This document shows, in pieces, positions 1 to 64,000 of a stretch of 64,000 bases of DNA. Under the pieces are notes generated by a model, which had not been told where the DNA came from, made no database searches, and saw only the letters and a program-made list of their open reading frames with translations. The position numbers and the translations under genes were made by a program. The stretch comes from Brettanomyces bruxellensis (taxonomy: Eukaryota > Ascomycota > Pichiomycetes > Pichiales > Pichiaceae). The DNA is taken from assembly GCF_011074885.1 (NCBI RefSeq), contig NC_054686.1, positions 1,054,001-1,118,000 on the forward strand, read 5' to 3'. How positions within the stretch are numbered: position 1 is the stretch's first letter; each line of letters opens with the position of its first letter.

Positions 1-2346
1 TTTATTCCCATTTCTCTTATCAATCCTGGCTTGCCAATAATGAAGTGCATTGTCTGAAAGCTCTATATTACTATCGGTATTGACTCCGCAATGACTACCA
101 TTCAACAATAGCAGCTCTGCCGAATCAAAAACGGGTTTTCCGTCTATTCTAGAGCTGAACGGATGAGCAAGTGCATACTCAAACACACTGAACAGCACGC
201 TTGCAGGAGAATTATCATCTTCCGTTTTAATTGGTTTCGTGATGGTCAGGTTCACATCTGCCCCAAGTTCTATACTTTGAACAATTTCTCGTATATTATG
301 TTCCCGAATTGCATGTATCAAAAGTTGCGATGGATCACTGTCTGGTTTCTTAATCCAAGACTTTGCAACATACTTTTGGTTTATGAAGTTGAGTCTATCG
401 TCGTCAGAAGCATCCTCCTTAATTTTTTGCCCGGCCGGAAGCAATGCCTCATAAAACGAATTTGAAGCAGAGTTGTCGATTTGGTCAAGTAGACATCTAC
501 CCTCTCGAGTAAATGAATCAAGCTTTAATGACCTTACCTTAGAAATACCCGTTCCTAAAGATCGATGGCATGAAGAACATTTGATGCAAAAAACAACTAG
601 AAGGTTTGCAGATATCCATTCCACCCCTTCACTAGAACCACAATCGCAGCATTTAAAATTGCTCTTAGAAGCTCTCTGCACTGCATTCAAGTTAGCCAAT
701 GTGACAGACGATACTCTTCTTGTCATTTCACTATCATCTTTACTAACTGATAAAACTGTCTTCTGCTGCGCCTTATTAGAAAGCTCACTATTTCTGTGGA
801 AGCGAATTTGCTGACCTGCATCAAACAATGCTTGCATCCACTCGTCTCTTTCATTAATATCTATTGCTTGGAAATATCTTTCTACTCCCGAACTGGTCAT
901 AATTCTAAAGCAGTTCTTTCTTTTATCGGAATCCCATGACTTGATGTTGCACAACGAAATATCTATTGGTTCATTTCGAAGCGAACGGCCCTTTCTCCAA
1001 TCAATATATTCAGATAATTTTCCAGAGTGGAGAATGACCCATTGCTTATGCCATCCTGATCTTCCTTGTCCACCCTGCGTGAACAAAATACCGGACTTTT
1101 CACCTGCCGAGAGTTTGTTAAAATTACGTATCTGTGACTTAAATTTGACAAGTGAATTGCAATGCCCGACAAACGACCTGAACTCTATCCTTTTCTTTTT
1201 GTTACTCAAGAACGTTTCGTTGAGCTTCTTTCCTTCATCGCTGTTTGAGACAAACTTCAAGAATATGTGCATCAAAGAGTTATACATGACGTTAAGATAG
1301 TCAATTTTGGCAATAGTGAATGCCTTCAATCTTGAAAGAAGCTTTTCTTCCTTCACTTTTCCGGAGCTCAAGTATTTCGAAAGCCAATCATAATACCTTT
1401 TACTTTCGTCTTCAAATATTTTTTTCCTCGAAAGCAACGCATCCGCACTGATCGGCTTCGAGCCAATGCGATTCTTTATTTCTTTCATGGCTACCTTGGA
1501 CTTTTCTCCAAACATCGTCTGCAAATTAGTTTCCATGGCCTTTTCTTGAACACCGCGGGAAATCTTATTCTTTAAACTGGACGGTAGACTAAGCTTGTAT
1601 ATATCAGCTAGAGAGTGAGAAAGAACAACCTGAGAGTTGGACATTTCGGCAAGAATGTTTTCAAACTCCTCTAAGGAAGCTTTCGTTCTTGATAGGGTAC
1701 TCAGCAGGCGTGTAAGCTTGAAATCATACTCTGCTAAAGTACGTCGAAACTCAGGTCCATCTTCTAATGTGCAGGGAAACGGGCATGACTGACCGATTTC
1801 TTCAGAGGCATGTTTTGGTGTTGGAAATGCAACAGGCGATTGATCAACGGAGGTAGAACTATCTGAAACAAGGATCCCAGGAACAGGAAGTGAGGAGCTT
1901 GACTCCAACTGCTCAGTCAACGATACTGCAGGCAGCTGTTTAATCTTGTAGAATGAAAAAGTAGAATATGCTGAGGGTTTGTCATGAATGTATAGGGCAA
2001 ACACAGTATGGGAAAAGAGTTTTGCTAATGAAACACAAAAAGGATTCGAGGTGATTTCAGTTTTATTTTGTCCGCCATCAAGGGAATAACTGAGATTGTG
2101 GATATTCTCTATTAGGTCATCAGTAAGGATAATCTTCAATTGGTTATAAGGAGACGGTATTTTCAACAAAAACAGATCATCCTTTTTAATAAGCTCAACT
2201 GATGTGCTTGAAATAATTGTCTTGTCCACAAAGTCAACATCTAGTTTATTCCCGGATCCTGGCTCATCCATGAATTCCATGAAATTCAATCCACTGTTGG
2301 CATTTGAATTAGTATGTGCCAAAAGTATCCCAGCAACTGGATCCAT
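1..2346 (-). CDS. BAR-PH-ArfGAP-ankyrin protein (ACAP/Csx2-like Arf GTPase activator), 3' end outside window
   Basis: The reading frame is open from the ATG at 2346 to the left edge (782 codons), so the C-terminus is missing. A helical BAR-like region spans about residues 200-410. A PH-like domain follows at about 415-520 (GWHKQWVIL start, W near its end). An ArfGAP zinc finger starts near residue 566 with Cys pairs, then CHRSLG carrying the arginine finger and KVRSLKLD. Ankyrin-like sequence (LLIHAIREHN, LELGADVN-like) follows from about 680. In this family ArfGAP domains stimulate GTP hydrolysis by Arf proteins in vesicle traffic, and BAR and PH domains place them on curved, phosphoinositide-bearing membranes. 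S. pombe Csx2/Cnt6 and animal ACAPs share this order; S. cerevisiae Age1 is the nearest budding-yeast relative by name. The spacing between the two Cys pairs is one residue longer than usual. The domain call is firm; the ortholog name is not. Confidence 0.85.
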   Translation of the reverse strand, partial: MDPVAGILLAHTNSNANSGLNFMEFMDEPGSGNKLDVDFVDKTIISSTSVELIKKDDLFLLKIPSPYNQLKIILTDDLIENIHNLSYSLDGGQNKTEITSNPFCVSLAKLFSHTVFALYIHDKPSAYSTFSFYKIKQLPAVSLTEQLESSSSLPVPGILVSDSSTSVDQSPVAFPTPKHASEEIGQSCPFPCTLEDGPEFRRTLAEYDFKLTRLLSTLSRTKASLEEFENILAEMSNSQVVLSHSLADIYKLSLPSSLKNKISRGVQEKAMETNLQTMFGEKSKVAMKEIKNRIGSKPISADALLSRKKIFEDESKRYYDWLSKYLSSGKVKEEKLLSRLKAFTIAKIDYLNVMYNSLMHIFLKFVSNSDEGKKLNETFLSNKKKRIEFRSFVGHCNSLVKFKSQIRNFNKLSAGEKSGILFTQGGQGRSGWHKQWVILHSGKLSEYIDWRKGRSLRNEPIDISLCNIKSWDSDKRKNCFRIMTSSGVERYFQAIDINERDEWMQALFDAGQQIRFHRNSELSNKAQQKTVLSVSKDDSEMTRRVSSVTLANLNAVQRASKSNFKCCDCGSSEGVEWISANLLVVFCIKCSSCHRSLGTGISKVRSLKLDSFTREGRCLLDQIDNSASNSFYEALLPAGQKIKEDASDDDRLNFINQKYVAKSWIKKPDSDPSQLLIHAIREHNIREIVQSIELGADVNLTITKPIKTEDDNSPASVLFSVFEYALAHPFSSRIDGKPVFDSAELLLLNGSHCGVNTDSNIELSDNALHYWQARIDKRNGNK

Positions 2347-3751
2347 TATTATGGCAATATACTACTAATAATGATCACCACTTGGTACTTTTAAACGTCT
2401 TGCCGTAAAGGGCTTATGAAATTTTCTCCGATAATCTCTCCGATATACCTGTAGCTTACGGCAACACCTAAAACTAAAATTAAACCTTTAAATTCAACGA
2501 TTCACCAATAGAATGCCAATGAATGAAGTTACTGTGCCAGATCTTCCTTTTGTAAAAACAATAATCGTGTTGTCTTGGCATTTTGACGGGTAGTTAAGAG
2601 ACTCGGAATGTTCGACCCTAAGGGAAACAATTTTTTTTTTTCGTTGCGTCGATGGACGTAAAATTGAGACTGAATGTGCTCCTCCTTTTTCTCAGGGTTT
2701 GTCAAATACATTTCTAGATTTCATATGAAGCAATCTTACAATGTTCTCTTTATTCTGTATCACCACTTCTAGAAAGCCTCGAATATAAAAGAGAGATGAG
2801 GGATCACGACAATTTCGTGTTCGCTTTACCACTCTTGGTGCATCTGATCAATCATGGATATAAATAGACACCCCTGCACCAACTAATTTGGGAAATGCAC
2901 AACCCCATGGAAATAGTCAAGCAGCGGACCAGGGCCGTACGGAACTCGTATTTTAAGCCCGTAAAACTGGTTGGTGTTATATAATTAAAAAGTAGGAAGG
3001 TGGTGCGATTGTCGCTTTCGAGAAGAACTTAATACTGGAAACGTGTGTCTCACGTCCATATTAAAACCTATCAGTTGTCTACGTGAAAATAAACACCGAA
3101 TAATGCTTGGATTGTAAACATATCCCATGATTTTGGTATTTATGGAGGAGAAACCAGTCCTCGTGTCAAAAATGCCTCCAACAAATTAAAAACCAAGGCA
3201 TTTCACCAAAAAAAGAGCAACAACAACAAAAAAATAAAAACGTGTCAAACATAAATAATGCAATTGAGATACATATCGACAAGTTATTCAGCATTTGTTC
3301 GGAGTTCTGGGGTAAGACGCATCTGTATTTATTTACGTTATCGTTCATACTTGTGTTAGTCCGTACTAATCTTACCGGCAGCTTTGCTTGTGCGCGTTTT
3401 TTTTATTTTTTATTTTTATTTCTTTATTTTTTTCCCCTCCCTGATTATGTCATGCACTAATCAGTGAATTTACCATATGTGATTCATTCTACCGGGACCT
3501 TCCGTACGCCTCCTGTATTTATTCTTATACACTCATCATTCTTGCGTTACACTTTTCGTTTACTTGTTTACTCTATTTTTTGTCTTTTTTGGCTTAGTAA
3601 GTTCTGCGGGTCTTTGGACTACCAGTACCTAAGCATTATTTGCATATTATTCTTAAAGCATTAAGCAAATCAAGGTGCCAAGTGATTTCCTAACTACTGA
3701 AAAGCTCTTCGTTCGATTAAGTATACATCGTTTTGGCGCTCAAAGTGTACA
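2347..3751. other. Divergent intergenic region (ArfGAP gene / MAG2), 1.4 kb
   Basis: It holds the promoters of both flanking genes and no convincing gene. Short ORFs here are low complexity or lack an ATG. Visible elements are a GCGCG (3392-3396) directly joined to a T-rich (A)TTTTT tract (3397-3433), a CAA/A-rich stretch (3214-3240), and a CGG-N7-CCG pair (2925-2937) of the kind Zn2Cys6 factors can bind. No tRNA B-box was seen. Confidence 0.6.
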
Positions 3752-5794
3752 ATGTCGAAAAAGGAATCAAAAGGTGGCAACGGCAGTATAAAAGTTACAT
3801 CAGGGAACTCACAAATGGTCAACAATATACCAAAAGGTCCTCGTCACAACAAACTTTCGAATAAGAACGTGAATGAGTCACGAAAAGGTGCAAGAAGGAG
3901 AAGCAACGGCAATCATTCGAAGAGATATCAGCATGCAGAGGCGTCGGATCATTCAGCATCGAGAGGATCGGACTCAGAGAAGAATAGTAGACCAAAGTTA
4001 GTGACAGATGATGACTTCATGCTGAGCAGATCTATTTTGAAATCAAGTAAGAGAGGCATTGATATAAGCCATTTACTTGACTACACGATTGCAGATGATG
4101 AACCAAGAATGTTGGAATCTATCGAAACAGTATCGAGAAGAAGGAGAAAATCACATGGTCGCAGACGTTCCAGTTACAAGAGAAGCCCTAACTTGAACTT
4201 AAGTGGCCGGTATTATATAAACGTCAACTACAAGTTTATAGTGGATTATCGACTATCATACAAGGCGCAGATACTCGACCCAAATATGCCACTTGATGAT
4301 GCCACTATTGTCAGGGTGATAATCAATGGCAAAGACTACCAGTGTCCAATATGTCTCAGCGATGAGTTTGTTGCACCTAGAATGACTTCTTGTGGTCACG
4401 TGTTCTGCTATCCTTGTCTTATACGACTTTTTGCATCGTCAGCAGCCGAGGATGAGAAGAAAACACAGAGAGTTCAACTTCCTGGAAGGCGTTCTGCCAC
4501 TTGCCCACTTTGCAATGATGTGATTCGTGAACACCAGAGATTACTTCCTGTTTTAGTCAACAGAGAAGAGGCAGAGGCACCAGCACCGGATGAATACGCC
4601 AAATTTACGTTAATGTATAGGCCGGCAAACCGAATATTTGCGCAGCCAGTTCAACTTTACTTGGAAAAATCGGAGTTTGAGGGAAATATACCTTGGATCG
4701 AACGTGGTTCAACGCCGACAGACTTTTTTGATACCTCCAAGTATGTCAAGTATTCGAGGCTTATGAAATGTGACGAAAAGTTCATTCTAAGCTGCTTTGC
4801 GAACGAGCTCTCGGCACTTAAGACTCATAAGGAGTATGATAAAGAGGTTTATCATGATTCGGGACTGTATTACGATCTTGCTACAAACAATATAGATGAG
4901 CAGATTCGCAGTACGAAGAAGTCGTTTGCAGAAGAGAAATCTGGGTCAATAGCTGCACCAAATTACAATCATATTGATCATGATGGTGCTTTGACTGAAG
5001 AGGAGATTAACAAACTTTTGATTGAACAGAATAACTACAACTTTGACAAGGAGGAAAAGGGATACTTTTTCTACCAGTGCTTGACCAGCCAAAATTCAAA
5101 GGTGAAGTATTTTCTCTCTGGGTTGGATGTCCAGATATTGAGGGCCATATATGGAGAATACCAGTATTTCCCATTCAATCTAAGAATGAAGCTGGAAAAT
5201 ATATCATATGAGGATGATATAGTCACAGAGGATATGATTCACAGACTGAAGTATGTGGGCCACCTTCCTGTGGGAACTTCTGTTGGATTTTGCCAATTAT
5301 GCTGGATAGAGCCACACAATCATTTAATGCCTCCGGATGTTTTTAGGGAGTTCAAAAAGAGGCTTAAGGAGAGAACCAGAAGCACAAAGGATAGAAAAAG
5401 AAGAGAGGACCACGATAAAAAAGCCTTTGATAAGGAACTTGAGCTAAGAACCTTAAAATTTTATGCGTCTGAGAATAATTTGCCCCTGGAACAGTATGGA
5501 CACTCTGATCCTGCACTAGGTGGGCTATCAACTTCAAGTGTAAATTTGACAGACGAATTTCAGCCAACTTTGACCACCGCTTATGCGGCATCAGAAGAGG
5601 GTATCGATAAGCAAGATACGCAGTTTGGCACATCTGTTTGGGGTACAAAGATTCCTCTGTCTGAAGAAGAACTTAAGCAGAAAGAGGAGGACTCTCAGGA
5701 TATTGAAAGAATTATTCAAGAAGCCAAGACTAGTCAAGGTAAGCAGGGAAAGAAGGGACGGAGAAAGAAAAGAATTGTACTATCTCTTCAGTAG
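3752..5794 (+). CDS. MAG2: Mag2/RNF10-type RING E3 ubiquitin ligase
   Basis: A 680-residue protein with a basic, low-complexity N-terminus and a RING finger at about residues 196-262. The RING reads CPICL, then CGHVFCYPC, then CPLCND after a 35-residue spacer. The C-terminal half has FxF/Y-rich segments typical of RNF10, and the tail is a Lys/Arg-rich stretch. S. cerevisiae Mag2 (about 670 residues) and human RNF10 share this plan. Known role: Mag2 monoubiquitinates small-subunit protein uS3 on non-functional 40S subunits, starting 18S rRNA decay. The ATG at 3752 opens the frame and no other ATG upstream is in frame. The gene is followed in the same direction by the PMT gene. The RING is certain; orthology is strongly supported by the flanking sequence. 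Confidence 0.85.
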   Translation: MSKKESKGGNGSIKVTSGNSQMVNNIPKGPRHNKLSNKNVNESRKGARRRSNGNHSKRYQHAEASDHSASRGSDSEKNSRPKLVTDDDFMLSRSILKSSKRGIDISHLLDYTIADDEPRMLESIETVSRRRRKSHGRRRSSYKRSPNLNLSGRYYINVNYKFIVDYRLSYKAQILDPNMPLDDATIVRVIINGKDYQCPICLSDEFVAPRMTSCGHVFCYPCLIRLFASSAAEDEKKTQRVQLPGRRSATCPLCNDVIREHQRLLPVLVNREEAEAPAPDEYAKFTLMYRPANRIFAQPVQLYLEKSEFEGNIPWIERGSTPTDFFDTSKYVKYSRLMKCDEKFILSCFANELSALKTHKEYDKEVYHDSGLYYDLATNNIDEQIRSTKKSFAEEKSGSIAAPNYNHIDHDGALTEEEINKLLIEQNNYNFDKEEKGYFFYQCLTSQNSKVKYFLSGLDVQILRAIYGEYQYFPFNLRMKLENISYEDDIVTEDMIHRLKYVGHLPVGTSVGFCQLCWIEPHNHLMPPDVFREFKKRLKERTRSTKDRKRREDHDKKAFDKELELRTLKFYASENNLPLEQYGHSDPALGGLSTSSVNLTDEFQPTLTTAYAASEEGIDKQDTQFGTSVWGTKIPLSEEELKQKEEDSQDIERIIQEAKTSQGKQGKKGRRKKRIVLSLQ

Positions 5795-6158
5795 TGCCAT
5801 TGAAAAGGAAGATTTTACTACAAATAATTGATAATGTGGGTTATGTTTACCTTTTTTCACCAAACGAGATCATAAATACGTAAGAAATAATACATTCATT
5901 TATAGAATAAGCAATTGTTATGTTTTGGGAATGGGACTGACTGACTGGACTGAGTAAGCATCGCGTAATTTCGTTTTTTTTTTTATTTTTTTTTTTATTA
6001 ATTTTTTCGCGATTATCTGTGCTAAGGTTTGTTGACAGCACCAACAATCTTCTTACTTTTCAGCATAACGTCGAATTCTCCTATAAGAGATTACTCTGTT
6101 CATTGTCAGGTTTCATAATTGCAGAGAAGAATTTAATTGGACATCGATCGCAGGTAAA
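5795..6158. other. Intergenic region MAG2-PMT with T-rich tract
   Basis: It contains the MAG2 3' flank and the PMT promoter. A T-rich tract with embedded A's (5973-6007) is bracketed by CGCG at 5962-5965 and 6008-6011. No gene seen. Confidence 0.5.
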
Positions 6159-8330
6159 ATGTCTGAGGAAAATGCAGAGTTCATAGGGGAGAAGGGTCCT
6201 CAAAGGAGATATGTTTCGGAACAGCATTCTTTCAGACTTACCCAGATATCTACAAGCCAAAAGATTCAACTATTAATCTTAACAATCCTTGCCTTGATTA
6301 CAAGAGAGTGGAAAATCGATGAGCCATCAACTGTTGTTTTTGATGAGTTGGTTGTTGGTAATTCCGTCAATTCCTATATAAGCCACAAAATTACGTCTGA
6401 CATCAATCCTCCGGCTGGAAAGATAATATACGCCTGGATTGCCAGCTTGTTCAATTATACTATTCCAAAGCTTGGCTTTCGTCCAAATGCGTCCTATGTC
6501 AATGCCGATGGAAATTTGCTATTTCCTTATACTTTGCTCAGAACATTTAGTGCTGTTTGCGGGTCCTCATTGGTTATTTTCATGTACAAAACATTAAGAT
6601 CATCCGGGGTGAGACACTCGATTGCTCTATTTGGTGGATTTCTTGTTCTTTTCGAAAACTCAATTGTGGTTCAATCAAGATTCTTCTTTTTAGATGCCCC
6701 ATTTTTGGCCGCAATCGCCTTTGCCATCTCCTCGATTAAGTCTGGAGACTCTATGAGGACATTCAGTAGAAAATGGCTTGCTTGTCTATTTCTCTCGGCC
6801 ATTTCTCTAGGCTATACCATATCGTTGAAAACATCGGGATTCTTTGTTTTGGTGTGGGCCTTTGCTGTTACAATCAAGCAGATATGGTACATGATCGGAG
6901 ATTTGAAAGTCAAAAAATGCTCGATATGGAGATTCACCGTATTGAAATTCATGTTGTATTTGGTGATTCCAGCTTCAATCTACATCTATTTCTTTTTTGT
7001 TCACATAAACTTGCTAACAGAACGTGGTCCTGCATACGAGGAGTTATCTCCGGAATACCAGAGGAGTTTGATTAACAACCATTTGGAACATGTTTACAAG
7101 GATGTTTTCTACGGATCATCCATCACTCTAAGACATTATACAACTGGAAACTACCTCCATTCGTATGATGCAAAATATAAAAATGGTCACCAACAAGTCA
7201 CTTTGGTTGAGCAATTTGAAGATCCTTTGAATAGATGGTTTTTGGAAGAAGCAGGTACGAACCCTAGTACTGATCTGCTCGAGAGAAATATTTCTATTCC
7301 TTCCTGGGGTAGAGTTCGTCTATACCACAATGGTACAGAAAAGCACTTGAGAGTTGATCCTGATGCTAAGCCTCCTTTATCAGAGCAAGACTACAACAGA
7401 GAGGTGACTGCTTTAGGAAATAACACATGGTTAGGCGATGATTATACCGATTTAGAAGTCAGAATTGCTCCAGATTATTGCAAGACCAATGCATCCAAAG
7501 GAAGAGTCCAGGCAATTGATACAGTTTTTCAGCTCTATAGTCATAGAAAGGGCTGCTTTTTGCTAGGTACTTCAAAAAAGTTGCCCGAAGCTTGGGGACA
7601 CGGACAAAGTGAAGTGCTATGCATTGAATCACCAAAATTTGAAAGATCATTGTGGTACATTGACTCCAACGAACATCCACTATTTGACGAAACCACACCT
7701 ACTGTTGAGTTTAAAAAGCTTTCCTTCTGGGATAAATTTGTTGAATTGAACAAGCTTTTGTTTCGGACGTTGGCATCGAATAAGTTTGATCATCCATTCA
7801 TGTCTAAGCCTAAGGATTGGGTCATGCTGAATAGTGGTATTCCTTATTACTCCGAGGATAACAAATTTGTTTACCTATTTGGTAATGTTATCACATACCA
7901 TCTGGTTGTGCTTTGTGTGTTCTGTTATGCATTATGGCAAATATGTCGCCTTATATTGTGGAATCCACACAAGGAATTACGCTTTAGTGAGAGAACATAC
8001 AAGTACGAGTTTCATGGTCTTGACTACTTTCTTGGATATGTCATCAATCTAATTCCGTACGTCCTTCTTGACCAAACTTTCTTTTTGTTCTGCTATTTGC
8101 CTGCTTTGTATTTTGGTATTCTTTTGGTTGGACAGACTTTCGAACTGATTGTTTCTAAAAGACCAAGCATTGGATACTTATTTACCTGCTTGTGGGCAAT
8201 TGCTGTTTTTTTAACCTTCGTGAAATTTTCACCACTGATCTTTGGTCTTAAATGGAACAAAGAGAATTGCATGTCTCTTTTGCTATTTTCAACCTGGGAT
8301 AACTTCTGTGCCGCTTACAAGGACGAATGA
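6159..8330 (+). CDS. Protein O-mannosyltransferase (PMT family), divergent member
   Basis: A 723-residue multi-pass ER membrane enzyme. PMTs transfer mannose from dolichyl-phosphate-mannose to Ser/Thr of secretory proteins. Visible features: the first luminal loop with the acidic pair FDE (residues 61-63) and an NPPAGK motif; a run of hydrophobic helices (about 80-290) including the LFENSIVVQSRFFFLDAP segment typical of the family; a luminal MIR region (about 315-510) with GSSITLRHYTTGNYLHS and an LYSHRKGCFLLGTSKKLPEAWG repeat; and four more hydrophobic helices to the C-terminus. The usual HPP of the first loop is NPP here, and the loop diverges from Pmt1, Pmt2 and Pmt4. This suggests a Pmt7 (YDR307W)-like or lineage-specific member. 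Ends in KDE, not a standard HDEL signal. The family is certain; the subfamily is open. Confidence 0.88.
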   Translation: MSEENAEFIGEKGPQRRYVSEQHSFRLTQISTSQKIQLLILTILALITREWKIDEPSTVVFDELVVGNSVNSYISHKITSDINPPAGKIIYAWIASLFNYTIPKLGFRPNASYVNADGNLLFPYTLLRTFSAVCGSSLVIFMYKTLRSSGVRHSIALFGGFLVLFENSIVVQSRFFFLDAPFLAAIAFAISSIKSGDSMRTFSRKWLACLFLSAISLGYTISLKTSGFFVLVWAFAVTIKQIWYMIGDLKVKKCSIWRFTVLKFMLYLVIPASIYIYFFFVHINLLTERGPAYEELSPEYQRSLINNHLEHVYKDVFYGSSITLRHYTTGNYLHSYDAKYKNGHQQVTLVEQFEDPLNRWFLEEAGTNPSTDLLERNISIPSWGRVRLYHNGTEKHLRVDPDAKPPLSEQDYNREVTALGNNTWLGDDYTDLEVRIAPDYCKTNASKGRVQAIDTVFQLYSHRKGCFLLGTSKKLPEAWGHGQSEVLCIESPKFERSLWYIDSNEHPLFDETTPTVEFKKLSFWDKFVELNKLLFRTLASNKFDHPFMSKPKDWVMLNSGIPYYSEDNKFVYLFGNVITYHLVVLCVFCYALWQICRLILWNPHKELRFSERTYKYEFHGLDYFLGYVINLIPYVLLDQTFFLFCYLPALYFGILLVGQTFELIVSKRPSIGYLFTCLWAIAVFLTFVKFSPLIFGLKWNKENCMSLLLFSTWDNFCAAYKDE

Positions 8331-8473
8331 AGAGAATGACTAAGTAACGATATATCATATTTACGTTGATCTGCATACATACTTTCATAAATCAATGTTT
8401 CACTACTGCCGTAGATTTTTAAAGCTTATTATATTAGAAAAGTGCTATTTTTGGTGTTAATTGATTGCCGTTA

Positions 8474-8968
8474 CTAATCCCGTGTCTCTGCAATGCCCTT
8501 ACTAACGAGCAACGTTAGTTTATCAACTACTCGCATCAAATCCTGCTTCTTCAATATAGTTTCTTGCTTCTTAAGCTCAACCTCTTCTAACTGTTTATTT
8601 AACATTTGAATCTTTTTCAATTGCTCTTCCTTTGACACACCCACACCTGGCAAAGTCTCTATAATTGTCAATATTTGTTTCGTTTTCGTGATGATATCTC
8701 TCGAAAGCTCTTGTAAGTTCGACTGGAAATCTAACTGTGATGCTGGATGGTAATCTGAGTCCATCACCTTTGGATCAGTATCATTCAACTTTACCGAGTC
8801 ATGATTTTGATCGATATAAGTTAAGGATGCAAAGAACATATCCGTTAACTGTAGGGTAAAGTAAATGCTTCAAAGTTAGTTAACATTGCAAAAAAAATAC
8901 TTTTGACAAATGAAATAAGAACGTACCTGGTCCAAGCAAAGCTGTAGTTGTGTAAGTCTATCCGCCAT
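8474..8968 (-). CDS. MED21: Mediator subunit Med21 (Srb7), one intron
   Basis: Two exons give 138 residues. Exon 1 (8927-8968) encodes MADRLTQLQLCLDQ, the near-invariant Med21 N-terminus. The intron (8849-8926, 78 nt) has donor GTACGT, branch-like AACTAAC and acceptor CTACAG. Exon 2 (8474-8848) continues LTDMFFASLTYIDQNHD and carries the coiled-coil region LPGVGVSKEEQLKKIQML, as in S. cerevisiae Srb7 (140 residues). Med21 pairs with Med7 in the middle module of Mediator, which links activators to RNA polymerase II, and is essential in yeast. An annotation that ignores the intron would start at an internal Met at 8839 and lose the conserved N-terminus. Confidence is high because both exons match the family and splicing keeps the frame. 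Confidence 0.95.
8849..8926 (-). other. Spliceosomal intron of MED21
   Basis: 78 nt, phase 0. The donor is GTACGT (8926-8921), an AACTAAC branch-like site lies about 30 nt before the CTACAG acceptor, and removal joins LCLDQ to LTDMFF as in other Med21 proteins. Confidence 0.93.
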
Positions 8969-9275
8969 TTTTATCCAACTTAGCTCATTAATACAGCCTA
9001 AATATTTATTAAGATTGCAATAAAGTATACGGTTATTATCTAAAGCGGGGGAGAATCCAAGAGTTGATATATTTTGAAGTTTTCCGTGCAAACGGATCTC
9101 GAAAAAAGCACAGAGCGAAATCTCACGCCGAGACAAATATCCGTATAATCTGCTATATGAACCTGACACAGCTTTAAAAATCCAATCACACAAATTTAAT
9201 CGCACAAGTTACTCATTCGCACCGGACATTATACTGAAATAAGGATACCCATCTGATCAGCATTTAAGTTAAAAC
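8969..9275. other. Divergent promoter MED21 / PEX12
   Basis: About 307 bp between two divergently transcribed starts. AT-rich; no gene or distinctive motif recognised. Confidence 0.4.
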
Positions 9276-10478
9276 ATGAGTATGGAATTCTATTCAAATT
9301 TAGACTCACGGCTTCTTGACCGACAAACACCAACTATTTTTGAAATTATATCGGCAGAAGAGTTAGAGAATCTTCTCTCTCCATCCATACGATATGTGTT
9401 GGCATATTATGCGACCAGGCATCCAAGACATCTGATCAAGATTCTTAATCATTTTGGATCTTTAAATCTTCTAATCAGAGGTTTAATTGAGTACAGAGTT
9501 TTGAGAACATGGAACTCCACATTCATAGAGAAGTTTTATGGTTTAAAGAGAGTTAACAGACCAGCAATTGGCGAATGGATTACAAAAAGCATTTCGGATA
9601 TATCCCCGAGATATGAGAAACTAAGGCGTTTAAAGAAAAAGCAGATTTGGGGTACTCTTCTTGAGCTACTTCTCGTGCCGTACATTAAAGAGAAGTTAGA
9701 TGTATTATATGAACATCTTCTTCCAGAATATCTTCTCAATAAATTAAAACCTCGCGAGAGTATAAAGGATTTTATAAGGTACAGTTTTGTCAGATTGTAT
9801 CCAAAGGTAGAATTAACTCTACGAATTCTCGACATTGTATACAAAATCCTTTTTATATCAGGAAGAACAAAAAGTGCATCACTATTACAACAGCTCTTTG
9901 GCATTCAGTATGCCAGGTTCAGTTCATATGATTATCAGTTGAATGAGAAAAGAGTGTCAAAATATCTATCCTCTCCAATCGATCCGACATCCAGGGTTAG
10001 ACCGGAAAGTTCAACTGAATCTTTACTAAGGATGTATTCAAAGTTTGTTCGTCCTCTAAAAAAGACGCTTCTATTTGGGGCTGACACTGTATTACCCGCT
10101 TCCATATTTATTCTCAAGTTCCTTGAGTGGTGGAATTCATCTGATGCAGTAAGCAACTTCAAGAATGACAAGAAAGAGAAGAAGACACCCAAGCTGCCTT
10201 CATTGTTACCAAACAGTATGCTTGAGGATAAAGGCGTTGCAGGACAACTAGCCACAACAAACGATACGTGTCGTATATGTCATGAAGCAATAAAAAATCC
10301 CGCTATAATCGAGACGGGATACGTTTTTTGTTACCCATGTATCTATAATTTTTTGAAGGATGGCGATAAATCCACAGGAGGGAGATGTCCAGTAACAGGT
10401 AAGAAGCTTCTTGGTTGTAAGTATAGTGATACCATGAAAGAGTGGAAGGTCACTGGCATCAGGAGACTAATTATATAA
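9276..10478 (+). CDS. PEX12: Peroxin-12, RING peroxin of the peroxisomal import/export ubiquitin ligase
   Basis: A 400-residue protein, the same length as S. cerevisiae Pex12 (399). The N-terminus (FYSNLDSRLLDRQTPTIFEIISAEELENLL) and the helical, hydrophobic middle match the Pex2/Pex12 domain, which builds the retrotranslocation channel with Pex2 and Pex10. The C-terminal RING (about residues 331-385) reads CRICHEAI, then FCYPCIYNF, then GRCPVTGKKL. Like other Pex12 proteins it lacks part of the normal zinc-ligand set. Known role: with Pex2 and Pex10 it ubiquitinates the receptor Pex5 so that it is recycled from the peroxisome membrane. The first ATG of the frame is used (MSMEFYS). Confidence 0.95.
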   Translation: MSMEFYSNLDSRLLDRQTPTIFEIISAEELENLLSPSIRYVLAYYATRHPRHLIKILNHFGSLNLLIRGLIEYRVLRTWNSTFIEKFYGLKRVNRPAIGEWITKSISDISPRYEKLRRLKKKQIWGTLLELLLVPYIKEKLDVLYEHLLPEYLLNKLKPRESIKDFIRYSFVRLYPKVELTLRILDIVYKILFISGRTKSASLLQQLFGIQYARFSSYDYQLNEKRVSKYLSSPIDPTSRVRPESSTESLLRMYSKFVRPLKKTLLFGADTVLPASIFILKFLEWWNSSDAVSNFKNDKKEKKTPKLPSLLPNSMLEDKGVAGQLATTNDTCRICHEAIKNPAIIETGYVFCYPCIYNFLKDGDKSTGGRCPVTGKKLLGCKYSDTMKEWKVTGIRRLII

Positions 10479-10607
10479 TATAGTACAGTATTGAATAGTG
10501 ACATAATATGATGCTTAGAAAATTATTATCAGGTATATAAAAAAAGACAGGGTAAATAACGCAGATATAAGAAAAGATGCATCGACCAGATTGTTCGAGG
10601 ACCAATA

Positions 10608-12533
10608 TCATTCACTATCTTCACTGTCATCGAAATCTTGCCAATCAATGTAATTCTGGTGTATTATCTTTTTCGAATCTTTCAACATCAAAGGATCAAA
10701 TGGGAAGTACGCCTCTAAATCCAAAAATTCTTGCTTTCTTTCAAATCTATTCAGCGAGGACTCGCTATTTGCTGTCGCATCCCTTATACCATTCAATCTT
10801 TCCCTTTTATTCTTATCGATTATTGAAAAGCAGTAGCACATATCCACCTTTTGCACTATTCTGGCAAATATCAAAACAACTGTCTCATTGCAGAACTTGA
10901 GAGGATTGAACCTAGACATTATCATCTTATTAAAAAATTTATCCAATCTTAATTCCCATTCCTCGTCATTATCCTCTTTTTTCAAATCCCTAAAGCGGAA
11001 GCAGAAAATGTACATTAAACCTTGCAAAACACAATACAACATGGCAAACCTTTCCATTCCACCTTTGCCGGTACCGACCTCTTTCTCCCTTTCGGTGACA
11101 TATTCATTACACCAACTCATAAGGTATTTCATTACAGTCAACAACTGACCCCTAGTTAAAGACTTTGCACGAGCCATAAATGAGCACACATATTGCATGG
11201 CCTTAATACGGTTCGAAGCAATCTCGTTAGAGTTAAAAACGACGTCCAGAAGCATTACAAGAAAAGAATCAGTAAGATCTGACTGCTGTTGAACCATGTG
11301 AAACATCAAATATTGCACACATCTGGTGTAATGTGTGGGTAGAATGAATGTCCTAAAGATCGAGATTAGGGTATTGAATAGTGTTATTCCATTGCCTTCC
11401 TCCAATCCAATCTCAGTAAACGATTTTTCTGTGGACTTGAATATTAACTGCATTACTGCATCCAATTTTGACGATAAGTCCGTTATCCCTTCTATCTCCA
11501 GGTTATATTCTTCATCATCACCTTCCTCATGCAAAAGCTCACTTTCAACTTCTTCCTCTTCATTATAATCAGCGTCATAACCAGCATCCTCTTTATCGCT
11601 TAAGTTTGGCGATTGTGGAAGAAGATGCTCATTGGCAAGTTCAGGGAAATTTGTTTCGTTTCCCTCGTCATCATTATTATTATTGCTATCAGAATCCGTT
11701 TCATCTCCACTGCCGTTCTCTAAAGCTGCATTCAAATCTTCATCATCCACGTCATCAATTTCGTTTTGTAACTCAACGTCCAACTTGATAATATTCTCAA
11801 CGATGAGAGACCACACGGTGTATCTCAAATCATTGCAGTATGTCAAAATATATAATATGTTTTCCATGTAATGCACTATATCTTCCTTTGGTGCACTTTT
11901 GTTCGGGAAATTCCGTCTTAGGATCAACGGGAGGGTACTGAAAGAGGCAGGACTGATCTGTATCACATACTTGAGGGTTTTATGAATGGGCTGAAGTTCG
12001 ATCTCAGACTTCACAGTGAATGACGAAATTAAAATTTTTGAGATACTGCTGAACCACTTTGGCATACCAGACACTAAAACGGTGAGAAACGTTGAATAAC
12101 TCTTTATGAATTGCGTATCCGACAGATGTGAAAGAAAGTCATACTTGAGTAATGCCTGTATTAGCGGAGTGACGGCCCGGTTATCTAGTCTGGAAACATG
12201 CTGACTAAGAACAGTTAGAATTGTAGTGAGTGACTCAGTTGTAAGACAATCTGGACTAGTTGGAGGTAATAATATCTGTGATGTAAGCTGATCGATTGCG
12301 GATGTATCCCTCTTATCTAAGGAATCGAGAGCCGACCTGACCAACCGAGAATATAGTGTGCTAGAGAAATTTATTCTTGATCTTTTGTGCGATAATGTCC
12401 TGTGCGTAGAAACTGAAACCCCTTTTTGCAGGTGCCGTTTCCTGCTGGGAACACTATCAGTTATCATAACTCCAGAGGCAACTGGTGCAGCTAGTTGCGA
12501 AACTGAAGCAGTTGAAGTTTGTATTGACGCCAT
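10608..12533 (-). CDS. RRN3: RNA polymerase I transcription initiation factor Rrn3 (TIF-IA)
   Basis: 641 residues against 627 in S. cerevisiae. The family signature is in the C-terminal half: GMERFAMLYCVLQGLMYIFCFR, then DKFFNKMIMSRFNPLKFCNETVVLIFARI. The N-terminal half is a HEAT-like helical array. An acidic insertion at about residues 260-300 and a second at about 315-345 (Asp/Glu/Asn-rich) match the loops found in yeast Rrn3. Known role: Rrn3 binds the Pol I stalk region and recruits the competent polymerase to core factor at the rDNA promoter, and its phosphorylation couples rRNA synthesis to growth. It is convergent with PEX12 (129 bp between stops) and divergent from SNF4. Confidence 0.95.
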   Translation of the reverse strand: MASIQTSTASVSQLAAPVASGVMITDSVPSRKRHLQKGVSVSTHRTLSHKRSRINFSSTLYSRLVRSALDSLDKRDTSAIDQLTSQILLPPTSPDCLTTESLTTILTVLSQHVSRLDNRAVTPLIQALLKYDFLSHLSDTQFIKSYSTFLTVLVSGMPKWFSSISKILISSFTVKSEIELQPIHKTLKYVIQISPASFSTLPLILRRNFPNKSAPKEDIVHYMENILYILTYCNDLRYTVWSLIVENIIKLDVELQNEIDDVDDEDLNAALENGSGDETDSDSNNNNDDEGNETNFPELANEHLLPQSPNLSDKEDAGYDADYNEEEEVESELLHEEGDDEEYNLEIEGITDLSSKLDAVMQLIFKSTEKSFTEIGLEEGNGITLFNTLISIFRTFILPTHYTRCVQYLMFHMVQQQSDLTDSFLVMLLDVVFNSNEIASNRIKAMQYVCSFMARAKSLTRGQLLTVMKYLMSWCNEYVTEREKEVGTGKGGMERFAMLYCVLQGLMYIFCFRFRDLKKEDNDEEWELRLDKFFNKMIMSRFNPLKFCNETVVLIFARIVQKVDMCYCFSIIDKNKRERLNGIRDATANSESSLNRFERKQEFLDLEAYFPFDPLMLKDSKKIIHQNYIDWQDFDDSEDSE

Positions 12534-13337
12534 TTATTGAAAGTTCTTAAAGTAACGCAAACATCAAGTCCTGTTGACAAGGCTCCGATATCAGAACTGA
12601 TGTATAATATATAACAAATCAAAGAATGGAGAGTGAGATCTTCAGAGAAGAAAAGTGTAATAATATACAACTAAAAAAAGCGACTTAAAGGCAACCAGTT
12701 AATCTATACGGAATGCTATGGCTTTGATAATCTGATGCAATCAACTGATAAAGTTTCAAGTGATTTCAATCTATTTTTTGAGATTATATTTGCGCAAAGA
12801 CGAAGTGCCGTTATTATTAAAGTGGTTGATAAAGGTAGGTGCGAATCAAGCAAGCAGAATTCCAATGTATAACTACAGATGCAGAGTGCAGAAGAGCAGA
12901 GAAAAAAAAAAAAAGTAATAAAAAAATTTTTTCTTTCTTTCCTGATTGGGAACGATGAAGCCTTAAACTGCACTGTAATTACAAATTGTCAATAAAAGGG
13001 GTGGTGAACACAAAAAAAAAAATAAGTTATCTCATTTTTTTCAGTCGATCGACTTCGTGGCCCACAATCCTATGAGCGGTCGGTCGGCCGTATTATTTAA
13101 TTCAAAATTAGAAAAAAAATGTATGCACGAGTAATACCTAGTGCGAAAGACTCATACTCTTTAAGTTCATCTCTGTACTAATTGTTAGAGCTGATTGTCC
13201 AGTACGCTTTTGCACACGATTTGGACATATAAATATATCCATATATATATATCTATCTTATTTTATTCTTACATTATCATTTTGCCCCTTCCCTATACAT
13301 ATACATCACCCTTCAAACCCTTGAAGAGTTTCCCACT
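12534..13337. other. Divergent promoter RRN3 / SNF4
   Basis: 804 bp. An A-tract followed by AAAAAATTTTTT (about 12901-12930) resembles the RRPE element of ribosome-biogenesis promoters and lies about 380 bp from the RRN3 start. A GGTCGGTCGGCC repeat sits near 13079-13090 and an alternating AT run at 13232-13252. No gene seen. Confidence 0.45.
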
Positions 13338-14348
13338 ATGAACACAGCATTCAATCAGCCTGTATCAAATAGTCATTCGCATCCCGGGATATTGTCCAAT
13401 CTTTCTCCTGAACAAAGAAAGAAGGATCAAGAGATCGGCTTAAAGGCAATCAGGGAGTTTTTGAAGAGCAAGACATCCTTCGATGTGCTTCCCGTGTCCT
13501 ACAGAGTGGTTGTTTTTGAAACGCTTCTTTTGGTTAAACGAGCTCTGAATATTTTACTTCAAAATGGAATTGTGTCTGCACCTTTATGGGATAGCAAGAC
13601 GTCTCGATTTGCAGGATTACTTACATCAAATGATTTTATTAATGTCATACAATACTATTCGCAGAACCCAGATCAATTTCAATATATAGACAATTTAACG
13701 TTGGATCGATTACGAGACGTCGAGAAGGCGGTTGGTTCATCATCTCTTGAAACAGTTTCAATTCATCCATTTAAGCCATTGTATGACGCTTGTGTGATGA
13801 TGATTCAGAGTTCCTCCAGACGTATTCCGTTGATTGATGAAGATGAAGACACGCATAGAGAAATTGTTGTTAGTGTCTTGACTCAGTACAGAATTTTGAA
13901 GTTTGTCAGCATGAACTGCAAAGAGACCAAGATTTTATTGCAGCCGCTCTGCGAGTTAAAAATTGGAACTACTTCAAATATTTCGGCTGCAAAACTAGAG
14001 ACACCAGTTATGGAAGTTATCAATTTAATGATAGGCAAGAGTATCTCTGCTGTTCCAATTGTCGATGAACAAAATAAATTGATCAATGTCTTTGAAGCAG
14101 TCGATGTGCTTTCCTTGATCAAAGGTGGGCTCTACGCTGATCTATCTTTAAGTGTCGGCCAAGCATTACTGAAAAGATCTGATGACTTTGAAGGTGTCTA
14201 CACATGTACAATGAATGACAGTCTTTACACGATTTTTGATACCATCAGGAAGGCAAGAGTCCACAGATTATTTATTGTGGATGATGAAAGCAAGCTGCTC
14301 GGTGTGCTGACTCTGAGCGATATATTGAAATATATGCTTTTTTCTTAA
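13338..14348 (+). CDS. SNF4: AMP-activated/Snf1 protein kinase gamma subunit Snf4
   Basis: 336 residues (322 in S. cerevisiae). Four CBS repeats can be followed: about residues 40-115 (LPVSYRVVVFETLLLVKRAL...NGIVSAPLWD), 130-200 (SIHPFKPLYDACVMMIQSSSRRIPLIDED), 215-275 (TPVMEVINLMIGKSISAVPIVDEQ) and 285-336 (DSLYTIFDTIRKARVHRLFIVDDESKLLGVLTLSDIL, ending KYMLF). Known role: Snf4 binds adenine nucleotides and relieves autoinhibition of the Snf1 kinase, allowing growth on non-glucose carbon and glucose derepression. CTG codons at 14307 and 14313 lie at conserved Leu positions of GVLTLSDIL, showing that CTG means Leu in this organism. The ATG at 13338 gives a short N-terminus rich in Asn, Ser and His. 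Confidence 0.96.
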   Translation: MNTAFNQPVSNSHSHPGILSNLSPEQRKKDQEIGLKAIREFLKSKTSFDVLPVSYRVVVFETLLLVKRALNILLQNGIVSAPLWDSKTSRFAGLLTSNDFINVIQYYSQNPDQFQYIDNLTLDRLRDVEKAVGSSSLETVSIHPFKPLYDACVMMIQSSSRRIPLIDEDEDTHREIVVSVLTQYRILKFVSMNCKETKILLQPLCELKIGTTSNISAAKLETPVMEVINLMIGKSISAVPIVDEQNKLINVFEAVDVLSLIKGGLYADLSLSVGQALLKRSDDFEGVYTCTMNDSLYTIFDTIRKARVHRLFIVDDESKLLGVLTLSDILKYMLFS

Positions 14349-14854
14349 ACTAGATGATTTAATGCCGTTATTCATGTTATATTTCTTGTTATTAGTTTGG
14401 TCATGATTTATTTTGCTTTTTTTTTCTCTTTTCTTTTCAAACTCTCTTAGAGATACTTCCGTTTCAGTTATAGATGAATTTTGATGCTTACTCTTAATCT
14501 TTATAGCTTTATAAACGCAAACCCGTTTCGATCTGCAAACCTCGCCAAGGCCTTTTTTTTTTTTTCATTTACCGTTAAAAAATCGGAGATTAAATAAATG
14601 ATCCGTTTTTTATCTTTTCGCTTGCTGTGCAATCTGCAAGTGAGCACAAACCGGCTTACTAATTCCCAAATTTTGAAATTTTATTTTGAATCTTCAATAG
14701 TGAATACTTACAATTTGCCTTTTCGGCCCATTTCATCTGCTATCCAGTTCAAACTAAGCGATTATTCTTCATTATATTGCTAGGCTTTATAATCTTCGTC
14801 AACCGTATGCCTCATTTGAAATTTCAGTGTTAATCTTAAAAGGTGGTTCATAAT
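14349..14854. other. Intergenic region SNF4-OPT gene
   Basis: 506 bp with T-rich runs (14419-14440, 14552-14563). It holds the SNF4 3' flank and the promoter of the transporter. A 61-codon ATG ORF at 14598 has no coding character. No motif recognised. Confidence 0.4.
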
Positions 14855-17194
14855 ATGGCAATCAGCTCCCAACTTCCAAATGATAAGGAATGGTCTTCGA
14901 AGGCTGATTTGCCTCAAATCACTCTTCGTTCCACTATAACAGGGTTGATTATTGGTACGGTGATTCTCATTTCTAACTTTCAATTTGGTCTGCAGACCGG
15001 ATGGGTTTCTATGATGTCTCTTCCATCAGCTTTATTAGGGTTTGCCGTTTTCAAGTCTCTTCAAAAGAGACTCAGTTTTGGGTTCACAGATGTGGAAAAT
15101 GTATTTGTACAAAGTGTGTCTGTGGCTGTCGCCACCGGTCCTTTGGCGTACGGATTTATTGGAATTATACCTGCGATTGAGAAGTTTTTGACAAACGAGG
15201 AAAGTGGATATACAGAAGGCATTGATTTACATCCCATATGGAAGTTAATTGTCTGGTCTGCCGGTGTTGCCTTCTTTGGTGTGTTTTTTGCAATCCCTCT
15301 CAGGAAGGAATACGTTATAAAGGAGAATTTGCCATTTCCCAGTGGGAGTGCCACCGCCACTCTTATTTCAGTTTTTCATGGAACTTCCTTGAAAATCGAG
15401 CCCGCATCTGCATCAACCGATGAGACTCCTAGCAGAGATATCGAAAGAGAAGATACAAGTACAGAGGCTTCATCAAATGGACAGACAAGGCAAAATAAAT
15501 CTCCTCTGCCTATACGATCTCTTGAAGCTGCAAGTATTGACAGTTCATTGAGCCAACCTTCTGAGACGGAGCGTTTGCTTGATAGGAGTATTGTTGATGA
15601 GCCAAGACCAATTGAAGATGTAGATGATAACGAAGCGCGGAGTGTATATGAAGGCATACGACCATATAGAAGTGATATGACCATTATAGAATCACAGGAC
15701 TTATGCAGACTCACACAAATCAGCGCGTATCATTCGAACTTAAAGCTCTTGATTAATACATCTGCAGGAGCTGCTGCTTATACTATAGTTTCGTACTTCA
15801 TTCCGCAGATTAGGGCCATTCCTTTGTTTGGAAATTACATCTCCCACAGATATCTTATAAATTTTCAGCCATCGCCCGCTTATATCGGTCAGGGAATCAT
15901 TATGGGCTTTGAAACTACCGCGTATATGCTATTTGGAGCCATTTTGGGATGGTTTGTTTTGTCTCCACTTGCACAACATGAAGGCTGGGCACCTGGCGAT
16001 ATTAATGATTGGAAGACAGGCTCTGAGGGCTGGATCATGTGGATAAGTTTAAGTATTATGATTAGTGACTCGGTCGTGTCCCTCGTTGTTGTCACTGTAA
16101 GGACACTCTTGCATTTTGTTTCTTCTGTTTGCAACCCAGAAAAGGAATTGGCAACTCAAGCAGCTCGCAATATATCACAACCTATAGAATCTTCTGAGCA
16201 ATTCTCATCTTTCGTTGAGCCGACTCACACAGATACTAACCACAGCATGAATAAAGGCAGTGACAACGACTCGACAGAAACAACACAAAGTTTTCAAATG
16301 CTTCGAGATGTATCCAAGAAGCATCTGGTTCCAAATGTTTGGGTCTCTTGTGGTCTCACATTTTCATGCATATTGTGTGTCTTTTCGACCCGCGCCGTTT
16401 TTGGAACTGTCATCCCGATTTACGCTATTGTGATATCGGTCATCATGAGTTTATTTCTTTCTATTCTTGGTGTGAAAGCATTGGGTGAAACCGATCTTAA
16501 CCCCGTCAGTGGAATTGGAAAATTATCGCAACTTATATGCGCCCTGTGCGTTCCAAAAAATACCAGAGGTTCGATTCTTATTAATTTGATTAGCGGTGCG
16601 ATTTCAGAAGCTACCACACAACAAGCAGGTGATTTGATGCAGGACCTTAAGACAGGCTATTTATTGGGTGCCTCTCCGAGGGCCCAGTTTGCAGCACAGA
16701 TATACGGATCGATATTTTCGATATTCATGAGTTCTCTAATGTACAAGGTATACACAAGTCTTTACCAAATTCCAGGTAAGCTGTTTAAAATACCAACAGC
16801 AGTGATATGGATCGATTGTGCCAGATTGGTGAGCGGTACTGGATTACCGCCGAAAGTACTGGAGTTTTCGGTATTTTTTGGAATCTTGTTTGGTACGATA
16901 TCATTACTTAAAAATCTCATCACGGACAAACACAACTGGTATTATAAATATTTAAAGTTTCTCCCAGATGGTGTGCCAGTTGGTATTGGCATATATAATG
17001 TGCCATCATTTACATTTGCACGGTTTATTGGAGGGTTCATCTCGTATTACTATCTTAAATGTGTGGGAGATTGTAAACATTGCAGGGATGGAAGGGTGAG
17101 AATGATTATTTTCAGCAGTGGATTAGTTTTGGGAGAAGGACTTTTCAGCGTTGTAAATATGATTCTCTTTTCGTTGAACGTGCCGCATTTGTGA
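14855..17194 (+). CDS. OPT-superfamily oligopeptide/metal-chelate transporter (YGL114W-like)
   Basis: 779 residues from the ATG at 14855; the frame is open four codons further upstream but only to a GTG. The N-terminal signature ITLRSTITGLIIGTVILISNFQFGLQTGWVSMMSLPSALLG is that of the OPT family. About 14 hydrophobic segments follow, with NLPFPSGSATATL (typical of the YSL/OPT group) near residue 165 and a long hydrophilic, Ser/Glu-rich loop at about 175-285. A second polar loop lies near 425-485. The closest S. cerevisiae gene by structure is the uncharacterised OPT YGL114W. Family members carry small peptides or metal chelates across membranes; the substrate here cannot be read from sequence. 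Confidence 0.88.
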   Translation: MAISSQLPNDKEWSSKADLPQITLRSTITGLIIGTVILISNFQFGLQTGWVSMMSLPSALLGFAVFKSLQKRLSFGFTDVENVFVQSVSVAVATGPLAYGFIGIIPAIEKFLTNEESGYTEGIDLHPIWKLIVWSAGVAFFGVFFAIPLRKEYVIKENLPFPSGSATATLISVFHGTSLKIEPASASTDETPSRDIEREDTSTEASSNGQTRQNKSPLPIRSLEAASIDSSLSQPSETERLLDRSIVDEPRPIEDVDDNEARSVYEGIRPYRSDMTIIESQDLCRLTQISAYHSNLKLLINTSAGAAAYTIVSYFIPQIRAIPLFGNYISHRYLINFQPSPAYIGQGIIMGFETTAYMLFGAILGWFVLSPLAQHEGWAPGDINDWKTGSEGWIMWISLSIMISDSVVSLVVVTVRTLLHFVSSVCNPEKELATQAARNISQPIESSEQFSSFVEPTHTDTNHSMNKGSDNDSTETTQSFQMLRDVSKKHLVPNVWVSCGLTFSCILCVFSTRAVFGTVIPIYAIVISVIMSLFLSILGVKALGETDLNPVSGIGKLSQLICALCVPKNTRGSILINLISGAISEATTQQAGDLMQDLKTGYLLGASPRAQFAAQIYGSIFSIFMSSLMYKVYTSLYQIPGKLFKIPTAVIWIDCARLVSGTGLPPKVLEFSVFFGILFGTISLLKNLITDKHNWYYKYLKFLPDGVPVGIGIYNVPSFTFARFIGGFISYYYLKCVGDCKHCRDGRVRMIIFSSGLVLGEGLFSVVNMILFSLNVPHL

Positions 17195-17820
17195 AGACGG
17201 GCTTACTCATATATAATCTGAAGATATTAATGTTCGTTGCATCATTGAAAATTCGTTATGAATTTAGCCTATTTGTAGGGATTATTGGTGGTATCTAGCA
17301 AAGATGTAGGAATATGTAAACACGTGGCAGGGTAAAAAGATTTGGGAGTAGAACTGGAAAACAAAATACAAGCACAAATAAAATTAAGAAAGATGAAGAA
17401 AGGAGAAAACAGAATAAAAAGAGGTTGTAAAAAAAAGGGGGAAAAAAAAGAGAAAACGGATAATGAATAGAAATAAAGAATAGAAAAAGCAACAACAGTA
17501 GATAGCATCCACACCTGTTACAAAAAGGAATACAATAAAGGCTGCATCAGGAAACATTGAATACGTATGCCTGATGTAGTAGCAACCGAATATTTTCATG
17601 GCACCTTCTGTCCAATGATAGCGGCTTCTGATTCCGTCTGTTTGCACAAAATTTGAAAAGCAAATGGTTATTTCTTACAGACAGTTGTGTAACTGGCTTT
17701 ACTTGCTGCTTTCCGCACGTTTCTTCAGATCAAGAGAAGTCCATTTAGCATATTTTTAAACCCTAGGTTTCCTCCTCATAAATCTCAGTTGTATTTGGCA
17801 TGTATCAAATCTAAATCAGA
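17195..17820. other. Convergent intergenic region (OPT gene / KH protein)
   Basis: 626 bp of 3' flanking sequence for both neighbours. The + strand is purine-rich and A-rich at about 17330-17490. No gene or RNA signature found. Confidence 0.5.
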
Positions 17821-19446
17821 TCAATTATTCTTTCCTTCGATGCCCTGCTGACGATCTGGTGATCCCTCTCTCCTTTGTCCTCTTTGCTCGCGCATCTTCT
17901 CGTTCTCAATCTTGTTGTTTATCAAAAGAAGAGCATTCTGGATTCCGTACATATTGTTTGACATCAAGGTCAATTTTCTTTCCGTGGAGCCGGGAACTTC
18001 GTCGTTGATCTTCACGTAGCATCCAGTCTGCTGGCGGATATCCTTTAAATTTCTTCCTCCACGACCAATGATGAGACCAATGTGCTTTTGAGGAACAAAT
18101 ATATCTTGGTTCAGCTTCCCATCTGCACCAGTAGTCACAGTTTCAGCTCTGGTATTGGATGCCACGGCAGCAGGGTTAAACTGTGGAGCATACTGAGGAG
18201 GGAAGTATCCTCCCATCTGTGGCGGTTTTCCTCCCGAAATTCTTCCCATGTTAGATTGCCCATCACCAGATTCTGGGGATTGACCGTTGGTATTTCCCTG
18301 AGGGGACATTTGGCCGTACATGCCCATCATCTGGGATGGCATGCCCATCATTGGTCCAAATCCAGGCTGAGGACCAAACTGTCTTCCCATTCGTCCACCG
18401 CGGAAATCACCCATCATGCGATGTTGGAATCTTCTAGCGGAAGAATTAACTAATGGGATGGTTGGCTGGGCGAAGTTTGCAGGGTTGTAATATATGGCCT
18501 TGGACATTTGCTGCTTGTGCTCTATCACCGTCTGTGCTATGTAGTACGTTGCAATATGGATGGCATCAGCTACACCATTGATGTTGAGAACACGGTCTGT
18601 CGAAGCAGGAAGAATTTGGTCATTTGCCTTCAGAGCAGCGGCAGAGCTCTCCTCGATCTCTCTGAATCTGCTTCCCTTTTTTCCAATAATGTAACCCATG
18701 ATCGTGTGTGGAAACAAAAGACGCAAGTTGTACTGCTGGGATTCTAAAGATGAAGGAACATTCAGCGGCTCACCTAGTTGCATCCTCACAATCAATCCAA
18801 ACGCCTTGGCAACGTATTCGGCAGGGCCTCTCACGCTAATCACTCTTTCTGGAACACCTTTCAAGTTATCACTCACGTTTATGCGAGCATTTGAAAGTTC
18901 CTTGATCTTCTTAATTGTCTCGCCACCTTTCCCAACAACTGTTGCAGCCTCGCTAATCGTGCAAAGCATTCTGAAGTGAACGTACGTCGGATCATCGTCA
19001 TGTACCACCCGATGTGAAGAAATAGGACCTGCACCAGATAACTGATCCTTCGATCCTTCCTGTCCCTCTTCCTTTGAGCCCTCCCCGTTCTTTGAATCAT
19101 CGTTCCCATCATTACTTGCCATCTCCTCATCCTCGTTCCTTTCGTTGTTGCCTTCTTCTATTTTTTCATCGTTCATGTTGACGTTTTCAGCTTCATGCGA
19201 AAATTCAGCGGGAATAGTATCCTTTGAATTGGTATTATCTTTATCATCACTTTCATTGGTTTCAGGTCTCGAAGAATCTTCCTCAGAGTTCAACTCGTTG
19301 GCACCAGAAGGGTTCTTTGATGCATCGAGTGGAACTGATGTTTTCTGTTTATCCTCCTCAATATCTTTCTTCTCAACAGCCTCACTGTCCAGAGCAACCC
19401 TCTTGGCGGTATTTTCCTCACTCTCCTCGTTTTTCCTTTTAAGCAT
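17821..19446 (-). CDS. PBP2: Triple-KH-domain RNA-binding protein (Pbp2-like, PCBP/hnRNP E family)
   Basis: 541 residues. A Glu/Asp/Lys-rich N-terminal region (about 1-150) precedes three KH domains. KH1 is at about 155-225 (VVGKGGETIKKIKE), KH2 at about 240-315 (IIGKKGSRFREIEE, then ADAIHIATYYIA) and KH3 at about 447-515 (IIGRGGRNLKDIRQ). All three keep the GxxG loop. Between KH2 and KH3 lies a Gly/Met/Gln/Pro-rich low-complexity linker. S. cerevisiae Pbp2 and Hek2/Khd1 both have three KH domains; the KH2 ending favours Pbp2. Such proteins bind C-rich or CNN-repeat mRNA and affect localisation, stability and telomere functions. A choice between Pbp2 and Hek2 needs a tree. Divergent from SWC5 across 925 bp. 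Confidence 0.75.
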   Translation of the reverse strand: MLKRKNEESEENTAKRVALDSEAVEKKDIEEDKQKTSVPLDASKNPSGANELNSEEDSSRPETNESDDKDNTNSKDTIPAEFSHEAENVNMNDEKIEEGNNERNEDEEMASNDGNDDSKNGEGSKEEGQEGSKDQLSGAGPISSHRVVHDDDPTYVHFRMLCTISEAATVVGKGGETIKKIKELSNARINVSDNLKGVPERVISVRGPAEYVAKAFGLIVRMQLGEPLNVPSSLESQQYNLRLLFPHTIMGYIIGKKGSRFREIEESSAAALKANDQILPASTDRVLNINGVADAIHIATYYIAQTVIEHKQQMSKAIYYNPANFAQPTIPLVNSSARRFQHRMMGDFRGGRMGRQFGPQPGFGPMMGMPSQMMGMYGQMSPQGNTNGQSPESGDGQSNMGRISGGKPPQMGGYFPPQYAPQFNPAAVASNTRAETVTTGADGKLNQDIFVPQKHIGLIIGRGGRNLKDIRQQTGCYVKINDEVPGSTERKLTLMSNNMYGIQNALLLINNKIENEKMREQRGQRREGSPDRQQGIEGKNN

Positions 19447-20371
19447 CTCCAGCGTTTTCGTAGATACTTTGCCAATTGTCTAATTTCAAGGCGGTAGAAG
19501 ACGATATTACAATATAAATGCACATCAAACCAACAACCAATTGTAGCGTTATTAAAACTTTTTCCTATTTTTCCCCTGCTCTGTTAATTTCCCTCACCAA
19601 AATAAAATTCCACCCCTTCCCACTATTTATTTTTTTTTTGTGTTTTGTCGCTCTCTCTTTGCTCCCACTCCGATACTCTCGCGATTAACTCGAGGAAAAT
19701 AAAAGTTCAAATTTCACGTCATATTAAGCGAGGTAGGTTGAATGGACTGCGGAGTCCAGTCTTTTCTTACATATTCAATTAACAATATTTCTGACTTCCA
19801 AAGAACCCGCACAGCATTTAACTAATTGCAACGAATTACAATATTATTTGCCCATCAAATGGGAGGATTCACTGATACAATTTTTATTATCTTGAATTAT
19901 CTTGAATTATCTTAAACCTTCCTGGTACATGCTTTTTTTGTTGTTCTATTGCTCTGTACTGCCAACCCTAAACTAATGAATAAATGATTTTACTCCGGCA
20001 TCAAGTTTGCACCTCGAAATATATATTATCGGATCGTTGGTTATATCAAGCCACATTCTGGTTGAATTTAAATTTATGCTATTTTCTGTAATATCCGATT
20101 TCATCCCAATAGATCACCCTCTATGTACATGTCCCTAACTCATACAGAATTAAGTGGATGGCTGCTAACGCATCGCTACTATGTGAATCCCCGAAAAAAA
20201 AATATTACACTAAGAATAAAATTAGTACGTTTGCAAGGGCTTGGTGAGCGCTAGAAAAGTCCCATGGAGCGAGAAAAATTTAGTTTATCCCTTATTGGGT
20301 GAGTGCTTTTTTTTTTGTGCACAACACATATGTACTGAAGTTCGCCCACCAGTAAGCTCATATTTGTGATC
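19447..20371. other. Divergent promoter region (KH protein / SWC5)
   Basis: 925 bp, no gene. It has TCGCGA (19679-19684) beside a T-rich run (19629-19640), and a threefold direct repeat of about 11 bp, TTATCTTGAAT-like, at 19886-19916. Confidence 0.45.
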
Positions 20372-21337
20372 ATGACATTCACAAGTCGTTCTACTGCTAG
20401 GACTAAGGAGGATGCAAATTTAGATCGAAATTTTGATACGGAGGAAGATGATGTGGAATATAACGAATCCGAAGATGAAGATTATGATCCAACCAAGGAT
20501 AATTCGGAAGATAATAATAGCCAGTCACATGACATTAATCAACGTGTCAAAGGATCTTCCGAACAGGAGGACATTACAGAAGATGACCGCAAGGAAATGA
20601 AAAAGTATAAAATGATTGAGTCGTCCAACGGCGGTTTAGTTAAAACTCGACACCAGCGTGAACAAGAAATTGAAAGAAGCAAAAATGAAAAATGGCAACA
20701 TTCCATGAACAAATCTAAAAAGGGAGGTAGTCTGGACATTGATTCTATTTGGGCAGAGCTTCAAGGCAAATCGCATGAAGTTCTGGCACGAAAGAGATCG
20801 CCCTCTTTAGATTCAACAGTGGAGACCAACGTCTCTAGCAATATTAAAACACAACGTGTATCTGCCCCTTCACTGGCCAAAGAACCGCCTAGAAAGATCA
20901 AAATCAAGCGTACATATGAATTTGCCGGAAAGGTTGTAACAGAGGAAAAATGGGTTGATAGCTCGTCACAAGAAGCACGTGCACAGCTCAATTCTTTAAA
21001 GCTCGAGGGAGTTAGTAAGAATTCGGCTGACAAGCCAAAGTCAGCCACTAAAAGAAAGCTTAATAGCCAAAGGCAACACCCTAAACTTCGGAGAAAGCGA
21101 AGAAGGCCCGGCTTGTTAGAGGCTGTCATCAATGGGTCTTCTGCAGCCAAAATTTCAACATTGGAGAAGTCACGATTGGATTGGGCCAAGTATGTCGATA
21201 AAGAAAAGATACATGAGGAGCTTAAATATAAAAACAAAGCCGGCTATCTCGACAACCAAGACTTTCTGAACAGAGTGAATACTCGTCAGGATACCCTTTA
21301 TAGGGATGCAAAGGCAGGCGCTCGGAAAAAGCAGTAA
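20372..21337 (+). CDS. SWC5: SWR1 chromatin-remodelling complex subunit Swc5 (BCNT/Cfdp1 family)
   Basis: 321 residues (303 in S. cerevisiae) from the ATG at 20372; the frame extends two codons upstream only to a GTG. The N-terminus is strongly acidic (NESEDEDYDPTKDN), matching the H2A.Z-H2B-binding DEF/Y region of Swc5. The C-terminal BCNT domain (about 240-321) contains LEAVINGSSAAKISTLEKSRLDWAKYVDKEKI, the tryptophan core of the family, and ends with YLDNQDFLNRV. Known role: Swc5 activates the Swr1 ATPase for exchange of H2A for H2A.Z. ARP6, another SWR1-C subunit, is in this same window but 40 kb away. Confidence 0.93.
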   Translation: MTFTSRSTARTKEDANLDRNFDTEEDDVEYNESEDEDYDPTKDNSEDNNSQSHDINQRVKGSSEQEDITEDDRKEMKKYKMIESSNGGLVKTRHQREQEIERSKNEKWQHSMNKSKKGGSLDIDSIWAELQGKSHEVLARKRSPSLDSTVETNVSSNIKTQRVSAPSLAKEPPRKIKIKRTYEFAGKVVTEEKWVDSSSQEARAQLNSLKLEGVSKNSADKPKSATKRKLNSQRQHPKLRRKRRRPGLLEAVINGSSAAKISTLEKSRLDWAKYVDKEKIHEELKYKNKAGYLDNQDFLNRVNTRQDTLYRDAKAGARKKQ

Positions 21338-21538
21338 GCTTGATCTAACCTCTTCTTTTCTTAATTACTTGGCTATAGTATGTATTTTTTGTAAATTATT
21401 GGGTGGAAATGCATAACTTATATTATACTGACGCTCTTATATATAAGCACTTATCTAAATAATTGATATTGCTTGTAAAATACTTTAACGAGTGGCTTTT
21501 GACTCGGTGTAAAAATATAAACCTTATCTCTCTCTCTA

Positions 21539-24500
21539 TCATTTTCTGGCTCTGTTCTCTCTGTTGTTACTTGCCCAGTTTATCACATCCACAAACATTG
21601 CACCCGTCGTTTTCATTGATGAATCCAGAATCCAGTCTTTGAATAGTTTGTAGTAGACATCCAATCCTTTTAAAAGCGATGTGTTTCCAAATGTAGCTTC
21701 CAATCTCTTTAAAATGAATAATGAAGTCTGATTGCATGCTAACGAATGTGCATGAATCTTCGATTTACAAGATTTTTGTTGTATCGACTTCAAACTCTCA
21801 AGCGCACTCTCTTCGGACACAAGTTTGACTTTTTCCTTACAAATCTTCTTAATAAGCTTGTGTGCCTTGTTTCCAACATCTTTATCCATGGTTAGTGCAA
21901 TAAGATCTATGAGAACGAGTACAATGTTCAAATTAAGTGGATCCTCTCTCCTTTTATCATGGAATATGTCAAGAAGGTCCAAAATCCTTGATTTGAAGAA
22001 AATCATCATATTTCGAGCCTCTTGTGCTTCAAGCTTCCGTTGGTTTCCAGACTTTCCTTGAACAACTTCTAATGCTGCCCTTCTCTGTTTGAATATCTGT
22101 GATAATGTGGAATCTAAAGCCATCATTTCCTCATCCGACATGGATTCTTCGCTACTATTCTCTTCTTCCCTTCTTCCTCCTCCTCTTCTTCCTCCTCCTC
22201 TTCCTTTTCCTTCTCCTCTTCTTCAATTGCATCTGCTTGTTCATTCAAATCATCTGGGCTAACTTCGTTTGTCACACCTAAAGCCTCAGATAGAGCTTTG
22301 GATGTATTCTGGTCAATCCGATCTATCTTTAACTGTGAGCCATTTGAATTGTTTTCTTTTCCAACATCGGAAGAAATGCTTCCATCTATTTCTATTTCAT
22401 CATCTGTACCCTCCTTATCCTCGTCGTCTTTATTATCCGTATTAAAATCACTCTCATCTTGTGCAATACCTTCGTTCTGGTCAAATAGCTTAGACTGGCC
22501 TTGCTTATTCTCTTTGGTAAGAAGAATATCAAACAAACGTTGAATTTGACTCTCACCCACCTTATCAACCAAATTAATCCATATTGTCAGTGAAACCTTT
22601 TTCATAAGTGTTGATTTCTGGTTTACATATGAAAGCATAAGATCAATAAGAATCTCCATAATCTTCTCCGATTCAATTTTACTTTCACTTTGAATATTTG
22701 TGAAAGCATCACGAAGATCCGAGAGAATTGAAACTGATTCAGGATCAGCTGTGTACAATTCAATCAAGGCTGTAGAAAATAGAACTTCAAAGCATCGAAG
22801 TAGTTGAACCTTCGAATCCGTGTCTTCTAATTCATCCAAAAGATCACTAATAAGTGTGATCGTATCAAATGTCTCAGTCTTTATCTCTGATATTGATTTT
22901 TCGGGTTCAAGTCTCAACGAAAACTCTCCAGGTTTATCACTGTGAACTGTGCTGTCAGCCATACTAATGCGAAGAACAACATATTTTGGCCAATCATAAT
23001 CCCGCTTGATTGACATGGCCTCGGAGAGTACAGAATATAGTCTTTCCAAGGAAACTTTGGAAATACGTTCGGTATACCTCGGACTGTCCGATTCCTTGAC
23101 AAAAAATGCATGTTCTATTAGATAATCAATAATTTTCTTCAAAGGAGAGCAATCCTTCGTTAGCCACTCCTTGTTCGTTCTCACAAGTCTAAGCATTGAA
23201 TCAATTGCAAACAATTGTCTGCCAACAATGTCGCTGTCATCTTCTGAATCAAAGTTAATCAAGAATGCAACTGTGTCAGAAAGTGCTTGAACAGAATTTG
23301 ATGAATTGAGGATACTTTGCACGGTTTTACTTTTGGTAATCCGATCAAACTTTGGTGAAGCTTTCAGTAAACGCTTCAAAACGGTAATCTTTCTTTCCCC
23401 GTAAGAGTTCGTTGTATCTACGATTTTCTTCAATGTGAGTTTGGCCTGTGCATGAAGAACCCTGTTATCTTTTGCAGACTGGTTTACAAGTGAGCGAAGA
23501 AGATTTGGAGAAAACACTGCCTCAACCTGGTCACAGAGTAAATAGGGAATTGATAAGGCAAGGGAGAGAATTTCAAAGCCTAAGTATTTCTTCTCTGGAG
23601 AAGCAGAAGACTTGAAAAATTGCTCATCCACAGCAGGTTTCCAAAACTCGGAAAATTTGATTCTCTCGACAGGAGCCCTCGAATGATTTTTTTTGTGCTT
23701 TTTGGTCTTTTTACTGTCATCATCTCCAGGTTGTGACAATAGCTCCTCAAAAAGGGGAGTCCATATGTAATGAAGATGGGAACTCCATGAGGTAGATTGT
23801 CTGTTCTGGCGATTACCACTTTTTTGTCGCTTTTCATCCTGTTGCTTTGTTGGAATCTGAACCTCAGAACTACCAAGAACCTTCGCAAGTAAAGTCATAT
23901 TTCCCTTTGTGGTGGGATCTCCGTTCTTCCATGAGTTGTCATCTGAACCAATATCAGCTTCTGTTGTCCATTTCGATCTCTTTTCTGGCTTAATCGCAAG
24001 ATATATCAACACACCCTCCCGAGAAAGTAATAAATTGTTTTCCTTAAGTAATTCCAAAAGCTTAATAGAAGCAGTACGCTTTGTGTCATGCTTTAAGCTT
24101 AACAAATGTTTGTAAATGGTTACAAAGCAGATCTCCCTAATCCAGGGCTTCGTAAGAGCAACATCAAATAACGATTTGTAAACAGCAAGAATTTGATCAA
24201 TGTTATCTTGAAGAACACCAGCATTAAGAAGTGACTGATATCCAAACAACCGCCCAAATAGATTTGATCTTAAATTTTTACCTTTCTCCTTAGAAGCTTC
24301 TCTGTTAAGTTTCTGTTCAATTGTTTGCGTATATTTTTCAACAGTATATGTCTTCTTTTCGTTGATTAAAATAGTCAATACCTCACCAAGACAAAGTGAA
24401 AATCCAAGTCTTGCGGAGGCCCTTTGTGAACCAAGACCTTTAATTAATCTATCAATCGCATAATTCCAATCATCCTCCGAATCATTCTCTGAAAGTTCCT

Positions 24501-24585
24501 TAATCAGGCCAGCAGCAGCGGCTATTCTTTCCGACTCCAGCTCCGAAGCCAACTTATAGTAATAATCCTTGGATACTGAACCCAT
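21539..24585 (-). CDS. POL5: Pol5/MYBBP1A-type ribosome biogenesis factor, interrupted by a one-base frameshift
   Basis: The gene lies in two overlapping frames. The upstream part (24585-22123, 820 codons from the first ATG) covers the HEAT-like Pol5 body (GLIKELSE, SARLGFSLCLGEVL, ending in an acidic region). The downstream part (about 22170-21539) holds the conserved MSDEEMMALDSTLSQIFKQRR continuation. Together they give about 1020 residues, like S. cerevisiae Pol5 (1022). The break is inside a GAA/GAG repeat (22160-22215). In the upstream frame the acidic run turns into GKKRIV and stops at 22123; in the downstream frame the same DNA reads EEENSSEES before MSDEE. One missing base near 22170 explains both. 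Pol5 acts in the nucleolus in rRNA synthesis and 60S assembly despite its polymerase name. Sequencing error versus a real allele cannot be told here. Confidence 0.85.
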
Positions 24586-25030
24586 ATTCGATAAGTCGAT
24601 GTCCCTAAATTTGATTGTCAAGTAGATTTTTTTGCTGCCTGCTTGCCGAACTTCAGATTCAGGCTATGTCTTGTCCTTGGATCTAGTTCGAGGAAAGATA
24701 TCAAGCAAAAAAAAAACTTTTCAGCAAAATGTTGTGTCACATGATTTGCATCAGATGACCCAGAGAATTTGTTAGAGAACTACCCGCCCAATAAGATTGC
24801 AAAGAAGAAAAAAATATGGGGAGAAAAATTAAAAGTAAAGTAGTGAGGATGAATTGAGGTGAAATTTACGTACTAAATTGCAGGAGGAAAAATTGAATTC
24901 AACTCACTTGAGTGGTGTGGTTAAAAGTGATTCGCTAATATTTGTCTTTGTCAACCAGAAGAAGCACTAGTATACACAAATTCTCCTTCCGTTTTTTTTC
25001 AAATACATACGATACTATACATACATCAAA
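24586..25030. other. Divergent promoter POL5 / ATP15
   Basis: 445 bp. It carries A-tracts (24709-24717) and AAAAATTAAAA-type sequence near 24825. No gene seen. Confidence 0.4.
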
Positions 25031-25312
25031 ATGGCTGCTGTTGCTGCTTGGAAAAAGGCAGGTTTCTCGTAAGTATACATTACTGTTCTTCAGCTCAATT
25101 GATAAGATTATTTATACTAACTTATAGTCTTTTTTTACAGTATTAACAAGTACTTTGCTATAGCTGCAAGAACTGTTGAGAGGTCTTTAAAGCCAGATAT
25201 CAGAAAGGAGGCTGATAGAAGATATGAGACTGAGCTTAAGGTACAAACATTGAATGATGGTGAAGTGACTAAGATTGTCGATTTAAACACTGGCAAGGAG
25301 ATTGCTGCTTAA
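25031..25312 (+). CDS. ATP15: Mitochondrial F1Fo ATP synthase epsilon subunit, one intron
   Basis: Two exons encode 69 residues, too short for most ORF filters. Exon 1 (25031-25068) gives MAAVAAWKKAGFS and exon 2 (25141-25312) continues INKYFAIAARTVERSLKPDIR. The pattern W-[KR]-K-A-G-[FI]-S then Y, AA and R-S-L-K matches S. cerevisiae Atp15 (62 residues). Splicing of the 72-nt intron joins TC to T to make Ser 13 and keeps the frame. The subunit sits at the foot of the central stalk of F1 and couples gamma/delta rotation to catalysis in the mitochondrial matrix. It has no cleaved presequence in yeast, which agrees with the short N-terminus. The next AG upstream (25126-25127) would bring an early stop, so the acceptor at 25140 is correct. 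Confidence 0.93.
25069..25140 (+). other. Spliceosomal intron of ATP15
   Basis: 72 nt with donor GTAAGT, a perfect TACTAAC branch point near 25115 and a T-rich run before the ACAG acceptor. Phase 2. Confidence 0.93.
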
Positions 25313-26308
25313 GACATTCATTTGTGTTTGGTATCGCAATTTGAGCTTTAATATGTGGGAAGAAGTGTAAACTTCTCTGTGTTATGTTTGAAGTGAGGGT
25401 AATGTTCATTCCGGGGTGTTGATACTTTATTTAAAGTAATGTGTTGCCTTCGGTCAAATGTCATTTACATGGAGATCTTTATTTCTTTGACGGATATAAG
25501 GTTATTTTTTACAATCATAAGTTATTCAAGTATTCTACAATATAAATAAACAAGAAATTTATTCTATCCTGCTAATCTTCAACGGTTAGTTTATTCACTC
25601 CACTCTGGTAGATTTACTTCCTTATTTCCAGTATTTTTGTTTTTACCTTGTATAATCTCATTCTAATGTGGAAAACTCGCTTGTTTTCGTATGATTTTAA
25701 TTGTGTTCTACTTCACTTGTGTTTTAATCTTGACTCATGTCAGTTTTCCGCGAGGACTTCAAATGAAAAAAAAAAAAAAAAATAAAAAAACTGCGAAATA
25801 ATCGCGCATAATAATATCTATCTCGATTTCATTATATGCACCCAATCGTCATCTATATAGGGTCCTTTTTGAATACACCTAACTCTTATCCTAGTATATA
25901 ATACTCTTATCCTAGTATATAATATCCTTGTGGTGATCACTCCACTTCTTGGTATAGGATACATTTTTAGTTAAGCATATTCCACCTTTCTGTGTTTCCT
26001 ACTAATTTAATCTGTCTGTTTCATTGATCACAATTTTGCCGGTCTTTCAGTGAAAACGTAATCACCGATATACCAAAATATAACTCAAGGATCAACAGAT
26101 ACTCTTGCATTTACATTTGGAACATTACCAAATAATTTGGGACCGTTTGATTTTGAATCATTTCAGATACATATCTGATTCATTTTTGTTCTCTAAAATC
26201 TAATTTCGATCTTTGGTTGTTGGTTTCATTCGGAAACAGTGATTATTGCAATTGCTGTTCGATATTTATTGTGAAGTTATCCCGTTTTCTTTCATTTCAT
26301 ACTTTATC
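25313..26308. other. Intergenic region ATP15-ABC transporter
   Basis: 996 bp, no gene. It contains an A-rich tract (25765-25790) followed by CGCGC (25803-25807), and a perfect tandem duplication of a 21-bp unit (25882-25902 and 25903-25923). Confidence 0.5.
25882..25923. repeat. Tandem duplication, 2 x 21 bp
   Basis: Two perfect copies of a unit starting ACTCTTATCC and ending TATATAAT lie head to tail, about 390 bp upstream of the ABC transporter start. Confidence 0.9.
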
Positions 26309-29005
26309 ATGATTACGGGCACTTCATTTTTCAAACTTCGGCCAATAATAGCTTCTCCTTGCAGGAGACTGGTATCAAGATGCAGCGGTTTGCGAATGGC
26401 ATCATCGACAATTCAACCTGTCTGTTTGAAACGACAATCAATTCTGAAAGAAACTTCTTCTTTTAGAAGTCATCAGATTTTGAGAAGCTTTATGCCCTTG
26501 GTTAATCCTACACATAGTTTAAGTCCTTACGTACGATCAAGTTTGTTCTTGACCCGTATTGGATCTTTACGAACCTTTTCCACTTCCCATTATTCATTAA
26601 GACAGTTGGGAGGAGAGAAGTCGTCATCTAAGCCTGGTAATAAATTGGTCAAGCGCGAAAAGAAATATTGGATGGAAAGATGGTTTGGTTTAACAAAGGA
26701 GCAACGAACTGAAGCTGGTTTCAGTGAGGTGAAAAGGTTACTTTTGCTTGGTAAGCAAGACTGGAGACTGTTCTCTGTGGCAATAGTTCTCTTAATTATT
26801 TCATCGGCAATTGTGATGGCTTTGCCTAAAGTCACAGGATCCATATTAGATGCTACTAAAAAGTATGACAAGCTAGAGGATATTAGTTTATATGGCTTTA
26901 CACTGAACGAGTTTATGGCGATTATGGCAGGTCTATTACTTTTGTCTACGTTCACGACATTTGGTCGTATCATTATTCTTCGAGTTTTAGGTGAGAAACT
27001 TGTTTCCAGGTTGAGATCTAGGATAATGAAAAAGACTTTAAGGCAGGATATGACTTTCTTTGATGAAAACAAGGTGGGTGACTTAATTTCACGTTTATCC
27101 TCTGATGCGTACGTCGTGTCAAAGTCCATTACACAGAACTTGTCGGATGGAATTAAATACACTATTGTTGGTGCGTCGGCTGTTTCGATGATGTTTATGC
27201 TATCACCAAAGTTGTCGGTGATCCTCTTGGCATTTGCACCTCCATTGCTTTTTGCCTCTTATGTTTATGGACTCAAGATTCGTGCAATATCCAGAGCATT
27301 GCAACAATCCACCGGTTCGCTCACAAAAGTTGCCGAAGAGCAGTTAAATTCTATAAAAACGATTCAATCATTTACTGCTGAAACCAAGGAGCTCACAAGA
27401 TACGATGATAGGATTCGTGATGTCTTTCGAATCAGTTATAAAGATGCAGTCACAAATGCGACATTTTTCGCCTCTACTGGTGTGATCGGAAACATAACAC
27501 TATTATTGACCTTGGGACTTGGCACATTCTTTGTTATGGATGGAAGCATGACTGTTGGTGGGTTAACAGCTTACTTGATGTACACTGAGTATTGTGGGAG
27601 CGCAACTTTCGGTATTGCAAACTTCTACACTGAGCTTTTCAAGGGTGCCGGTGCAGCTTCTAGATTGTTTGAACTGTTGGACCAGGACCCGGATATCGAT
27701 GGTGTTGAAGGTGAAAAGTTGAAAACATCAAAGGGCCACATTAAGTTTGAAAAGGTCGACTTCAGCTATCCTACCAGGCCAGATAACATGGTTTTCCGTA
27801 ATCTCAATTTAGAGATAAAGCCGGGCTCAAATGTCTGCATTGTTGGACCGTCAGGCAGGGGAAAATCCACCATTGCATCTCTTCTCCTGAGATTTTACAA
27901 TCCTGATTCGGGAAAGATAACCATTGATGGAGAGGACATTTCAAAATACTCTGTGCATTCAATCCGTCAGGTGATCGGCTTTGTCCAGCAAGAGCCTGTG
28001 CTCATGCCTGGATCAATCCGGGATAATATCGTTTATGGTATGCCTCCTGGTGTGAAAATTACAGGGGATATGATCGAGTGGGCGGCAGCAAAGGCAAATT
28101 GTGATTTTATCGATCAATTTCCAGATCGGTTTGACACAGATATCGGACCTCGTGGCTCATTACTATCCGGTGGTCAGAAGCAGAAAATTGCCATTGCTAG
28201 ATGTTTAATCAAGGAGCCACGTATAATGATACTTGATGAAGCCACTTCGGCTTTGGATTCACGATCTGAAAATGCTATTAACACGACACTTGCTCGCTTG
28301 CTTCGGGACCAATCGATGACTACAGTATCCATTGCCCATCGGAAGTCGACAATTGAGAAATGTGATGATGTATTAGTTCTTGGATATGATGGAAATATCG
28401 TTGAGGAAGGACGTTATGATGAGTTATACTCGAACAAAGACTCTCGTTTATACAAGTTGCTGAATGAGACATCGCCGAATAATGTGGCATCGGAAGCACA
28501 GCTACGGAAGAAGGAGAGTGAGAGGAAACGGAAGGAAGAAGAAGCTCTCAAAGAATGTGAAACGAAACCCACGGTATTAAGTAAGGAGGAAGTGGAAAAA
28601 CTATCGTTGGAGGAGCGAAGTTTGGCTGCGGAGAACTTCAGCGAAGAAGGAGTTGAAATGAATGATGAGTTTGGCCATAAACTTATGATTCCTCATCATG
28701 TTGGCACGGAAGAATTTATCTTGCATGCAGCAGCTGATCGTGAGGAAGCAGAAAAGATAAGACTCAAGGAAGAGAAACAGCAGGAGAAAAAGAAAAAGAA
28801 AATGGAGGAAGAAGAGTCCAAAAAGAATAATGAGGAATCCCAAAGCGATCCTGACTCAGCCAAAAAGAATGAGTCCGATACTGTTACTGATGATAGCACT
28901 GACAGTACCGATAAACCTGCAAAGGAAGCTGATTCGGATGCTGCCAATGAGTCTCAATCAAAAGAGAGTAATAAAACAGGAACGGAGGAAAAGGTTCGAA
29001 CATGA
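26309..29005 (+). CDS. Mitochondrial ABC half-transporter, Mdl1/Mdl2 type, with long charged C-terminal tail
   Basis: 898 residues from the ATG at 26309; the longer frame from 26246 would need a TTG start. The first 100 residues are Arg/Ser-rich with almost no acid, as expected for a mitochondrial presequence. A six-helix ABC transmembrane domain (about 150-440) contains FDENKVGDLISRLSSDA and the TKVAEEQLNSIKTIQSF intracellular loop, as in Mdl1/Mdl2. The nucleotide-binding domain has Walker A GPSGRGKST (about 512), Q-loop FVQQEP, signature LSGGQKQK (about 620), Walker B IMILDEATSALD and the H-loop IAHR. Mdl1 exports peptides from the matrix in yeast; Mdl2 supports respiration. After about residue 720 there is a 175-residue Glu/Lys/Ser-rich, partly coiled-coil tail that is not usual for the family. 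Mdl1 versus Mdl2 is unresolved. Confidence 0.9.
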   Translation: MITGTSFFKLRPIIASPCRRLVSRCSGLRMASSTIQPVCLKRQSILKETSSFRSHQILRSFMPLVNPTHSLSPYVRSSLFLTRIGSLRTFSTSHYSLRQLGGEKSSSKPGNKLVKREKKYWMERWFGLTKEQRTEAGFSEVKRLLLLGKQDWRLFSVAIVLLIISSAIVMALPKVTGSILDATKKYDKLEDISLYGFTLNEFMAIMAGLLLLSTFTTFGRIIILRVLGEKLVSRLRSRIMKKTLRQDMTFFDENKVGDLISRLSSDAYVVSKSITQNLSDGIKYTIVGASAVSMMFMLSPKLSVILLAFAPPLLFASYVYGLKIRAISRALQQSTGSLTKVAEEQLNSIKTIQSFTAETKELTRYDDRIRDVFRISYKDAVTNATFFASTGVIGNITLLLTLGLGTFFVMDGSMTVGGLTAYLMYTEYCGSATFGIANFYTELFKGAGAASRLFELLDQDPDIDGVEGEKLKTSKGHIKFEKVDFSYPTRPDNMVFRNLNLEIKPGSNVCIVGPSGRGKSTIASLLLRFYNPDSGKITIDGEDISKYSVHSIRQVIGFVQQEPVLMPGSIRDNIVYGMPPGVKITGDMIEWAAAKANCDFIDQFPDRFDTDIGPRGSLLSGGQKQKIAIARCLIKEPRIMILDEATSALDSRSENAINTTLARLLRDQSMTTVSIAHRKSTIEKCDDVLVLGYDGNIVEEGRYDELYSNKDSRLYKLLNETSPNNVASEAQLRKKESERKRKEEEALKECETKPTVLSKEEVEKLSLEERSLAAENFSEEGVEMNDEFGHKLMIPHHVGTEEFILHAAADREEAEKIRLKEEKQQEKKKKKMEEEESKKNNEESQSDPDSAKKNESDTVTDDSTDSTDKPAKEADSDAANESQSKESNKTGTEEKVRT

Positions 29006-30049
29006 TCTGGGATACTGGGAAACAGTCTGTATATTTGTATAAAAAAACTCTTGTATAAAGGTAGATGGAATACAGTTGGAATGGTCGGCAAATTCGGCTG
29101 GCCTTCTTGATTCTTTTAGACATGTTCTATCTTCTGGAAGACATACATACTCTTATCAGTAGCGACTATTCACATTGTATTTTTTCATGCTGCAATGAAT
29201 TTTCGGAATTATATCATCCCGCCGTATTTTTCCCTTTTTTTTTCACCCTAATGTTGCTGCTACTCGTCTGTATCTTCGAATGCGGGCATTTTTTATTTAT
29301 ATACAATCAGACGTAAACATTTCCGAGCCTGAAACGCTAGTGCCTTGCTGCATTATTATGCCTTTAACTCACATTATCTGACGGGTCCAATTTCGCTGCT
29401 TTGGGGTCGGTGAACCGTTTCCCATGCAAAAAGGTTAAAGATCTACCCAATTTTTTTTCATGTTTTACATAAGCCTATAAATTTATTTTATCAATGAAAA
29501 CAAGCTGTTGACGTTATACTATATTTTCATTTTTACTGATATATTTGTGTCAATCAAAATATTGTATGGCATTCCTTAGTTGCCCCCAGCTGTAAAACAA
29601 GTTAGTGTGGAAACAGAGTTTATTGTAGATTGGCCTTCCGCTGATATTATGACACTTTTTTTTTTTTTGAATTTATTCTGCTTCCGTTCTTTTGCCATTC
29701 GATTTGATTTTTTTATTTTTATTTTTATTTTTACTTTTATTTTTATTTTTTTTGTGACTTATCTGCGTAGCCTTCCTAAGAACATCCTTGTTCAGTAACA
29801 AATACAAACGTATGATATTCAAAAATATCGCCGCTGAGTGATTAGAGGTGTGTGGGACAATAGCATATATAGTTGCTTATCTTTCAAAATATAGATCGAG
29901 AGAACGGTGCTTCCTCTGCATTTATTACAGGCAACAGAACTTAATAGAAGTCTTTATTTTGTTGCTAAAGGGACAAAATCGCATCTTTTACAAGTAACGG
30001 AATATTGTTACACTATAATATATATTTACAAGCTACAGGTTTAGCCAAT
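29006..30049. other. Intergenic region ABC transporter-CDC34
   Basis: 1,044 bp, AT-rich, no gene supported. An imperfect ATTTTT hexamer array lies at 29715-29753. Confidence 0.5.
29715..29753. repeat. (ATTTTT)n low-complexity array
   Basis: Six or so imperfect hexamer units, one carrying an AC interruption at 29733-29734. It lies about 300 bp before CDC34. Confidence 0.8.
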
Positions 30050-30730
30050 ATGATTTCATCGGCTGCCGTTCTTCTTCAGAAGGAACTGAAGGATTTATCA
30101 AAGAATCAACCCTGTTTCTACATTCAGCTTCAGAATGATAACATCTATGATTGGGATGTGGGTCTTTACATCGATAATTCTGATTCTAAATACAATGGAG
30201 CTTTTCTGAGAGGTAAGATGCAGTTTCCTCGAAACTATCCATTTGCCCCTCCTACCTTCAGGTTTACTCCAGCCATTTTCCATCCAAATGTTTACACGGA
30301 TGGGCGTCTATGCATATCCATTTTGCATAGGGCTGGCGATATCTATAATGATGAACCATCAAATGAAACCTGGAGTCCAGCACAGTGTGTGGAGTCCATC
30401 CTTATCTCCATACTTTCAGTTTTAGATGATCCTAATATAAATTCGCCAGCCAATGTTGATGCGGCAAAACTTTTCAGAGATGACAGGGAGGCCTATTATC
30501 GTAAAGTTGCCAAAGATGTTGCCAGATCAAAAGAGGATATACCCGCGGATTTCAATATACCAGATCCATCCACAAAGAAGTTGGAGGATGAATATGAAGA
30601 TGAATGGTTCTATGATGAGGATGACGACGATGACGACGACGATGATGACGATGACGATGATCAAAGCTTATATGATGATGATGTGGAAATGAGTGAAGAT
30701 TACGGTGATACTGAGGGTGGAAAAAAATAG
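30050..30730 (+). CDS. CDC34: Cdc34/Ubc3 ubiquitin-conjugating enzyme (E2 of SCF ligases)
   Basis: 226 residues from the ATG at 30050; the upstream 15 codons have only a TTG start. The UBC fold (about 1-165) contains the HPN motif, the catalytic Cys 88 in GRLCISILH, and the 12-residue acidic insertion GDIYNDEPSNETW that marks the Cdc34/UBE2R class. The C-terminal tail (from about 185) is highly acidic, with an Asp run at about 190-205 encoded by GAC/GAT repeats (30619-30660). Known role: with SCF complexes it builds Lys48 chains on Sic1 and cyclins at G1/S, and the acidic tail docks on Cul1. The tail is shorter than in S. cerevisiae (295 residues) but keeps its acidic character. Confidence 0.94.
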   Translation: MISSAAVLLQKELKDLSKNQPCFYIQLQNDNIYDWDVGLYIDNSDSKYNGAFLRGKMQFPRNYPFAPPTFRFTPAIFHPNVYTDGRLCISILHRAGDIYNDEPSNETWSPAQCVESILISILSVLDDPNINSPANVDAAKLFRDDREAYYRKVAKDVARSKEDIPADFNIPDPSTKKLEDEYEDEWFYDEDDDDDDDDDDDDDDQSLYDDDVEMSEDYGDTEGGKK

Positions 30731-31497
30731 TTTCTGGCATTTGACCGGCATATGGACTTTAATATAGTACTTTTTATCGTTTATTCTTTCCATTTCATTC
30801 GGAAATGGAGTCCATTGTCTTTCGCTTTTTTTTTTTTTGATTATACACACGTTCAGTTCTATGTTTTCACGCTTCACCCTTTCCTCTGTTGGACCTTTCC
30901 CTTGCCAACATTTCAATGCATAAATTCTTCAAAGAGTCAACATCGTCCTTATCCACTTCTTATTTTCAAGTCTTTTTACCCCTTTATTTTCAAATTTTAG
31001 CTATAGATCAAATCATAAAGCATTTTCAATTATTATTAATCTATTGTAGTTAGTATTCAAGCAGTAAAAATGTGTAAATATAATTAGCGAAACGTTCAGG
31101 ATAGTTAGAGTACGTGGTTAAGTACTTGTTAGAGTAAACTTTCGGATAGAAATTGCGGTTATCTAAGAAAAATATTATTTTCACAAAGTCTATAGCTACT
31201 AATCAAAGTTTGTCCTTCCAAACAAAGCATTTTCAATACTAATTAGCTACACTCATCATGCTATCACGAATCGTTAGAAAAAGAAATTGTATTTTTGATC
31301 TTTAAAAGAGATTTTATTCCCATGTAAAGATTGAAACTAGACAAGAAAAAAAGGCCGGCCAAGTGTAAACATAAAATAAACGAGCGTTATAAAAAGATAT
31401 CGAGCTGATTAAGCCCAACTTGTTGGTTGATGAAAACATCTCCCTAACAATATATGTATCAAATGGATGACACGAGTCTCATTGAAAAAACATGAAC
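30731..31497. other. Convergent intergenic region CDC34 / a-factor candidate
   Basis: 767 bp of 3' flank for both genes. No gene is seen. A 14-bp direct repeat (AAAGCATTTTCAAT) occurs at 31017-31030 and 31224-31237. Confidence 0.5.
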
Positions 31498-31632
31498 TTA
31501 AGCAATGGTGCACATGTTGTTCTCATGGTAGAAGTTACCATGAACATAGTTCCACCAGGTGTTGTAGTCTTCATCATCCTGAGAAGGAGCATCGGTAGTT
31601 GAGTTTTGGGTGGCAGAGATCTTGGAGTTCAT
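31498..31632 (-). CDS. Putative a-factor mating pheromone precursor (CaaX lipopeptide)
   Basis: A 44-residue ORF whose only in-frame ATG is at 31632. It ends in the CaaX box CTIA, directly comparable to CVIA of S. cerevisiae Mfa1/Mfa2. The N-terminal half is Ser/Thr/Gln/Asn-rich (MNSKISATQNSTTDAP), like an a-factor pro-region. A short acidic hinge (DDED) leads to an aromatic-rich C-terminal segment (YNTWWNYVHGNFYHENN) before the Cys. Codons are of the C-ending kind favoured in highly expressed genes (AAC, TTC, TAC, ACC, ATC, AAG). The 5' leader is A-rich, a TATA box lies 112 nt upstream, and TGAAAC pheromone-response cores lie further upstream. Known maturation of a-factor: farnesylation, aaX removal by Ste24/Rce1, Ste14 carboxyl methylation, N-terminal trimming and Ste6 export. 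Alternative: another small prenylated protein. Confidence 0.72.
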   Translation of the reverse strand: MNSKISATQNSTTDAPSQDDEDYNTWWNYVHGNFYHENNMCTIA

Positions 31633-31743
31633 TTTGTTTGTTTGTGTTGTTAGAGTAGAGGATTTGTTGGTTTTTGTTGATGATAAAGGAAATGGGAATC
31701 TGATATCCAAAAAAAAAGTTCCTATGTAAAGAAATATTTATCG

Positions 31744-31751
31744 TATTTATA
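31744..31751 (-). promoter_or_regulatory. TATA box of the a-factor candidate
   Basis: TATAAATA on the minus strand, 112 nt upstream of the ATG at 31632, a distance usual for budding yeast core promoters. Confidence 0.6.
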
Positions 31752-31899
31752 CTTAATCTCATGGCAGTTAATTGCCTCGAGGGTAGTGAAATATTGCAGC
31801 AGCAGTCCTATTGAAGTATCCGCATTAGGAAATATGTCTGGTTTCTCGCGACAGTATAATTAAAACGATAACTCGAATTTTCATTTTAATAATTAGCGC

Positions 31900-31924
31900 T
31901 TGATTTGTTTTCAAAAACAATCAA
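31900..31924. promoter_or_regulatory. Imperfect inverted repeat with HMG-type ATTGTT half-site
   Basis: Arms TTGATTTGTTTT and AAAACAATCAA face each other about 270 bp upstream of the a-factor candidate. The minus strand carries ATTGTT, the core bound by HMG-box factors such as MATa2-type regulators of a-specific genes in many non-Saccharomyces yeasts. Binding is inference only. Confidence 0.35.
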
Positions 31925-31947
31925 ATATTTCAGTGAACTCAAACCTT

Positions 31948-32288
31948 TGAAACGTTAAATAGCAAAGTCGTTCATTTGATCTGCATGATATTCGTTCATT
32001 TTTCCTTTTGGGTTAATTCAATGCACCAAACCTGATTATCGATTTTGTTTCCTTCGGATGATTTTTTTTTGCCAAAATAGTAATCCTCAAGAGAAATCAC
32101 CTTGCATCGCATCCTATGGATATTACTTTTTTAGTGATATTGCCGGATAACATCAAATTAAAAGCAAGTTTCATGTTTCAAATAGAAAAATGACGAGCAT
32201 GTGACTATTTCTATAATGCTGAGAAACAAACTAGGATATGTCAAGATAAATCTCTACTAGAACCATTATAGAACAGTAGACTGAAACA
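31948..32288. promoter_or_regulatory. Cluster of pheromone-response-like elements (TGAAAC cores)
   Basis: Four cores upstream of the a-factor candidate: TGAAAC at 31948-31953 (+), a tandem TGAAACATGAAAC read on the minus strand (32180-32168), and TGAAACA at 32282-32288 (+). TGAAACA is the Ste12-bound pheromone response element of S. cerevisiae, which works best in multiple copies. Confidence 0.5.
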
Positions 32289-32801
32289 CTACGGACCCAA
32301 CAAATTGACATTAATTGTTCGTTATCAGTAAAGTACCTTATTGCCGAATATTCTAGGGTAAACAATTTATTGGTGAATGCTCTAGCAATCGACATCTATT
32401 TCCATATTTGAAACTCCAACGACTACTATGTCGATATCGTCATTCAATGAATAATGACTACTACATCCTGCAAATAAACATTATATTTTTCAGTTCAGAA
32501 TCATTCAAGTGCAAATAGTATACAGTGCCATGAATATGACTCTTATATCCTTGTTGATTATCACATTAATTTATTAAGTCTTTCAGCCTTGCTTTGGAAC
32601 CTTTATTATCCAACTAGTATGAGTTTCAGTCAAGAGTTCTATTTCATGAATAATCCTTTTTATCTAAATACTAAGTGAAGCGATGCCTAATGATATACTG
32701 GGTAAGTGGAATTTGCAATGGGCTTAAACTGCACTTCTGTATCTATTTTATATTATCTATTAATCTAAATTAAATGTACAAATGACACACCAAATACTTA
32801 A

Positions 32802-33776
32802 TTACGCGAAGTGGATACCTACCTGGTGAAATGCGTATAATAGCTTGAGAAAAGCCACTTGATCCATCTTGGAAGCCCTTTGTTCCGCGAATCCTGTTTC
32901 CGTTAACACCTTATTTACATTTTGTTTCACCAATGATTCGACATCGTTATTAGATTCAATGGACATATCTCCGTTCTGCTCGATTGTGTAGGCCAAGTAC
33001 CTCTTGTAGTTCTCTTCCAATATTGCTGTTATCTTCTTGTTCCTGAATATAGCACCCAACGTTTTGTTCTTTCGGTTAAAACAAAGACGTAGTAATCCAT
33101 CCCATTCACTATAATTAAGATTAGGTCTTGGGATTTTCGGTATCACTTTGACCACTGATGATTCCACCTTTGGAGGAGGTCTGAAATTGTTTTTTCCCAC
33201 CTTCATAACGTGTTTCACGTTAGCCCACATCTGAGCATTTGCACTTAAACGATTGTAGAGGTTGTCACCTGGCCTGGCAGTGAGATTCATTGCAAATTCT
33301 CTTTGAAACATGAGAACTGCAATTCTCGGAGGATGCTCCATTTCAAGCAATCTAAAAACGATTCCTGACGATATCTGATACGGTGTATTTGAAATACAAA
33401 CATCAAAATAAGGAAGCTCCTTCATTTTCATAAAGTCACCAACAGTAATTTCCAACTTCTTTTCAACAGGTGTCCCTTGAACCCTTTTTAAAAGTTCCCC
33501 AGCCATTCTTGGATCAACTTCGATAGCAATAACTTTGCGTGCCTTCTCCAAAATTCGCATGGTAAGATTACCGGTACCAGGTCCAATTTCTAAAACAACA
33601 TCTGATGGCCTTATTTCTGCTTTGTCAACGATTGCCTGTGCGATTTGAGGGTTCTTTAAGATATGCTGACCGAGATTTGTGTTGAACTTGAAAACTCGGT
33701 TGATTTGATTAGCAGCCGATGGAGTTTTTCTGCTTCCAAGCTGCTTCCTGGCTGATTTCGGCATTCTATGTGACAT
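32802..33776 (-). CDS. DIM1: 18S rRNA dimethyladenosine transferase Dim1
   Basis: 324 residues (318 in S. cerevisiae). The KsgA/Dim1 Rossmann methyltransferase fold is clear: [11 protein letters not shown]-terminal motif, SAM-binding [10 protein letters not shown] (about 62-71), acidic EVDPRM, DFMKM, and the catalytic NTPYQISS motif (NxPY) near residue 131. The C-terminal helical domain has [19 protein letters not shown] and [13 protein letters not shown]. Known role: it dimethylates two adjacent adenines in the 3' terminal loop of 18S rRNA and also acts structurally in pre-40S cleavage. A basic N-terminal stretch is nuclear-targeting in character. The ATG at 33776 is used; a second Met four codons in is possible. 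It is divergent from the small ORF at 34059, separated by a 37-A tract. Confidence 0.96.
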
Positions 33777-33892
33777 TATCGTGCTTTTAACAGTGCTAGA
33801 GTTATTATCCTTATAATGAATACTATTTTGATACTATATGAAGATTTATTTGTTAAGCTTTGACCTTTTAAAATATTTCTTTAAGAATTTTT

Positions 33893-33929
<37 letters not shown>
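33893..33929. repeat. Homopolymer A tract, 37 bp
   Basis: An uninterrupted run of 37 A on the + strand, midway between the divergent starts of DIM1 (33776) and the small ORF at 34059. Long poly(dA:dT) tracts exclude nucleosomes in yeast promoters. Confidence 0.95.
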
Positions 33930-33931
<2 letters not shown>

Positions 33932-34058
33932 GCCTGTGATAATAATAGTCGGATCTCTATTAATACTCTCACATACTTTTTCCTCTAAGTATAACTCAGG
34001 TAATCTATGTCGGCATACGAAAGCAAATATAGCCTGACCAAATATCCAGCTGTGCAAA

Positions 34059-34382
34059 ATGAATCAAAAACAAAACCACATACATATACAGAAAAGGCCT
34101 TCAAATCAAGGAAGCGAGAAGAGAAACACAGGCAAAAAAGACATTAATATCACCTCTCTTCAGCTAAAAAGAATTAAAGGTTACCAAAGGATAGTTGCTG
34201 GTTTGATCTTCATCGGCTTACCCTGCATTGAGCTTTATAGGAGGTTCTACATGAATGGCGAACGAAAAATGCAGCAAGGTGAGTTTAATCCCAGGGATGG
34301 TACGATTCGAAAATACACGGAGGAAGAAAAGATAAAGAATTTCAACAACAGTTGGCTGACCAAGATATTTGGCGAGAAATAA
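34059..34382 (+). CDS. Small single-pass membrane protein, unrecognised
   Basis: A 107-residue ORF with an ATG start. The N-terminal 45 residues are basic (Lys/Arg/Asn/Gln). One hydrophobic segment follows (IVAGLIFIGLPCIEL, about 47-62), then RRFYMNGERK and a charged C-terminus with a periodic EEEKIKNF stretch. The layout (basic, one helix with internal Pro/Cys, charged tail) is like small mitochondrial inner-membrane assembly factors, but I recognise no family. It shares a divergent promoter with DIM1 and converges on KAR9 (249 bp between stops). Its coding nature is supported by codon use, the single full-length frame and the defined helix. The function is unknown. Confidence 0.65.
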   Translation: MNQKQNHIHIQKRPSNQGSEKRNTGKKDINITSLQLKRIKGYQRIVAGLIFIGLPCIELYRRFYMNGERKMQQGEFNPRDGTIRKYTEEEKIKNFNNSWLTKIFGEK

Positions 34383-34631
34383 CTACCAGCCATAGAGACA
34401 AAACTTTACCATACACATCAAATAAACTACAGCATATCTATTCCAAATGATCATCCATTGTTTGAATTCCGCAAGCATATATTATACAACTTTAATGTTT
34501 TCGCTCTCTTGTATATAAGCAATTTCATTTCGAAAATAAGATGTTCCAGGTGCTATAATAAGCCCACCATGAATAATGTGGATCACAGATTCAACAAATT
34601 AAATTATATCGTTTCAAATTCACAGTCACCG

Positions 34632-36752
34632 CTAATAGTATAGCTGGTCACATGAAACTGTTCTTATGTTTGAATTGGCTCCTTGCATATTTGAACCTCT
34701 TAAAGATGTTTTCGCTCTTACTTTAAGATGCGACGTATCCAATAAATTATACGTGGGTGGTGACTTTTGCCTAGTATCAAGATCGTTGCACAGGGCTGTT
34801 CGTGGCCTTGCTACCGAAAATGAATGTAACCGCTTTGTCCCTATGACTGGAGAGGGTGTTCCATTTTTTGAAGAAAGCTTGGTACCTAGTTTTTCGAGTC
34901 TTGATGATGGTCTATCGTAAGAGCCCATGCTGTGTATTCTCCTATCGCCAGTTGTAGAGTTTCCCAGAGTTGATTTTCGAATAGAAATCCTTGATTCAGG
35001 TCTGAGTGGAAGTGGTATTCGGCTTTTTCTTGAAATATCTGCCTCTTCCGGTAATACATCGAATTCGTTAAGACCATGAGACAGAGAAGCTTTCTTTTTC
35101 GGTCGCTCATTAATTGGTGTTATTTGTGATGACGATCTAATCATTGATTTCGTTGTTTTCTTATCGGACGGCGTCCTTCTCGGTAGTCTCGACTTTCTTG
35201 GCTTATTTTTTATACTGGGAGTGACAAATGGATTTGGGGTCTCTGGCAGTCGAATACTTCTCAATGGTGTACTCACAGATTTATCCTCATATTTCCTAAC
35301 TCTGCTCGCAACACTTGTAGGCCCCATATTTTCCTTATTTGTACCATCCTCGGGTGGGAGTTGAAGTTCTCCCATTAATCTCGCTATAACTTTTTTTGAA
35401 TCAATTTTTAATTTCGCCTTTTCATTTGCACCCAGTGAATTCACTAGATCCTTACTGGAACAAGGTCTCCTCACAGAAATCGGAGGACCACTTATCATCA
35501 CCGGCTTTATATCTAGCGATCTAATAAAATTTTGACCTTTAAATTCGGATAACCGCTTAGACGAAGCATTCTCGACATTCCCTTTATCTCGGGTAGAAGA
35601 ATTTGGAGATGCCGATAGTTCACTATCGTCGCGTCCATCGTCTCTATTGTTTACTTCCTTTCCGGCAACTCTGGCTACCAGCGAATCGTATTTTTCACCT
35701 AGTGCCTTGTCCTTCACAAATCCACCCTGTAGTATTTTGCTTAAATATTCCAAAATGGAATTCACATACCTCATCTTACTTCCTTCCACAATCACTGTAT
35801 TTTCCATTCGGGTGAGAAGGTTGTTTGCCTCATCCAATAACCCCTGAAAAATATGCTGCCATCTTGCACCTATTAGTCTATCCCAAAGAGAGCTGATCTG
35901 ATCATCTAGGTTGATGTACATCTTAACCAGCCCTTGGTATTTCCTTATAAGTTCGATGGTGCATGATGGATATGCCTTCCCTGAAAGTCGATTAAATGAC
36001 TCTAGTTGCTGAGGAATATACGTTATAGAAGCACTTATTGGTTCGGCCTTGAAGCACAAACACGCAAAATCCTCCGTCAATAGTCTTGTTTCCTTATCGA
36101 GAAGAGGTATATGAAGGCCTCGCGAATATCTTCCATTTCCATATTGAGGTAGTTTGTCTGTAGCGCTCACCAAATCATGGAAGCATATTGATACATCGTC
36201 AAATTGACATTTTGTGTATCTAGTGTTGAGTTTGGAAACATCCTTGAGGCTTTCTTCGATCTCTTTATTAATTGATTCCATGATGCTGTGGTTGATCTCT
36301 TTATATTGCATAGCAATAGAAGATGTATTAATTAACACTTCTGTACATTTCCGTGCCCGATTCACCTGCTCTGCTATCTTAGGTAACGTATTAAGTATTC
36401 TTGTTTCCTGGTGATCATGCTTTTCTTGTTTTAATTCGGAAACAAGGTCGGATGCATCTGCAAAAACCTCCAAATTATATGATATTATGCTTAATTGCTG
36501 ATAACCCTCACTGATCCACTGTAACTGACCTATATTGGCTCCCTGGACGTCACGTGCAATCGGTTCAAGGGCTTTGATGATCTTACGAAGGTAATCTTGA
36601 GCTCTCTCAAAAATCCCATAGGCTGCATCAAATTGTATAATTCTGCGTCGGATAGAAACTTCATTGACTTTCTCACAATATTCGCTTTGTTTCACCGCAT
36701 TTTGGATAATACCTGAGAGCGGTAATGCTTTGTTTATTGTTTTAGACACCAT
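34632..36752 (-). CDS. KAR9: Kar9, spindle-positioning and karyogamy protein
   Basis: 706 residues from the ATG at 36752; the frame runs 27 codons further to a TTG only. The helical Kar9 domain fills about 1-400, including LDDQISSLWDRLIGARWQHIFQGLLDEANNLL near residue 290-320. The C-terminal half is basic, Ser/Pro-rich and disordered. It has an SxIP-type SRIP motif (residues 577-580, 35013-35024) and a related SRLP, which in Kar9 bind the EB1 homologue Bim1 at microtubule plus ends. Known role: Kar9 links astral microtubules through Bim1 to Myo2 on actin cables, orienting the spindle to the bud, and it guides nuclei in mating. S. cerevisiae Kar9 has 644 residues. It lies in tandem with CDC9 and FAS1. 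Confidence 0.88.
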   Translation of the reverse strand: MVSKTINKALPLSGIIQNAVKQSEYCEKVNEVSIRRRIIQFDAAYGIFERAQDYLRKIIKALEPIARDVQGANIGQLQWISEGYQQLSIISYNLEVFADASDLVSELKQEKHDHQETRILNTLPKIAEQVNRARKCTEVLINTSSIAMQYKEINHSIMESINKEIEESLKDVSKLNTRYTKCQFDDVSICFHDLVSATDKLPQYGNGRYSRGLHIPLLDKETRLLTEDFACLCFKAEPISASITYIPQQLESFNRLSGKAYPSCTIELIRKYQGLVKMYINLDDQISSLWDRLIGARWQHIFQGLLDEANNLLTRMENTVIVEGSKMRYVNSILEYLSKILQGGFVKDKALGEKYDSLVARVAGKEVNNRDDGRDDSELSASPNSSTRDKGNVENASSKRLSEFKGQNFIRSLDIKPVMISGPPISVRRPCSSKDLVNSLGANEKAKLKIDSKKVIARLMGELQLPPEDGTNKENMGPTSVASRVRKYEDKSVSTPLRSIRLPETPNPFVTPSIKNKPRKSRLPRRTPSDKKTTKSMIRSSSQITPINERPKKKASLSHGLNEFDVLPEEADISRKSRIPLPLRPESRISIRKSTLGNSTTGDRRIHSMGSYDRPSSRLEKLGTKLSSKNGTPSPVIGTKRLHSFSVARPRTALCNDLDTRQKSPPTYNLLDTSHLKVRAKTSLRGSNMQGANSNIRTVSCDQLYY

Positions 36753-37306
36753 CGATTGAGAAAGTGCTTTTGATCCAAAAAAAAAAAGTAACAACTGAAG
36801 TTTGAGGCTGCCCACCTTAGCTCCGTGTATCAATTCAATGAAAAAAAAGCAACTGAATGGATATATTTATATAAACTATAAGTAACGTTGCAGTAAATGC
36901 AATAAATGACCTGTTCGATAGTTATCACGATAGCTCACTTTAAAAGGTAGGGAAGTCAATCGGCTATCCTATTTAGTTCTTGCCCAATGAGGAATCAAGA
37001 GCACGCTGTGTATATTTTCTAATTTTTTTTTTTTTTTTCTTTCTCCCCCTTCACTTGTTTTAAAGGTAAATAACATACTGAAACTCTGAGCGCGAATTTG
37101 TTTACTATGCATTTCTCAGGTGTAAGGAGGAATACATATTGCAATGATCACATTCCTAGCTTATACGAAAAATATATCCGAGGCACATTCAGACTTGCAA
37201 ACACTTCCGAAGTGTGCCTTCGCTCATCCTGCATTCCATTAAAGCTAAATTACACACATGGTTCCAAAAATACAATTTAGAAGAGTATACTTAAACTGCT
37301 ATTATT
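36753..37306. other. Intergenic region KAR9-CDC9
   Basis: 554 bp holding the KAR9 promoter and the CDC9 3' flank. A run of 16 T (37024-37039) stands out. No gene seen. Confidence 0.45.
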
Positions 37307-39769
37307 TCAAGATTGTCTGACTGCTTGTCTCTCATACATCTCCACAATTTGTTCACTACTTGTAGCATCTTCAGTTCCCTTATCTGTTCTGATCTGAACA
37401 AATCTTGGGAACCTTAAGGAGATACCCTTTTCTCCGTCACCAAAGTAAGATGCTCCACTCATATATATTGGAGAAGTAGTTAAATCTGCGACTCTAACCT
37501 CAAAGACCAATGATGGTTCAAACCAAACGTCTGGAGTGGCATTTGGATTTTCCCTGTTGTAAACAAAAAATGATTTTGGTTCTGAAATTTCCTTCGGTTT
37601 CAACTGTTTTGCCAAGTCCATTAAAAGATCTTCACTGAAACCAGTGCCAATTTTACACACCGATTCATACTCACCCGTATCTTGGTTATATGATGCCAAC
37701 AAAAAGCCTCCATACCATCCTGTTCTCTTACCTTTTCCTATATATCCACCAATAACAACAAGATCTAGAGAATCTCCCACTCCTTCAAGATAATCCTTTT
37801 TCAATTTAAGCCAGTTTTTAGACCTCTTTGCGGGTCTGTAGCATGCATCTTCTCCATGTAATGCTTTGATCATCAAACCCTCACATGAATCATGAACAGA
37901 CTCATCCAAGAATTTCTCCATTTCTTTCACATCCGTTGAATTCATTTTTGTGGCAAATCTAAGCTTCTCTGGAACTTCATGAATGTGCTTGAACAACAAT
38001 TCTCTACGTTGATCCAATGGCTTATTTATAATGGGTTCGCCGTTGTAAAATAAAAGATCGAAGACAAATAAGCACACTTTAACTTTAATATCCTTCTCTT
38101 GAACGCCCTTTCTCTTCCTCGTTGACAATGTTTGGAATGGAAGTATTTTATGTTCTTCTGTATCCCATGCAACACATTCTGAATCCAAGATCAAAGACTT
38201 TATTTCTGGGTTTTCCTTTCTGAGCTCCTCAATAACTGGAATTAAATCTGGATATCTCTCCGTCATATTTTCCGAATTTCTGGAATAAACTCTCATGTCA
38301 CCGTCTGGTAATAGATGAACTTGAGCACGTTCTCCATCGTATTTATACTCACAGGTAAATTCTTTACCCTCCATTGTATCCATGATCTCTGCAATAGATT
38401 TTGTAGGGCGAGCAAGCATCGGCTTAACTGGTATTCCCGGCTTAAGTGTACAATGCTCTGACACATGAGACACGCCATATTTGATGCAGTTCTTTATAAT
38501 CAACTCATAATTTGGAGTCTCAGAGTAAGCTTCCTTCATTTGTTGCTCAGCTTTAACCAAAGCCTCCGGATCCACATCATCTGAAGACTTTTCACCTGTT
38601 TCATATTCAACAAATGCTTTCGCTAACCCCATAAGCACAGACTTCTCACCAAAGTTTATCCTAAGTTTACCCTCAAGAGATCTCATTAGAAACTTTGCTT
38701 CCTGGTCTTCACAAGCTGCAAGCATCTTGTTAATAATTGCGATTTTCTTTGACTGCGAAGAATTACCCATAGATTTTGCTATTTTGGTTAAATTCTGGAA
38801 AACCTCTGGAATACTTAATGGTTTTGGTTTAAATATTAATGACTGCTTTGTTCTTGAAATAAAAGCAACCTCACCTATATCTCCAAGACGATGATAGTCC
38901 TTTCTTATATGTTGCAGCTCCCTACCTGTACTTTGGGCCAAAGCCTTCAAAAGTAATGTCTCGCCTAGTCCCAACTCTAAGTCTGGTTCATAGTCTGGAC
39001 CAAGTCGATTGATCATGAGATAAGTGACTTCTATAAGATTTTTGGCAACAGCCCCGTCAGCCGTGAGCGTTTTTTCACTGGAAGACTTTCTCAAGATATC
39101 GCAAAAGAATTCAGAGGCAATCGCAAGATTCTTCAAACGGCCAGACTCTTGCTCTAGTTTTTCAAACACACTACATAAAGTGGCATATGGAATTGGTTTA
39201 TCGGGCAATATTTTTGTTGGACTCTTAGTTTTGTGAACCTCCTGATCAATACGGAGAAGATTTTTAGCATCTTTGAGCTCGTTTTTTGTCTTGTGTATCT
39301 CAATTTCTTTATCTAATCGTGAAATGTTTGACTCGGGTGCATCATCAACCATTTCCACATCAGATTCCTCGTTCAAAGGTTCTTTTTTTGGTTTCTTCCT
39401 GGAAGGCGAACCCGTTCTGCTTACAGATCTGGACCTAGACTTGGATTTCGATCTAGATCTGGATCTTGACCTAGACCTAGACCTAGATTTTGTCTCTCCA
39501 TCAGAAGATGTTTTCTTTGCAGACGAACTTTTCAAACTTTCATCCTTGTGTACGGAACGTCCACGCTTAATACTTATATCCTTATCTTTGGGGGCCAGAT
39601 TATGACTCGAAGATGAGAAGTTGAAGAATTGAGTTAATGTTTGCTGTTGTGAGGGCATCTTCCGCTGAGTACTTCTAATTGTTGAATGAAATGCCAGCGT
39701 GTTCAAACGTAATGATCCCAGAGTAGATCTCAGGATTGAAATAATTGCGAGAGAGTTCCCTGAAAGCAT
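37307..39769 (-). CDS. CDC9: ATP-dependent DNA ligase I, nuclear and mitochondrial forms
   Basis: 820 residues. The ligase core has catalytic Lys in EYKYDGERAQVH (about residue 475), CVAWDTEEHKILPFQTLSTRKRKG, DLLFYNGEP, SCEGLMIK and WLKLKKDYL. The OB-fold end contains LVVIGGYIGKGKRTGWYGGFLLA. Two in-frame ATGs are meaningful. The first (39769) begins a 37-residue Arg/Ser/Leu-rich, acid-free presequence. The second (39658) begins MPSQQQTLTQFF, a PCNA-binding PIP box. S. cerevisiae CDC9 makes mitochondrial and nuclear ligase in the same way. Between PIP box and core is an Arg-Ser repeat followed by KKPKK, a likely nuclear signal. An MluI cell-cycle box lies 188 bp upstream. Role: joins Okazaki fragments and repair nicks. 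Confidence 0.96.
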   Translation of the reverse strand: MLSGNSLAIISILRSTLGSLRLNTLAFHSTIRSTQRKMPSQQQTLTQFFNFSSSSHNLAPKDKDISIKRGRSVHKDESLKSSSAKKTSSDGETKSRSRSRSRSRSRSKSKSRSRSVSRTGSPSRKKPKKEPLNEESDVEMVDDAPESNISRLDKEIEIHKTKNELKDAKNLLRIDQEVHKTKSPTKILPDKPIPYATLCSVFEKLEQESGRLKNLAIASEFFCDILRKSSSEKTLTADGAVAKNLIEVTYLMINRLGPDYEPDLELGLGETLLLKALAQSTGRELQHIRKDYHRLGDIGEVAFISRTKQSLIFKPKPLSIPEVFQNLTKIAKSMGNSSQSKKIAIINKMLAACEDQEAKFLMRSLEGKLRINFGEKSVLMGLAKAFVEYETGEKSSDDVDPEALVKAEQQMKEAYSETPNYELIIKNCIKYGVSHVSEHCTLKPGIPVKPMLARPTKSIAEIMDTMEGKEFTCEYKYDGERAQVHLLPDGDMRVYSRNSENMTERYPDLIPVIEELRKENPEIKSLILDSECVAWDTEEHKILPFQTLSTRKRKGVQEKDIKVKVCLFVFDLLFYNGEPIINKPLDQRRELLFKHIHEVPEKLRFATKMNSTDVKEMEKFLDESVHDSCEGLMIKALHGEDACYRPAKRSKNWLKLKKDYLEGVGDSLDLVVIGGYIGKGKRTGWYGGFLLASYNQDTGEYESVCKIGTGFSEDLLMDLAKQLKPKEISEPKSFFVYNRENPNATPDVWFEPSLVFEVRVADLTTSPIYMSGASYFGDGEKGISLRFPRFVQIRTDKGTEDATSSEQIVEMYERQAVRQS

Positions 39770-40668
39770 TAAATTACTTTCTTGAGCTTTGTTATTTTTA
39801 GATGAACAGTAAGATTACAAATATCCCTTCAAGAGACGGACAGACTTCAATGGTGAAGAAAAAAACTAGTTTACATTAAAAGACGTGGGGCGAAATTTTG
39901 GGAAGCGAAAAGCGCGTGAATTTTTTTATTTTTTGTGCTGGATGCAATCAGGAGCAACGCGTCACTATGTAAAAATTATTCATGCTCTTAGTATTCAGTT
40001 TACGTAATCAAAGGATTATAGTTTGTTGACGAATGCAATAAACGGATGAATACCTATGAAAGCTAGAGAGCAAGAAGAATCAGAAGTAACATATAGGTTT
40101 GCCAAATATATATAAATAGAGCTAATGCTTTGTAGTTTTCATTAGTTAAATTTATGGAATGTTGCATAATAGTCGTCCAGAAAGGATTTAACCATGGACA
40201 AAGTTTTGGAGGTCCATGCTGCTTATACGATTCATGCTTTGATGAAATGGAATATTTGCGATCAAGTCGAGTCATTATTATGTGAATTGTTATTATTGCT
40301 CAATAGCTTAAGTAAAGATAATATTTCACCTACAATAGGTTACATACTCACTGGGAGTAAACTTCATTAAGTTTCCTCGAAAGCATTATCAATCTACACT
40401 GAAGGAAGTACGGAGCTTTATCATTGATGAATTTCGAAAATTTAAATTATTGAGAAAACAGAATTAGACTGATTTAGATAGAAAAAAAAAGTTTAGAAAG
40501 TCAAAAATTAATAACATAGAGTCAGGAGAGCGAGTTAAGTGTGAAACTTGAAAATGTAGATAAAGAACAATTGCCCTTACCACAAAGCAAATGTAATTTC
40601 TAACAACAAACAACATTTCCCGCTTATTATTATACTCTCAGTATATCGTAAGTAGCATCACATAAGAA
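39770..40668. other. CDC9 promoter and FAS1 3' flank
   Basis: 899 bp. It contains the ACGCGT box and a GCGCG next to a T7-A-T6 tract (39912-39935). A 70-codon ATG ORF at 40063-40275 (-) has no recognisable similarity, and I do not call it. Confidence 0.5.
39957..39962. promoter_or_regulatory. MluI cell-cycle box (MBF site) upstream of CDC9
   Basis: A perfect palindromic ACGCGT, 188 bp before the CDC9 ATG, with a half-related GCGCGTGAA at 39912-39920. In S. cerevisiae MBF (Swi6-Mbp1) drives CDC9 at G1/S through this element. Confidence 0.65.
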
Positions 40669-43600
40669 TTATGCCTTTTCATAAGATTCCCAATTGTCCA
40701 AAATTTCCTTAATCTTGTCTGAATGCGTAAGTTTGTAGACATACTCAAAGTAATCCTTGGTAAGTTCGAATGGCTTACCAGTTAAGTTTGGAATATACCT
40801 GTCAATCAAGCTTGCTGGTTTAACAGCAGACTTTGGAATCTTCTTGATAAGGAATCTCTTGAATGGTTTAACACCGGATCTCAAGTATGAAGAATGGAAT
40901 GGAACCGATATTCCTCTCAATGGAATACATGCAAATCCACGTTTCAGTGTGATTGGCTGAGGCTTTGCTAACGAGTCTTTAGACACCTTAGCAACGATTT
41001 TGCTCAACTCCTCGGCAACCTTTTCAATTGGCATCATTTCCAAAAGCTTTGAAATATCGATTTTCTGCATTTTGACAATATTCAAAGTGTTTGTTAATGT
41101 ATCCAAGGCACGCAAATCACCAGCGGCCACATACTGTTGGTTCTCGACGTTATAGTTAACAATCTCAAGCAACCATCCTGTTTGTTTGTCAATGTGCTCA
41201 ATGACAAAGCGAAGTCCTTCATCATCAAATGATTTGCCAACACGTCTTGGGTCAACAGCAACCATACCATAATTGGATCTTCCTAGATTGTCTCTTGGAA
41301 CAGCGACTTGCATAGTCATACCTCTATAGAAAACAACATCCACTAAGGACTCGATAGGCATAACACTTGCTATAGAAGCAAGAGCGGAATACTCACCAAG
41401 AGAGTGACCAGCAAACATGCACTTCTCAGGAATCAATCCCTTGGATTTCATATCCTCAAATGCCGCCTTCTCCATCAATGTCAATGCGGGTTGTGTGAAT
41501 TGCGTAGCTGAAAGAAGACCGTTACTTGAGCGGAAGGTATATGTCGTAGTATTTTCATCAATACCCTTGAAAATCTTCTCGGACTTTAGATGACCATTCT
41601 CATCGACATATTCGAATAGCATAGAGATATAGTTCTCTCTAACGGCACGGCCCTTTGGACCACCGAAGTGAACAGTCAACTCCTTAGGATTGTTTGTTAT
41701 GATGTTCAAAATGGAGAATCCGTATGTGTCAATAAGGTGCTTGTCAGCTTTATCCCAGACGGCACGAGCAACCTCGGATGTCTTGTAAAGATCCATACCC
41801 ATTCCCTGCTCCTGAGATCCCTGTCCAGTGAACACAAATGTCGTTATAGGTTGATCAATCTCAGCTTCACCAGTGAGGACGACTTCATCTGTCTCCACCT
41901 TCTTCGTCTCTATTTTGATGATCTTACGTCCATTTATCATACCAACATGCTCTAGAGTAGTGCTCAACTCATCGTTAGGCAAGACCATACCAACAAAGTT
42001 TGCAGTGTACGCACGCACTCTAGGTGCCACACCATCTGCCGCATACATCTCAACCAATGATCTGATAGAGGCGGATGAAAACATTCCATGAGTGATGGTG
42101 CTTGGTAGATCAGCGTAAGAGCTGAACACCTTGTTGACGTGAATAGGGTTGAAGTCACCAGAAACAGCAGCATAAGTTTCGTTCGAACCTGGAGATTTCG
42201 TCCTCAATGCTTTAGCTAACGGAATCTTGTTTTCAAACATGAGAGGCTGCTCGATCGGCTTACCGGTTCTTGACAAATACTCTATAACCGGGTTGCCGAA
42301 AGACTCACCAGCGACGTATTCGACGTTTGCAACCTTCTTAACCTCCTTTGTTAGGAGCTCGTAACAGACAGCACCAGATGTGGAAACGTACGAATAAACA
42401 TCCTCAGACTTATACTTGTAGACAGAGGTAAGTCTGAAGGTGAGCACTTTACCCAAAAGCGCAGTCTCTGAGTCACAGTGGAACCATTCCTTCGATTTCA
42501 AAACTGCAACATCCTTTGCTGTTGTCAACTTCAACTCAACAGGGGTCTCCACAATTTTCTTGAACGTGTGCTCATAATCTGTGTAATGGCCACGGTAGAA
42601 GAATTCGGATATAACCTGTATGACCTCCTTACCACTCCTGTAGATATGTCCAACGACTCTGACAGTCTTGCCGGTCGGACCATTGATAACAGACACGATG
42701 TTTGCATCGGAAGAAACCTTATCACCAGCCTTCAATGGGGTAGAGCCGGAGATCATTCTGTAAGAGTTCGACAAATGGACCAACTTTAAAATGTCCCCGT
42801 CAACGGTCTTAGGGAAAATGGCCTTCATGATAGCTCTCCAGCCAATCACAATAGCGAAATCCATTGGAGCGAGCTGCTCGCGGTCAGGTCTAGGAACAAA
42901 GTACTCGCAGGAGTTTCCAACAGCATGAGTTAGCTCCACTATATCCTTTGGATTGATAGTAGTAGATCCACCATCAATTGTAGAATCAACTGAGAAGTCA
43001 AGGTCAACTGGGGACTTGGCACCAAACCAAACCTTCCAGTAGAATTCTTTGATCCTAGTGTTCCTGTCGGACATCTGTTCTCTAATTGGAGCAAATCCAT
43101 CCGATGGATCATAATCGTAAAGAAGTTCAAGAGCCACAGGCACTCCATCGTGCGTTCTGGACTCGATGAGCTTCATTAAGATTTTGGATCCACTTCTGGA
43201 AATGTTGACAACCTCGCGTTGCTGACCTCTGATCGGAATAGATGCCGAAATCACGATAGACTCATCATCCTTATCCAACCCGCTAATAGAAACCTGCATA
43301 TGCTTGTGAGGCTTTAAAACCTTTCTTGCTGCATTTGCTGCATGGTTGTATCCCTCAACAAACACCTTAGAAGAAATGAATGCACGTCTCCAGTTGAACT
43401 CCTTGCCTGCCAACACTTTGAACCATTTTTCAATGTCTGGCAAATGTGAGTTCACAGAGTACTCAACGGTACCCTTGCTTGGGTGGCTGATCTTCAAATG
43501 CTTGATAGGCTCTTCTGATATTTGGTCATCAACGGCAAAGTATTCAACCACTGGAACATTGGCAATATCATCATCATACTCATCCTTGAGCAGCTTCTTG

Positions 43601-46600
43601 ATGTGGCCTTCATGAATGTCGTCCAAAATTGTCTTGATAGGCTCATCAACCTTGGTAGCATAGCGAGTAGCAACAGGACCCTGAAGAATACAGGTTCTTT
43701 GCACATCACCGCCAACAACTGCTTCCAGGTCCTCAGATTGCCAAAGGGAGTCCTTTTTGAAGAAGTACTCGAAGTTCTCGTCAAGAACTGGAACAAATGG
43801 AACGGGCTTTTGCGTAGGACTCAAGCACATACTGATGAAGTAGTCGCAGTCTTCAGCACTGATAATCTGGGTCTTGGCACCCGGATACTTGGAGAACACC
43901 TTGGCAACAGCATCGTCTGGCTCCTCAAGATCATTGAAATGCTGGATAACGGAGGTGGTTGGAGCATCAGCAAACCTCTCCTCAACACGTCTGAGGAATG
44001 TACCAGTAAAGTTTCTGAGGGTAGGATCAATCCAACGACTCGATTTCCTAACGTACATCAACTCGACACAACGTGTTGCAACCTCCTCGTACGTCATATC
44101 ACCAAGATCACAGACACCATCGGCATTTCTTCCAAACCATGGTTTCTGGAAATCAGCATTTAACTTGGAGATGATGTAAGACTTCTTCTTCTTCAGAGCC
44201 TCCAACATCTTGGCCTTTGGAAGTGAGAATATCGTCTTGTCCATCTCCTTCCAGAAGATAACTCCACGGGTGGCAATCTTGTGAATTGGCTCACCCATCT
44301 CAGAAGTAACAGTCAAAATACCACCTGTTGGCTTTTTGTACGTGGCTTCCCACTCCGAATCCGGAACACCAGGGCAAGCTGCAATAGCCTCTTTCGCAGC
44401 TGGAGAAGTCTTGGCCTCCTTGGCAACCATAACACGAGAACCGAATAGAATACCATCAAAAGGCATCTCAGGATAATCATACTTCAGAGACCAAGAACCG
44501 GTCAAGTAAGGATAGGTGTCCTCAGTTGAGCCAAAGCCAGAGCCTGCAACAAGAATTATGTTTGAGCAGCGTCTAATCTTGCCGTACATCTGAAGAATAG
44601 GCTGATGGAAGTCCTCATACGAGTGATGACCACCGGCACGGCCTCCGGTCCACTGCAAAACAATCGGGAAGTCTGGGAAGGCTTTTGCGATCTTGATACA
44701 CTGGCTGATAGCATCAATGGATCCAGGCTTCAAACCCAAATGCCTCAAGTGTAAGGTCTTGATGTACTCAGAGGCAACTTCCAAAGATGGAACACCAGCA
44801 CCAATGGTCAATGACTGAATAGGGAAGCCATGCTCACGGAGATCCTTGATCATTGGAATGCCCCACTGGAGCATTCTAGGATTGACATAAATCAAGTTGA
44901 TGCCAATTCCAGAGCCAGGCTTGATCTTGGATGCAACCTGCTTCAAAGCATCAACCATGATGGATCTGGTGAAGTAACCACCTCCAGCCATCTCGATGTG
45001 GTATCCGGAGTTGATTGTAGCAGCAACAAAGTCGGGTGAAACGGTAGTTGGCGTCATTCCAGGAACCATAAGTGGAGGTCTGCTGAGAAGACGAGAAAAC
45101 TTGGTATCAACATAAACCTTTCCTGCCTTGGTACGCAAAAGCTTTGGTCTGTATTGCTCGAGCCAGTTTGGAGCAAATTTCAAGGAGGCACGGTTGATGT
45201 CAAAGAGTTCTTGCTTCAGTCCAAATTCCACCGAATCGGCAGATGAACCTAGTGCACCGGCCATGATGATTCTAACACCCGTACCCTCCTTGTTTCTGTG
45301 GGTCAACACGCCCAATCCGGAAGCACCACCCGGTCCGAAGTCAACAATGTGCGTAGACTTGAAGTTGGTGGCCTTGACCCAGTGAACAGGCAAGGTGGTA
45401 ATCAAGTTCACTGCTCGTTCTGAAATCGAGCTTTCGGAGTATTCACGAAGATCTTCCCCGGTGAAAGTGTCGAATACTGGGATAGCAATCTCCTCCTTAG
45501 AGAACGAAAGCCCGACCCGTTTGAAGTCCTCGAAAATCAACTTATTGGCAGGCGTCAAAAGGTGTGAATGGAATGGGGACGTGATTGGCAAGAATCTGGA
45601 CGAGAACGAGAGTTTACGCTGAGAATAAGGAACTCTGGCCTGGCTCAAACCGGCCGGAGCCTTCGCCTTTCTGAGATTCAGATTGAGACCATATAGAGAC
45701 TCGGGAGGACCCGTGACAACAACATTTCTCGCACCGTTGACCAATGAAATGTTTATGTGCTTGGATTCCGGCAAGTGTCTGTTGGTGTCCGCAACAAATT
45801 CATTGATCTGATCGATGGAGAGGTCTCTGATGGAAAGCATAGGGCCAGGTGTTCCCTCACCATTATCCTCGGAATCATTCATCATGGATGGTGCGAGCGA
45901 TGTTCTTGGATAGACCTGGGTGCATCTGACAGCAAGGAAGAACAAAAATTGGATAGCCTTCATGGAATTTTCCTCAAACGACTTCCAGGAGTCGGATGAG
46001 GCAACAACAAGAGACGTCACTAAACCTTGCGAATGACCAGTAGTGCCCTTCACAACTGCACGCAACTGCCCTGGAGTAATGCCACAAGCCTTGCAACTGA
46101 TAAGATAGTGGCAAAGTTGAATAGCACATATCAAGGGGCAAGACACTGGAATTGAAAGCAGTAGCTGGGTATCTGGGGTAGCAGAGGGTTCCTCCAACCA
46201 GTTAATGAGGTCAAATCCATGTGTATAAACCTTGTCAGCATCAGAAGTGGTTGCAATAAGGGATTTGACCTGGCATTCGATTTTGGAGAGGAAATCAAAC
46301 ACCAAACCGTGATATATGTTGAAGATTTCTCTCAACTCTTCAAAGTAGTCGTCTGTGTTACCCTGACCACCGAAGATAGCAAAGATATCGGCCTCTCCGT
46401 CCTGTGCTGCCCTGTATAAGGCAGGCTTTCCCAGATCCTCGTGGTTCATACCAAATGCCGGATCAAGAAAGACCTTACCCAAATAGTAGTTCTTGATCAA
46501 ATTGTTCTGAACCTTGACGAGAGATGTAGGGTGCTCCTCGCTGTCTAAAGCATGAGTAGCAAAAGCATGGATGTTCTGACCACGGAGGAAACGTGTTTCG

Positions 46601-46863
46601 AACTCATCGATGATCAACTTTGCAGCACGCCTTTTCTCTGTGTCAATTGTATCTACCGAGTTGACAACATATCCCAAAAACTTCATAAGGAGCTCGGCCT
46701 TCGTGGATGGCTCCTCATCACCTGCAAAGCTCTCAGTTGGATCCGGGAGAGATTTGTAAAAACCTGCAGTCAGCTGCTGATAGAAAAGATAATCCTCTTG
46801 AGGAGTTAAAATTGTTGTTTCGATGGAACCGTGGTTGATCACCAGAGGTCTGCTAACGGTCAT
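40669..46863 (-). CDS. FAS1: Fatty acid synthase subunit beta
   Basis: 2,064 residues (2,051 in S. cerevisiae), one uninterrupted frame. Domains in order: acetyl transferase with active Ser in GHSQGLV (about 275); enoyl reductase from about 590 (PPLMVPGMTPTTV, MAGGGYFTRSIM, LQWTGGRAGGHHS); a structural middle region; dehydratase with GDFNPIHVNKVF (about 1570); and malonyl/palmitoyl transferase with FVFTGQGSQEQGMGMDLY (about 1670) and active Ser in GHSLGEYSALAS (about 1818), ending near PFHSSYLR. With Fas2 it forms the alpha6-beta6 cytosolic barrel that makes palmitoyl- and stearoyl-CoA from acetyl- and malonyl-CoA with NADPH. Codon use is strongly biased to preferred C-ending codons, in keeping with high expression. 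Nothing is missing from the active-site set I could check. Confidence 0.97.
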   Translation of the reverse strand: MTVSRPLVINHGSIETTILTPQEDYLFYQQLTAGFYKSLPDPTESFAGDEEPSTKAELLMKFLGYVVNSVDTIDTEKRRAAKLIIDEFETRFLRGQNIHAFATHALDSEEHPTSLVKVQNNLIKNYYLGKVFLDPAFGMNHEDLGKPALYRAAQDGEADIFAIFGGQGNTDDYFEELREIFNIYHGLVFDFLSKIECQVKSLIATTSDADKVYTHGFDLINWLEEPSATPDTQLLLSIPVSCPLICAIQLCHYLISCKACGITPGQLRAVVKGTTGHSQGLVTSLVVASSDSWKSFEENSMKAIQFLFFLAVRCTQVYPRTSLAPSMMNDSEDNGEGTPGPMLSIRDLSIDQINEFVADTNRHLPESKHINISLVNGARNVVVTGPPESLYGLNLNLRKAKAPAGLSQARVPYSQRKLSFSSRFLPITSPFHSHLLTPANKLIFEDFKRVGLSFSKEEIAIPVFDTFTGEDLREYSESSISERAVNLITTLPVHWVKATNFKSTHIVDFGPGGASGLGVLTHRNKEGTGVRIIMAGALGSSADSVEFGLKQELFDINRASLKFAPNWLEQYRPKLLRTKAGKVYVDTKFSRLLSRPPLMVPGMTPTTVSPDFVAATINSGYHIEMAGGGYFTRSIMVDALKQVASKIKPGSGIGINLIYVNPRMLQWGIPMIKDLREHGFPIQSLTIGAGVPSLEVASEYIKTLHLRHLGLKPGSIDAISQCIKIAKAFPDFPIVLQWTGGRAGGHHSYEDFHQPILQMYGKIRRCSNIILVAGSGFGSTEDTYPYLTGSWSLKYDYPEMPFDGILFGSRVMVAKEAKTSPAAKEAIAACPGVPDSEWEATYKKPTGGILTVTSEMGEPIHKIATRGVIFWKEMDKTIFSLPKAKMLEALKKKKSYIISKLNADFQKPWFGRNADGVCDLGDMTYEEVATRCVELMYVRKSSRWIDPTLRNFTGTFLRRVEERFADAPTTSVIQHFNDLEEPDDAVAKVFSKYPGAKTQIISAEDCDYFISMCLSPTQKPVPFVPVLDENFEYFFKKDSLWQSEDLEAVVGGDVQRTCILQGPVATRYATKVDEPIKTILDDIHEGHIKKLLKDEYDDDIANVPVVEYFAVDDQISEEPIKHLKISHPSKGTVEYSVNSHLPDIEKWFKVLAGKEFNWRRAFISSKVFVEGYNHAANAARKVLKPHKHMQVSISGLDKDDESIVISASIPIRGQQREVVNISRSGSKILMKLIESRTHDGVPVALELLYDYDPSDGFAPIREQMSDRNTRIKEFYWKVWFGAKSPVDLDFSVDSTIDGGSTTINPKDIVELTHAVGNSCEYFVPRPDREQLAPMDFAIVIGWRAIMKAIFPKTVDGDILKLVHLSNSYRMISGSTPLKAGDKVSSDANIVSVINGPTGKTVRVVGHIYRSGKEVIQVISEFFYRGHYTDYEHTFKKIVETPVELKLTTAKDVAVLKSKEWFHCDSETALLGKVLTFRLTSVYKYKSEDVYSYVSTSGAVCYELLTKEVKKVANVEYVAGESFGNPVIEYLSRTGKPIEQPLMFENKIPLAKALRTKSPGSNETYAAVSGDFNPIHVNKVFSSYADLPSTITHGMFSSASIRSLVEMYAADGVAPRVRAYTANFVGMVLPNDELSTTLEHVGMINGRKIIKIETKKVETDEVVLTGEAEIDQPITTFVFTGQGSQEQGMGMDLYKTSEVARAVWDKADKHLIDTYGFSILNIITNNPKELTVHFGGPKGRAVRENYISMLFEYVDENGHLKSEKIFKGIDENTTTYTFRSSNGLLSATQFTQPALTLMEKAAFEDMKSKGLIPEKCMFAGHSLGEYSALASIASVMPIESLVDVVFYRGMTMQVAVPRDNLGRSNYGMVAVDPRRVGKSFDDEGLRFVIEHIDKQTGWLLEIVNYNVENQQYVAAGDLRALDTLTNTLNIVKMQKIDISKLLEMMPIEKVAEELSKIVAKVSKDSLAKPQPITLKRGFACIPLRGISVPFHSSYLRSGVKPFKRFLIKKIPKSAVKPASLIDRYIPNLTGKPFELTKDYFEYVYKLTHSDKIKEILDNWESYEKA

Positions 46864-49280
46864 CTTATTCTTTCTCTTTATGTTTGTAATTCGAATTGAT
46901 TTCGGTTTCGATATGTTAACGAAGGATGATCTTCAAAAGATAGAATTTACAATTGAGCAAGAAAATGTGGTAAGTTAATGCTCAAAAGCTGTTCTAGTGT
47001 AATTTAAACGGTTGTGCAAAAGAATCCTGAATTCGCAGTCAAAGTTACTAGGAATGTGGTAGTTTTCTCAAAAGCTTCGTAAATTTGGCAATGAATTCGA
47101 TTAGCCAGCAACAAGCAGATGCAAGTGTATTCTGAATATCAGATGCCTTGTAGGAAAAAGAATCTTATAAGTATAAAGACAGGCAGGTCAACAAATTGAA
47201 AAGTGTTAGAGGCTTTTCTTTTCACAGCTAGCTACGGAAAGGACAGGTTGAGGCAAGAGTAAAAAAAAAGTCAAAATGATAGAACGACGCCAGATGAAAA
47301 TTAGGAGCTGTGTATAGACCAAAAAAAAAGAAAAGGAAAAGGAAATAGAGAGCATGAAAATAATGGGAAGAGATGATGGGTAATTCCTATTCAATTGAAA
47401 TAATAATGTGCGGTTACTACACGAAAGTTGAAAGTTGTTAGTTGAAAGAGACGGGTAGGTAATTTCTCAACTTGACCCAAATTCACCAACTCGACAACTT
47501 GAAACAATGGAATTTCAATTTTACTCAACAAACTGCTATTGAGCTGACAGGATATTTTTTGAATGGGGTGCATGTGCAAAAAGCCCAGATACTGGCTTTC
47601 GTATGAGGCACTTTTTCACTTGAAAATTTTTGGAACGAAATTTTGCGAATAATGCACAAAGCGAGAAGATCTAACGCGTTGGTGTTTGCTCTGTTGGGCT
47701 TCACCTTGCCCCAGATCTGAACTTTGTTGAGACTGTTTCCTACAAGGTTACAAAGTTGGCTTTCTCCGCATCGTTGGATATCGAATCACAAAACCTTAAT
47801 TTCAATTACGTAAATTAACTATTTTGGTTTTTGTCTGTGGAAGGGCATTGGTCTAAGGATTTGATTTTTTTCCACTTGGTCTAACAGAGAGAGGGAAACA
47901 CTTAGGGGTCTTTTCCTTAAGAAATCTCCCTCGCGGTCTATCTTTTGGATTATTGGTATTTTTTTCTACGACATCTGTCTGTCATTCCTAAAATTCTTTC
48001 ATTTCGAGGCAACTTGTCGGCTGAAACTCCCTAAATTCTGCAAATCAGAAATGTCGGCATTAGCATTTAATTCTCCTAACGAGGAATCGTATTTACTATA
48101 CGAGTGGAGAGCATAAACTGGCTTCCAAAAGTATTGGTATCTTTTTATCTATATGAGGAATATTGAACTGATAAAAGCCAGGCGCGCGCCCGTTCCCTTA
48201 AGAAAACGAGGCTCGTTCAAGCATGTGAATCAGATAGAAAAGATGCCCTGAGGTTACGAGCTTGAAAAAAAGAAAAATAAAGTACATCTTACCAATTTCG
48301 AATTCTTTCCCTCGCTTAACCGAAGATCTATCGATCAACTCTTACAGTTCAAAAGTTCCCGAACGCCGTCGTTCAGCATTCTGTACTGTGAAAGGGGTAA
48401 TCATTGATTTCTTGGCATTAGCCTCTCTGATTTACGAGCAATTTGATCTCTTCTTATTCCATTACTGATCTGAGCGGTATTAAGAAATAATATAGACCAA
48501 CAAAAGCACACAAGGGATGGATTGTGGGGTACACTCTCCCAGTTGACTTATAATAATGTCCAAAATATTACGTGTGGATCTATCTTATCTTTTTTATCCT
48601 GTATATTGGGGTACCTCTTTCTGTATATAAGCCTCGTAAATTCTGTCCTTTTCAAATATTCGGATTATTGTCAGGTTTCTTCTGGCATACATCTGGGCCG
48701 TGGATCACATGATCAGTTAAAAAAAGACCCGACGATCCGCGTCGGACCCCATATTTTGTGAAAAATAAAAGTCCAATTTGAGCGAAGCGTCACGTGTCAT
48801 AAGGTTTGATATAGAATAGTCCAGAGGGTAATTTAAAACTTTAACGATAATGAGAGTCAGTTCAATCCTTTCTGAGCATTTAGACTTGTCATAATGGTAT
48901 TTGAAGCTCTCAAAAACCTAAAACTGATACGGTTGTATCACAATGTATTTTTTTGGTACCGGTTGCATTGCTATCGATTTTTCTCGAATAGTGTACCCAA
49001 ATAAACCTAAAACGAGGATCTCCTCTTTTTTTTTTGCAGTTATGGCCCACACACAAACACAGCCAATCCTATCAGAGGCATACCCCTGCCTAACTCTATT
49101 TTCACCTATTTTCACTTTTTAAACGACCCTAGTAGACTCAGCTGGCATTATTTTATCACTGTACATCTATACTTTCTGCACTTCCGGTAACAGCGTAATC
49201 AGTGGAATTCCAAATTTCCTCGGGTTCGGTAATATTAGGTGCTAAACGTCACATTATATTCATAATATCAGCATTGTGGA
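46864..49280. other. Large divergent intergenic region FAS1 / NTE1, 2.4 kb
   Basis: The longest gene-free stretch in the window, carrying the promoters of both lipid-metabolism genes. Landmarks are ACGCGT (47674-47679), a CATGTGAA (48217-48224) resembling the core of the inositol/choline UAS bound by Ino2-Ino4, a GC palindrome GGCGCGCGCC (48181-48190), and a CACGTG E-box (48791-48796). No tRNA, snRNA or spliced ORF could be recognised. ORFs here are under 80 codons and AT-biased. Confidence 0.55.
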
Positions 49281-52200
49281 ATGTCCACTATTATTTCAAG
49301 TGGTACAATCAATCAGCATGATGTTATCACCCAGGATACTCGTTTGGATCTCGCTACTTCTCTTTCGAGTGTAGCTTTAAGCAATTCTCGGTATTATGAT
49401 GCTTCCAGTTCACTCATAACCGATTTGTTTTGGTTTATCAGCTATTGCTTCTACACTGTGATATCCAACATCCTCTACTACATCCCAACGGTGATCATCT
49501 CAATTCTCACACATACATTTCAGTTCAGTCTGTCGTTCACCAGCATCTTGCTTTTGTTGCTTGTTGTTATTGTTGTTGCCTACGGTTATGTTCGATATAT
49601 ATACCTCACGAAGTACTCAAGGCTACCTGAAGAGCCCAAAAGGCAGGAACCCACAATTGATACTTTCCTAGAGCCACCTGTGGAATATGGGAAATCAAGA
49701 GTGAGCTACATAGATGAGTTTCTAAGTGCCATCAAAATCTTTGGCTATTTGGATAAGTCTGTGTTCCATGAGTTAACTAAGAGTATGCAAACCCAGAAAC
49801 TAGACTCAGGAGAAATTCTCTTCTTGGACGATACCTCTGGTTTCACAATCTGTGTTGACGGAGAGATACAAGTGTATTTTAAAGTTGGCGATGACAAGGT
49901 GCAGAAACAAGGTCCCTTTGCTAAGGATAATTCCAAAGATGTTGTTGTTGTCGATGGCGTTCGTTACCAGCTTTTAAACAACGTTAAGAGCGGTGCACCT
50001 GTTTCCTCCTTTATTGGAGTGTTGAGCCTTTTGACCAATCAGTCATCCCTGTTGAGGTATGCTGCTCCTACTCCTTCGCTACTAAGTCCAGAAAGCCTAA
50101 ACCGCAAGTCCCTTCCTATGCCATCAGATGGTTTTGCCTTGGATGATACATTAGGGTCGTGTTCTCCGGCAATCAGTTCGCCCGATGTGCAAAGTAACAA
50201 TGGAAGAGCATCTTCCAGATATTCACGTCATTCAACCAAAGTAGATTCTCTCTCTGTACACAAGAATGTCTGGCAGCCTTCCAAAGCTCTAAATGGAAAG
50301 GATCTTGATAAAAATATATCGCCAACCGAGACAGATCCTGACGGCTTCTTGAACGATGTTGGTGTTGTTGATGGGCAGCCATCCTCGAATTCTTTTCCAA
50401 AGGCTGTGCATGGCGTACCACAAAGTATCAACAATACATCGCTGGCTGGAAACTTTCCGATTTCTGGAGACATGGGAAACACTTCATTGGGATCTAAGGT
50501 GAATGGCTCCGGAGTGGAACTCATCGCAATTCCCAAGGGTAACTGCACGATTTCTATCATTCCTCGTGAGTCGTTTATCAAAATTGCTCACAAGTATCCG
50601 AAAGCAACTACTCACATCATTGACATGATCTTGACAAAGCTCTACAGGGTGACTTTCCAAACCGCAAACGACTATTTGGATCTCACTTCCGACATTTTTG
50701 AGACCGAATTGAATTTGAACAATAGAATTACCTACAAGCTGCCTGGCTATCTACATGATACTATTATAGAATCCCTTGATTTGGAGGCAGATTCCGCTGC
50801 TAATGCCGACGACTCCAATTTGCCCTATTCAGAGATCTCGACTTCAAAGTCTCAGTCTGCCAAAACGCGTCCTGCTATAGTTATCAGATCTAGTCGGCAT
50901 TTTCAAAATTCGAGTTGTGATGGTACCGTATCTACTTCTCCAAAGGTATGTCGGGACAGTGATGGTCTGAATAGTGTAAAAATGAGCTTAAAAGAGCAAG
51001 GTAGTCTTGCAGGTGCCAGTAATATGCAACCTCAAAAAAGTAACTTTTCCTCTGCTCTCAGGTCTAACAGTATGTTTAGCCTCAGATCAAACGATGAAGG
51101 TGTGAATTCCATGGATGTTACAAATAAGAGGCCGTCACTAATTCATCATCCAAGTTCTTCGGCCAGGCATTTTACTTTGAAGTCTAGAAACAAGCCAAAT
51201 CCGGGTGATTTGGTTTCAAATGCCCCCTTACCTAAAAATGAGTCTGACATGACGTTTGACGGATCCAAATTTATCGGAAGAAATGATTCATTCCGAAATT
51301 CTGAGGAGTTTGATGACTCCATTTGGGCTTCTGCTCTTTCGGATGCTATCAGTGAGGCAATTGGAATAGTGAAAGATGTATTCACATGGAATGATTCGTT
51401 TCCTTCTTCTTCAATCGCTAGCACTCAATACAGTTCGCAGGTAATTAGTTCTTTAACTGCAATTAACATTGTTCCGACTGTTGAGGAAGGCCACAGTTCG
51501 GATGCACACAAATATCTGACAACTGGATTCAAGTTTCATGGAAATATGGATGATGATTCTGTCGGAAGTAACTCGGAAAATGGGGCTTCAGATTATGAGG
51601 CAGTGAAGAAAGATCTTGCGGACGAGATTCAGGTTATGAGGATTAGTAAGGGTACTAAAATTATTAGAGCCGGTGAACAGACACCCGGTATTTATTATGT
51701 TATTGATGGTTCTCTTGATGTCTCTTACTGGAAGGGAGATATGGAAGAGCTTGATGATGATGATGATTCCCCATATTCAAAGATATTATACTACCGTCGC
51801 AGGCGTTCAAAGAATCTAAAAGGTAATCAGCAATATTTATTTACCGTTGGCAAGGGTGAGATAGCAGGATATCTCGGAACATTGATTGGATCGAAGTCGT
51901 TTATTGATGTCAAGGCAACTGAAACCACGTATGCGGCATTCGTTCCAAGGGATGTTTTTGATTTCATGATTGAACGATATCCTAGAGTTGAGTCATGTAT
52001 TGCAAAGCATTTGTTGACTGTTCTAGATCACAGACTTTATCTCACTGACTATGCTATGGAGTGGGTTCACTGTCCTGCAGGTAAATCGTTATACAATCAG
52101 GGAGACCCGGCAAATGGAATTTATGTTGTGCTCAATGGCAGGTTCCGTTCAGTGAAGGTTAATTCGGTTGATAAGAGACATGTGATATTGGGTGAACACG

Positions 52201-54125
52201 GCCAAGGTGAGTCCTTGGGTGAAGTGGAAGTTCTTACGAAAACACGCCGTATTGTCACATTGGTTGCAATTAGGGATTCTGAATTGGCCAGAATACCTCG
52301 TACTTTATTTGAGTTGATTGCCCTTAGTAATCCGTCGATCATGGTGAGTGTCTCACGACTAGTTGCAAACAGAGTCAAGAGTACTATGGCCAATGATCCA
52401 AGTCTTTCGCCTACCCCGGGCATTAGTCCGCATGTGAAAGATGAGCCCTTGTATCAGACATTCTCGAATTTCCGTACTCTAACTATCCTTCCGGTTACCC
52501 AGGGACTTCCTGTTACAGAATTTGGCGAGAGACTAGGACTTGCTTTGGAGGCCATAGGACAGTCCGTCAAGATTTTGAATCAAAGTTCTGCCTTGACCAA
52601 TCTTGGTAAGCATGCATTCGATCGACTTGCCAAGATGAAGCAGAGTGGTTACTTTGCAGAACTGGAGGAGAAGTACGATATTGTTCTATATCTGGTTGAT
52701 TCGATTGCGAACTCGTCATGGACAAAAACATGTATACAGCAAGGCGATTGTATTTTGCTGATAGCAGATGCAACGGCATCACCAAATGTTGGAGAGTATG
52801 AGAGACTTCTAGTAAAGACCAAAACAACAGCAAGGACAGAACTTGTTCTGTTGCATCCGGAGAGATATGTTCGTCCCGGTTTGACCAACAAATGGTTGAA
52901 GAATCGGATATGGGTTCATGCTTATCATCATATCCAGATGCAATGCAGTAAAGTACACACAGTTTCGCCAAATGTTGCACATCAGGATGCTGATGTTTTG
53001 CGAATTGAAAAATTGCCTGGTCTTCTCAGCAAATCCACAAGGATCATAAAGGATAATTTGAAAAATCGTGTAGAGAGTATTGTGGCCAGAAATGATCTGC
53101 TTCTTCGTCTGACGAGAGATTCGTTCCGGTCGAAGAAGTATTATCAGCCCATGCAGGTGCATAAGGACGACTTCATGAGACTTGCACGTCTATTGACGGG
53201 TCAATCTGTGGGACTAGTTTTAGGTGGTGGTGGTGCTCGAGGTATTAGTCATGTTGGAATTATCAAAGCATTGGAGGACAATGGTATTCCCGTTGATATG
53301 ATTGGTGGAACTTCAATTGGTGCCTTTGTTGGCGGCTTGTATGCAAAAGAGTACGACTTTGTGCCTATGTACGGTAGAGTGAAAACCTTTGCAGGTAGGA
53401 TGGGCTCCTTATGGAGATCGTTGTTTGATCTCACCATTCCAGTCACTTCTTACATCACAGGTCATGTGTTCAACAGAGGTGTCTGGAAGGCATTTGGAGA
53501 GTCAAGAATTGAGGATTTCTGGATTAAGTATTATGCCAATTCTACCAATATAACAGAATCCTTAATGGAGGTCCACACAAGCGGATACGCATGGCGTTAT
53601 ATTAGAGCATCAATGTCTCTAGCGTCCCTTTTGCCGCCAATCACCGATAATGGAAACATGCTTTTAGATGGTGGTTACGTTGATAATCTTACGGTTGAAG
53701 AGATGAAAAGGAGAGGAGCCAAAATTATTGTTGCATGTGATGTTGGTTCGGCAGATGATAGAACGCCGATGGATTATGGGGATTCTCTCAGCGGATTTTG
53801 GGTCCTCATGAACCGTATTAATCCATTTTCGAAACATCCGAATGTGCCAACAATGGCAGATATACAAATGAGACTAGCATACGTTGCTTCTGTCAATGCT
53901 TTGGATAGAGCCAAGAATACATCTGGCTGTTTGTATCTTAGGCCACCAATTGAGGGTTATGCCACGCTTGATTTTTCAAAGTTTGATGAGATTTACAGGA
54001 CAGGTTACACGTATGGAAGCAAAATAGTTAAAAAATTGAAAGATGACAATGAATTTCCTGTCCTTAAGGTTAAAAAACGGGAGGCATTGGGTGTTCACCC
54101 TTTAAGGAGAAGGTATTCTATTTAA
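49281..54125 (+). CDS. NTE1: Nte1, patatin-like lysophospholipase/phospholipase B of the ER
   Basis: 1,614 residues (1,679 in S. cerevisiae). An N-terminal hydrophobic region (about 48-115) anchors it to the ER. Cyclic-nucleotide-binding-like domains follow at about 155-290, 780-900 and 910-1030. A long Ser/Asn-rich insert (about 270-420) splits the first, and a second one fills about 500-750. The patatin domain (about 1310-1480) has the oxyanion loop GGGGARGISHVG, nucleophile elbow GTSIG (Ser about 1345) and catalytic DGG (Asp about 1463). Known role: Nte1 deacylates phosphatidylcholine made by the CDP-choline route to glycerophosphocholine and affects lipid-responsive transcription through Opi1. 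It is divergent from FAS1 across 2.4 kb. Confidence 0.96.
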   Translation: MSTIISSGTINQHDVITQDTRLDLATSLSSVALSNSRYYDASSSLITDLFWFISYCFYTVISNILYYIPTVIISILTHTFQFSLSFTSILLLLLVVIVVAYGYVRYIYLTKYSRLPEEPKRQEPTIDTFLEPPVEYGKSRVSYIDEFLSAIKIFGYLDKSVFHELTKSMQTQKLDSGEILFLDDTSGFTICVDGEIQVYFKVGDDKVQKQGPFAKDNSKDVVVVDGVRYQLLNNVKSGAPVSSFIGVLSLLTNQSSLLRYAAPTPSLLSPESLNRKSLPMPSDGFALDDTLGSCSPAISSPDVQSNNGRASSRYSRHSTKVDSLSVHKNVWQPSKALNGKDLDKNISPTETDPDGFLNDVGVVDGQPSSNSFPKAVHGVPQSINNTSLAGNFPISGDMGNTSLGSKVNGSGVELIAIPKGNCTISIIPRESFIKIAHKYPKATTHIIDMILTKLYRVTFQTANDYLDLTSDIFETELNLNNRITYKLPGYLHDTIIESLDLEADSAANADDSNLPYSEISTSKSQSAKTRPAIVIRSSRHFQNSSCDGTVSTSPKVCRDSDGLNSVKMSLKEQGSLAGASNMQPQKSNFSSALRSNSMFSLRSNDEGVNSMDVTNKRPSLIHHPSSSARHFTLKSRNKPNPGDLVSNAPLPKNESDMTFDGSKFIGRNDSFRNSEEFDDSIWASALSDAISEAIGIVKDVFTWNDSFPSSSIASTQYSSQVISSLTAINIVPTVEEGHSSDAHKYLTTGFKFHGNMDDDSVGSNSENGASDYEAVKKDLADEIQVMRISKGTKIIRAGEQTPGIYYVIDGSLDVSYWKGDMEELDDDDDSPYSKILYYRRRRSKNLKGNQQYLFTVGKGEIAGYLGTLIGSKSFIDVKATETTYAAFVPRDVFDFMIERYPRVESCIAKHLLTVLDHRLYLTDYAMEWVHCPAGKSLYNQGDPANGIYVVLNGRFRSVKVNSVDKRHVILGEHGQGESLGEVEVLTKTRRIVTLVAIRDSELARIPRTLFELIALSNPSIMVSVSRLVANRVKSTMANDPSLSPTPGISPHVKDEPLYQTFSNFRTLTILPVTQGLPVTEFGERLGLALEAIGQSVKILNQSSALTNLGKHAFDRLAKMKQSGYFAELEEKYDIVLYLVDSIANSSWTKTCIQQGDCILLIADATASPNVGEYERLLVKTKTTARTELVLLHPERYVRPGLTNKWLKNRIWVHAYHHIQMQCSKVHTVSPNVAHQDADVLRIEKLPGLLSKSTRIIKDNLKNRVESIVARNDLLLRLTRDSFRSKKYYQPMQVHKDDFMRLARLLTGQSVGLVLGGGGARGISHVGIIKALEDNGIPVDMIGGTSIGAFVGGLYAKEYDFVPMYGRVKTFAGRMGSLWRSLFDLTIPVTSYITGHVFNRGVWKAFGESRIEDFWIKYYANSTNITESLMEVHTSGYAWRYIRASMSLASLLPPITDNGNMLLDGGYVDNLTVEEMKRRGAKIIVACDVGSADDRTPMDYGDSLSGFWVLMNRINPFSKHPNVPTMADIQMRLAYVASVNALDRAKNTSGCLYLRPPIEGYATLDFSKFDEIYRTGYTYGSKIVKKLKDDNEFPVLKVKKREALGVHPLRRRYSI

Positions 54126-54407
54126 ATTCAAAGGCGCTAACACATTGCATTTACTTCAGGTTTTATTTCAGGACGCGCATTTTGTATAATAATAAGTAGG
54201 TTAAATGAAACAAAAATGTATATACATCTTATTTTTTACAGGAATTATCCCAAAGGATACGTCGTATGCACTACGTTAAACCGTTATCAAAATGTATTTT
54301 TCCGTTTTATTTTAGCCTCATCTTCATGGTAAAACACCAACAAATGATATATTATACAAAATAGCCCGTTAATGCAAAGCCTCACCACCTATCTTTCTTA
54401 ACATAAA

Positions 54408-54889
54408 TCATTCTGCTGATCCTTCTTCAACATTTACAGCATCCGTTATGCTCATGACCGAGTCACCCCTAACAAATATCAACGGTGACTCTTCATGTCT
54501 TGATTTCACATTTTTCGATGCTGCATCAACATAATAAATTGTTTCTTTTGCATCACCAAGAACAATGTTGCAATGTGAGTCGTATGCCTAGAACAAATAA
54601 TTGGAGATTTAATGTTAGTAATTGAATTTCTGAAAAAGAACGTAAAAGAGTATCAAAACACCAAATCAGTTTAGTAAGCCCCGCATTCTAATTAAGTGTA
54701 TCTAGCAACTTTCATAAAGGCAATATGTATTTCAACTTTCTGTATATATCTGTTTTGATTATGAACACTTACATGAAGTTTTCCAGTCATCTCTCTGTTT
54801 CCCCTAAGCTTAACAAATATTTTTTCGTCAAGACGGAGCCGTATGAGGTCTAAAGGCTCTGAGGTAGAGACACCTTGTTTTTGTGACAT
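54408..54889 (-). CDS. LSM3: Lsm3, U6 snRNA-associated Sm-like protein, one intron
   Basis: Two exons encode 98 residues (89 in S. cerevisiae). Exon 1 (54773-54889) gives an 11-residue leader and EPLDLIRLRLDEKIFVKLRG...MTGKLH, the Sm1 motif start. Exon 2 (54408-54587) continues AYDSHCNIVLGDAKETIYY and then SPLIFVRGDSVMSI, the Sm2 motif with its IFVRGD core. The 185-nt intron splits the Sm1 motif between LH and AYD, and joining keeps the frame. Lsm3 is part of the Lsm2-8 ring that binds the U6 3' end in the nucleus and of Lsm1-7 in cytoplasmic mRNA decay. Without splicing, the exon 1 frame runs into intron and stops at 54692, so the gene is easily missed. It is divergent from YSH1. Confidence 0.95.
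54588..54772 (-). other. Spliceosomal intron of LSM3
   Basis: 185 nt, phase 0. The donor is GTAAGT, a perfect TACTAAC branch point is read from 54620 down to 54614, and the acceptor is TAG at 54590-54588. Confidence 0.93.
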
Positions 54890-55254
54890 TTCTGAGGAAT
54901 TGTTTCGATGATAGGCCTTATGAGATATATTATCTTTGTTGGTATCGATTGTTGCGAATATTTTCACGATGATGATTTTGCTTGTACCACTTATCGTTAG
55001 CCAGCAAAAAAAAAAAAAAAAATTGCGAGATGGGGAGTAGTAGAAGATGGTCAGGTCTGGCAGTCCCGTCGATAATGAAATATTAATTCTATATCCCCAT
55101 ATTCTCTGGGAAAAAATTATTGTACGTACTGCGGTTCTCCTAGTAATAGAAGACAAACTTAAAGTGTTTATAGCCCAAGTATTTGTTAACATCGTCCTTA
55201 AATACAAATTGAAGGCTCGTATAATATTTGCTCATTATCTTTTTTGAACTTTCC
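54890..55254. other. Divergent promoter LSM3 / YSH1 with a 17-A tract
   Basis: 365 bp shared by two RNA-processing genes, with an uninterrupted 17-A run at 55006-55022 near its middle. No gene seen. Confidence 0.5.
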
Positions 55255-57507
55255 ATGATGCCTGAATCGACAGAAGGAAAGACAAATGAGCATGTGAACT
55301 TTTACTGTCTTGGTGGAGGTAATGAAGTGGGCCGTTCTTGTCACATTGTCGAATATAAGGGGAAAGTGGTGATGCTAGATGCAGGTGTCCATCCTGCTTA
55401 TTCTGGAATTGAATCTCTTCCTTTCTATGACGATTTTGATCTTAGTAGAGTTGATGTTTTACTAATCAGTCATTTTCATTTAGATCACGCAGCTTCCTTG
55501 CCTTATGTCATGCAGCACACCAATTTCAAAGGACGTGTTTTTATGACATATCCTACCAAAGCCATCTACAAGTGGCTTTTAAATGACTTTGTCCGTGTCA
55601 CTACTATTACCGATGACAGCAATGGAATGGATGAGAATTCGAATGCGTTTCTTTATACGGATGAAGATTTGAATTCTTCGTTGGATCGAATTGAAACGCT
55701 AGATTATCATTCAACCATCGAGGTTGATGGAATCCGTTTTACCGCTTTCCCAGCAGGTCATGTTCTTGGAGCAGCTATGTTTCTTGTTGAAATGGGTGGT
55801 CTTAAATTTTTGTTTACAGGTGATTATTCAAGAGAAGAAGATAGGCATTTAAGTTCTGCTGAAGTTCCAGATGTTACACCTGATCTTCTTATTGTGGAAT
55901 CTACATTTGGTACTGCAACTCATGTTCCACGCTTAGAGCGAGAAAATAAGCTTACGACAGTTATACATTCAACATTACAGCAAGGTGGTCGTTGTCTTCT
56001 CCCGGTGTTTGCTTTGGGAAGAGCCCAAGAAATTTTATTAATATTGGATGAATACTGGCAGAGGCACAAGGATTTGCAGAATGTTCCAATTTATTACGCC
56101 TCAAGTCTTGCTAAAAAATGTATGGCTGTTTACGAAAGATATATCAACATGATGAATGACAGCATCAGAAAGAAATTCACAGAAACTAACGAGAATCCAT
56201 TTCATTTCAAATACATAAAAAATGTTGCACATGCAGATCGAATCGATGACTTGAATCCTTGTGTGATGATAGCATCCCCGGGTATGCTTCAAAATGGTGT
56301 GTCTAGACAACTTCTCGAAAAATGGTGTCCAGACCCAAGAAACACCGTTATTATGACCGGTTATTCTGTTGATGGTACGATGGCTAAGAAATTGTTAACT
56401 GAACCTGACCAAATTCCAGCTTTAAATAATCCTGACGTAAGTATCCCTAGAAGGATGAATGTTGAAGAGGTTTCGTTTGCTGCTCACGTCGACTATGAGC
56501 AGAATTCGGAATTCATAGATCTTGTGCATGCCAAGAAGATTGTTTTGGTCCACGGTGAATCAAATCCTATGGGAAGATTAAAATCAGCCTTGTTGTCTAG
56601 GTATCAAAAGTTTAAGGACACGGAGGACGAAGTCAAGGTTTATAATCCTAGGGACGGCTCAAAACTTGATTTGGAATTCAAAGGGATAAAGATTGCAAAG
56701 GTCATGGGACAGCTCGCTACCAGTCTTCCGGAAGATCATGATACTGTTAGTGGTATTCTTGTTCAAAAGAATTTTGATCTTAACTTATTAAAGGTGGATG
56801 ACTTGCGTGAGTTTACTGGTTTGACTGCTACTGTTGTTAGAGAACGTCAAGTATTGCGGTGTAACGTGAAAAGGAGTTTGCTTTATTGGCAGTTTACACA
56901 AATGTTTGGTTATGTTAAGATTTTGATTGATGATCCGGATGAATACTCATTTGAAGTTATGGATGTGGTCAGAATTACATTAGAGGAGTCTGAAGCTCTT
57001 GCAACCATTGAGTGGCACTCTGGAATTGTTGATGATACGGTAGCGGATTCAGCTATAGCAATTATAATTAGTTGCGATTCTATTCCTGCATCTGTCAAAA
57101 TATCTTCACATCAACATAGTCACGCACATATAAAGGAAGTTCATTCGGATGCTGTTAAGCAGGAGAAGCATGATGTGCTAATTAAGGAAGAAGATCAAAC
57201 TGCGGAGGTCAATAAGTTCAATTCTAGTGTCAAAAAAGAAAGCACCGGTTTGGATTCAGTTCTTTCAGACGATTACAGTCCTGATATAAGACTTAAGCAT
57301 ATAAGTATGCTTTTGCATGCCCAATTTGGAGATTCGTTTGTGACCTTACCTAATAATGAAGGAGGTACGATCATTGTAGGGAAGCATAAAGCTACGATCG
57401 ATTACAAGAACTTCAATGTTGATTGTAAGTCTAATGTCTTGCGTGGACGAATAGAAGGAATACTGCGAAGATCATTGGATTTGGTTGCACCACTTTCGCA
57501 CGAGTAA
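55255..57507 (+). CDS. YSH1: Ysh1/Brr5, endonuclease subunit of cleavage and polyadenylation factor (CPSF73)
   Basis: 750 residues from the ATG at 55255 (the next codon is also ATG); the frame extends nine codons up to a TTG only. The metallo-beta-lactamase fold begins [20 protein letters not shown]. The zinc-binding HFHLDHAAS (about 72) follows, with [12 protein letters not shown] and [14 protein letters not shown]. The beta-CASP part has [22 protein letters not shown] and the motif C His in HGESN. The C-terminal domain (about 500-750) is the Pta1/Cft2-contacting region. Known role: Ysh1 cuts pre-mRNA at the poly(A) site and acts in snoRNA 3' ends. S. cerevisiae Ysh1 has 779 residues. Confidence 0.96.
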
Positions 57508-57800
57508 TAAGAGATTTATCAGCTGTATAATTATGTTCTTTTCTAATACGAATACTCAAGGCATTCAGTCTTCTTATATTCTCTTCCTATGGGAATAATA
57601 GCTGGCTTTTTTATAAAATGTTTATGTAAATTGCATAGTATTGATTTACGTTAACCGACAGAGTTCGTCCTCAGAAGTATGCATTTGTGTATAAAACATA
57701 ACCTAATTAGAAAAAAAAAAAAATAATAATAATAATAAGGATCCGCCCATTGATTTAATTAGTACAAAGTGTGCAAAGTAAAATATACATTGACGAGAAC

Positions 57801-60386
57801 TCATTTCAATCCATCATCATTAGCTATGTTATAGGCATCAAACTCAAAAACGTGCTTATCAACCCAATCGCATCCTGTATCACTTGTTGGTGATAGAGAC
57901 AAGTAGTTGTCGTCTGTCATTAGATTAAGATCCATATCGTTAAAACCGCTTGAAGGAGTTGAACTTTGCTGATTCAATGCAGACACCTTTGTATCTACTT
58001 GAAGCTGTGGTTTATTGCCTGTGGCGGTAGGACCGCTAATGACATTCGGTGTTTGATTGCTTTCCTTAGATGCATTGTAGATAGCACCCGAAATAGCAGT
58101 CTGATTATCAGTGTTTTTGTTATCTGAATCGCCTTCCTGCTTAAGCATATTAAGCAATGTATCCTCAGAAGGATTTGTAGCCAAGTTTGTATGTCCAACA
58201 GTCTGGGTATTGAAATCAGATTGCGTGTTATAATTCATTGAAGTATTTGCTGCCTTCTCTGGAACAGGAGAATCTTCATATTTCTTAAGTGTACGTTGTC
58301 TCATCGCTTGAATAGCCTTCTTCCGACTCTTTTCAGGAAGCCCGGAACATACCGTCTTGAAAAGTGTTGGAGAGACTCTCCTTACAGTGTCCCTAATGTG
58401 TTGAGCAAGCTTCTGCGATAAAAACCAATGCCTGGAAATCTGCATGATAGCACCAAGTTCAAGTTTGATATATTCCGTGTATGTCTCCAACTCCTCCTTA
58501 TTGATACTATCCTTGAGTGGTGATGTCATCGTCACGTTCTCCAGCGATTTTAAGCTGGAATCAACCCATGAATATGCACTCAAATGAACAAGACAACAAA
58601 AAGCTAATGCGCATGCCAAAAATGGAGTACGCGAAGTAATTCTGGCCGGGTTTGTGTCCAACAATGACTTAACCACAGAAGACGCAGACTCTATTGTCTT
58701 TCTAGTTTCAATGATCTTCCGAGAATCCACCTCGCGTTTTTTTAAAGTAGGACAATTATCCGTTGCACCTTTTTCATCGGTACATTTGGGATGTTTGGAG
58801 ATATCAGGTCTCCATAAATAGGAAAAAGGTCTATGAGTAAATATTTGTGCATAGCAGACTAGCATAATTGCCTCGAAAACACCCTCATTAACTTGTCCAT
58901 TCGTATTCACCAAATATGGGCAGTTGTACATATCGGGGTTTTCTAGTTTCATCTCCCAGTTTCCAATAGCAGCTCTCATATGTGTTAGGTGGGATTGAAT
59001 TTCCTTATTTGCCTGAACAGCGACGTTAAGCTTTATCGAGTCATTCACTAGTTTACATGCTTCTGCTCGACTTTTATAGTCAAATCCTTCAGGTGAAACC
59101 TCCTCTGGAAACAAGACCAAAAGCTTCCTCGAGGACAATAGCGACATCGTATGTCCTGATGCTGTACCACTGATAGTATCGAAGAAATAGACCTCCCATA
59201 AAGTCTTCCTTACAGTTTCTAAGAGAATACGCTTAGGAACATTTGCAACCCTTCGTGCTTGCATCAATTCTGTCAAGACATCATCTTTTCCCCCAGACTC
59301 AGATGGCGTGTTCATCAGGTTTGTACCATTTCTGGAGCTGGACTGCATTACTTCGTCATCCTGCTGGTCGGTGATATAGCCATTCACATCAATAAACTTT
59401 AATGGAATATTATTCTGGTCGACCAAGTTGATCCTTAATTCCAAAGCTAACGAAACCAACGCTTCTCGAAGTACCATCGATAGATCATGTAGTGATGAGA
59501 TATGTGCCGCAATTGCAAGCAAGAGCAATGATTGAAGACTGATGAAGTCTTTACCAACCTGCTTCACAAAGTTGACGATACTGCTGATGAGAAATTGAAC
59601 CGTCTCAACATCAGCTGAGTAGACGTTAGAGCTCTGACCGTCTCCAATGATTTTCATTGCAAGAAGAAGGTCATAATTGTATGGAATTGCATTCAAGTAT
59701 GTGATGATATCCGTTCGAGATGGAAGAAATGGGTGTATGTGTTGGAAATATTTGTAGTAGGTATTGACAACAGATTCAACATTCAAGTCTCTTGTTAGAG
59801 CCGGAGAGATATAACACTCATCAAGAGAAGGAGCTAAGATTGCAGGATCAAAGATCTTATTCAATGATTCCTCAGCCTTCGAAGAATTGAAAGTAGGAAA
59901 CATATCAATGGTCTTACCGTTTATCTTCGCGTTTTCATGAGGAATCTGGCCGCCAGAAAGACATGGTGGAAGTTTATTAAAGTTTTCCACCGTCATGCAT
60001 TGATGATGGCAGACAGGTCTCTTTTCCATATCTGCCCTACCATTGCGGACGCATGGAAGAACAAAAGTGTCCGGATCCACCTCTTCTTTTTCCTCTCTTT
60101 CACGTATCCTTTGTTTAAGCCGGTCCTTGGTCATTGAATGTGAGTTTATTATTCGGTGGCCCGGTGATTTCTCACTTTGCTTATTCTTTAAAGTGACTCC
60201 TCTCCTTCGCGAGCCACCTCGATTACTTTTAACATACTGACAGACCCTATTTGCCCTGACACATCTGGAACAGATAGGTTCCTTGCCGTCGCACTTGAGG
60301 TGTCTCGAACGGCATGCCAAGCAAGCACGTGAAACATGTTTCACTGCCGGCTTTCCGTCTTTTGAAACATGAGAAAGTAATGCCAT
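57801..60386 (-). CDS. Zn2Cys6 zinc-cluster transcription factor, target unknown
   Basis: 861 residues from the ATG at 60386; a longer frame to 60458 would need TTG. The zinc cluster (about residues 21-48) is RACLACRSRHLKCDG...ICSRCVRANRVC with all six Cys. It is followed by a basic SNRGGSRRRG linker that recalls the SRRGG group of fungal regulators. A fungal-specific transcription factor middle homology region lies at about 190-650 (YYKYFQHIHPFLPSRTDI, LLLAIAAHISSLHDLSMVLREALVSLALELRI). The C-terminus is Asn/Gln/Ser/Thr-rich and ends acidic, a likely activation region. Such proteins bind CGG half-sites and often regulate carbon, lipid or stress genes. I cannot assign an ortholog. Its own promoter region is 1.6 kb, shared with ARP6. 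Confidence 0.85.
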   Translation of the reverse strand: MALLSHVSKDGKPAVKHVSRACLACRSRHLKCDGKEPICSRCVRANRVCQYVKSNRGGSRRRGVTLKNKQSEKSPGHRIINSHSMTKDRLKQRIREREEKEEVDPDTFVLPCVRNGRADMEKRPVCHHQCMTVENFNKLPPCLSGGQIPHENAKINGKTIDMFPTFNSSKAEESLNKIFDPAILAPSLDECYISPALTRDLNVESVVNTYYKYFQHIHPFLPSRTDIITYLNAIPYNYDLLLAMKIIGDGQSSNVYSADVETVQFLISSIVNFVKQVGKDFISLQSLLLLAIAAHISSLHDLSMVLREALVSLALELRINLVDQNNIPLKFIDVNGYITDQQDDEVMQSSSRNGTNLMNTPSESGGKDDVLTELMQARRVANVPKRILLETVRKTLWEVYFFDTISGTASGHTMSLLSSRKLLVLFPEEVSPEGFDYKSRAEACKLVNDSIKLNVAVQANKEIQSHLTHMRAAIGNWEMKLENPDMYNCPYLVNTNGQVNEGVFEAIMLVCYAQIFTHRPFSYLWRPDISKHPKCTDEKGATDNCPTLKKREVDSRKIIETRKTIESASSVVKSLLDTNPARITSRTPFLACALAFCCLVHLSAYSWVDSSLKSLENVTMTSPLKDSINKEELETYTEYIKLELGAIMQISRHWFLSQKLAQHIRDTVRRVSPTLFKTVCSGLPEKSRKKAIQAMRQRTLKKYEDSPVPEKAANTSMNYNTQSDFNTQTVGHTNLATNPSEDTLLNMLKQEGDSDNKNTDNQTAISGAIYNASKESNQTPNVISGPTATGNKPQLQVDTKVSALNQQSSTPSSGFNDMDLNLMTDDNYLSLSPTSDTGCDWVDKHVFEFDAYNIANDDGLK

Positions 60387-62005
60387 TTTTGTGAATTTGG
60401 GTAGAGAAAAATTGTAGTGTTCCTTACGTGTCCCCTTCAGATCAGGCACTGAATTCAATACTTCTATTCAAGTGTGTATTTGTAATCTTTCCTGAAGATT
60501 GGCCTCTGCTTTCTATTTACGCCGAATTCGTTTTTTTTTGGCGAAAGGTACGATGGAAGGGTGCAATTCTTAAAGCCAGACGCTTTGCTAAAATTTTTAG
60601 ACTATGGTAATCCGCTTTTGTTTGTATCTTATGGTGAAGAAATGAATGAAGCTATTTTTTTAGTTTATTCGAACTAATGATCAACAGTATGAAAGAACAG
60701 AGAGGCAGCGTGCTTGTGTCTCACGTTTTTTTTATTCTTAATTTATTTTTTATTTTTTATTTTTTATTTTTTCTTATTAATTGTTTCCCAGTAATAAAGG
60801 ATTTGTACTAGCTTTACCTTTCCTCCCAAATAAAAAAAATTAGCATTAGCATGTTGCTATTGTTGGAAAGAGATTTGCTCAAAACCAGCTGGAAAAAAAA
60901 ATTTCATAGTATTTCTTCTGATCTGTCTCGTCTGACTCAAAAATTTAGGTGGAGTATATTCGGGCTTTGATCTTGGAATCTGCACACTCGAGGTCAAAAC
61001 CGATACATCTCTACTCTATAGAAAGAGTTTTATTCCCAAAGGGTGGGACTACATTAGAAGTCATCAAGGGTGTTTATACAGTTGTTTAAATTCGGTAAGG
61101 AATCATATAATAAGAGGATAAGCGTAAGTGTGAAGGTGTTGTAAAATATTAATTACAATTAGTTTAGATAAGGTTGAAGTCTTAGTCTTGACGCAAAATA
61201 GCCTCATTACTTATTTAGCGATGCCCTTGAATAATCAAAATCCATGTTAAGGGAAATCTGACTGCAAAATTCCGCAGATTTAGCATTGTAAAGTTTATTA
61301 TCTCTTTCTCCTGATATAAAATGTGGGGTTGTCCCTACTGTTTTGTATGAATAAAGTTTGCTTATCAAAGGAGAGCAAAAAAAGTATGGTTATAGGGCAC
61401 TGTCATCAAACCCCGATTTTCCATCTTATCTATTCTCAAGCCGGATGAGCAAGCAACCTTAAAAAATATGGGGATTTGACTGCATTAGGTTAAAAAGGTT
61501 TACCGATGACCCTAAAATTATTCTTATCTGTAAGACAGCTCACTGCATTTTTATATTTCCAGAATATGTGTGCCTTAGTACTCATACAGTCAAACATTGG
61601 AAGCACATTCAAGTGTACTGAACTCTATATTTTTATTTTAAATTATGATCCAGACGGAAGAAATTTTTATAAACACTGTCCCTTAAACTATTATGATGAA
61701 GGAACAGCCCTCCCTCAGTCCCTTGCATCTTAAAATGTGCACCCCTCCTGATAACGATTAAATATTCTTCTATCGTAAAGTTTTTGCTCTTTCCGCTGCT
61801 CCGCGACGTAATGCATGTTCGATATTTTTTTAAGACGATCGACGTCCTCGCGCGAAACAATTTCATCACTTAGATCAAATGCTTTTCAGGATCGTTTTTT
61901 AGCGTTCAGCCTTGACCTTTCAATCATTTAAACCTAGTTCCTAGTGATTAATTGAATCTGAACTTTTTTACTTATCTGTAAGGTGAATTATTTTAGCCCA
62001 GTGAA
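60387..62005. other. Divergent promoter region (zinc-cluster gene / ARP6), 1.6 kb
   Basis: No gene supported; the longest ATG ORF (61506-61733, +) is AT-biased and matches nothing. It contains four perfect ATTTTTT units (60745-60772) and a CGCGCG (61849-61854) about 150 bp before ARP6, next to a T-run (61825-61831). Confidence 0.5.
60745..60772. repeat. (ATTTTTT)4 heptamer repeat
   Basis: Four perfect tandem 7-bp units in the promoter region of the zinc-cluster gene, preceded by CACGT8 (60722-60733). Confidence 0.9.
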
Positions 62006-63268
62006 ATGTCAAAGAACGTTATCATAGACAATGGTGCTTATGAAATAAAATATGGTGAAGCTTCAGATGACAAGCCAAAGCATATTCCAAACTGTGTTGT
62101 CAGAACAAATACTGGGCGTGTTTTACTTGGTGAGAATTTGAGACCCGAAAAGAAAGTCATAACTGATTATTCGGGAATTCATTATCGACGTCCTATTGAG
62201 CACAGTCAGCTTACACAGTGGTCTTTAGAAAAGCAAATATGGGATAATACATTCATGGAAAGTCATTTCACAGATAATTGGCTCGAGGATTCCAATCTTA
62301 TATTTTGTGAGTCGCCTTTTACAATCAGTAAGTTTCAGAATATGTCCGATGAAATCTTGTTTGAAGAATACGGAATTGCCAATCTCTACCGATGCTCCTC
62401 TGGGTTCTTGACACCATGGCTGAATAATAATGAACAGAAGAATGAGAAAAGCCAAAGAAATTACAATGATTTTCAGTTTGTCATAGACTCTGGATTCGAC
62501 TCGACCTGGGTTATACCAATGATATACGGCTTACCATACTGGAAAGCAGTGAGAAAGATGCCTGTTGCAGGAAAGTTTCTTAACGGATATATGCGAGAAA
62601 TGATTTCTTTTAGGCATTATAACGTTACCGATGAGATGGTGGTGGTAAATAATATCAAAGAAAAGGCATGCTACGTCAGTCCTAATTATGAAAACTCACT
62701 TGGCAAAGTGGAAAAGTCAAGAAATGGGGCGCTGGATAACAAGAAAATGGGGGAGATATCCATAAATTATGTTCTGCCTGATTTCAAAACATCCACCGTT
62801 GGATATACATTAACGAATAGTGAGCTTGCTACCCTTGAAAGAAAAGAAGAAATTCAATCTTTGAAACTTTATGATGAGCGGTTTGCAATTCCAGAGCTTC
62901 TTTTTCATCCAGAGCTTAGTGGGGCATATAAAGCAGGCTTAATTACCACAATTAAGGACTCATTAAACCATGTTCCAGAGCTTCTGAGACCATTAATGGT
63001 AGCTAATATGATTTTGGTTGGTGGGACGTCCAACTTACCTGGTTATGAAGACAGGTTGGTGAGTGATTTAAAACAAGAGGTTCCAATTGATAATAAAATC
63101 ATTGTTCGTGACCTCAGTAATTTCACTAAAGACCATTCCGAAATTGGCTGGTTTTCAGGTCGGCAGTTTTTCAAGAGCGGTGCTTTCAGTAAGGTTTGTG
63201 TCTCTAAGCATGATTATCAGGAGCTTGGCGTTGAATACACACAGGAGAAATTTGGATATAAATTATAG
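62006..63268 (+). CDS. ARP6: Actin-related protein Arp6, SWR1 complex subunit
   Basis: 420 residues (438 in S. cerevisiae). The actin fold shows in VIIDNGAYEIKYG (phosphate 1 loop), FQFVIDSGFDSTWVIP (phosphate 2 loop) and ILVGGTSNLPGYEDRL (adenosine motif). Arp6-type features are KAVRKMPVAGKFLNGYMREMISFRHYNV, VKEKACYV-like VNNIKEKACYV, YVLPDF and WFSGRQFF near the end. Known role: with Swc6 it is required for H2A.Z deposition by SWR1-C and contacts the nucleosome edge. The CTG at 62774 encodes the Leu of YVLPDF, agreeing with the standard code. The ATG at 62006 is the first in frame. SWC5 of the same complex is at 20372. Confidence 0.93.
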   Translation: MSKNVIIDNGAYEIKYGEASDDKPKHIPNCVVRTNTGRVLLGENLRPEKKVITDYSGIHYRRPIEHSQLTQWSLEKQIWDNTFMESHFTDNWLEDSNLIFCESPFTISKFQNMSDEILFEEYGIANLYRCSSGFLTPWLNNNEQKNEKSQRNYNDFQFVIDSGFDSTWVIPMIYGLPYWKAVRKMPVAGKFLNGYMREMISFRHYNVTDEMVVVNNIKEKACYVSPNYENSLGKVEKSRNGALDNKKMGEISINYVLPDFKTSTVGYTLTNSELATLERKEEIQSLKLYDERFAIPELLFHPELSGAYKAGLITTIKDSLNHVPELLRPLMVANMILVGGTSNLPGYEDRLVSDLKQEVPIDNKIIVRDLSNFTKDHSEIGWFSGRQFFKSGAFSKVCVSKHDYQELGVEYTQEKFGYKL

Positions 63269-63394
63269 ATATTAGATTTACTAAAAGTGTTACAAAGTTC
63301 ATAGCAAAAGGTGTATTATATTATGGTCGCACAAAAGAAGGATTCCAGATCCTCGTTAAATATTTTCAACCAATACTCTTGAAGAATATGTGCT

Positions 63395-64000
63395 CTAGAA
63401 AAATGATGTTAGTCCAATTATGAATAACGTTGTAACAATGAAAAACGTAGACCATACAATCACTATATGGGACTGAGGTGGGTCTGAATATCTGCACATC
63501 ATAAGGCAAATACTTCCAATGTCTAAAATCATCGCTGCACCCATGCACAAGAAGCCAAATAGAAGGAGCATGAAGATACCATTGTTGTTTATAACATCTG
63601 GATTTTTATTTGAGTTTCGCAGAACAGAATACACTATGCCAATACCAGCACCATCCACCAGATATGACACTAACGCAATGATGAAATAAAGACAGGAGAG
63701 TACTTTATCATGAACAACTTGACTAGCCAACTCATTTGGCCTATATGAAGATGACGTTCCCTTACTAGCGTTGGTGTTAACTGCGGCCTCAATAATTGAT
63801 GTACGTCTGTTCAAAGGTGCCTCTTCATTCTCGGATGTCAGGTAATCTGTTTCTGTTTCGGATTCTGAGTAAGAGCCAGAGTGTGAAGTGTGTGTGCTGC
63901 GTGTTGAGTCATAGCCAGCAAAATTTTGATTTGTCACAATCTGATTGCGCTCAATGTCTGCATCTTGATTATCCCGATTACGGTCAAAACCAAAGTGTCT
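63395..64000 (-). CDS. Multi-pass membrane protein, 5' part outside window, unrecognised
   Basis: The frame is open from the right edge to the stop at 63395 and contains no ATG before the hydrophobic part, so the start lies beyond 64000. The visible 201 residues begin with a polar, acidic region rich in Ser, Thr, Glu and Asn (SESETETDYLTSENEE). Three or four hydrophobic segments follow: VLSCLYFIIALVSYLVDGAG, GIFMLLLFGFLCMGAAMILD, and VIVWSTFFIVTTLFIIGL, with MCRYSDPPQSH between the last two. No cleavable signal can be judged. I do not recognise the family. It converges on ARP6 with 126 bp between stops. Confidence 0.7.
   Translation of the reverse strand, partial: RHFGFDRNRDNQDADIERNQIVTNQNFAGYDSTRSTHTSHSGSYSESETETDYLTSENEEAPLNRRTSIIEAAVNTNASKGTSSSYRPNELASQVVHDKVLSCLYFIIALVSYLVDGAGIGIVYSVLRNSNKNPDVINNNGIFMLLLFGFLCMGAAMILDIGSICLMMCRYSDPPQSHIVIVWSTFFIVTTLFIIGLTSFF

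Follow-up and report, generated by a model that had tools for sequence, protein, structure and literature searches.

The a-factor genes MFA1 and MFA2 of S. cerevisiae encode small CaaX precursors with a polar pro-region and an Asn before the mature peptide, and their products use the Ste6/Ste3/Ste14/Ram1 pathway, whose modification enzymes are housekeeping in this yeast. At the a-specific genes of Candida albicans and Kluyveromyces lactis, Mcm1 has a role and details of the sites are known. A 2023 survey of 332 yeast genomes by Srikant et al. reportedly found candidates in 241 of them and may already list the gene described here. According to the passages of PMC3161974 covered here, the MFA genes of budding yeasts encode 32-38 aa, several species have more than one of them, and a search by gene order brought out ten that had not been annotated, the genes being short, divergent and mobile. 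The P. kudriavzevii gene MFa (PKUD0C04775) codes for 41 residues with a CTIA end and has a neighbouring pseudogene (PMC6053246, in part). In O. polymorpha, MFa was annotated only after the mating genes had been induced by overexpression of STE12; the induced a-specific genes were BAR1, AXL1, ASG7, RAM1, RAM2 and STE6, and the passages covered report no constitutively a-specific genes besides MAT (PMC5720833). With regard to regulation, the part of PMC5748462 covered here describes MATa2 activation of a-specific genes across a broad range of yeasts, C. albicans and K. lactis needing it, while in S. cerevisiae these genes are under alpha2 repression and not MATa2 activation.

Here, we analysed a window of 64,000 bp (contig 5, 1,054,001-1,118,000) from a Brettanomyces genome of 13.1 Mb in 9 contigs. 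Judging by its sequence, an ORF of 44 codons in this window is very probably an a-factor (MFA) gene. No other long ORF occurs in the roughly 2 kb around it, which are flanked by a ubiquitin-conjugating enzyme gene and a DIM1-like gene. The following features were recorded in this region:

31498..31632, minus strand: candidate MFA ORF, a 44-codon a-factor precursor (ORF reading, CAI)
31501..31512, minus strand: CaaX box CTIA, Cys41-Thr-Ile-Ala44, predicted farnesylation site (sequence reading)
31510..31560, minus strand: predicted mature peptide Thr25-Cys41, 17 residues (inferred from sequence)
31633..31692, minus strand: A/C-rich leader just before the ATG (printed sequence)
31746..31751, minus strand: TATAAA, 114 bp upstream of the ATG (printed sequence)
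31809..31837, plus strand: a2-Mcm1-like operator TATTGAAGTATCCGCATTAGGAAATATGT, 177 bp upstream, inverted relative to the gene (pattern and matrix searches)
30050..30730, plus strand: ubiquitin-conjugating enzyme (PF00179), CDC34-like by eye, convergent, outside the mating system
32802..33776, minus strand: rRNA adenine dimethylase (PF00398), DIM1-like, tandem upstream gene that bounds the promoter

The acidic tail of the ubiquitin-conjugating enzyme terminates with a long aspartate run. A near-match search of a plasmid collection with the candidate locus gave no match, as expected for a yeast.

When the sequence was read again, the ORF had the position, strand and size that an earlier note on this DNA had claimed, and its peptide is MNSKISATQNSTTDAPSQDDEDYNTWWNYVHGNFYHENNMCTIA, followed by the stop codon TAA. 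The Ser/Thr-rich start, the acidic stretch (DDED) and the aromatic C-terminal segment, rich in Tyr, His and Asn and containing WW, which that note had described, are all seen directly, as is the final CTIA. By reading of the sequence, residues 1-24 are polar, without a hydrophobic stretch or an evident signal sequence, and the length of 44 aa is that of a short precursor, as expected of MFA genes. The precursor would probably be cut after Asn24, leaving Thr25-Cys41; we take this residue to occupy the position where the S. cerevisiae precursor carries its Asn ahead of the mature peptide. No Pfam family was above the cut-off for the ORF, and a sub-threshold match to HTH_71 (E 0.04, 14.3 bits versus a cut-off of 27) was judged to be chance.

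The candidate resembles MFA1 and MFA2 of S. cerevisiae in being a small CaaX precursor with a polar pro-region and an Asn before the predicted mature peptide, in a genome with the Ste6/Ste3/Ste14/Ram1 pathway, but it ends in CTIA instead of CVIA, has a longer mature part rich in Asn, His and Tyr, and is a single gene. BLASTP against the S. cerevisiae MFA1 precursor returned no alignment at E up to 100, which counts against the a-factor reading, although such similarity is not a defining feature between distant yeasts. The unlikeness to the S. cerevisiae a-factor, on which the earlier note had remarked, is no special trait in itself, divergence being normal for MFA genes (PMC3161974, in part). 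In length and CaaX end, the features compared, the candidate is like the P. kudriavzevii MFa, a short Pichiaceae precursor with the same CTIA box, so this box is not peculiar to it; that precursor is, however, three residues shorter and has a pseudogene beside it, whereas here there is a single match in the genome (PMC6053246, in part). The published coordinates of the O. polymorpha MFa imply 36 codons versus 44 here (PMC5720833, in part). When the own genome was searched with the ORF (E up to 10), no second copy or pseudogene turned up, the ORF itself being the sole match, and this single copy was counted against an a-factor. In the protein database, the only match at E up to 10 was a protein of 44 aa from a 557-bp ENA contig, identical at 43 of 44 positions with Tyr35 changed to Phe, and the check whether close relatives keep the CaaX end covered this one near-identical sequence only. 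A placing in the Pichiaceae fits the relatives of Ste3: among the 12 matching proteins listed, the nearest named one was from Brettanomyces nanus (56%, covering 80% of the query), others having 99, 86 and 54% and one from Martiniozyma 36%, which places the genome in Brettanomyces or close by.

Codon usage was compared with a reference of 652 codons from TEF1-like, NHP6-like and RPP1-like genes. The CAI of the candidate is 0.672 versus 0.234-0.421 for the 20 window ORFs of 200 aa or more, ORFs that overlap it on either strand having 0.275-0.333. Its CAI was matched by 1 of 2,663 44-codon stretches from the long window ORFs and reached in 2 of 20,000 synonymous recodings at the average usage of those 20 ORFs, which bears out the earlier claim that it uses codons of highly expressed genes. 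A/C-rich leaders, such as the one before its ATG, are a mark of strongly expressed yeast genes. Among the 249 window ORFs of 30-70 aa, the candidate alone has a strict CaaX end, and it alone reaches this CAI. A wider census covered 1,553 ORFs of 25-100 aa (1,542 distinct) in 273,423 bp of partly overlapping loci, about 2% of the genome, with some loci chosen for operator-like matches. Strict CaaX ends were found in two of these ORFs, the other one with a CAI of 0.188, and loose ones in four, the three besides the candidate having 0.144-0.188. Apart from the candidate, a CAI of 0.6 or more was seen in 1 of the 1,553, the NHP6-like gene of the reference set.

The exporter Ste6, the receptor Ste3, a farnesyltransferase beta subunit and an isoprenylcysteine methyltransferase (ICMT) are all present in the same genome. 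STE2, STE3 and STE6 were located by family searches and have open frames, STE2 and STE3 exceeding the Pfam cut-off. Of the two-domain ORFs among 15 matches to PF00664 (ABC_membrane), the STE6-like frame alone has such a size, 1,289 aa, the others measuring 1,467-1,662 aa; in solved structures it best matches P-glycoproteins, along most of its length, and 7qkr, an entry named as a-factor exporter, is among its 45 matches. The ABC transporter of the window at 26309-29005 was rejected as Ste6 because it has a single membrane and a single ATPase domain. The RAM1-like gene codes for a farnesyltransferase beta (PF00432, E 4.3e-99), which matched solved structures of that enzyme at 9.3e-77 and the best entry named for geranylgeranyltransferase I alone at 5.6e-32, and the STE14-like gene codes for the methyltransferase (PF04140, E 7.6e-29). 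Searches for MATalpha1 (PF04769) and the alpha-factor N-terminus (PF05436) gave no match; absence of these is not shown by this, because the controls were likewise silent.

A candidate for the regulator was found at a MAT-like locus (the last two lines in extracted-locus coordinates):

contig 7, near 655,100-656,900: probable MATa locus beside SLA2, with a homeodomain gene and a divergent HMG-like gene
125-811, minus strand: homeodomain gene, 228 aa, PF00046 E 5.4e-14, as MATa1 would be
1142-1821, plus strand: HMG-like gene with an intron at 1418-1488, spliced product 202 aa

The intron of the HMG-like gene has 71 bp, with GTAAGT, TACTAAC and TAG, and the spliced product of 202 aa resembles an HMG box interrupted by the intron. 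Family searches are weak evidence for its identity as MATa2: Pfam gave no match to this product, the solved-structure search found only LEF-1 at E 0.12, and a genome search with HMG_box hit five places, none of them at the MAT-like locus, where the intron splits the box. Two database proteins were found with it. The first is the same sequence again, since it is identical to the unspliced first frame; the second, 69% identical over 55% of the query, is in-frame on the second exon and does support this predicted exon. Because of its position, neighbour and intron, we consider the gene a probable MATa2. Two MAT loci have been described in B. anomalus by Krassowski et al. (PMC6692504, in part), and the word bruxellensis is absent from the main text of that paper.

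An element of 29 bp common to the STE2, STE6 and candidate promoters was spotted by eye in the printed sequences; an unsupervised k-mer comparison of the three did not recover it. It reads CATTGGAGTGTCCCAATTGGGGAATTTCG at STE2, CATTGAGACTGCCCAAATTGGAAATTTGT at STE6 and, inverted, TATTGAAGTATCCGCATTAGGAAATATGT at the candidate, and is made up of an ATTG core, six bases and a CC-N6-GG box. The core is presumably of the kind that HMG proteins bind, and the box is one that we take to be bound by Mcm1. In a genome search that skips simple repeats, the strict pattern ATTGNNNNNNCCNNAWTNGGNAATWT had three exact matches in 13.1 Mb, namely these three promoters, and three more places at one mismatch, while the reversed control had none genome-wide even with one mismatch. 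None of the one-mismatch places was taken as an a-specific gene: one lies about 130 bp before a glutathione-transferase-like ORF (named by eye), one inside an ORF of 751 aa, and the third precedes a B-type-cyclin-like ORF (by eye) by about 0.4 kb. This last site, at about 4842 with the ORF at 5247-6740 in extracted-locus coordinates, is perhaps a plain Mcm1 site.

The looser core ATTGNNNNNNCCNNNNNNGGNAAW (ATTG-N6-CC-N6-GG-N-AA-W), whose columns, like those of the strict pattern, were picked with the candidate site already in view, matched at 22 places in the genome versus 6 for its reversed control. Fourteen of them are inside ORFs of 150 aa or more and were taken as chance. Among the eight outside such ORFs, five precede STE2 (about 317 bp from the ATG), STE6 (186 bp), the candidate (177 bp), the RAM1-like gene (82 bp) and the STE14-like gene (223 bp), the last two being placed, in extracted-locus coordinates, as follows:

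RAM1-like locus: core site 1501-1524, ORF 73-1419 (core pattern)
STE14-like locus: core site 1501-1524, ORF 580-1278 (core pattern)

The remaining three, without a visible mating link or far from the gene, were counted against the operator: one (6002-6030) is 1,073 bp upstream of STE3, one (1501-1524, both in extracted-locus coordinates) is 143 bp before an ORF of 367 aa without a Pfam family, which could be a further a-specific gene, and the third precedes an ORF, by eye permease-like, by 772 bp. Since the pattern was made without use of the RAM1-like and STE14-like genes, and the two are part of the pathway that modifies a-factor, we take the element to be a real a-cell operator, common to the candidate, STE2, STE6 and these two genes. 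Its orientation at the candidate is no objection, because the RAM1-like site is inverted in the same way. As in the sites of C. albicans and K. lactis, an ATTG core is paired here with a CC-N6-GG box; a difference is that the element, whose binding is putative, also precedes the STE14-like gene.

Since the candidate site had been known when the strict pattern was drawn up, less biased tests were added. In a blind test restricted to the 18 columns on which STE2 and STE6 agree, the candidate site matched 14, a number reached in 21 of 1,000 Markov-simulated promoters of 1,169 bp and in 5 of 1,000 of 400 bp. In the seven extracted sequences, seven sites, the candidate included, had exactly 14 matches and one other had 16. 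The candidate promoter itself holds another such site:

31995-32023, minus strand: second operator-like site, weaker, with 14 of 18 columns matched and one base too few between CC and GG

Next, a matrix was built from the other four sites (STE2, STE6, RAM1-like and STE14-like), with which the candidate site scored 18.63, inside the span of the leave-one-out scores of those four (13.22, 15.80, 18.07 and 20.15). Such a score was reached at 2 of 315,788 background positions, one of which coincides in its coordinates with the site upstream of STE3, and in 5 of 2,000 random draws of 400 bp and 14 of 1,000 of 1,169 bp, in which draws overlapping the candidate site were skipped yet kept in the total. 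STE3 is an alpha-specific gene, and it counts against the operator that the site 1,073 bp before it scores 18.80. An equally good site at this place means that single sites do arise by chance, and the STE3 one is probably of this sort. Peptidase_M16 was found at eight places in the genome, and by length and eye only, the AXL1-like gene was taken to be a frame of 1,185 aa on contig 6 and the STE23-like gene one of 1,147 aa on contig 9; upstream of these two there was no operator (best scores 8.41 and 10.22), and an AXL1-like gene without it was also counted against. Pheromone response elements (TGAAACA) lie 542 and 650 bp upstream of the candidate but carry little weight; two also occur upstream of STE3.

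The a-factor reading of the earlier note is supported by the operator common to STE2, STE6 and the RAM1-like and STE14-like genes, and by the presence of STE3, STE6 and a probable MATa in the genome. The shared site with STE2 and STE6 is positive cis evidence for the putative a-specific control. In MATa cells, the MATa2 HMG protein and Mcm1 would bind 31809-31837, and the candidate would be switched on together with STE2, STE6, RAM1 and STE14. Cys41 would be farnesylated by farnesyltransferase (Ram1/Ram2), TIA cleaved off by a CaaX protease and the newly exposed C-terminus methylated by Ste14. N-terminal proteases would trim away the Ser/Thr-rich and acidic part, the cut probably falling behind Asn24, and Ste6 would export a lipopeptide of roughly 17 residues to Ste3 on alpha cells. 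Farnesylation, removal of the last three residues, methylation, N-terminal cleavage, export by Ste6 and reception by Ste3 are the steps of the S. cerevisiae pathway, and from this likeness we infer the processing of the putative pheromone, whose expression and activity are inferred as well.

Three other explanations have to be weighed against this. An ORF so short might be a chance frame in intergenic DNA, and strict CaaX ends do arise by chance, as the second one among the 1,553 small ORFs illustrates; but the codon bias, equalled in so few recodings, makes such an origin very unlikely, and with the operator, TATAAA and leader suitably placed and a second database sequence 43/44 identical, we regard it as practically negligible. 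It is also improbable, if slightly less so, that the ORF encodes a genuine small CaaX protein, strongly expressed but with no pheromone role, such as a regulator of a-cell physiology that is anchored in the membrane and controlled along with the mating genes. Having a CaaX end does not by itself make a protein a pheromone, and codon bias and operator indicate only an expressed a-cell gene; against this speak the length and the polar pro-region, the operator shared with STE6 and the RAM1-like and STE14-like genes, the lack of another well-coded CaaX ORF in the 273 kb (2% of the genome) examined, and the published Pichiaceae gene with CTIA and similar size, which is an MFa (PMC6053246, in part).

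A relict, in which the a-factor origin would be correctly identified in a lineage that no longer mates, is unlikely but deserves more weight than either of these. The intact frame with its very high codon bias, the intact operator and the open frames of STE2, STE3 and STE6 all argue against decay, as does the single, conservative change (Tyr35 to Phe) in the second database sequence. We keep to the reading of a candidate a-factor gene. With respect to its regulation, we lean towards the view that one a2-Mcm1 operator drives the peptide, farnesyltransferase beta, the carboxyl methyltransferase, the exporter and the receptor for the opposite pheromone as a cell-type regulon, and that a complete, selected a-cell programme has been kept.

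Because MFa and MFA genes have already been described, this is another a-factor gene of a known kind; what is apparently new is this gene itself and an operator that reaches modification enzymes. As judged from their listing, the papers found on Brettanomyces a-factor and pheromone did not concern this gene. Least expected is that the operator extends to the RAM1-like and STE14-like genes. RAM1 belongs to the induced a-specific genes of O. polymorpha (PMC5720833, in part), and here the RAM1-like gene bears the operator; in the literature passages covered, no published statement on the control of STE14 was found.

Brettanomyces is known from wine and beer and, to our knowledge, has little established genetics. 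According to the part of PMC3161974 covered here, a-factor genes are short and divergent and escape detection easily. A pheromone gene together with the receptor, the exporter, probable mating-type genes and the operator would give a direct handle on Brettanomyces sex: expression could serve to read the mating type, alpha strains could be exposed to a synthetic lipopeptide, and controlled crosses would turn into a tangible goal. If the regulon reading is true, the modification enzymes would be boosted in a cells, and the operator at the RAM1-like and STE14-like genes suggests that cell type may command the modification pathway, beyond its substrate.
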